Source of the DNA: Actinomycetota bacterium
GTDB lineage: Bacteria; Actinomycetota; Thermoleophilia; Gaiellales; F1-60-MAGs149
DNA: 35,711 bases
Direction of reading: 5' to 3'
Assembly: GCA_947478745.1 (NCBI GenBank)
Contig: CANJXE010000007.1
Span: 1 to 35,711 of the forward strand
Part shown: in pieces, positions 1 to 35,711 of the stretch
Layout of the letters: the number at the start of each line of letters is the position of its first letter
Position numbering within the stretch: position 1 is the first letter of the stretch
Notes under the pieces: generated by a model
The model's database searches: none
What the model saw: only the letters and a program-made list of their open reading frames with translations
What the model was told of the DNA's origin: nothing
Position numbers and translations under genes: made by a program

Positions 1-48
1 ACACGAAGGCGACAGCGGGGTCTCGGACAAAATGGGCCCGGGCCCATC

Positions 49-420
49 GTGTCCGGGATGCGTAGAGTTCTGCGTGTGAAGGCGAAGGACCAGATCGGCA
101 TCGACGACTTCGCCGCCGTCGACATGCGCGTCGGTGCCGTGGTCGAGGTGCGCGCCTTTCCCGAAGCGCGCAAGCCCGCCTGGCAGATCCGGGTGGACTT
201 CGGCGCCGAGGTCGGGCTGCTCTGGACCAGCGCGCAGGTGACCATCTACTCCGCCGAAGAGCTCGTGGGACGGCGCGTCGTCGGGGCGGTCAACCTCGGG
301 ACGCGGCGGATCGCGGGCTTCGAGAGCGCGTTCCTGCTGCTGGGCGCCGTGCAGGCGGATGGCAGCGTGGTGCTGCTCGACGTCGATCAGCGCGCCACGC
401 TCGGCTCCTCGATCGCCTGA
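49..420 (+). CDS. tRNA-binding-domain (CsaA-like) protein
   Basis: ORF 123 aa; 'IDDFAAVDMRVGAVVEVRAFPEARKPAWQIRVDFG...VNLGTRRIAGFESAFLLLGA' resembles CsaA/EMAP-type tRNA-binding OB fold. Start could be GTG 49 or ATG 58. Confidence 0.85.
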   Translation: MSGMRRVLRVKAKDQIGIDDFAAVDMRVGAVVEVRAFPEARKPAWQIRVDFGAEVGLLWTSAQVTIYSAEELVGRRVVGAVNLGTRRIAGFESAFLLLGAVQADGSVVLLDVDQRATLGSSIA

Positions 421-432
421 TACCTTCAGCGC

Positions 433-840
433 ATGGACAGCTGCACGGTCTACTCCGCTGACGACGTTGCCGAGGTGCAGCAGCGGATCGCGGAGGACCT
501 CGCCGCCTGGCACGTGCTGACGCGGGAGACCGAAGCCCCCGCGCTCATGGACGTCGAGAGCGCCTACTGCCGCGGGCTCGCGCTCCACCTCGAGCTCGCG
601 TTCGTGGGGCGCGCCCGCTCGCAGGAGGGCGCAGACGGCAACGCGCTCAACGAGCTTCGCATGATCGCCCGCTCGCTGCTCGAAGGGGATGGGCTGCTGC
701 TGGAGGACGCGACGGTGGCGTACTCGTCCGAGCGAGCGGTGCTGGGCATCGCCGTCGGCGATCCGATCGTGCTCGACCCGGACGGCATCGAACGCCTGAC
801 CGGTGCCGTGCTCAACGAGATCCGGGCGAGATTCGTCTAG
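433..840 (+). CDS. hypothetical protein, 135 aa
   Basis: Complete ORF with a -10-like TACCTT 6 nt before the ATG; no family recognised. Confidence 0.7.
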   Translation: MDSCTVYSADDVAEVQQRIAEDLAAWHVLTRETEAPALMDVESAYCRGLALHLELAFVGRARSQEGADGNALNELRMIARSLLEGDGLLLEDATVAYSSERAVLGIAVGDPIVLDPDGIERLTGAVLNEIRARFV

Positions 841-1427
841 CGATTGAGCAGATAGACCGCGCCCGCGGCCAGCAGATTCGCGGCGCGCTCGGTGACGGCG
901 CCGCGTGGGCTCCCACCCTCGTCGAGCAGGATCCGCCGCTCGACGGTGAAGCCCTCGGCGTGTGCGAGCGCCTCGAAGTCCTTGATCGAGCAGAGCCGGA
1001 TGTTCGGCGTCTCGTACCAGGCGTACGGCAGCAGCGGCGAGACGGGCATGCGGCCGCTGGCGGCGAGCTGCGTGCGCAGGCGCCAGTGGGCGAAGTTGGG
1101 GAACGACACGATGCTCTTGCGCGCCACGCGATGCATCTCGCGGAGCACGAGGGCGGGATGGTGGACCGCCTGCAGCGTCAGCGACATGATCACGATGTCG
1201 AATGAGTCGTCCTCGAGATCGTCGAGGCCCTTGTCGATGTCGTCCTGCAGCACGGGGACGCCGCGCTGCAGGCACGCGATCACGCCGTCGTCGGAGATCT
1301 CCACGCCCAGCCCATCGGCACCGCGATGGATCAGCTCCTCGAGCAGGGAACCATCGCCGCAGCCGAGGTCGAGCACGTGCGCGCCGGCCGGCACGAGCGA
1401 GGCGATGACGTCGAGATCGCCGCGCAT
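837..1427 (-). CDS. metW: methionine biosynthesis protein MetW (SAM-dependent methyltransferase fold)
   Basis: 'VLDLGCGDGSLLEELIHRGADGLGVEISDDGV' motif I plus MetW-like context; overlaps the metX stop by 1 nt. Confidence 0.92.
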   Translation of the reverse strand: MRGDLDVIASLVPAGAHVLDLGCGDGSLLEELIHRGADGLGVEISDDGVIACLQRGVPVLQDDIDKGLDDLEDDSFDIVIMSLTLQAVHHPALVLREMHRVARKSIVSFPNFAHWRLRTQLAASGRMPVSPLLPYAWYETPNIRLCSIKDFEALAHAEGFTVERRILLDEGGSPRGAVTERAANLLAAGAVYLLNR

Positions 1428-2581
1428 CAGGAGACCTCCTCCAGCGCGCGGTCGAGGTACGCCGCCACGGTGCGGTGATACTCAGGCACCTCGAGCAGGA
1501 ACGAGTCGTGCCCGTGGGGGGACGGGATGTCGCGGAACGAGACCTGAACGCGATGGGCGGTCAGCGTGCGCACGATTCCACGCGAGTGCGAGGTGTCGAA
1601 GCGCCAGTCGGTATCGAACGACAGCACGAGGAAGCGGGTCTTCGTCGCCGCCAGACGCTCGCGCACGAGCTCGAGATCGCTGAACGGATCGAAGTAGTCC
1701 ATCACGCGCGTCAGGTACAGGTAGGAGTTCGCGTCGAAGCGGTCGAGGAACGCCTTGCCCTGATGCTGGAGGTAGGACTCGACCTGGAAGTCCACGCCGA
1801 GGTCGAAGCGCGGCTCCTCGCGGTCCTGGATGCGGCGGCCGAACTTCTGGCGCATCGACTCCTCGGAGAGGTAGGTGATGTGCGCCATCATGCGCGCCAC
1901 GGAGAGGCCGTGATCGGGCCCCTTGCCGGTCGCGTAGTAGTCGCCGTCGGCGAAATCGGGATCGTTCATGATCGCCGCGCGCGCCACGGCGCTGAAGGCG
2001 ATGTTCTGCGCAGACAGGCGCGAGGTGGCGCAGATGACCAGGCCGTTGTCGAGCTCGTCGGGGTGGTCGAGCGCCCACTGCAGCACCTGCATGCCGCCGA
2101 GCGATCCGCCGATCGCGGCGAGCACGTGGTGGATGCCGAGGTGCGCCAGCAGCTTGCGCTGCACCCGCACGAGGTCGGAGACCGTGAACAGCGGGAAGCG
2201 CAGGCCGTATGGCTGGCCGGTCGTCGGATCGATCGACGAGGGACCGGTCGTGCCCTGACAGCCGCCGAGCAGGTTGGACGAGACGACGAAGAGCCGGTCG
2301 GTGTCGACGGGCTTGCCCGGGCCGATCAGCGTGTCCCACCAGCCGGGCCGCTCCGGATCGCCGTGGTGGCCGGCGGCGTTGGCATCGCCCGTCAGGGCGT
2401 GGCAGACCACGACGACGTTGCGGTCGCCCGCGGTGCGCTCGCCGTACGTCTCGTAGGCCACCTCGACGGGCGCGAGGGTCTCGCCCGAGTCGAGCACGAG
2501 CGGGTCGTCCTGCGTGAACAGGACGACCCGCTGCGTCTCGACCAATCCGAGGGAGCGCCGCGTGTGATCGGTCGCTCCCAT
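1427..2581 (-). CDS. metX: homoserine O-acyltransferase (MetX family)
   Basis: 'CHALTGDANAAG', 'NLLGGCQGTTGPSS', 'IGGSLGGMQVLQWA', 'HGHDSFLLE' are MetX alpha/beta-hydrolase motifs. Acetyl versus succinyl donor not determined. Confidence 0.95.
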   Translation of the reverse strand: MGATDHTRRSLGLVETQRVVLFTQDDPLVLDSGETLAPVEVAYETYGERTAGDRNVVVVCHALTGDANAAGHHGDPERPGWWDTLIGPGKPVDTDRLFVVSSNLLGGCQGTTGPSSIDPTTGQPYGLRFPLFTVSDLVRVQRKLLAHLGIHHVLAAIGGSLGGMQVLQWALDHPDELDNGLVICATSRLSAQNIAFSAVARAAIMNDPDFADGDYYATGKGPDHGLSVARMMAHITYLSEESMRQKFGRRIQDREEPRFDLGVDFQVESYLQHQGKAFLDRFDANSYLYLTRVMDYFDPFSDLELVRERLAATKTRFLVLSFDTDWRFDTSHSRGIVRTLTAHRVQVSFRDIPSPHGHDSFLLEVPEYHRTVAAYLDRALEEVS

Positions 2582-2586
2582 CAGGT

Positions 2587-3876
2587 CTACTTGCTCTGCG
2601 CCAGGGCCTGATCGATATCCGCGATCAGGTCGTCGACGTTCTCGATGCCGACCGACAGGCGGACCATGTCCGGCTTGACGCCGGCCTTGGCCAGCTCCTC
2701 GTCGTTCAGCTGGGAGTGCGTCGTGGACGCGTTGTGGATCGCCAGCGAGCGGGCGTCACCGATGTTCGCGAGGTGCGTGAACAGCTCGAGGCTCTCGATG
2801 AACTTCCGACCACCATCGCGACCGCTCTTGACGCCGAACGACACGATGCCGCCGAAGCCCTTGCCGGTGTTGAGGATGCGCTTGGCGACCTCGTGGTAAT
2901 CGTCACCCTCGAGGCCGGGGTAGTAGACCCAGCTGACGTCGGGGTGCGACTCGAGGTGCTTGGCGATGGTCAGCGCGTTCTGGCTCTGGCGCTCGACGCG
3001 CAGGGCCAGCGTCTCCAGGCCCTGCAGGATCAGGAACGCGTTGAACGGCGACAGCGCGGCGCCCGTGTTGCGCAGCATCACGGTGCGGACGCGTGCGATG
3101 TACGCGGCCGGCCCCATGGCGTCGGACCAGACCACGCCGTGGTACGACGGGTCGGGCTTCGTCAGGCCGGGGAAGCGGTCGGCGTGCGCCGTCCAGTCGA
3201 ACTTGCCGGAGTCGACGATGACGCCGGCGATGGTCGTCCCGTGCCCGCCCATGTACTTCGTGGCGGAGTGGACGGCGATGTCGGCACCGTGCTCGAAGAT
3301 CTGGGTGAGGATCGGCGTGCCGATCGTGTTGTCCACGATCAGCGGCAGGCCGGCTGCGTGGGCGGCGTCGGCCCAAGCCTTGATGTCGACCACGTTGAGG
3401 CGCGGGTTGCCGATCGTCTCGGCGAACACGAGCTTCGTGTTCTCGTCGACGAGCTCGGCGACCTTCTCCGGCTGGTCGGGGTCGACGAAGCGGACCTCGA
3501 TGCCGTACTGCGGCAGCGTGTGGGCGAAGAGGTTGTACGTGCCGCCGTACAGCGTGGAGACGCTGATGATGTTGTCGCCGGCCTTGGCGATGTTCATCAC
3601 CGAGTAGGTGACGGCGGCCTGGCCCGACGCGGTCGCGCAGGCGGCGATGCCGCCCTCGAGGGCCGCGACGCGCTGCTCCATGACGTCCCAGGTGGGATTC
3701 ATGATGCGCGTGTAGATGTTGCCCGGCACGGCCAGCGCGAACAGGTCGGCGGCGTGCTGGGCGTCGTTGAACTCGTAGCTCGTCGTCTGGTAGATCGGCA
3801 CCGCGACGGCCTTCGTCGTCGGGTCCGGGCTCTGACCTGCGTGCAGTACCAGGGTTTCCGGCTTGAGATTGGACAT
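2587..3876 (-). CDS. metY: O-acetylhomoserine aminocarboxypropyltransferase / cysteine synthase (PLP-dependent)
   Basis: '[22 protein letters not shown]', '[21 protein letters not shown]' (PLP lysine region), '[20 protein letters not shown]'; SD AGGAG upstream. Confidence 0.95.
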
Positions 3877-3979
3877 CGTCTGCTCCTATTTGCCTGTCGG
3901 CGTCGCGTCCCGGTGAGGGGGGTCCGGGCCTTCGGGGGCGGACCGGCGGCGCCGAGGTTACGTCCTCGACGACGGCTTG

Positions 3980-4098
3980 CCATCTTCCGCTCACCCGTCC
4001 GGGACATGGCCGGGTTCGCGCTGGATGAAGCACCTGACGGGCGGTTGCCCCGGTTGCTGTCGCGTCATAAGGCCAGATCCCTCGGCGACTCGTGATGG
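3980..4098 (-). ncRNA. SAM-I riboswitch (S-box leader) upstream of metY
   Basis: Minus-strand leader reads CCATCACGAGTCGCCGAGGGATCTGGCCTTATGACGCGACAGCAACC...AGGTGCTTCATCCAGC...GCGGAAGATGG: P1 CCATC/GATGG, P2 GTCGC/GCGAC, S-box core GAGGGA.CTGGCC..ATGA, GCAACC/AGGTGC P3, and GGAAGATG 3' strand. Confidence 0.9.
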
Positions 4099-4110
4099 GT
4101 TGCGTGCAGC

Positions 4111-4138
4111 AGATTAGCATCGGCGTGCCGCGAGTCAA
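4111..4138 (-). promoter_or_regulatory. putative promoter of the metYXW operon
   Basis: Minus strand TTGACT (4138-4133) - N16 - TAATCT (4116-4111); predicted start about 4104, just before riboswitch P1. Confidence 0.6.
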
Positions 4139-4292
4139 GCGACCCGTGCCTCGCAAACGCGTCTTCGGCGCCCGTGAGCGCATCGCCGACGGCCGCGCGC
4201 ACATGGCTGCGCGAAGACGTGTGGTGACGTACCATCCAACGAGTGCGCCCCGTTCGGGCGCAACTCACGACTCATTTCACGAGGTGAAGGGC

Positions 4293-5177
4293 ATGTCCGA
4301 GCAGGGCACCATGCGCGTCAAGAGCGGTCTGGCCGAGATGCTGAAGGGTGGCGTCATCATGGACGTCGTCGATGCCGAACAGGCCAAGATCGCGGAAGAC
4401 GCCGGCGCCTGCGCCGTCATGGCCCTGGAGCGCGTGCCCGCGGACATCCGCGCCGACGGCGGCGTCGCCCGCATGTCGGATCCCGAGATGATCATCGGCA
4501 TCCAGGAGGCCGTCTCGATCCCGGTCATGGCGAAGGTCCGCATCGGACACTTCGTCGAGGCCCAGGTCATCGAGAGCCTCGAGGTCGACTACATCGACGA
4601 GTCCGAGGTGCTGACGCCCGCGGACGAGGCGCACCACATCGACAAGTGGAAGTTCACGATTCCGTTCGTCTGCGGCGCGACGAACCTCGGCGAGGCGCTC
4701 CGTCGCATCGGCGAGGGTGCGGCGATGATCCGCTCGAAGGGCGAGGCCGGCACCGGCGACGTCGTCGAGGCAGTCCGCCACATCCGCGCCATCAACGGCG
4801 AGATCCGGCACCTGGCAGCCATGGACCCCGACGAGCTCTTCGCCCGTGCGAAGGAGCTGCAGGCTCCGCTGCCGTTGGTGCAAGAGACCGCGCGTCTCGG
4901 CCGTCTGCCCGTGGTGCTGTTCACCGCCGGCGGCGTCGCAACGCCCGCTGACGCGGCGCTGATGATGCAGCTCGGCTCCGACGGCGTGTTCGTCGGCTCC
5001 GGCATCTTCAAGAGCGGCGACCCTGCCAAGCGCGCCCGTGCCGTCGTCGAGGCCGTCACGCACTTCCGCGACGCCAAGAAGATCGCGGAGGTCTCCAAGG
5101 GCCTTGGCGAGGCGATGGTCGGTCGCAGCGCGAAGTCGATCCCCGAGGCAGAGCTGCTCGCCGGACGTGGCTGGTAG
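4293..5177 (+). CDS. pdxS: pyridoxal 5'-phosphate synthase lyase subunit PdxS
   Basis: '[53 protein letters not shown]' is highly characteristic of PdxS; SD gaggtgaagg before ATG 4293. Confidence 0.97.
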
Positions 5178-5766
5178 CACCCCGCGCGTCGGCGTTCTCG
5201 CGCTGCAGGGTGCATTTCGAGAGCACGTCGCCTCGCTCGAGCGCCTCGGGGCGGAGGCGTTCGAGGTGCGCACCCCCGCGGAGCTCGAGGGCGTTGACGG
5301 CATCGTGCTGCCCGGTGGCGAGTCCACCACGATGGATCTCCTGCTCGGCTCCTCCGGCCTGCGCGAGCCGCTGGCCCAGGCGATTGCGGCCGGCATCCCG
5401 GTGTTCGGCACCTGTGCCGGGCTGATCCTGCTCGCCCGGGACATCGAGGACGGCATCGAGGGACAGCGCAGCTTCGCGGCGCTCGACGTGACGGCGCTGC
5501 GCAACGGCTACGGGCGGCAGGTCAAGTCGTTCGAAGGCCCGGTCGAGCTCGCAGCTGGCGGCGTGCCGATGACCGGTCTCTTCATCCGCGCACCGCGCAT
5601 CACGCGCGTCGGCGACGGGGTTGAGGTGCTGGCGCGGCTGGGCGATGAGCCCGTCGCGGTGCGCAGCGGGTCTATCATGGCCGCGACGTTCCATCCGGAG
5701 CTGACCGACGACGATCGCCTGCACGGGACGTTCCTCGAAGGCATCAAGAACACGAGCGGGGGGTAG
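5167..5766 (+). CDS. pdxT: pyridoxal 5'-phosphate synthase glutaminase subunit PdxT
   Basis: '[49 protein letters not shown]', '[13 protein letters not shown]', 'FHPEL' (class-I glutaminase triad); GTG 5167 overlaps the pdxS end. Confidence 0.95.
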
Positions 5767-5768
5767 CC

Positions 5769-6509
5769 ATGTCCGGTCATTCCAAGTGGTCCACCATCAA
5801 GCACAAGAAGGCCGCGACCGACAAGAAGCGCGCCGTCATGTTCTCCAAGCTGTCGCGCGCCATCATGGTCGCCGCCAAGGAGGGCGGGGGTGACCCCGAC
5901 GGCAATGCGGCTCTCGCGAACGCGATCGCCAAGGCCAAGTCGTACTCCCTGCCGAAGGACAACATCGAGCGCGCGGTCGCCAAGGGCGCCGGCGGTGGTG
6001 AGGGCGAGAACTACGAGACGGTCACGTACGAGGGCTTCGGCCCCGGTGGCGCGGCGTTCGTGGTCGAGGCGCTGACCGACAATCGCAATCGCACCGCGGC
6101 CAACGTCCGCAGCATCTTCACGAAGGCCGGCTCGGCCCTCGGCAGCCCCGGTAGCGTGGCCTGGAAGTTCGATCGCAAGGGCGTGATCATCGTGGAGGGC
6201 GTGACCGACGAGGACGAGCTCGTGCTCGCCGCCGCCGACGCCGGTGCCGACGATGCCGAGGGCGAAGACGGCGTCTACCGCGTCACGTGCGAGCCGACCG
6301 CGCTGGGTTCCGTGCGCGACGCCCTCGAGGCCGCAGGCTACGAGCTGTCCAGCGCCGAGCTGGCGCTGCTGCCGAAGCAGTCCTCGGAGATCGACGACGA
6401 GGGCGCCCGCAAGGTCCTCAAGATGGTCGATGCCCTGGAGGAGGACGACGACGTGCAGGACGTGGTGTTCGACGTCGAGATCCCCGAAGCCGTGCTCGCC
6501 GAGCAGTAG
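5769..6509 (+). CDS. yebC: YebC/PmpR family protein
   Basis: 'MSGHSKWSTIKHKKAATDKKRAVMFSKLSRAIMVAAKEGGGDPDGN' signature. Confidence 0.97.
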   Translation: MSGHSKWSTIKHKKAATDKKRAVMFSKLSRAIMVAAKEGGGDPDGNAALANAIAKAKSYSLPKDNIERAVAKGAGGGEGENYETVTYEGFGPGGAAFVVEALTDNRNRTAANVRSIFTKAGSALGSPGSVAWKFDRKGVIIVEGVTDEDELVLAAADAGADDAEGEDGVYRVTCEPTALGSVRDALEAAGYELSSAELALLPKQSSEIDDEGARKVLKMVDALEEDDDVQDVVFDVEIPEAVLAEQ

Positions 6510-6516
6510 GTCCGTC

Positions 6517-7458
6517 GTGGCGACCCCGGTCATCATCGACTGCGATCCGGGGATCGACGACGCGATCGCGATCCTGCTGGCGCTGGCCAGCCCCGAGCTC
6601 GACGTCCTCGCCATCACCACCGTGGCCGGCAACGTGCCGCTGGCGAACACGACGGCCAACGGGCTGCGAGTGCTGGACCTCGCGCGTCGCGCCGACGTGC
6701 CGCTGGCGGCCGGAGCGACGCGCCCGCTCGTGCACGTGCCGGCGGGCGATTCGTCCGAGACGCACGGGGAGACGGGGCTCGACGGCTCCGGGCTGCCCGA
6801 CCCCTCGCGCGGTCCCGTCGCCGAGCACGCCATCGACCTGATCGCGCGGCTGGCACTGGCGCAACCGGGTGAGATCATGCTCGCCGCCGTCGGTCCCCTG
6901 ACCAACGTCGCGCTGCTCGCCGCGCTGCGTCCCGAGGCGTTCGCGGCCCTGCGCGGTGTGATGGTGATGGGCGGTGCTGCCAGCGGCGGCAACATGTCGC
7001 CCTACGCCGAGTTCAACGTGTGGTTCGACCCCGAGGCCGCGGAGCGCGTGCTCCAGTCGGGCCAGAACGTCACGCTCGTCGGGCTCGACGTGACGCGGCA
7101 GGCGATCCTCAACGCGACGGACATCGACGCGCTGGCCCTGCTGCCGCAGCTCGGGCCGGCGGTCGCCGGCATGCTGCGCTTCTACATGCGCAAGCACGTC
7201 CACTGGTACGGCGAGGAGATCGTCTACCAGCACGACAGCCTCGCGATCGCGCAGCTGATCGACCCGGCGATCCTGTCGTCGCGGCACTGCCACGTGCTCG
7301 TCGATACGGGTCTCGGGCCGGCGCGCGGTGCGACGTTGGTGGATCGGCTGGGAGTCTACGGCGGCACGCCCAACGCGCGATGGGCCGAGACCGTCGATGT
7401 CGAGCGCTTCCGCTCGTTGCTGCTGCAGCGGCTCGCTGCGCTTGCCGCGTCCCTCTAG
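6517..7458 (+). CDS. nucleoside hydrolase (IUNH family)
   Basis: 'VIIDCDPGIDDAIAILLALASPELDVLAITTVAGN' (DxDxxxDD metal motif); GTG start 6517 inside the longer ORF. Confidence 0.93.
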   Translation: MATPVIIDCDPGIDDAIAILLALASPELDVLAITTVAGNVPLANTTANGLRVLDLARRADVPLAAGATRPLVHVPAGDSSETHGETGLDGSGLPDPSRGPVAEHAIDLIARLALAQPGEIMLAAVGPLTNVALLAALRPEAFAALRGVMVMGGAASGGNMSPYAEFNVWFDPEAAERVLQSGQNVTLVGLDVTRQAILNATDIDALALLPQLGPAVAGMLRFYMRKHVHWYGEEIVYQHDSLAIAQLIDPAILSSRHCHVLVDTGLGPARGATLVDRLGVYGGTPNARWAETVDVERFRSLLLQRLAALAASL

Positions 7459-8156
7459 ACGTTCGGCTGCGCGTCGCCCGGTTGCCACGGGGCCGACGGG
7501 TACTCGGCCTTATCGCCGCGGTGCTCGCCGATGGTGAGCACGCGCAGATCCTGGTCGCCATCGTTGACGAACTGGTGCGGGCGCTCGGGGCCCTCGCGCT
7601 TGGCGAAGAAATCGCCGGGGCCGACGCGGAACCGCTCCTGGCCGACCATCAGGACGCCGCTGCCGCTGAGGACGAGGAAGCACTCCTCCTCGTCGTGGTG
7701 CCAGTGGAACTTGGTGGAGCGCTCGCCGGGTCGGATCAGATCGACGTTGACGCCGATGCGCCGCAGGCCGCCGTGCTCGCCGAGGCGGGTGGACAGGCCG
7801 AAGGTCTCGCCACCGGGCTCGTACTCGCTCTCGCCGGTGGGGGCCTCCTCGGCGCGGACCAGCCACGCGGGGCGGTGGTCCGCACGGGTGATCAGACGCT
7901 CGGCCGGACGACCGCCGACCTCCGAGACGGCCCAATCGCCGGCGGGGAGGGTGCGCGTCTCGATCCAGCGCGCAGCGGGGACGTCGGCGGCGACCTCGAC
8001 GCAGACCGCCTCCCACTCGCCCTCGTGATCGACCAGCAGGAACGGCGCTGCGGCACCGGTGGCGCGCAGAAGCTCGTCCTGGGCGGCGTTCACGTCGGGC
8101 CACCAATGCGGGTGCCGCTCGATGAAGGCGATGTGTCGTGGAGTGCGCTCGGCCAT
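7455..8156 (-). CDS. cupin-domain-containing protein
   Basis: 'MAERTPRHIAFIERHPHWW...', C-terminal cupin 'HWHHDEEECFLVLSGSGVLMVGQERFRVGPGDFFAKREGPERPHQF'; ATG at 8156. Confidence 0.85.
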   Translation of the reverse strand: MAERTPRHIAFIERHPHWWPDVNAAQDELLRATGAAAPFLLVDHEGEWEAVCVEVAADVPAARWIETRTLPAGDWAVSEVGGRPAERLITRADHRPAWLVRAEEAPTGESEYEPGGETFGLSTRLGEHGGLRRIGVNVDLIRPGERSTKFHWHHDEEECFLVLSGSGVLMVGQERFRVGPGDFFAKREGPERPHQFVNDGDQDLRVLTIGEHRGDKAEYPSAPWQPGDAQPNV

Positions 8157-8222
8157 ATACCGGCATCCTACGCCAGACGTTTGCGGAGCAGCGGCGACCG
8201 GAGGCGCTCCTAGACTGCGTGC

Positions 8223-8729
8223 ATGGTGATCCTCGGGGTCGACCCCGGTACGGCATCCACCGGCTTCGGCGTGGTGACGGCGGAAGGCAGTCGTCTCAGG
8301 TCGGTCGAGTACGGATGCATCCACACAGATGCGCACACGCCGCTCGAGGAGCGCCTGGCCGCGATCGCCCGCGCCATCGACGCGCTGATCGAGCAGCACG
8401 CGCCCGACGGGCTGGCCGTCGAGGGCGTGTTCGTCGGCAGCAATGCGCGCAACGCGCTCAACATCGGGCAGGCGCGCGGGGCCGTGCTGACGGCGGCCGG
8501 TCTACGGCACGTCTCGGTGGCGGAGTACACCGTGTCGGAGATCAAGACCGCCGTCTGCGGCTTCGGTCGCGCCGAGAAGTCGCAGGTGCAGCGAATGGTG
8601 GGCGCCGTGCTCGGCCTGCCGACGCCCCCGACGCCCGACCACGCCGCCGACGCCCTGGCCGCCGCGATCTGCCACGCCTCGCAGAGCCCGCTCGCCGCCT
8701 CGTTGCGCAAGGCCGGAGTGCGCACGTGA
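8223..8729 (+). CDS. ruvC: Holliday junction endodeoxyribonuclease RuvC
   Basis: 'MVILGVDPGTASTGFGVV', 'VFVGSNARNALNIGQARGAVL', 'DHAADALAAAICH'. Confidence 0.97.
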   Translation: MVILGVDPGTASTGFGVVTAEGSRLRSVEYGCIHTDAHTPLEERLAAIARAIDALIEQHAPDGLAVEGVFVGSNARNALNIGQARGAVLTAAGLRHVSVAEYTVSEIKTAVCGFGRAEKSQVQRMVGAVLGLPTPPTPDHAADALAAAICHASQSPLAASLRKAGVRT

Positions 8730-9313
8730 TCGCCCACGTCTCCGGCGTCGTCGCCACCCGTGATGGCGACAGCCTCGTGATCGACGTCAACGGCATTGGC
8801 TACGAGCTGACGGCCACGCTGACGACGCTGTCGCGCAGCGAGCCGGGGCTGACGGTCACGGTCCCGACGTACCTCCACGTGCGCGAGGACGTGATGCAGC
8901 TGTTCGGCTTTGCCAGCGACGCCGAGCGACGCATCTTCCGCCTGCTGCTCAACGTCAACGGCGTCGGCCCCAAGCTGGCGCTGGCGATCGTCTCGGCGCA
9001 CGACCCCGAGCGCATCGAGAGCGCGGTGCTGCTCGGCGACTTCGCCCTCTTGTCGAGCGTGAGCGGCGTTGGCCGCAAGACCGCCGAGCGCATCTGCCTG
9101 GACCTGAAGGACAAGATCGCCGGCGCCGGTGCCGTCGCAGATGGAGGGGCCGCGCCGATCGGCGTCGCCGATCCCCACCGCGAGGCGCGTGATGCGCTGG
9201 TGTCCCTCGGCTACTCCGTGATCGACGCCGAGGCCGCGCTGCAGGAGGCGGAGGGCTCGACCGAGGAGCGCGTCAAGGCCGGGTTGGCTGCGCTCAGCGG
9301 GGGCCGCGGATGA
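8726..9313 (+). CDS. ruvA: Holliday junction DNA helicase subunit RuvA
   Basis: GTG 8726 overlapping the ruvC stop; '[10 protein letters not shown]', '[15 protein letters not shown]', '[18 protein letters not shown]' HhH motifs. Confidence 0.96.
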
Positions 9314-10335
9314 CCGACGACACGCGCCTGATCGCCGGTGAGGAGGAGCCCGAGGATCGCGAGGTCGACGGCTCGCTCCGCCCCCAGCGCCTTGGCGACT
9401 TCGTCGGCCAGGAGCATGCCGTGCGCCAGCTCGAGACGTTCGTCGCCGCGGCGCGCGGTCGCGGCGAGGCCTGCGATCACGTGCTGCTCGCCGGACCGCC
9501 CGGCCTCGGCAAGACCAGCCTCGCCTTCATCGTCGCGATCGAGATGGGCAGCCGCATCCACACGATCTCCGGCCCCGCCCTCGAGCGCAAGGGCGACATC
9601 GCGTCGATCCTGACGGCGCTGGAGCCCAACGACGTGCTGTTCGTCGATGAGGTGCACCGCCTGCCGCGCGCGATCGAGGAGCTGCTGTATCCGGCGATGG
9701 AGGACGGTGCGATCGACATCGTGATTGGGCAGGGGCCCGGCGCGCGCACGCTGCGCCTCGACCTCGCACCCTTCACGCTGGTCGGTGCGACGACGCGGTC
9801 CGGCCTGCTGACGACCCCGATGCGCGATCGCTTCGGCATCTCGCTGCGGCTCGAGTACTACACCCCGGAGGAGCTGCTGCGCATCATCGCGCGCTCGGCC
9901 GGGATCCTCGGATTGCCCATCGACGAGGATGCCGCGACCGAGATCGCGCGCCGCTCGCGGGGCACGCCGCGCGTCGCCAACCGCATCCTCCGCCGCGTGC
10001 GCGACGTCGCGCAGGTGCGGGGCTGGGATGGCGTCGACCGCGTCGGCGTGCTGGAGGCGCTCGATCTGCTCGGCGTTGACGAGGACGGTCTCGATCGTGC
10101 CGATCGCGAGTACCTGCGCGCGATCGCCGAGCGGTTCAACGGCGGTCCGGTCGGGCTCAGCACGATCGCCGTGGCGATCGGGGAGGACGAGGGGACGCTC
10201 GAGGAGGTCTACGAGCCGTACCTGATCCAGCAGGGCCTGATCCAGCGGACGCCGCGCGGGCGCGTGCTGACGCCGCGCGGCCGCGAGCTGACCGGCATGC
10301 CGAACGAGCCCGGCATGCCCTCGCTGCTCGACTGA
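9310..10335 (+). CDS. ruvB: Holliday junction DNA helicase RuvB
   Basis: '[19 protein letters not shown]', Walker A '[11 protein letters not shown]', '[21 protein letters not shown]'. Confidence 0.98.
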
Positions 10336-10405
10336 GTCGCCCGCTCGCGCTCAGCGGCACGGCTCGGGCGCACCACGGCCGGCAGGGCCTCGGTAACGTG
10401 CGTCC

Positions 10406-12522
<2,117 letters not shown>

Positions 12523-12894
12523 ATGCAGACCTACCTTCTTCTGTTCGTGGCCATGGCTGCGATCTTCTACCTGCTGATCCTGCGTCCGCAGCAGCGCGCC
12601 AAGAAGGCCAAGGCCGCCATGGCGACCGCTCTCGAGGTCGGCTCCGCGGTGCTCACCGTCGGTGGCATCTACGGCACGGTCGCCGCACTGCGCGAGGATG
12701 ACTTCGATCTGGAGATCGCCGAAGGCGTGATCATGAAGATGGACCGCCGGGCGATCGCCACGGTGATCCAGGACGCCGACGAGGACGCCGATGAGGACGC
12801 CGACGAGGACGCCGACGGGGATTCGGATGATGATGCGTCGGTGGAAGAGGATCACGAGACCGTCGCCCCCGCGGCCGACGACGACAAGAGCTAG
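12523..12894 (+). CDS. yajC: preprotein translocase subunit YajC
   Basis: N-terminal TM helix 'YLLLFVAMAAIFYLLILRPQQRAKKAK' plus 'VGSAVLTVGGIYGTV'; acidic C-terminal tail; upstream of secDF. Confidence 0.92.
   Translation: MQTYLLLFVAMAAIFYLLILRPQQRAKKAKAAMATALEVGSAVLTVGGIYGTVAALREDDFDLEIAEGVIMKMDRRAIATVIQDADEDADEDADEDADGDSDDDASVEEDHETVAPAADDDKS
12772..12819 (+). repeat. 12-bp tandem repeat GACGCCGAYGAG x4 encoding (DADE)n in YajC
   Basis: gacgccgacgag gacgccgatgag gacgccgacgag gacgccgacggg read directly. Confidence 0.95.
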
Positions 12895-12897
12895 ACC

Positions 12898-15702
12898 ATG
12901 CGTCGCGCAACCGTTCTGATTCTCGTCGCCCTCGTGGCGCTGCTCGTGGGCACCGGCCTGCTGTCGTACCTGCGCGCCCCGGTGCTGGGGCTCGACCTGC
13001 AGGGTGGGGCCGAGGTCACGCTCGAGGCCCAGCCGCAGAAGGGTCAGACGGTTACCGACGAGCAGATGAATCAGGCGGTGCAGATCCTGCGCACCCGTGT
13101 TGACGCCCTCGGCGTCGCCGAGCCGCAGATCCAGCGCGAGCAGGGCAATCGCATCTCGATCGCCGTCGCCGGCGAGAAGGACCCCGCGCGCGTCTTCGCG
13201 CTCGTCGGTTCCACGGGACAGCTGTACTTCATCGACCTCGAGCAGGGGCTGACGCAGGGCGTCTCGCGCTCGTACGTGGCGGGAGCGGGCATCGTCCCGA
13301 AGACCACCCTCTACGACCTGCTCAGCGCGGTACCGAAGAAGCTCCAAGGCGGCGAGCAGAGCATCCTCTACGCCTTCAAGAAGGGCGACACGACCCAGCC
13401 GCTCAACCCGAACGGCGCGGTCACGCAGGAGCAGCTCCTGCTGCAGCTCGGCGAGCAGACGCTCCCGAAGGACGTCGAGGTCCTCGGCGTCCCGGCGGAG
13501 CACATCGCCGTCAAGTGCTCGAACCAGTCGCCCGCCGGCTGCCCCCCGAACATCACACCGATCTCCACGAAGGCCCAGGAGAAGTTCTTCTGGTACATGT
13601 TCGACCTGCCGCCGCTGAGCGAGCGCCTGACCGGCGACGATCTGGACAGCGCCAAGGCCGACGTCGATACCCAGACCGGTCAGCCCGTCGTGCTGATGAA
13701 CTTCAATGAGCGCGGCGGCAAGATGTTCGGCGACATCACCAAGCAGCTGGCCGACCGTGGCCGCTCCGAGTGGAGCGCCGCCGGTGCGCAGGCCGGTCAG
13801 GAGGGCGCGTACTTCCAGCGCTTCGCGATCATCCTCGACGGCCAGCTCGAGACGTATCCGACGATCGACTTCGTCCAGAATCCCGACGGCATCACCGGCG
13901 GCAGCGCGCAGATCACCGGGCTCGCCTCCCCGCAGGAGGCCGGCGATATCGCCCTCGTCCTCCAGTCGGGTTCGCTGCCGGTGCGCTTCGTCGCGCTGAC
14001 CTCGAGCCAGGTCTCGGCGACGCTCGGCGAGGCCTCGCTGCGGCAGGGTCTGATTGCCGGCCTGATCGGCCTGATCCTGATGATGCTCTACCTGATCATC
14101 TTCTACCGCGTGCTCGGCGTCGTCGCCGGCGTGGCGCTGATCATCTTCGCAGCGCTGTTCTACGGGGTGATCCTGGCGATACCCGTGACCATGACCCTGC
14201 CGGGCATCGCGGGCATGATCCTGACCATCGGCGTGGCCGCCGATGCCAACATCGTCGTCTTCGAGCGCGTGCGTGAGGAGTTCCGCGCCGGCAAGTCGTT
14301 GAAGGCCTCGATCTCGGCCGGCTACTCGCGCGGCTTCCGCACCATCGTCGATGCCAATGCCGTCACGCTGATCACCGCAGGCGTCCTGTTCGTGGCGTCG
14401 CAGTCGAGCGTCAAGGGCTTCGCCTTCCTGCTCGCCATCGGCGTGCTGGTCTCCATGTTCACCTCGGTCGTCGCGACCCGCGCGATCCTGAACGTGCTCT
14501 CCAACTTCGCCTGGTTCAACAACCCGCGCGTGATCGGTGCCGAGGCCAAGCCGGTTCGCTGGCGCTTCGACTTCGCCGGCCGCAAGCGGCTGTTCTTCAT
14601 CATCTCACTCGTCGCCGTGCTGGTCTGCGTCGGCTCGCTGGCGGTGCGCGGCCTCAACCTCGGACTCGACTTCACCGGCGGCACCCGCATGACGGTCGTC
14701 ACGACCAAGGCGGCGACGCCCGACGAGATCAAGGGCCTGCTGACCAAGGTCGACGGGGAGCTGGGCGGCTCGATCGTCCGCGGCGAGGGCACGCAGGGCG
14801 GCTCGACCTACACCACGTTCCAGGTCGACGCCAAGGAGATTCCGACGGCGACGGTCCAGACGATCGAGCAGGAGATCAACCAGGAGTACGGTCTCGCGGA
14901 GCAGGTGGATGTCCGCACGGTGTCCGCGTCGTTCGGCGGAGAGATCCTGAAGGGCGCGCTGCTCGCGCTGATGTTCTCGATCTTCCTGATCATCATCTAC
15001 ATGGCGCTGCGCTTCGACTGGAAGTTCGCCATGCCGATGATCGTCGCGCTCCTCCACGACCTCGTGATCGCTCTCGGCGTCTATGCGATCAGCGGACGCG
15101 AGGTGACGAGCGCAACCGTTGCGGCCCTGCTCACGATCCTCGGCTACTCGCTGTACGACACGATCATCGTGTTCGACCGCGTGCGCGAGAACGAGAAGAC
15201 GCTGCGGCGCCAGACGTACGACCAGATCGTCAACATCTCGCTGTGGGAGACCGCGACCCGCTCGCTCAACACGTCGTTCGCGACGCTGCTGCCGATCCTC
15301 GCGTTGTTCCTCTTCGGTGGCGCCACGCTGCAGGACTTCGCCTTCGCCCTGATCATCGGCATCGCCGTCGGCGCCTACTCCTCGTTCTTCGTCGCCTCGC
15401 CGCTGCTGAGCGTGCTCAAGAGCAGCGAGCCGGAGTACCGCGGACGCAAGGGCTCTGATGAGCTCCCGGCCTTCATGCTCGGCAAGCAGGGCATGGAGGA
15501 GCAGCGCCTCGCCGTCGGCGTCGGCGCCAGCGGTGCCGCCGCGACGGAGATCGAGACCGTGCCCGATGTGACGACGACCGAGGCGCCCACGCCCGAGGTG
15601 CCGAGCGCGGGGCCGAGCGCAGCGGGCGGCCCCGACGATGCGGCGATCGACGCTGCCCGTCAGCGCCGGGCCAGCCGTCGCGGCAAGAAGCGCAGCCAGT
15701 AG
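12898..15702 (+). CDS. secDF: fused SecD-SecF protein translocase subunit, 934 aa
   Basis: SecD 'GLDLQGGAEVTLEA', 'GIAGMILTIGVAADANIVVFERVREE'; continuous with SecF 'GLNLGLDFTGGTRM', 'TILGYSLYDTIIVFDRVREN'; no internal stop. Confidence 0.96.
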   Translation: MRRATVLILVALVALLVGTGLLSYLRAPVLGLDLQGGAEVTLEAQPQKGQTVTDEQMNQAVQILRTRVDALGVAEPQIQREQGNRISIAVAGEKDPARVFALVGSTGQLYFIDLEQGLTQGVSRSYVAGAGIVPKTTLYDLLSAVPKKLQGGEQSILYAFKKGDTTQPLNPNGAVTQEQLLLQLGEQTLPKDVEVLGVPAEHIAVKCSNQSPAGCPPNITPISTKAQEKFFWYMFDLPPLSERLTGDDLDSAKADVDTQTGQPVVLMNFNERGGKMFGDITKQLADRGRSEWSAAGAQAGQEGAYFQRFAIILDGQLETYPTIDFVQNPDGITGGSAQITGLASPQEAGDIALVLQSGSLPVRFVALTSSQVSATLGEASLRQGLIAGLIGLILMMLYLIIFYRVLGVVAGVALIIFAALFYGVILAIPVTMTLPGIAGMILTIGVAADANIVVFERVREEFRAGKSLKASISAGYSRGFRTIVDANAVTLITAGVLFVASQSSVKGFAFLLAIGVLVSMFTSVVATRAILNVLSNFAWFNNPRVIGAEAKPVRWRFDFAGRKRLFFIISLVAVLVCVGSLAVRGLNLGLDFTGGTRMTVVTTKAATPDEIKGLLTKVDGELGGSIVRGEGTQGGSTYTTFQVDAKEIPTATVQTIEQEINQEYGLAEQVDVRTVSASFGGEILKGALLALMFSIFLIIIYMALRFDWKFAMPMIVALLHDLVIALGVYAISGREVTSATVAALLTILGYSLYDTIIVFDRVRENEKTLRRQTYDQIVNISLWETATRSLNTSFATLLPILALFLFGGATLQDFAFALIIGIAVGAYSSFFVASPLLSVLKSSEPEYRGRKGSDELPAFMLGKQGMEEQRLAVGVGASGAAATEIETVPDVTTTEAPTPEVPSAGPSAAGGPDDAAIDAARQRRASRRGKKRSQ

Positions 15703-15734
15703 ATGGCACCCGCCTGCCCACCAGCCCTCCGGGG

Positions 15735-17966
15735 ATGAGTTCCGGCAAGCGCCTGGCGATCGCCCCGTGTCCGACGGGCACCTCCGAGCGGCTCCAGCAC
15801 GAGGTCGGCATTGGCCGGGTGCTGGCCGACGCGCTCACGCGCCGCGGATGGTCCGACCCGGCCGAGGTGCAGGCGTTCCTCGAGATGGAGGGGAGCCTCC
15901 ACGATCCGCTGCTGCTCGGTGACGCGGCGGTGGCCATCCCCCTCCTGCAGGAGGCGATCTCCGCGCGCACCGTGATCGCGGTCCACGGCGACTACGACGC
16001 CGACGGCGTCTGTGCCACGGCCCTGCTCTGCGAGGGCCTGGCCGCCCTCGGCGCCGACGTGCGGCCCTTCATCCCCAGCCGGTTCGAGGAGGGCTACGGC
16101 CTGGCCGTCGAAACGGTCGAACGGCTCCACGCCGACGGCGTCCGTCTGATCGTCACCGTGGACTGCGGTGTGACGGCCGTTGAGGCAGCAGCGCGGGCGG
16201 CTGAGCTGGGCATGGGCCTGATCATCACGGACCATCATCGCCACGGTGCGGAGCTGCCGGCCTGCCCGATCGTGGCCCCGGCGATCCGCGGGACGTATCC
16301 CTTCGACGCGCTGTGCGGCGCCGGCACGGCCTACAAGCTGCTCGAGGGCCTCGTCGCCGCCTGTGATGCGGATCCCGCCATCCTGGACGGCGTGATCGAC
16401 CTCGTGGCGATCGCGACGATCGCCGACCTCGTGCCGCTGGTGGACGAGAACCGGGCCCTCGCACGCCGAGGGATCAAGCGCATCGGCGAGGGCAAGCGGC
16501 TTGGGCTCGACGTGCTGCTGCGGATCTCCAAGGTCGATGCGCGGGTCATCGATGCCGGCGCGATCGGGTTCCGCGTTGGTCCGCGCCTGAACGCCGCCGG
16601 ACGGCTCGAGCACGCCGATGCCGCGTTGCGGCTGATGATGACGAAGGATCCGCGCGAGGCGCACGAGCTGGCCGAGCTGCTGGACGGGCTCAATCGGCGG
16701 CGGCGCGCGATCGAGGATCGCATCCTGCAGGAGGCGCTGGCGCTGCACGAGGACCTGCCGGACGCGCGCAAGGAGCAGCTCGGCGTCGTGCTGGCAGCTG
16801 ATGGCTGGCACCCCGGCGTCGTCGGCATCGTCGCCTCCCGCGTCGTCGAGCGGATCCGTCGGCCGACCATCCTGATCGCCCTGGACGGGGACAGCGGATC
16901 GGGTTCGGGCCGCAGCCTGGAGTCGTTCGACCTGCACGCGGGGCTGGCCGTCTGCGATGCGTACCTCGAGCGCTGGGGCGGACACCGCGCGGCAGCCGGC
17001 GTGACGGTTCGCACCGAGAACGTGGACGCCTTCGCCCGGGCCTTCGCCGAGCATGCCACGACGATGCTGGCCGGCGTGGACCTGCGTCCCGTGGAGCGCA
17101 TCGACGCGGTCGTGTCGCTCAACGACGTCTCCCTCGAGACCGCTGCGGACCTCGCCAAGCTCGAGCCGGTCGGCATGGGCAATGCCGGCATCACCGCGCT
17201 GATCCCGGCAGCCGAGCTGACCGACGTCCGTCGCATTGGCGCCGAGGGGCGGCACGTGGACATGCGCGTGCGCACCGCTGCCGGCTCGTGCCGCGCGGTC
17301 GCGTGGAGCATGGGGGAGCAGTTCGATCTCCTGTCCGGCGGTGCCCGCATGGATGTCGCCGCGCGGATCGAGCGCTCGGTCTGGCAGGGGGCCGAGCGCG
17401 TTGAGCTCGTGGCCCGCACGATTCAGCCGCTGCCCGAGGAGCACGGCGACGTGCCCGGCCTGTGCGCGACACCGTGCGACGCGAGCTGCCCGACGCGACG
17501 GGAGGCGCCAGCGTCGCCCGCGACCCTGGACGACGGCATCGCCATCGCGGACATGCGCGACGCCCGCGATGGGGGCGCGATCGCGGAGCTCACGCGTCTG
17601 GCCGCCTCGGGCGAGGGCGTGCTGATCGTGGTCGCCGACGTCTCCCGCCGGCGGGTGATGCTGGCCTCGGCCCTGCATCCTGCGCGCTTCGGGCTCGACG
17701 GAGCGCTCCTGTTCTCGCGCATCTGCACCGATGAGGCTCTCGATGAGCGTACCGCCCGGCTGGCCGAGGGGGCCTTCATCGCGCTCGTGGACCACGACAC
17801 TCTGACGCGACGTCCCGCGCTTGCCGCGGCGTTTCCCGACGCGGTGCTGCTCGACCCGGCCACCGGACCATGGCTCGCGCCCGCGGGACCGCGCTGGACC
17901 CGCGCTGACGGTCCCGCTGAGCACCGATTTGCCGCCGGAGTGCAGCAGAGTCCTCCGACACGCTGA
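15735..17966 (+). CDS. recJ: single-stranded-DNA-specific exonuclease RecJ with C-terminal extension
   Basis: 'AVHGDYDADGVCATALL', 'VTVDCGVTAVEAA', 'ITDHHRHG', 'GFRVGPRLNAAGRLEHAD', 'GGHRAAAGVTV'. Confidence 0.95.
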   Translation: MSSGKRLAIAPCPTGTSERLQHEVGIGRVLADALTRRGWSDPAEVQAFLEMEGSLHDPLLLGDAAVAIPLLQEAISARTVIAVHGDYDADGVCATALLCEGLAALGADVRPFIPSRFEEGYGLAVETVERLHADGVRLIVTVDCGVTAVEAAARAAELGMGLIITDHHRHGAELPACPIVAPAIRGTYPFDALCGAGTAYKLLEGLVAACDADPAILDGVIDLVAIATIADLVPLVDENRALARRGIKRIGEGKRLGLDVLLRISKVDARVIDAGAIGFRVGPRLNAAGRLEHADAALRLMMTKDPREAHELAELLDGLNRRRRAIEDRILQEALALHEDLPDARKEQLGVVLAADGWHPGVVGIVASRVVERIRRPTILIALDGDSGSGSGRSLESFDLHAGLAVCDAYLERWGGHRAAAGVTVRTENVDAFARAFAEHATTMLAGVDLRPVERIDAVVSLNDVSLETAADLAKLEPVGMGNAGITALIPAAELTDVRRIGAEGRHVDMRVRTAAGSCRAVAWSMGEQFDLLSGGARMDVAARIERSVWQGAERVELVARTIQPLPEEHGDVPGLCATPCDASCPTRREAPASPATLDDGIAIADMRDARDGGAIAELTRLAASGEGVLIVVADVSRRRVMLASALHPARFGLDGALLFSRICTDEALDERTARLAEGAFIALVDHDTLTRRPALAAAFPDAVLLDPATGPWLAPAGPRWTRADGPAEHRFAAGVQQSPPTR

Positions 17967-18051
17967 GGGGGTGTTGACCTCGTCGGTGCAGGCAGCGGTG
18001 GCGGCCAACCCGCTGGGCCAGCCGCCGGCGTCCGATACCATCCGAAGGGCG

Positions 18052-20241
18052 ATGCCCGCCATTGCCCTCGCACCCGCCGCCGAAGTCCACCGGGAGCTGC
18101 TCGACGAGCTGCTCGGGGATGTCGCCGAGTACGCGCCCGAGGTCGGGTCCGAACGGCTGGCCGCGGCCTTCGAGCTGGCCTGCCTGCATCACGACGGGCA
18201 GCTGCGCAGGAGCGGCGAGCCGTTCCTCTTCCATCCGTGGGGCGTCGCCAAGATCTGTGCGCAGCTGCGACAGCCCGAGAGCGTGCTGATCGGGGCCCTG
18301 CTGCACGACGTCGTCGAGGACACGAGCGCCACCGCGGACGAGATCGAGGCCCGCTTCGGACCCGAGGTGCGCATCCTTGTCGAGGGAGTCACCAAGCTCT
18401 CCAAGATCCAGTTCGCCTCCCGCGAGGAGGCCGAGGCCGAGAACTACCGCAAGATGATCCTGTCGATGGCGGAGGACATCCGCGTCATCGTGATCAAGCT
18501 CGCCGATCGTCTGCACAACATGCGCACCCTGTCGTTCCTGGGCAAGCAGAAGCAGCTCCAGAAGGCGAAGGAGACGCTGGAGGTCTACGCCCCGCTGGCC
18601 CATCGTCTCGGCATCCACTCGATCAAGTGGGAGCTCGAGGATCTCGCCTTCGCGACGCTGTATCCGCGCAAGTACGGCGAGATCGAGTCGATGGTCAACG
18701 AGCGGCGAGCCGATCGCGAGCGCTTCGTCAGCGAGGCAGGCGGGACGCTGATGACCGAGCTCCATGCCGTAGACATCGGCGCTGCGATCTCCGGCCGCGC
18801 CAAGCACTTCTACTCGATCTACGAGAAGATGACGCGGCGCGGCAAGGAGTTCAACGAGATCTACGACCTGACCGCGATGCGCGTGCTGGTCGATACGGAT
18901 CGCGAGTGCTACGGCGCCATCGGCATCATCCACGCACTCTGGAAGCCGATGCCCGGGCGCTTCAAGGACTACATCGCCGTGCCCAAGTCCAACGGCTACC
19001 AGTCGCTGCACACGACGATCATCGGCCCCCACGGCAAGCCGCTGGAGATCCAGGTGCGGACCGTCAAGATGCACCAGCGGGCCGAGTACGGCATCGCGGC
19101 GCACTGGCTCTACAAGGAGCGAACCCCGGTGGCAACCGAGTGGCTGACCGATCTGGTCGAATCGCCGGAGGGCGCGGGCTTCATGGCCGATCTCCGCACC
19201 GGACTGGTCGATGACGAGGTCTTCGTCTTCACGCCGAAGGGCGAGCTGAAGGCCCTGGCCGCGGGTGCCACGCCGCTCGATTTCGCGTACGCCGTCCACA
19301 CCGACGTGGGGCATCGCTGCGTTGGTGCGAAGGTCAACGGCCGGATCGTGCCGCTGTCGGCGACGCTCAAGTCGGGCGATATCGTGGAGATCCTGACCAC
19401 CAAGAGCGAGCGCGGGCCGTCTCGCGACTGGATGGGGATCGTCACCACCAATCGGGCCCGGAACAAGATCCGAGCCTGGTTCGCCCGCGAGCAGCGCGAG
19501 GACACCGAGCAGAAGGGCCGTGATCTGCTGCAGGCCGCGCTGCGCCAGAACAAGCTGCCGACGCAGCGGATCGCCTCGTCCCCGGTGCTGGCGGGCGTCA
19601 TGCGCGAGATGGGCTACCGCAAGGCCGAGGACTTCTACGTCTCGCTCGGCGCCGGCAACATCACCGTGCCGCAGGTCATCACGAAGCTGCTCGCGCACCT
19701 GACGACGGAGGAGGTCGATGCCGAGCCGGCTCCGACCCGCCGCTCGGGTGGACGCAACCGCTCGCTCGAATCGAACTCGTACGGCATCGTCGTCGACGGC
19801 GTCGGTGCCGCCGGAGTGATGGTGCGGATGGCCAAGTGCTGCACGCCGGTGCCCGGCGACGACATCGTGGGCTACATCTCGGTCGGTCGCGGGATCACGA
19901 TTCACCGCGGCGACTGTCCGAACTCCAAGCAGCTCGCGCGCACGCCCGAGCGCATGACGCAGGTGGCGTGGAGCGGCGAGGACCCCGAGGCCTCCTTCCG
20001 GGTCGGCATCGCGGTCGAGGCGTGGGACCGACCGCGCCTGCTCGAGGACGTCGGCCGCACGGTCGCCGAGCACGGCTGCAACGTCGTCGAGTACGGCGGG
20101 CACGTCAGCGAGGGCATGTCCCGCAACTGGTACGTCCTCGAGATCGGTGATCTCAAGGGCCTCAAGGCAGTGCTCGCGGCCCTGCGCCAGATCGAGTCGG
20201 TCGTCGACGCCTTCCGCGTGACGCCCGGCGAGCGCAGCTAG
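18052..20241 (+). CDS. rel: bifunctional (p)ppGpp synthetase/hydrolase, RelA/SpoT family
   Basis: HD hydrolase 'HHDGQLRRSGEPFLFHPWGVA...GALLHDVVEDTSAT', synthetase 'KSNGYQSLHTTIIGP', TGS 'VFTPKGELKALAAGATPLDFAYAVHTDVGHRCVGAKVNGRIVPL', C-terminal ACT. ATG 18052 chosen inside the longer ORF. Confidence 0.95.
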   Translation: MPAIALAPAAEVHRELLDELLGDVAEYAPEVGSERLAAAFELACLHHDGQLRRSGEPFLFHPWGVAKICAQLRQPESVLIGALLHDVVEDTSATADEIEARFGPEVRILVEGVTKLSKIQFASREEAEAENYRKMILSMAEDIRVIVIKLADRLHNMRTLSFLGKQKQLQKAKETLEVYAPLAHRLGIHSIKWELEDLAFATLYPRKYGEIESMVNERRADRERFVSEAGGTLMTELHAVDIGAAISGRAKHFYSIYEKMTRRGKEFNEIYDLTAMRVLVDTDRECYGAIGIIHALWKPMPGRFKDYIAVPKSNGYQSLHTTIIGPHGKPLEIQVRTVKMHQRAEYGIAAHWLYKERTPVATEWLTDLVESPEGAGFMADLRTGLVDDEVFVFTPKGELKALAAGATPLDFAYAVHTDVGHRCVGAKVNGRIVPLSATLKSGDIVEILTTKSERGPSRDWMGIVTTNRARNKIRAWFAREQREDTEQKGRDLLQAALRQNKLPTQRIASSPVLAGVMREMGYRKAEDFYVSLGAGNITVPQVITKLLAHLTTEEVDAEPAPTRRSGGRNRSLESNSYGIVVDGVGAAGVMVRMAKCCTPVPGDDIVGYISVGRGITIHRGDCPNSKQLARTPERMTQVAWSGEDPEASFRVGIAVEAWDRPRLLEDVGRTVAEHGCNVVEYGGHVSEGMSRNWYVLEIGDLKGLKAVLAALRQIESVVDAFRVTPGERS

Positions 20242-20304
20242 GGCCGCCCGTCACCGCGGAGCTCGGTCCTGCCCGCGCCGCGCCGCGGTCGCTCGGTCCG
20301 AGGC

Positions 20305-21477
20305 TCAGGCGCGCGCGCCCGGACCGTAGGCGCAAGGGTTCTCGAAGCCTCGTGCGAACCGAGCCGGATCGAGGTCGGCGACATCGATGAAGGGCGTCTC
20401 GTCGAGCACGAGACTTGCCATCACCCGGCCCGCTGCCGGCGTGGACTTGAGACCGTGCCCCGACCAACCCGCACAGATGAACAGCCCCTCGGTCTCCGGC
20501 ACGCGACCGACGAGGGGATGCCAGTCGGGCGTCGCGTCGTAGGCTCCGCCCCAGCCACCGACCAGCGGCGCAGTGCCCAGCGAGGGGAAGCGCTCGGCGA
20601 GCGGGCCGCGAATGGCGGCCTCGTAGCCCGCCAGGAGCGGCAGCTGGCACTCGTCTCGTGTGGTGATGACGGGCGTGTCGGCCTGATACGCGACGACCCA
20701 GATGTCGCGCCCGGCGGCTGAGCGCACGACGACGTTCGAGACGGCGTCGCTGGTGACGGCGGCCGGGGCGACCTGGCCCGGCGGCAGCCGGAGCACCGCG
20801 ACCTGGATGCGAACGAGGTTGAAGGGGACCGCCCAGATCCCGTTGAGCAGCTCCGGCGACCAGCCGCCCGTGGCGACCACGACCCGGCCCGCCTCGATGC
20901 GCTCGCCGTTGGCCAGCGTGACGCCCGTTGCGCGCGACCCGTCCATGTCGATCTGGGCCACCTCGGCGTGCTGTCGGAGCTCCAGGCCGCGCCCGAGGGC
21001 GTCGAGCAGCCAGGAGTCGACCATCAGGCGACTGTCGCAGAGGCCGCCGGCGGGCTCGTACGCGGCGCCGGCGACGCCCTCGATCGACAGGAGCGGCTCG
21101 ACCTCCGCGATCTCATCGGGCTCCAGCAGGCGGGTGTCCAGTCCGAGCGACTGCTGGCGCTGCACGTTCGCACGACACGCGTCGAGCAGCCGTTCGGGGA
21201 CGGGGAGGAGGTACCCGGTCGGCACGTAGCCACTCGTGCCGACCCCGACCTCGCGGTCCCAGTCGCGCAGGATCTCCGTGCCGGCCATCGACATCCGAAT
21301 CAGGACGGGATTGGTGTAGTGGCGGCGCACCATGCCGAAGGTGAGCGCCGAGTCGCCGCCGCCGGCGTTACCACGGTCGAGCAGGAGCACGCGGCCGGCC
21401 CCCTGACGCATCAGCGCGTTGGCGGTGGAGGCTCCGACCAGCCCGGAACCGATGATCACGACGTCGTAGGCGGCCAT
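20305..21477 (-). CDS. FAD-dependent oxidoreductase (DAO/glycine oxidase-like)
   Basis: N-terminal 'YDVVIIGSGLVGASTANALMRQGAGRVLLLDRG' Rossmann motif; 'DWHPLVGRVPETEGLFICAGWSGHGLKSTPAAGRVMASL' DAO C-terminal signature. Confidence 0.9.
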   Translation of the reverse strand: MAAYDVVIIGSGLVGASTANALMRQGAGRVLLLDRGNAGGGDSALTFGMVRRHYTNPVLIRMSMAGTEILRDWDREVGVGTSGYVPTGYLLPVPERLLDACRANVQRQQSLGLDTRLLEPDEIAEVEPLLSIEGVAGAAYEPAGGLCDSRLMVDSWLLDALGRGLELRQHAEVAQIDMDGSRATGVTLANGERIEAGRVVVATGGWSPELLNGIWAVPFNLVRIQVAVLRLPPGQVAPAAVTSDAVSNVVVRSAAGRDIWVVAYQADTPVITTRDECQLPLLAGYEAAIRGPLAERFPSLGTAPLVGGWGGAYDATPDWHPLVGRVPETEGLFICAGWSGHGLKSTPAAGRVMASLVLDETPFIDVADLDPARFARGFENPCAYGPGARA

Positions 21478-21564
21478 GGCGGGAAGGTATCACCGGAGAC
21501 GGTGAGAAGCACGTGCGGACGCCGGTGCGATACCGTCCGACGAGCAACGACGGAGGGAACGACC

Positions 21565-22065
21565 ATGGCTGAGATCTTGGAAGGCGAGAAGCTGATCTGG
21601 AAGGGACGTCCGACCTGGAAGTGGTCGGTGTCGTGGATGCTGAAGTGGGGTCTCGTGGGCGTGCTGCCGCTGGTCGCCGGCGTCCTGATCAATCAGGTCG
21701 TGAGCGTGCCCGTGGCGTGGTTCTTCGCCGTGACGGTGATCTTCGTGGCGGTCGTCGTCGTGCTGGCCTGGCTCAAGCGCCTGGACAGCGAGTACACGGT
21801 CACCGACCGCCGGGTCGTCGTGCGGCGCGGCATCGCCAATCGCAACGAGCGCAGCGCGAGCATCGATCGCATCCAGAACGTCAACACGAAGCAGGGGTTC
21901 TACGGGCGCATCCTCAACTTCGGCGACATCGAGTTCGACACCGCCGGCTCGGATCTCGGCGATTCGGACCTGGCGCTGCGCGGCATCAACGACCCGCACC
22001 TGATGCGGGACACCTTCGATCGCGAGCTGCTGCAGCGCGACGCTCTGCGCACCGGCGGGCTCTGA
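21565..22065 (+). CDS. bacterial PH-domain (YdbS/bPH2-like) membrane protein
   Basis: ATG 21565 with SD ggaggg; two TM helices then 'YTVTDRRVVVRRGIANRNERSASIDRIQNVNTKQGFYGRILNFGDIEFDTAG'. Confidence 0.88.
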   Translation: MAEILEGEKLIWKGRPTWKWSVSWMLKWGLVGVLPLVAGVLINQVVSVPVAWFFAVTVIFVAVVVVLAWLKRLDSEYTVTDRRVVVRRGIANRNERSASIDRIQNVNTKQGFYGRILNFGDIEFDTAGSDLGDSDLALRGINDPHLMRDTFDRELLQRDALRTGGL

Positions 22066-22068
22066 GCC

Positions 22069-22419
22069 CTACGGCTCCCAGTCCTCGCCGCCGATGTCCC
22101 AGCCGACGAGGCAGTAGTCGCAGATGATCGCCGCGACGGCCTCGAAGGTCGCGCGGGCATCGTCGTCGAGCTCGGCAGCGGTGATGAACTCGCCCACGAG
22201 CTCGCCGTCGTAGTGGATCGGCACCTCGGTGCGGCGCTCAGCGGGCTCGCCGGCCCAAGGGCCCTCGGTGAAGGTGCCCTCCTCGACGAAGCGCAGTCCG
22301 ACGCCGGCGCCGTAGCGCTCGGCCAGATGGGCGATCGTGCCGAGCAGGATCTGGTCGGCCTCCTCCGCGCCATCCACGATCGTCTGGACGGCCGCGACGA
22401 CTGCGGGATCGGCGCTCAT
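22069..22419 (-). CDS. hypothetical protein, 116 aa, possibly GAF-like
   Basis: ORF overlapping the upstream phosphomannomutase stop; 'YGAGVGLRFVEEGTFTEGPWAG...FEAVAAIICDYCLVGWDIGGEDWEP'. Confidence 0.65.
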   Translation of the reverse strand: MSADPAVVAAVQTIVDGAEEADQILLGTIAHLAERYGAGVGLRFVEEGTFTEGPWAGEPAERRTEVPIHYDGELVGEFITAAELDDDARATFEAVAAIICDYCLVGWDIGGEDWEP

Positions 22420-23765
22420 GATCGGATGACTCCGAGCACCTCGTCGCGGCGCGCGATCATCTCCGCCTCGGTCTGCGCCTCGAGGTTGAGGCGCAGCAGC
22501 GGCTCGGTGTTGGACGGGCGCACGTTGAAGCGCCAGGTGTCGTGCTCGATCGTGATGCCGTCAAGGTGCGAGATGCGGGCGCCCGGGCCGTAGCGGTCCT
22601 TGAGATCCTGCAGCTTGAGCGCCACGTCGGGCACGGGCGTGTTGATCTCGCCGGTGATGAAGTACTTCTCTCGCAGCGGCCGCAGCAGCTCGTGGAGCGT
22701 CGTGCCGCTCTTCGAGACGAGCTGGATGACCAGGAGCGCCGGCAGGATGCCGGTGTCGACGCCGTAGAACTCGCCGAAGTAGTAGTGGCCGGAGACCTCG
22801 CCGGCAAAGACGCCGCCTGCCTCCTTGATCGCGACCTTGATGAACGCGTGGCCGACACGGGAGACCTGGGACACGCCACCGCAGCGGGCGATGGTGTCGG
22901 GGACGGCCAGCGAGGCGCGGATGTCGTAGAGGATCGTCGCGCCCGGATGGTGCTCGAGGACCTCCTCGGCGAGCAGCGCCGTCATGAAGTCGCCGTCGAC
23001 GAACTCGCCCTCCTCGTCGATGAAGAAGCAGCGATCGGCGTCGCCATCCCACGCGATTCCGATCGAGCCGGGATGCTGCTTGACCTTGTCGATGATGAAG
23101 CGGCGGTTCTCCTCCAGCAGCGGGTTGGGCTGGTGATCGGGAAACGCACCGTCGGGCGTCAGGAAGAAGGGGACGGCCTTGATGGGCAGAGCCTCGAGGA
23201 TCGGACCGAGCATCTTGCCGGCCATGCCGCTACCGCCGTCGAGGACCACGGTCAGGGGCTTGATGGCATCGAGGTCGATCAGCGACAGCAGCTTGGCCGC
23301 ATAACCGGGCAGGACGTCGAGCGGCGTGGCCGTGCCGGGCTGCGCGACCGGCAGCAAGGGCTGATCGCCGAGGGCCATCTTCTTGACCTCGTTGAGACCG
23401 GAGGCGCTGCCGACCGGCTGCGCCTCGGCGCGGACGATCTTCATGCCGTTGTACTCGGCCGGATTGTGCGAGGCGGTGACGATCAGGCCGCCATCGAGGC
23501 CACCATCGGCGACCGCGAAGTACAGCATCTCGGTCCCGATCTCGCCAAGCACGAGGACATCGGCGCCGCCGTCGGTGGCACCGCGCACGGCGGCTTCGGC
23601 CAGCGCCGGCGACGACAGGCGCATGTCATGCCCGATCGCCAGTCGCTTGGCACGGAACACCTCCACGTAGGCGCGCGCAATGCGATACGCCCCGTCGGGA
23701 TCGAACTGGTCCGGGACGATGCCGCGGACGTCATAGGCTTTGAAGATCGAGGGATCGAGCGTCAT
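22416..23765 (-). CDS. phosphomannomutase/phosphoglucomutase
   Basis: 'FKAYDVRGIVPDQ', 'TASHNPAEYNGMKIV' (phosphoserine loop), 'GIAWDGDADRCFFIDEEG', 'GEVSGHYYF', 'RPSNTEPLLRLNLEA'. Confidence 0.95.
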   Translation of the reverse strand: MTLDPSIFKAYDVRGIVPDQFDPDGAYRIARAYVEVFRAKRLAIGHDMRLSSPALAEAAVRGATDGGADVLVLGEIGTEMLYFAVADGGLDGGLIVTASHNPAEYNGMKIVRAEAQPVGSASGLNEVKKMALGDQPLLPVAQPGTATPLDVLPGYAAKLLSLIDLDAIKPLTVVLDGGSGMAGKMLGPILEALPIKAVPFFLTPDGAFPDHQPNPLLEENRRFIIDKVKQHPGSIGIAWDGDADRCFFIDEEGEFVDGDFMTALLAEEVLEHHPGATILYDIRASLAVPDTIARCGGVSQVSRVGHAFIKVAIKEAGGVFAGEVSGHYYFGEFYGVDTGILPALLVIQLVSKSGTTLHELLRPLREKYFITGEINTPVPDVALKLQDLKDRYGPGARISHLDGITIEHDTWRFNVRPSNTEPLLRLNLEAQTEAEMIARRDEVLGVIRS

Positions 23766-24259
23766 GGGGCAGAGGGTACCCATGCGTCCCGCAGGAGTCG
23801 CCAGGAGTCGTCCAGATGCTGGGCCATCACGCGGGTATCGGCCAGCACCGGCATGAAGTTCGTATCGCCGTTCCAGCGGGGCACGACGTGCAGGTGCAGG
23901 TGCCCCTCGATGCCGGCGCCGGCGCTCCGCCCGAGGTTGATGCCCGCATTCGCGCCGTGCGGCTTGAGGGTCCGCTCGAGCACGTCGAGCGAGCGGTCGA
24001 AGAGCTCCCAGAGCTCAGCGCGCTCTGCGGCATCCAGCTCGCCCGGCGTAGCGAGGTGGCGGTAGGGGGCGACCATGAGGTGGCCGTTGGTGTACGGGTA
24101 GAGGTTGAGGATCACGAAGCAGGTCGCTCCGCGATGGAGGATCAGGGCGTCCTGATCGTCCTCCGTGCGGGGCGCCGCGCAGAAGACGCACTCCAGCGGA
24201 TCGTGGCCCGATGCGCTCTTGACGAACTCGAGTCGCCACGGTGCCCACAGTCGTTCCAT
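23762..24259 (-). CDS. HIT family protein
   Basis: 'CVFCAAP', 'NLYPYTNGHLMVAPYRH', HIT triad 'GHLHLHVVPRW'. Confidence 0.94.
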   Translation of the reverse strand: MERLWAPWRLEFVKSASGHDPLECVFCAAPRTEDDQDALILHRGATCFVILNLYPYTNGHLMVAPYRHLATPGELDAAERAELWELFDRSLDVLERTLKPHGANAGINLGRSAGAGIEGHLHLHVVPRWNGDTNFMPVLADTRVMAQHLDDSWRLLRDAWVPSAP

Positions 24260-24265
24260 GCCCGC

Positions 24266-24298
24266 AGCCTACCGGTGCGTCGCTGTGCGCGGTAGGCT
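24266..24298. promoter_or_regulatory. symmetric divergent promoter region between HIT and NUDIX genes
   Basis: 9-bp perfect inverted repeat AGCCTACCG (24266-24274) / CGGTAGGCT (24290-24298), 15-nt centre; each arm carries a TAGGCT -10-like hexamer 6 or 7 nt from a start codon. Confidence 0.6.
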
Positions 24299-24305
24299 CG
24301 GAGGC

Positions 24306-24884
24306 GTGGCACCGATCCCCGACATCGCCCGGCTGACCGCTGCGCTCGCGCCGACGCTCGCTGCCCACGCGACACCGATTACGGCGAGCGTGATGATCTG
24401 CCTGCGCGAGGGGGACCGGGGCACGGAGCTGCTGCTGTGCCGTCGCGCCACGCGCGAGGGCGACCCCTGGTCGGGGCACGTCGGCCTGCCCGGAGGCGGG
24501 GTGGAGGCCAGCGACGAGAACGCCCTGGCCACGGCGGCTCGCGAGACCCTGGAGGAGGTCGGCTTCGACCCGCGTGTGCACGGGACGATCCTCGGTGCGC
24601 TCGAGCCGCTCACCCCGCGGACGTTCCCGATCACGATTGCGGCGTACGTGGCGCACATCGAGGAGCCGGTCGAGCTCGTGCTCTCGCAGGAGATCGCCGT
24701 GGCCTGGTGGACGCCGTTCGCCGATCTCGCGTGGGTCTCGGCCGAGGTGCCCGAGGCGCCGACGCGTGTCTCGGCCTATCGCCTGCCACATCCGGAGGCG
24801 CAGGACGTCGTGCTCTGGGGCATCACCTACCGCCTGCTCGATCGGCTGTTCCGGGCCACCGACGAGACCGCGCTTCCACAGTAG
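24306..24884 (+). CDS. NUDIX hydrolase (CoA pyrophosphatase-like)
   Basis: GTG 24306; 'LLCRRATREGDPWSGHVGLPGGGVEASDENALATAARETLEEVGF' contains the full Nudix box. Confidence 0.92.
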   Translation: MAPIPDIARLTAALAPTLAAHATPITASVMICLREGDRGTELLLCRRATREGDPWSGHVGLPGGGVEASDENALATAARETLEEVGFDPRVHGTILGALEPLTPRTFPITIAAYVAHIEEPVELVLSQEIAVAWWTPFADLAWVSAEVPEAPTRVSAYRLPHPEAQDVVLWGITYRLLDRLFRATDETALPQ

Positions 24885-24893
24885 AATCGGCGC

Positions 24894-25250
24894 ATGGAGC
24901 TGTACGACCTCTTCTCGACGGGGCGCGCGCATCTCGCAGCCGGCGAGTACCTCGCGGCGATCCCACCGCTGGAGCAGGCGCGGAGCATCTCCCCGGGCAC
25001 GGGCTCGATCCGCGAGTCGCTGGCCGTGGCCTACCTGCGGGCCCATCGGTATCGCGATGCCCTGCCCGAGGCCGAGGCGGCGATCGAATGCGCCCCGAAC
25101 GACCACTACGCCTACTACCTGCTCGGCAGGGCGCATCAGGGTCTTGGCGACCGCGTGGCCGCTCGGGCGCAGTACAAGTTGGCGACGTGGCTGCGCCCGG
25201 GCGACGAGGCGTACGAGGCCGCGCTCGCCGCCGTCGCTGCGCGCGCCTGA
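24894..25250 (+). CDS. TPR-repeat protein, 118 aa
   Basis: 'AAGEYLAAIPPLEQARSISPGTGSIRESLAVAYLRAHRYRDALPEAEAAIECAPNDHYAYYLLGRAHQGLGD' TPR-like periodicity. Confidence 0.85.
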   Translation: MELYDLFSTGRAHLAAGEYLAAIPPLEQARSISPGTGSIRESLAVAYLRAHRYRDALPEAEAAIECAPNDHYAYYLLGRAHQGLGDRVAARAQYKLATWLRPGDEAYEAALAAVAARA

Positions 25251-25323
25251 GCCCACGCCCGCCGCGACCTGCGGCTGCGCTGCGGCCACTGGATCTGGCA
25301 TGATCGCGCCAGCAGGTGGTCAC

Positions 25324-25352
25324 CTGACAACTGCGGCCCCGTGCTGTAGTGT
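25324..25352 (+). promoter_or_regulatory. putative promoter of the TetR/Rieske operon
   Basis: CTGACA (25324-25329) - N17 - TAGTGT (25347-25352), 7 nt before ATG 25360. Confidence 0.65.
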
Positions 25353-25359
25353 TCCGTGG

Positions 25360-25980
25360 ATGACTAACCAGTCAGTCAGGAACGAGGCCGAGCTCGACCG
25401 GCGCAGCCAGATCCTCGAGTGCACCTGCAGCGTGATTGCGCGGGATGGTGCCGAGGGCCTGCGCATGGCGGCCGTCGCCCGCGAGGCCGGCGTCTCCAGC
25501 GCGCTGCTGCACTACTACTTCGCGACCCGTGAGGATCTGATCCGGCTCGCCTTCGAGTACCACGAGACGCGCGAATCGGCCCGCGGCGAGGAGCGGATCG
25601 CCTCCATCCCGGACACGCTCGACCGCGTGCGGGACGTGCTCGAGCGCGAGCTGTCCGACGACGAGGTCGTCCGCGAGGGCTGGGTCCTGTGGAGCGAGAT
25701 GAGCCGTACCGCGATCTTCCGCGACGACTTCCGCGCCTCCGTCGCCGATCGCTCCGCGCGTTGGGTGGGCCTGATGGCCGACCTGATCGCCGCGGCGCAG
25801 GACGCCGGTCGCCTGCCGGCGGACGTCGATGCCGTCTCTGCCGCCCTGCGGCTGACGTCGCTCGTCGATGGGCTCGGCTCGCACGTCATCATCGGATCGA
25901 TCTCGCGGGCCGAGGCCCGACGCACGTTGGACATCGCCATGCGGGAGATGCTCCACTTCGAGGAGGGACCGGCCCTGTGA
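25360..25980 (+). CDS. TetR family transcriptional regulator
   Basis: 'RRSQILECTCSVIARDGAEGLRMAAVAREAGVSSALLHYYFATREDLIRLAFEY' TetR HTH. Confidence 0.95.
   Translation: MTNQSVRNEAELDRRSQILECTCSVIARDGAEGLRMAAVAREAGVSSALLHYYFATREDLIRLAFEYHETRESARGEERIASIPDTLDRVRDVLERELSDDEVVREGWVLWSEMSRTAIFRDDFRASVADRSARWVGLMADLIAAAQDAGRLPADVDAVSAALRLTSLVDGLGSHVIIGSISRAEARRTLDIAMREMLHFEEGPAL
25361..25378. promoter_or_regulatory. candidate TetR operator overlapping the start codon
   Basis: TGACTAACCAGTCAGTCA; 7 of 9 base pairs fit dyad symmetry (TGACT...AGTCA arms). Confidence 0.55.
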
Positions 25981-27227
25981 GCTCCACCCGTCGACGCACC
26001 AAGGCCACCCGGCCCGGCACCGCCAAGCTGACGCTGAACGCCAAGGCCTACGCCGATCCGGCGATCTACGAGCGGGAGCGGCATGAGGTCTTCGCCAAGG
26101 CGTGGATGATCATCGGCCACGTCGCCGAGGTCGTGAACGCCGGCGACTTCACGACGGGGGAGATCGGCGGCGAGCCGATCGTGGTCGTCCGCGATCAGGA
26201 CGGAACGCTGCGCGCGTTCTCCAACATCTGCCGGCACCGGGCGGCCAAGCTCGCCGAGGGCCGCGGCTCGTGCGGCAAGGTGCTGCGCTGCCCGTACCAC
26301 GGCTGGACCTACCGCTTGGACGGCACGCTGGCGGCGATGCCCGAGGGACGCGGCTTTGGCGAGGACTTCGATCGGGATCAGGTGCGCCTGCCGCAGTTCC
26401 AGGTCGAGGTGCTTGGGGGCCTGGTCTGGGTCAACATGGACGCCGGCGCCCCGCCGCTGCGGGAGTGGTTCGGCGAGGAGATCTGCGCCCGCTTCGAGTC
26501 GCTCAACATCGACCAGCTGGTGCCGCTGACGCAGCGTGACTGGCAGCCGCGCGAGATCCTCCGCGGCCTGCCCGACGTGATCCGCTCGCGGCGTCTCGCC
26601 GACGCCAAGGCGCTGATTCCCGAGGCGGGGTACCAGCGTCTGCACGCGACCTTCGACCACAACTGGAAGACCCTGGCGGACAACTACCTCGAGGGGTATC
26701 ACGTGCCGATCGGGCATCCGGGCCTCTTGCGCCTGCTCGACTACCCGCAGTATCGGCCGACGCTCTACGATCGCGCCGTCTGGATCGACGGTCCGCTGCG
26801 CGACAACCCGTCGCGCGACTTCATGGAGAGCATGTACCAGCGCTTCAAGCGGCCGATGGCAGAGCTCCCGCAGGAGCTCGAGAACCAGTGGACGTACATC
26901 CACTTCTGGCCCGCACAGTTCGTGCAAATCTATCCCGAGTCGATCGACACCTGGCAGATGCATCCGGAGGGCCCGCTGCGCACCAAGACGACGTCGATGG
27001 TGTTTCACTCGCCCAACGAGTCGCTGCGCGACACGGCCGTCCGCCGGCTCAACTATCGATTCAACACCGAGGTCATGGACGAGGACGTCGTGCTCTGCGA
27101 TGGCGTCCAGACCGGCCTCGGTTCGATGACGTACACGCGCGGCGTGCTGAACGACAACGAGCGGGCGGTCGGGCACTTCCACGACCTGCTGCGCGATGCG
27201 GTGCCCGGCATCGATGACCTCTCGTAG
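25977..27227 (+). CDS. Rieske non-heme iron oxygenase, alpha subunit
   Basis: Rieske 'CRHRAAKLAEGRGSCGKVLRCPYHGW'; mononuclear iron site 'NWKTLADNYLEGYHVPIGHP'; GTG 25977 overlaps the TetR stop. Confidence 0.93.
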   Translation: MSSTRRRTKATRPGTAKLTLNAKAYADPAIYERERHEVFAKAWMIIGHVAEVVNAGDFTTGEIGGEPIVVVRDQDGTLRAFSNICRHRAAKLAEGRGSCGKVLRCPYHGWTYRLDGTLAAMPEGRGFGEDFDRDQVRLPQFQVEVLGGLVWVNMDAGAPPLREWFGEEICARFESLNIDQLVPLTQRDWQPREILRGLPDVIRSRRLADAKALIPEAGYQRLHATFDHNWKTLADNYLEGYHVPIGHPGLLRLLDYPQYRPTLYDRAVWIDGPLRDNPSRDFMESMYQRFKRPMAELPQELENQWTYIHFWPAQFVQIYPESIDTWQMHPEGPLRTKTTSMVFHSPNESLRDTAVRRLNYRFNTEVMDEDVVLCDGVQTGLGSMTYTRGVLNDNERAVGHFHDLLRDAVPGIDDLS

Positions 27228-27573
27228 GTTCGGTCGGCACGACTGGCTCGGACTGACGCCCGAGGTCGAGCGCTTCGGGCCCCTGCTCGTCGATCGCATC
27301 GCCGGGGCGCTGGGCGAGTCCCACGACGAGCTCGGAGAGACCCGCATCGAGGAGCTCATCCGCACCGGCGATGCAGCAGCGTGGCTGGCGTACCTCGCCG
27401 CGCTGACGGCGCTGGTGGAGCGGGGAGCTGCGGCGGGCACGGCTCCGGCCGAGACCGAGATCCTGGCGGGCATCCTCCGCGACCAGTACCGCCTCGCCCC
27501 GGGCGTCCTCGTCCTCTCGGCGACCGACGTGGCACGCTCCCAGCACCTCGAAGCCCTGCTGGAGCACGCATGA
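27214..27573 (+). CDS. hypothetical protein, 119 aa
   Basis: ATG 27214; overlaps the Rieske gene end by 14 nt and the next gene start by 4 nt, consistent with translational coupling. Confidence 0.7.
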   Translation: MTSRRFGRHDWLGLTPEVERFGPLLVDRIAGALGESHDELGETRIEELIRTGDAAAWLAYLAALTALVERGAAAGTAPAETEILAGILRDQYRLAPGVLVLSATDVARSQHLEALLEHA

Positions 27574-29606
27574 CCGACGCCCTGCGCACCGATTTCGCCC
27601 CCCTGCTCGACATCCGCCGTGCCGCGGTCGTCGGCGCGTCAGACCGCGGGCTCGGGTACACGCTGATCGAGAACCTCAGCGCCCACGGCGGCGAGGTCGT
27701 CGGCATCCACCCGACGCGCGAGACTGCCGGTGGGAAGCCCTGCGTGCCGAGCATCCACGAGCTGCCCTGGAAGCCGGACGTCGTGGCAATCGGCCTGGGC
27801 GCGCGCACGATCGTCGGGGCACTCGACGAGGCGATCGCCGCCGGCCATCGGCACTTCGTGATCCCCGGCCTCGGTGCCGAGGCGGCGGGTGAGGAGGGCG
27901 ATGCGGCCCGCGCGGCTGTGCGGGCACGGCTGATCGACGCCGACGCCGTCTGCGTGGGCTTCAACTGCATGGGCCTCGCGGTGCCGGAGCGACCGTCGCC
28001 GTGGATCGGCACGATCAGCACCGGCTTCCGTCCCGGTGGCGTGGCAGCCATCGTCGGCTCGGGTTCGATCGGTGAGGCCGTGCTGGCGTTCGGCCCGCGG
28101 GTGGGCTTCCGCAATGTCGTGTCGATCGGCTCGGAGACGAGCCGCGACGCCGCCGATTGGCTCGCGTTCCACGCGCAGGACGAGGGAACCCGTGCCATCG
28201 GGCTCTTCCTGGAGGCCGTGCGGCGTCCCGCGGCCTTCCGGGAGGCGCTCGCGCGCGCAGCGGACGCCGAGAAGCCCGTCGTGGTGATCAAGGTCGGCCG
28301 CTCCGAGGTCGCCGCGCGCAACGCAATGGCACACACCGGCGCGATCGTCGGCTCGGACCAGGCCTTCGACGCACTCTGCCGCTCCTACGGCGCGATCCGC
28401 GTCGACGACTACGGCGACTGGCTCGAGCAGCTCGAGGTGCTCGGCTCGCCGCGCCGGCCGCGCGGATTGCGCACGGTCCTGTTGACCAACTCGGGGGGTG
28501 AGGCCGAGCTCGTGGCCGACGTCGCCGATGCCGCCGGCATGCCGCTGACGCCCCTGCCCGCCGACCTCGCCGCGGAGATCGACGCTGCCTACCCGTTCCA
28601 CGGCGTGCACAACCCGATCGACTACTGGGCCTTCGCCGACGCCGAGGTGATCGTGCCGGACCTCGCGCTGCGTTGCGCGAGCCATCCCGACGTCGACAAC
28701 GTGATCATCAACATCGACCAGTCGTGGCGGTTCACCAACGATGAGCGCCAGAACGCCGAGGATGCCTGTGGCGCGATGGCTGATGCGGCTCTGGCGAGTG
28801 GCGCCTTCTGCGCCGTCCTCTCGACGGCCGTCTCCGATCCCTCCGATGCCGCCGTCCACGCCGCTGCGCGCGGGGGCGTGCCGGTCCTGATCGGCGCCGG
28901 CATGGGCATGCGCGCGATTGCGCGGGCGGCCCGCTGGACGCCGACCAAGCCGGAGGCACCCGCACCGTGGGAGACGCCGGCGTGCCCCGAGCTGGAGCGC
29001 GAGTCCGGTCATCTGGCCGAGGCCGACGCCAAGGCCGTGCTCGCCCGCTACGGCGTGCAGGCCCCGCGCGAGATCCGCGCCGCGAACCCGGAGGAGGCCC
29101 GCGCTGCCGCGGCCGCGATCGGCACCACCGTCGTCGTCAAGGTCGATGGTCCCGCGCACAAGGAGAAGTACGGCGGCGTGATCCTCGGCTGCACCGACCC
29201 CGATCGTGCTGCTGCGGCAGCCGAGCGGATCGGCGCCCCGGTGCTCGTCTGCGAGGAGATCCGCGGTGGCGCCGAGGTGCTGTGCGGGCTCGTGCGCGAT
29301 CAGCTCTACGGCCCGATCGTGGTCGTGGGTGTCGGCGGCTCCTGGGCCGAGGCGGTCGGCGACACCGCGCGCGCCGCGCTCGGACCGATCTCCCAGGCCG
29401 ACGCGGAGCGCCTCGTGCGCTCCGTCAAGCCGCTCGAGCGCCGGCTCGACGATGCCGACGTGGCCACGGTTGCCGCGACGCTCGTCGCCCTCGGTCGCGT
29501 GGCCCACGATCATCCGCGCGTCGCGGAAATCGACGTCAATCCCCTCGTGATCCGCGACGGCTCGGGCGTGGCGCTCGACGGGCTGATCGTGCTCAGCGAC
29601 AACTGA
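27570..29606 (+). CDS. ADP-forming acyl-CoA synthetase (acetate--CoA ligase family, fused alpha/beta), copy 1
   Basis: CoA-binding 'RRAAVVGASDRGLGYTLIENL', 'NAMAHTGAIVGSDQAFDALCRSYGAIRVDD', C-terminal ATP-grasp 'VVVKVDGPAHKEKYGGVILG...VAEIDVNPLVI'. Confidence 0.92.
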   Translation: MTDALRTDFAPLLDIRRAAVVGASDRGLGYTLIENLSAHGGEVVGIHPTRETAGGKPCVPSIHELPWKPDVVAIGLGARTIVGALDEAIAAGHRHFVIPGLGAEAAGEEGDAARAAVRARLIDADAVCVGFNCMGLAVPERPSPWIGTISTGFRPGGVAAIVGSGSIGEAVLAFGPRVGFRNVVSIGSETSRDAADWLAFHAQDEGTRAIGLFLEAVRRPAAFREALARAADAEKPVVVIKVGRSEVAARNAMAHTGAIVGSDQAFDALCRSYGAIRVDDYGDWLEQLEVLGSPRRPRGLRTVLLTNSGGEAELVADVADAAGMPLTPLPADLAAEIDAAYPFHGVHNPIDYWAFADAEVIVPDLALRCASHPDVDNVIINIDQSWRFTNDERQNAEDACGAMADAALASGAFCAVLSTAVSDPSDAAVHAAARGGVPVLIGAGMGMRAIARAARWTPTKPEAPAPWETPACPELERESGHLAEADAKAVLARYGVQAPREIRAANPEEARAAAAAIGTTVVVKVDGPAHKEKYGGVILGCTDPDRAAAAAERIGAPVLVCEEIRGGAEVLCGLVRDQLYGPIVVVGVGGSWAEAVGDTARAALGPISQADAERLVRSVKPLERRLDDADVATVAATLVALGRVAHDHPRVAEIDVNPLVIRDGSGVALDGLIVLSDN

Positions 29607-29616
29607 TCGGACCCCC

Positions 29617-30810
29617 ATGGACTTCTCCCTGACCCCCGCGCAGCAGGACCTCCGGGCCCGCGCCCGCCAGTTCGCCGATGCGCTGATCCCGCATGAGGTC
29701 GCTGCCGAGGAGGCCGGTGGCGTCGTGCCCGGCGAGGTCAAGGCGGAGATCCGTCGGCTGGCACGCGAACTGCGCCTGATCGGCGGGAACCACGCAGTCG
29801 AGCACGGGGGCCAGGGCTGGTCGATGATGGAGCACGTGATCGTGCACGAGGAGCTCGGTCGCATCACCAACGGCCTCTGGTGGCTGATGGGCGGTGGGTA
29901 CAACGTGCTCGCGCTCGGGACGCCCGAGCAGATCGAGACGCACCTCAAGCCGACGCTGTTGGGTGATCGGGCGGACGCCTACGCCGTCACCGAGCGTGAC
30001 GCGGGCTCCGATGCCAGCGGCATCAAGGCGATCGCCGAGCGCGTCGACGGCGGCTTCCGGATCCGCGGCGAGAAGTGGTTCGTCACCAGCGGTGACCACG
30101 CCGACTTCCTGATCGTGATGGCGAACGTCCTCGACGGTGGCAACCTGCTGCCGACGCTCTTCCTCGTGGACCTTCCCTGCCCGGGCGTCGAGATCATCGA
30201 TGACCCGCTGTTCACCCACGTCTTCCCCGACGGGCATCCCACCTACCAGCTGGACTGCGTCGTGCCGGAGTCCGCAGTCCTCGGAGGCCCGAGCCAGATC
30301 GGGCAGGGGGACAAGGGCCAGCACGCCTGGTTCGTCGAAGAGCGCATCCACATCGCTGCGCGCTGCGTCGGCGCGATGCAGCGCCTGCTCGACGAGGCGG
30401 TCGCGTGGGCGACGCAGCGACAGCAGTTCGGGCAGCCGATCATGGAGTTCCAGGGCATCAGCTTTCCGCTGGCAGACTCTGCAGCCGACTGCGTGGCCGC
30501 TCGCCTGCTGACCTACCAGTGCGCGCAGATGTTCGACGACGGCGCGGCCGGGAAGCTCGTCCACGCCCGCGCCAGCATGGCCAAGCTGTTCGCCAGCGAG
30601 CGCGCGTACGTCTGCGCCGATCGCTGCGTCCAGACGTGGGGCGGGCGCGCGTACATGCGCCGCAACGCCGCTGAGCGGCTGCTGCGCGAGTTGCGCGTCG
30701 ACCGCATCTGGGAGGGCACCTCGGAGATCCAGCGAGTGATCGTCGCCAACGCGCTGGTCAAGCGCGGCGTCGCCGCCACGCTGGCCGTCGACCCCGAGGA
30801 GACCCTGTGA
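29617..30810 (+). CDS. acyl-CoA dehydrogenase
   Basis: 'DAYAVTERDAGSDASGIKAIAERVDGGFRIRGEKWFVTSGDHADFLIVMA', 'RQQFGQPIMEFQGISFPLADSA', 'LRELRVDRIWEGTSEIQRVIVANAL'. Confidence 0.96.
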   Translation: MDFSLTPAQQDLRARARQFADALIPHEVAAEEAGGVVPGEVKAEIRRLARELRLIGGNHAVEHGGQGWSMMEHVIVHEELGRITNGLWWLMGGGYNVLALGTPEQIETHLKPTLLGDRADAYAVTERDAGSDASGIKAIAERVDGGFRIRGEKWFVTSGDHADFLIVMANVLDGGNLLPTLFLVDLPCPGVEIIDDPLFTHVFPDGHPTYQLDCVVPESAVLGGPSQIGQGDKGQHAWFVEERIHIAARCVGAMQRLLDEAVAWATQRQQFGQPIMEFQGISFPLADSAADCVAARLLTYQCAQMFDDGAAGKLVHARASMAKLFASERAYVCADRCVQTWGGRAYMRRNAAERLLRELRVDRIWEGTSEIQRVIVANALVKRGVAATLAVDPEETL

Positions 30811-32882
30811 GCCTGCGTCGCGACCTGACCCCGATGTTCGCACCGCGCAGCGTGCTGCTCGTCGGTGCAACGGGCGACACCCTCAAGTGGGGTGGCTGGG
30901 TCTCGAAGTCGTTCGGCGATCACCAGCACCTTCGCGACACGCACTTCGTGAGCCTGCGCGGTGGTGAGCTGTACGGCCTGCCGGTGCACACCACGATTGC
31001 AGCCGTCGAAGCCCCGATCGATCTGGCAGTCATCGTCGTGCCGGCTCCGGGCGTGCCGCAGGCCGTGACCGAGTCGCTCGCGCTTGGCGCGAAGGCGCTC
31101 GTCATCATCACGTCGGGCTTCGGCGAAACCAGTGCGGATGGCCTCGCCGTGCAGGAGGCGATCGTCGAGGAGGTGCGTGCCGCGGGTGCCGTGCTGCTCG
31201 GTCCCAACTGCCTCGGACTCTATGACGACAGCCAGCAGCTCAACGTCTACGGCGGCACGTTCCCGTCCGGGGACCTCGCCTTCGCCACCCAGAGCGGCAA
31301 CCTGGCCCTCGAGGTCGCGTTGCTGCTGGAGCGCTCCGGACAGGGACTGACGCGGTTCGCGAGCGTCGGCAACCAGGCCGACCTGACGCTCGCGGATCTG
31401 ATCCGCGACTTCGCCCATCACGAGCCATCCAAGGTCGTCGGCGCCTACGTCGAGTCGCCCAAGGACGGCGCTGACTTCGCCGATGCGGTGCGTGAGGCAG
31501 CTGCGATCAAGCCCGTGGTGCTCTTCGCGGGCGGCCGCACCGCTGCCGGCGCGCACGCCGCCGCATCGCACACCGGCAACCTCGCGGCCGAATCGCGCGT
31601 GCTGCGCGCCATCTGCCGCGATGCCGGCGCGGTGGTCGTCGATTCGCCCGGAGCCTTCGTCGATGCCGTCTCGACGCTGCGGACGGGCAAGACGCTCGGC
31701 CGTCGCCGGATCGGCATCGTCGCCGACGGCGGCGGGCACGGCGTCGTGGCCAGCGACACCGTCACGGAGGCCGGCCTCGAGATGGCGGTGTTCTCCCCGG
31801 CGACGCGTGCGGCGCTGCAGCCGCTGCTGAAGCACAACGCGCCCGACAACCCGGTTGACCTGGCCGGGGCGGACGCCTCGGTGCTGTGGCACTTCCACGG
31901 GCTCGTCGACGCCATGGTGCGCGCTCCCGAGGTCGATGCGGTGCTGATGAGCGGCTACTTCGGCGGCTACGGCGCCTATCACCCGGAATCAGGGGATCTC
32001 GAGGTCGAGGTGGCCGAGGCCATCGCGCGTCTCAGTGATGAGACGGGAAAGCCCGTCGTCATCCAGTCGATGGAGGAGGCGAGCGGCAACCGGACGATCA
32101 GCCGGCTCCGGGAGGTCGGCGTGCCGGTCTTCTCGCGCATCGAGAACGCCGTGGATGCGCTCACCTGCCTCGATCGACCGCCGGTCGTACGGGCACAGGA
32201 GCCCGGGCCGGTGCCCGCACGGCAGCTCAGCGCCGTGCCCGCCTACCCCGAGGCACGCGAGGTCCTCGCAGAGCTTGGGATCGCGTTCCCGGCGGGGCAG
32301 CTGGCCCGTACGGCGGCTGAGGCCGCCGCGGCGCTGGAGGCCGTGGGGTCGCCCGCAGCCATGAAGGCAGTCGCGGCCGAGCTGCTGCACAAGACCGACG
32401 CCGGCGGCGTGGTGCTGGGCGTCACGACGCCGGAGGTGGCAGCGGAGACCTTCACCACCATGACGCACCGCGTGGAAGCAGCAGCGGGGCTCAAGCTGGA
32501 CGGGATCTGGGTCGAGCGGATGGCCGAGTCGGGCGGAGTCGACCTCGTCGTCGGAGCCCGGCGCGACCCGAGCTTCGGCCCGGTCATCCTGGTCGGCGTT
32601 GGCGGCGTGTTCGTCGAGGTGCTCGACGACGTGATCCTGGCCCCCGCGCCGACGGATCCTGCGCATATCGAGGCGCTGATCCGCACGCTGCGGGCCTTCC
32701 CGCTGCTCGCCGGCGCCCGTGGTCAGGCGCCCGTTGACTGCATGAAGGTGGCGGAGATCGCGACACGGCTCGGCGATCTGATGCTCGCGCATCCGGAGAT
32801 CGCGGAGGTCGAGATCAATCCGCTGCGGGCCACGGCCGAGGGCGCCACCGCGCTCGACGCGCGGATCGTCACGACGCACTGA
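30807..32882 (+). CDS. ADP-forming acyl-CoA synthetase (acetate--CoA ligase family, fused alpha/beta), copy 2
   Basis: 'APRSVLLVGATGDTLKWGG', 'LGPNCLGLYDDSQQLN', 'TQSGNLALEVALLLERSGQGLTRFASVGNQADLTLADL', 'ASHTGNLAAESRVLRAICRDAG', ATP-grasp 'MKAVAAELLHKTDAGGVVLG...EVEINPLRA'; GTG overlaps the preceding stop. Confidence 0.94.
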   Translation: MSLRRDLTPMFAPRSVLLVGATGDTLKWGGWVSKSFGDHQHLRDTHFVSLRGGELYGLPVHTTIAAVEAPIDLAVIVVPAPGVPQAVTESLALGAKALVIITSGFGETSADGLAVQEAIVEEVRAAGAVLLGPNCLGLYDDSQQLNVYGGTFPSGDLAFATQSGNLALEVALLLERSGQGLTRFASVGNQADLTLADLIRDFAHHEPSKVVGAYVESPKDGADFADAVREAAAIKPVVLFAGGRTAAGAHAAASHTGNLAAESRVLRAICRDAGAVVVDSPGAFVDAVSTLRTGKTLGRRRIGIVADGGGHGVVASDTVTEAGLEMAVFSPATRAALQPLLKHNAPDNPVDLAGADASVLWHFHGLVDAMVRAPEVDAVLMSGYFGGYGAYHPESGDLEVEVAEAIARLSDETGKPVVIQSMEEASGNRTISRLREVGVPVFSRIENAVDALTCLDRPPVVRAQEPGPVPARQLSAVPAYPEAREVLAELGIAFPAGQLARTAAEAAAALEAVGSPAAMKAVAAELLHKTDAGGVVLGVTTPEVAAETFTTMTHRVEAAAGLKLDGIWVERMAESGGVDLVVGARRDPSFGPVILVGVGGVFVEVLDDVILAPAPTDPAHIEALIRTLRAFPLLAGARGQAPVDCMKVAEIATRLGDLMLAHPEIAEVEINPLRATAEGATALDARIVTTH

Positions 32883-32924
32883 TCCGCCCCGGCGCCGCTT
32901 GCGAATATTCGGTGGGGGAACGCC

Positions 32925-32954
32925 AGGGCCCGTCCACCTCGGTGGGCGGGCCCT
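32925..32954 (+). terminator. strong intergenic hairpin, possible terminator after the ACD/ACADH operon
   Basis: AGGGCCCGTCCACCTCGGTGGGCGGGCCCT forms about 13 bp with a 4-nt loop; no clear U-tract follows. Confidence 0.5.
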
Positions 32955-33078
32955 CGCGTTTGCCGCTGCTGGGGTTGACGGCCGATGCGGAGGTGGGATG
33001 GACGTTGGTACGGGTCAGTCCCGGTCCGCGGCCGGCGAGCACGTGGACGTACGGGGGGTGATCGCCGAATATGTCGGT

Positions 33079-33813
33079 GTGAGCTCCGTCGTCCTGTTCC
33101 CGACCTGCCTCGGCGATGTGGTTGCACGGCAGACCGTCGCCGACGCAGAGACGGTGCTGCGGCGGATCGGCGTGGCCGTCCGGCACCCGCGGGGCGCCAC
33201 CTGCTGCGGGCAGCCCGCGTTCAACTCGGGCCACGAGGGACCGGCGCGCAGCGTCGCGCGGGCAACGCTGCGCGCGCTCGATGACGGCACGGACGAGCCG
33301 ATCCTCGTGCCGTCAGGGTCCTGCACCAGCATGGTCCGCCTGCACTGGCGCGAGCTCTTCCACGGCACCGCACAGGCCGATGCTGCGATGCGCATCGCCC
33401 GGCGCGTGCGCGAGCTGTCGTCCTTCCTGGCCGAGCACACCGACGCGATCCGCGCCCTCTCCCCGCAGCTGACCGCCCGCGTCGGCTACCACGACAGCTG
33501 CCACATGCTCCGCGAGCTGCGCATCCAGTCGGCGCCCCGGGATGTCCTCCGCGCGATCGCCGGGATCGAGCTGGTCGAGCTCTCGAGCGGCGAGCGCTGC
33601 TGCGGCTTCGGCGGGACCTTCAGCACCCGGTATCCCGAGGTCTCCGTTGCCATGGCCGACTCCAAGCTCGACGATGCCGTCGCCACGGGCATCGATCTCC
33701 TCGTCTCGGCCGACCCCGGCTGCCTGCTGCAGCTCGGCGGCCGGCTCTCGCGCGAGGGTCGCCCGGTCCGTGCGGTGCATCTGGCGACCGTGCTCGCGGA
33801 GGCGCTGGCATGA
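33079..33813 (+). CDS. lutA: (Fe-S)-binding protein LutA (lactate utilization, CCG domains)
   Basis: GTG 33079 'VSSVVLFPTCLGDVVARQTV'; CCG motifs 'GATCCGQPAFNSG' and 'GERCCGFGGTFS'. Longer start at 32998 possible. Confidence 0.9.
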   Translation: MSSVVLFPTCLGDVVARQTVADAETVLRRIGVAVRHPRGATCCGQPAFNSGHEGPARSVARATLRALDDGTDEPILVPSGSCTSMVRLHWRELFHGTAQADAAMRIARRVRELSSFLAEHTDAIRALSPQLTARVGYHDSCHMLRELRIQSAPRDVLRAIAGIELVELSSGERCCGFGGTFSTRYPEVSVAMADSKLDDAVATGIDLLVSADPGCLLQLGGRLSREGRPVRAVHLATVLAEALA

Positions 33814-35255
33814 GCGTGCGCGAGGAGGTCGGCGGGACGCCCCTGCCCGAAGGCTGGTCGGCGCCCGCGCACCAGCCGGATGCCTTCGAGCTGGGCACGA
33901 CCACCTTCGGCGAACGGGCCCACCGCACGATGGCGCGCCCGTTCGCCCGCATCGCCATCGCGGGAGCCACGGATCACGCCGTGGCCTTGACGCAGGCGAA
34001 GTTCGCCAACGTGGATCACGACGCCCTGCGCGATCAGGGCCGCCAGATCCGCGCGCACGCGATCGCCAACCTGCCCGACTACCTCGAGCAGTGGATCGAC
34101 CGGGCGGAGGCCAACGGCACGACGGTCCACTTTGCCGCCGACGAGGCCGAGGCCCGCCGGATCATCGCGGGGATCTGCACCGACGAGCGCATTGAGAGCG
34201 TCGTCAAGTCGAAGTCGATGGCCTCGGAGGAGGTGTCGCTCAACTCCGCGCTTGAGGGTGCGGGCGTGGCGGTCTTCGAGACCGACCTCGGAGAGTTCGT
34301 CGTGCAGGCGATGGGCGACCGGCCGGGGCACGTGATCGCGCCGATCCTCCACCGCACCAAGGACGAGGTGCACGAGCTCTTCTCCGCCATGGCCGGGCGC
34401 GACCTGCCGAACGAGGCCGAGGCGCTGACGGCATTCGCCCGCGCCGGCCTCCGACACGCGTTCCTGACGGCCGACGCCGGCATCAGCGGTGGCAACTTCC
34501 TGATCGCCGAGACCGGGGAGGTGCTGCTCGTCACGAACGAGGGCAACGGGCGGCTGACGACCTCCGCGCCGCGCGTGCATATCGCCCTCGTCGGGATCGA
34601 GAAGGTGATCCCGCGGCGAGGTGACCTCGCCGTGCTGCTGCCGCTCTTGACGGGGCACGGCACGGGCCAGCAGATCACCACGTACGTGACGATCACCGGC
34701 GGGCCGCGGCGCGACGCAGAACCTGACGGTCCGGAGCGCACGCACGTCGTGCTGCTCGACGCCGGTCGCAGCGCGCTCCTCGGCGGTCCGTTCGAGGAGG
34801 CCCTCCACTGCATCCGCTGTGGCGCGTGCCAGAACGTCTGCCCCGTCTACCGGCAGGTCGGCGGGCACGCCTACGGGTGGGTCTACGGCGGTCCGATCGG
34901 GGCCGTCCTGACGCCGCTGTTCCGGGGGCAGGAGGAGGGCGGCGAGGTGGCACAGGCAACGACGCTGTGCGGCGCCTGCGACGACATCTGCCCGGTGCGG
35001 ATCCCGCTGCACGACCTCCTGCTCGACCTGCGGCGCCAGCGCGCCGACACGGGCCACGTGCCGCGTGCCGAGCGACTCGCCTTCGCCCTCTGGGGCGCGG
35101 TCTGGAGCCGCCCGGTCCTGTACCGCGCGAGCATGGCGGTCAACCGAACGGTCCTCGGCCTGGTGGGGCACGACGGAGCGGTCAGCGCCCGGCTGCCCGG
35201 CCTGCGGCGCTGGACGGAAGGACGCGATCTCCTCGTGCAGCGGCGGCGGACATGA
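33810..35255 (+). CDS. lutB: iron-sulfur lactate utilization protein LutB
   Basis: 'KSKSMASEEVSLNSALEGAGVAVFETDLGEFVVQ', 4Fe-4S motifs 'CIRCGACQNVCPVYRQVGGHAYGWVYGGPIGAVL' and 'CGACDDICPVRIPL'. Confidence 0.96.
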   Translation: MSVREEVGGTPLPEGWSAPAHQPDAFELGTTTFGERAHRTMARPFARIAIAGATDHAVALTQAKFANVDHDALRDQGRQIRAHAIANLPDYLEQWIDRAEANGTTVHFAADEAEARRIIAGICTDERIESVVKSKSMASEEVSLNSALEGAGVAVFETDLGEFVVQAMGDRPGHVIAPILHRTKDEVHELFSAMAGRDLPNEAEALTAFARAGLRHAFLTADAGISGGNFLIAETGEVLLVTNEGNGRLTTSAPRVHIALVGIEKVIPRRGDLAVLLPLLTGHGTGQQITTYVTITGGPRRDAEPDGPERTHVVLLDAGRSALLGGPFEEALHCIRCGACQNVCPVYRQVGGHAYGWVYGGPIGAVLTPLFRGQEEGGEVAQATTLCGACDDICPVRIPLHDLLLDLRRQRADTGHVPRAERLAFALWGAVWSRPVLYRASMAVNRTVLGLVGHDGAVSARLPGLRRWTEGRDLLVQRRRT

Positions 35256-35711
35256 CGGATCGCGCGTCGTTCCTCGCCGCTGTTCGTTCGACGCCGCGCG
35301 GCAGCGATCCCGGGCTGCCCGATCGCTCGCGGGCGCCGGATGCCCCGACCGAGCTGCGGCACGGCGAGGCTCTGCTGGAGCGCCTGGTGGCGGAGTCCGA
35401 GCTGGTCTCGACCGTGGTGCACCGATCATCCGCGGCCGAGCTGGGGGCCGTGATCGTGGCGATCCTCGCTCAGGCCTCAGCCTGCACCGTCGCGTTGACC
35501 GAGGACCTCGGCCCGTACCTCGAGGTGGTTCGACGCGCCTGCAGTGAGGCGGCGTTCGACGTTGGCGACTACCGCAACGCGGCGGCAGACAGAGCGCAGG
35601 CCGGGGCGCTGGATGCGACCGTGACCGGCTGCAGCGCCGCGGTCGCCGCGACCGGATCGATCGTGACGACCGCCACGGGCGCAGGCCGGGCCGGCGCGCT
35701 GATCGCACCGA
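35252..35711 (+). CDS. lutC: LutC/YkgG family protein, truncated by the window end
   Basis: ATG 35252 overlapping the lutB stop; 'TVTGCSAAVAATGSIVTTATGAGRAGALIAP' LUD-domain-like segment; position after lutAB. Confidence 0.8.
   Translation, partial: MTDRASFLAAVRSTPRGSDPGLPDRSRAPDAPTELRHGEALLERLVAESELVSTVVHRSSAAELGAVIVAILAQASACTVALTEDLGPYLEVVRRACSEAAFDVGDYRNAAADRAQAGALDATVTGCSAAVAATGSIVTTATGAGRAGALIAP

Follow-up and report, generated by a model that had tools for sequence, protein, structure and literature searches.

A conserved operon of Actinomycetota joining a Rieske oxygenase to NDP-forming acyl-CoA synthetases, with a possible role in the CoA-linked breakdown of a positively charged amine or related nitrogen compound

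The window (the whole 35,711-nucleotide stretch analysed, from contig CANJXE010000007.1 of assembly GCA_947478745.1) carries six plus-strand genes at positions 25360–32882. Gene ends, read from the sequence, give overlaps of 4, 14, 4, and 4 nt and a single gap of 10 nt (Table 1), and the tight coupling described in the earlier note is thereby exact to the base. Every named gene of the operon has a family match in Pfam. The first gene encodes a TetR-family regulator, which was not identified as BetI because it scored only 46 bits against the BetI equivalog (cut-off 201). The host is a freshwater-type actinobacterium.

Table 1. Genes and features of the operon region, in positions of the window
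Feature	Coordinates	Strand	Basis or remark
TetR-family regulator, BetI-type C-terminal domain PF13977	25360..25980	+	Pfam
Rieske oxygenase alpha subunit, group-V-like	25977..27227	+	GTG start, 4-nt GTGA overlap with TetR gene
119-aa all-helical protein, new family	27214..27573	+	ATG start, 14-nt overlap with Rieske gene
ACD1, fused NDP-forming acyl-CoA synthetase	27570..29606	+	4-nt overlap with 119-aa gene
ACAD, acyl-CoA dehydrogenase	29617..30810	+	10-nt gap after ACD1
ACD2, fused NDP-forming acyl-CoA synthetase	30807..32882	+	4-nt overlap with ACAD gene
GC-rich hairpin of 13 bp, probably ending the transcription unit	32925..32954	+	Folding energy

The hairpin downstream of ACD2 lies in a 66-nt stretch with a folding energy of −49.2 kcal/mol (z −5.2), and a consensus scan found no T-tract terminator after the operon. 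Beyond it, from approximately 33.0 kb to the contig end, lies a LutABC-like LUD/CCG unit that is syntenic in relatives; neither hairpin nor unit figures in the earlier note. We do not count this unit as part of the operon because the hairpin stands between them and because other genes intervene in some relatives, namely an OYE gene in L106 and two opposite-strand genes in L105.

The arrangement is conserved in most genus mates; the earlier note had named a lack of conservation in relatives as grounds for refuting its reading. An orthologous Rieske gene, with 70% to 83% identity, is present in 9 of 12 genus mates (a tenth has the gene split over contig ends), and all nine retain the order TetR, Rieske, 119-aa protein, ACD1. 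The entire operon is found at loci L021–L023 and L105–L107, and its core recurs more widely, in other Actinomycetota and, without the 119-aa gene, in Pseudomonadota.

Sequence alignment identifies C85, H87, C105, and H108 as the [2Fe-2S] ligands of the Rieske protein and equates its Y237, E239, H242, H247, and D370 with Y203, E205, H208, H213, and the catalytic Asp of CntA. The four cluster ligands and the His-His-Asp triad (H242, H247, D370) are invariant in the clade alignment, as in group V, and so is the bridging Glu E239, at which position HcaE has Asp. An aromatic residue at CntA position 203 defines subgroup Va (PMC7948474); the equivalent residue is Y237 in the window protein and Phe in L024. 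Some group V members are described as having a CxxC pair next to the iron (PMC10952381); the Rieske protein lacks it and has Gly240 and Val243 instead. Relatives that have no amine genes share the aromatic residue at position 203, which is thus not diagnostic of substrate. Likewise, the DNYLEGYH motif was rejected as proof of a quaternary-amine substrate, being found in relatives with no amine genes nearby.

In the profile search against PDB sequences, CntA was the best match (2.1e-80), followed by the stachydrine demethylase Stc2 (2e-61), and the fold search returned the two in the same order. Together with the signature residues, these results support a placement of the protein nearer to quaternary-amine enzymes than to aromatic dioxygenases, as judged from sequence and fold comparison. 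Phylogenetically, it belongs to a 27-row clade of its own (support 99/99), apart from CntA/YeaW and from Stc2, in a tree whose root and long branches (HcaE, Stc2) are unsure. Identity with CntA was rejected on this separation, and identity with GbcA on both the separation and the score against the GbcA NCBIfam equivalog (125 bits, cut-off 670, N-terminal part only). Thus, of the GbcA/CntA-like character proposed in the earlier note, the kinship stands and the identity with either enzyme does not. With the group Va system CntA/CntB (YeaW/YeaX), the window protein shares the fold, all metal ligands, the bridging Glu, the aromatic residue at position 203, and the lack of a beta subunit, but it differs in its separate clade, in lacking the Cys pair and an adjacent CntB-type reductase, and in its company of ACDs, ACAD, and the 119-aa protein. 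Stc2, of group Vb, is its second-best structural kin; the group Vb enzymes Stc2 and GbcA, however, have Asn at position 203, where the window protein has Tyr.

The 119-aa protein consists of five helices and carries the motif WLxLTPExE. Pfam, NCBIfam, PDB-sequence, and fold searches returned no match for it, but its gene adjoins the Rieske gene in 7/7 genomes recovered by profile search, so that what had been read as a lone orphan is instead a member of a conserved, Rieske-linked family that, on its sequence, is genuinely new. Having five helices but neither a conserved cysteine nor any match by fold, it was rejected as a beta subunit of the Rieske enzyme, as a ferredoxin, and as a reductase. 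A Rieske-specific partner, acting in assembly, docking, or electron delivery, would fit this context, and the constant association of this small protein family with Rieske genes suggests that oxygenase function involves a new component.

Gene content confirms that the operon encodes no reductase, and electrons would reach the Rieske enzyme from one encoded elsewhere. The only PF00175 match in the genome is a membrane oxidoreductase resembling the ferric-reductase type, a NuoF-like query matched only a NuoF-type protein (30% identity), and a mycobacterial-type ferredoxin was not found in the genome. An HcaD-like ferredoxin reductase (G000:C34) is a candidate only.

ACD1 and ACD2 each combine CoA-binding, Succ_CoA_lig, and ATP-grasp domains in a single chain (Pfam), as is characteristic of the ACD superfamily, and both keep the phosphohistidine motifs (H255 in HTG and H530 in HKxxxGG in ACD1; H255 and H528 in ACD2). 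The closest solved structure is, for ACD1, the DMSP lyase DddX (full length, 4.9e-58) and, for ACD2, an ADP-forming 4-hydroxybutyrate--CoA ligase. In DddX, Trp391 and Phe435 are the cation-pi residues and Glu432 is the base (PMC8163506). The ACAD has three ACAD domains and keeps the catalytic Glu (E366) within the classical motif (I)WEGTSEIQ, and its score against the equivalog of the crotonobetainyl-CoA dehydrogenase CaiA was 124 bits (cut-off 540). The intact phosphohistidine motifs and catalytic Glu support the predicted CoA activation and dehydrogenation.

We compared the gene neighbourhoods of 38 loci of the Rieske clade with those of 29 loci of other Rieske oxygenases. Genes found near the clade members included those encoding a PotA-type ATPase (24/38 versus 0/29), ACD (24/38 versus 2/29), ACAD (19/38 versus 0/29), a putrescine-oxidase-like FAD enzyme (17/38 versus 0/29), and aminobutyraldehyde dehydrogenase (15/38 versus 0/29). 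In Streptomyces, the Rieske/119-aa pair is flanked by genes for a PotABCD-type transporter, a putrescine-oxidase-like enzyme, and aminobutyraldehyde dehydrogenase; in Thermoleophilia and some mycobacterial loci, the flanking genes are those of the transporter and the putrescine-oxidase-like enzyme. Beside proteobacterial clade members lie a carnitine 3-dehydrogenase (L040; 595.8 bits, cut-off 592) and BKACE with a thioesterase (L027, L041, and L059); in the clade-versus-other comparison, BKACE occurred at 3 loci (p 0.25) and carnitine dehydrogenase at 2 loci (p 0.5). Outside the operon, the window's own genome encodes a BKACE protein with a clear domain (317 bits) and a carnitine-dehydrogenase-like protein whose best named family is L-carnitine dehydrogenase (344 bits, below the curated cut-off of 414).

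We propose, with a probability of about one half, that the TetR-controlled operon serves to degrade, by an O2-dependent and CoA-linked route, a cationic, C4-type nitrogen compound bearing a short acid chain; the likeliest candidate is a quaternary amine or betaine of the gamma-butyrobetaine–carnitine type or a close polyamine-derived acid. This reading follows from the kinship with CntA and Stc2, the group Va residues, the amine-related neighbours of the clade, the DddX-like ACD1, and the carnitine dehydrogenase-like and BKACE genes of the host; it is weakened because transporter, amine oxidase, and aldehyde dehydrogenase genes are absent from the operon, the clade is separate, and DNYLEGYH is shared by relatives that have no amine genes nearby. 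The substrate class, which we infer from neighbourhood context, narrows the earlier suggestion of betaines or small carboxylates to amines and betaines of polyamine or carnitine type, and small carboxylates in general are not favoured. In a plausible order of steps, the ACD enzymes would form the acyl-CoA with ATP by a phosphohistidine mechanism, and ACAD would then introduce an alpha,beta double bond. The product could be hydrated by an enoyl-CoA hydratase, and the 3-hydroxyacyl intermediate oxidised by a dehydrogenase for 3-hydroxyacyl-CoA or carnitine; genes for these enzymes would lie close by in relatives or at other places in the genome. The Rieske enzyme would cleave the C-N unit or demethylate it oxidatively.

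An unlikely explanation is that the loci serve polyamine catabolism of putrescine or diamine type: in most Actinomycetota, after PotABCD-type import, a putrescine-oxidase-like flavoprotein and aminobutyraldehyde dehydrogenase would yield a 4-amino acid, the CoA ester of which would be oxidised by ACD, ACAD, ECH, and 3HAD. Removal or modification of the nitrogen would fall to the Rieske enzyme, and the lineage of the window would have retained the acid-processing core only. PotD/PotF-like binding proteins at relatives' loci, a FAD enzyme closest to putrescine oxidase along its whole length, aminobutyraldehyde dehydrogenases above cut-off in L028 and L041, and class III aminotransferases at proteobacterial loci all fit this scheme. 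However, the relatives of the Rieske enzyme have quaternary amines as substrates, some loci hold carnitine-type genes, and the window's own genome (a MAG that is 88% complete) yielded neither a PotD-type binding protein nor a putrescine-oxidase-like enzyme of full length. To our knowledge, moreover, neither a Rieske enzyme nor a CoA ester is required in the known putrescine routes, and the known oxidase/aminobutyraldehyde dehydrogenase route with PotABCD uptake also proceeds without ACD or ACAD.

Fused ACDs such as feruloyl-CoA synthetase function in phenylpropanoid and aromatic acid pathways, and the Rieske enzyme could be an aromatic hydroxylase or O-demethylase, with feruloyl-CoA-synthetase-like ACDs and an ACAD whose target would be the side chain. 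In favour of this, HcaE gives a score with the Rieske domain as well, and relatives are labelled aromatic ring-hydroxylating dioxygenase in annotated records. We consider this improbable given the missing beta-subunit gene, the bridging Glu in place of the usual Asp, the Tyr at position 203, the top rank of CntA and Stc2 by profile and fold, the amine transport and oxidase genes around relatives, and annotated neighbourhoods that hold no dihydrodiol dehydrogenase or ring-cleavage gene; the result argues against that label. Least probable of all is catabolism of a DMSP- or beta-alanine-betaine-type onium acid, in which a DddX-like ACD1 would make an onium acyl-CoA and convert it to acryloyl-CoA by eliminating dimethyl sulfide or trimethylamine: DddX is the best solved relative of ACD1, acts on the onium acid DMSP, and often neighbours betaine/DMSP transporters (PMC8163506), but few ACDs have solved structures, which makes the nearest one weak evidence, and the DddX route needs no Rieske enzyme.

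The CoA-linked reading for a cationic amine has partial counterparts among known systems. The bbu gamma-butyrobetaine cluster of Emergencia timonensis (PMC8364193) likewise combines CoA activation with an ACAD-superfamily flavoenzyme, there acting on the betaine acyl-CoA, but is anaerobic, uses CoA transferases rather than ACDs, eliminates trimethylamine through BbuA, and has no Rieske enzyme. The carnitine dehydrogenase/BKACE route to glycine betaine (LcdH/CdhC, DhcAB; PMC12482172) has homologues beside the proteobacterial clade members and elsewhere in the window's genome, but these lie outside the operon, and the known route has neither ACD nor ACAD. The literature searched held no characterised pathway with the same gene order, in agreement with the earlier note, and no description of a locus linking a Rieske enzyme with polyamines, or gamma-butyrobetaine with an ACD. 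Tentatively, and with less confidence than in the function itself, we suggest an undescribed aerobic CoA-linked route of betaine or polyamine type in Actinomycetota (including Streptomyces and some mycobacteria) and some Pseudomonadota, defined by a new Rieske clade with an obligatory 119-aa partner in Actinomycetota. If true, this would provide a new Rieske clade whose substrate class can be tested and two NDP-forming CoA ligases that may take charged acids; in soil and water, betaines, carnitine, and polyamines rank among the major currencies of nitrogen and carbon. Annotated plasmid records of relatives carry mostly generic names, with one carnitine-type cluster. In some relatives, the gene after ACD2 encodes an OYE flavoprotein of the trimethylamine-dehydrogenase/FadH class, a likeness to the Stc2/GbcA systems.

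The six same-strand genes described in the earlier note (TetR, Rieske oxygenase, 119-aa protein, acyl-CoA dehydrogenase [ACAD], and 2 fused NDP-forming acyl-CoA synthetases [ACD1 and ACD2]) were borne out exactly, with overlaps of 4, 14, 4, and 4 nt and a single 10-nt gap. The most economical reading of this operon is that a cationic amine acid, either gamma-butyrobetaine/carnitine-like or polyamine-derived, is catabolised by an O2-dependent, CoA-linked route; a gamma-butyrobetaine/carnitine-like substrate on its own is our leading guess, albeit a doubtful one. No description of the locus type was found in the literature searched. Pfam families were found for all operon proteins except the 119-aa one, and none of the six reached a named NCBIfam cut-off. 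Phosphohistidine motifs are kept in both ACDs and the classical Glu in the ACAD. The nearest solved structure for ACD1 is that of DddX, an enzyme joining CoA to the onium acid DMSP; for ACD2 it is that of 4-hydroxybutyrate--CoA ligase. A 13-bp GC hairpin (z -5.2) lies 3' of the operon, followed by a LutABC-like unit absent from the earlier note, which is probably a transcription unit of its own. This unit, syntenic in relatives, encodes a CCG protein, a LUD/4Fe-4S protein (438 of 445 bits for LutB/LldF), and a LUD protein truncated at the contig end.

Coordinates of operon genes and other features in the window and in compared loci
Feature	Location	Coordinates	Strand
TetR	window	25360-25980	+
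Rieske oxygenase	window	25977-27227	+
119-aa protein	window	27214-27573	+
ACD1	window	27570-29606	+
ACAD	window	29617-30810	+
ACD2	window	30807-32882	+
GC hairpin	window	32925-32954	
LutABC-like unit	window	32998-35711	
Extra TetR gene	L105	7294-7938	
Extra TetR gene	L107	9901-10545	
OYE-type flavoprotein downstream of ACD2	L106	4629-6569	
OYE-type flavoprotein downstream of ACD2	L102	from about 17834	
OYE-type flavoprotein downstream of ACD2	L023	from about 12619	
PF00848 protein	L104	673-1593	
Second Rieske oxygenase	L146 (G000:C10)	3537-5482	
FAD gene context	L150 (G001)	3348-4784	
FAD gene context	L148 (G010)	6943-9379	

All metal ligands of the Rieske protein are intact, and Y237 and E239 are equivalent to positions 203 (Tyr) and 205 (bridging Glu) of the carnitine monooxygenase CntA, an aromatic residue at 203 defining group Va (PMC7948474); the CxxC pair, a feature attributed to some of the enzymes in group V (PMC10952381), is missing. 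Among solved structures, a profile of the clade and its relatives matched CntA over nearly the whole length (2.1e-80), with the stachydrine demethylase Stc2 next, and the 11 best Foldseek matches of the AlphaFold model (pLDDT 90) were CntA chains, followed by Stc2. In trees, the protein falls within a separate 27-row clade (99/99), away from CntA/YeaW and Stc2. From its CntA-like fold and its active site, the protein would be expected to function as group V enzymes do, but it appears to belong to no characterised subgroup. Its signature residues are shared by relatives that have no amine genes in their vicinity.

The 119-aa protein, predicted as five helices (pLDDT 83), had zero Pfam, NCBIfam, PDB-sequence, or fold matches; its family alignment contains an invariant W-L-x-L-T-P-E-x-E motif plus G52, W57, and L61. 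Among 397 Actinomycetota genomes searched by profile, it was detected in 7, adjoining a Rieske gene in 7/7; the profile was made from Rieske-adjacent copies, such that distant unlinked relatives may escape detection. In one of these (G296), the Rieske gene belongs to a different clade. The second neighbour varies (ACD1, ACAD, FAD oxidase, NuoF-like protein, or ferredoxin) and the Rieske gene is constant, which favours a putative Rieske-linked role. No copy of the protein was seen in the proteobacterial loci.

The host is a MAG from an Actinomycetota genus with small genomes; in the named collection, its near relatives comprise two MAGs (a deep-Baikal Thermoleophilia and a La Plata actinobacterium) and a single Bifidobacterium-labelled contig. 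Conservation of the neighbourhood among relatives, the lack of which would have refuted the idea in the earlier note, holds in the genus: gene order is kept, with the Rieske gene present in 9/12 genus mates (70-83% identity) and split across contig ends in a tenth. The contig labelled Bifidobacterium breve (L022, CAMAWJ010000005.1) carries the entire operon (75-87% protein identity), clusters with the window's genus, and is very probably a mislabelled MAG. In two genus mates, an extra TetR gene (41-42% identity) immediately precedes that of the operon. In the same family, G013 (locus L102) carries, in this order, genes for a PotD-like substrate-binding protein (SBP), two permeases, a PotA-like ATPase, TetR, Rieske, the small protein, ACD1, an enoyl-CoA hydratase (ECH), ACAD, and ACD2, then one short gene and the gene for an OYE-type flavoprotein. 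The latter, of the trimethylamine-dehydrogenase/FadH class, lies downstream of ACD2 in some relatives; none is present in the window. Within the order, two loci (L100 and L101) read TetR-Rieske-small protein-ACAD, and L103 has ACD2-FAD amine oxidase-small protein facing TetR-Rieske-SBP-permeases-ATPase-ECH, an arrangement similar to those of L024 and L104. The amine-type locus L104 also encodes a protein that has the catalytic domain of ring-hydroxylating oxygenases (PF00848) and lacks a recognisable Rieske [2Fe-2S] domain.

Streptomyces, Couchioplanes, Streptacidiphilus, and Mycobacterium loci have ACADs-ACD2-(NuoF-like flavoprotein and/or 63-64-aa ferredoxin)-small protein facing Rieske. In most of them SBP-permeases-ATPase-FAD amine oxidase comes next, and those of Streptomyces and Couchioplanes also hold an aldehyde dehydrogenase; in M. 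triplex, the FAD enzyme immediately follows TetR. The binding protein is PotD/PotF-like, and the best solved relative of the FAD enzyme is putrescine oxidase (full length, 6.5e-48). Aldehyde dehydrogenases of L028 and L041 exceed the curated aminobutyraldehyde dehydrogenase cut-off, that of L026 falling just below, and L028 holds a 3-hydroxybutyryl-CoA dehydrogenase above cut-off. Proteobacterial members of the Rieske clade have PotABCD-type genes and a class III aminotransferase nearby, plus either BKACE, thioesterase, and ACD (L027, L041, and L059) or a carnitine 3-dehydrogenase (L040, 595.8 bits vs cut-off 592; a homologue in L046).

The Rieske clade (FastTree support 0.90) was compared with other Rieske oxygenases in loci of at least 10 kb, with genes called by a simple codon-usage script rather than a standard annotator. 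PotA-type ATPase (24/38 clade loci vs 0/29 others, p 1e-8), ACD (24/38 vs 2/29, p 2e-6), ACAD (19/38 vs 0/29, p 1.5e-6), putrescine-oxidase-like FAD enzyme (17/38 vs 0/29, p 9e-6), and aminobutyraldehyde dehydrogenase (15/38 vs 0/29, p 5e-5) were more frequent in the clade, these p-values overstating the significance because related genomes count as independent. Enrichment of BKACE and carnitine dehydrogenase was not significant, the cases being too few (p 0.25 and 0.5).

Neither a PotD-type binding protein nor a full-length putrescine-oxidase-like enzyme was found in the window's own genome (88% complete). This genome holds an L-carnitine-dehydrogenase-like gene (contig C9), as well as a BKACE gene whose product shares 55% identity with the one in L027 and which immediately precedes a second Rieske gene (contig C10); carnitine-type chemistry is therefore plausible in the organism, independent of the window. 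The second Rieske oxygenase has the CxxC pair (ENFIECYHC). The FAD enzyme occurs at 50-52% in six genus mates; its gene immediately follows another Rieske gene in G010, and lies about 5 kb from a different Rieske gene in G003. In G001, a member of the trimethylamine-methyltransferase (MTTB) family is encoded some 5 kb away from it.
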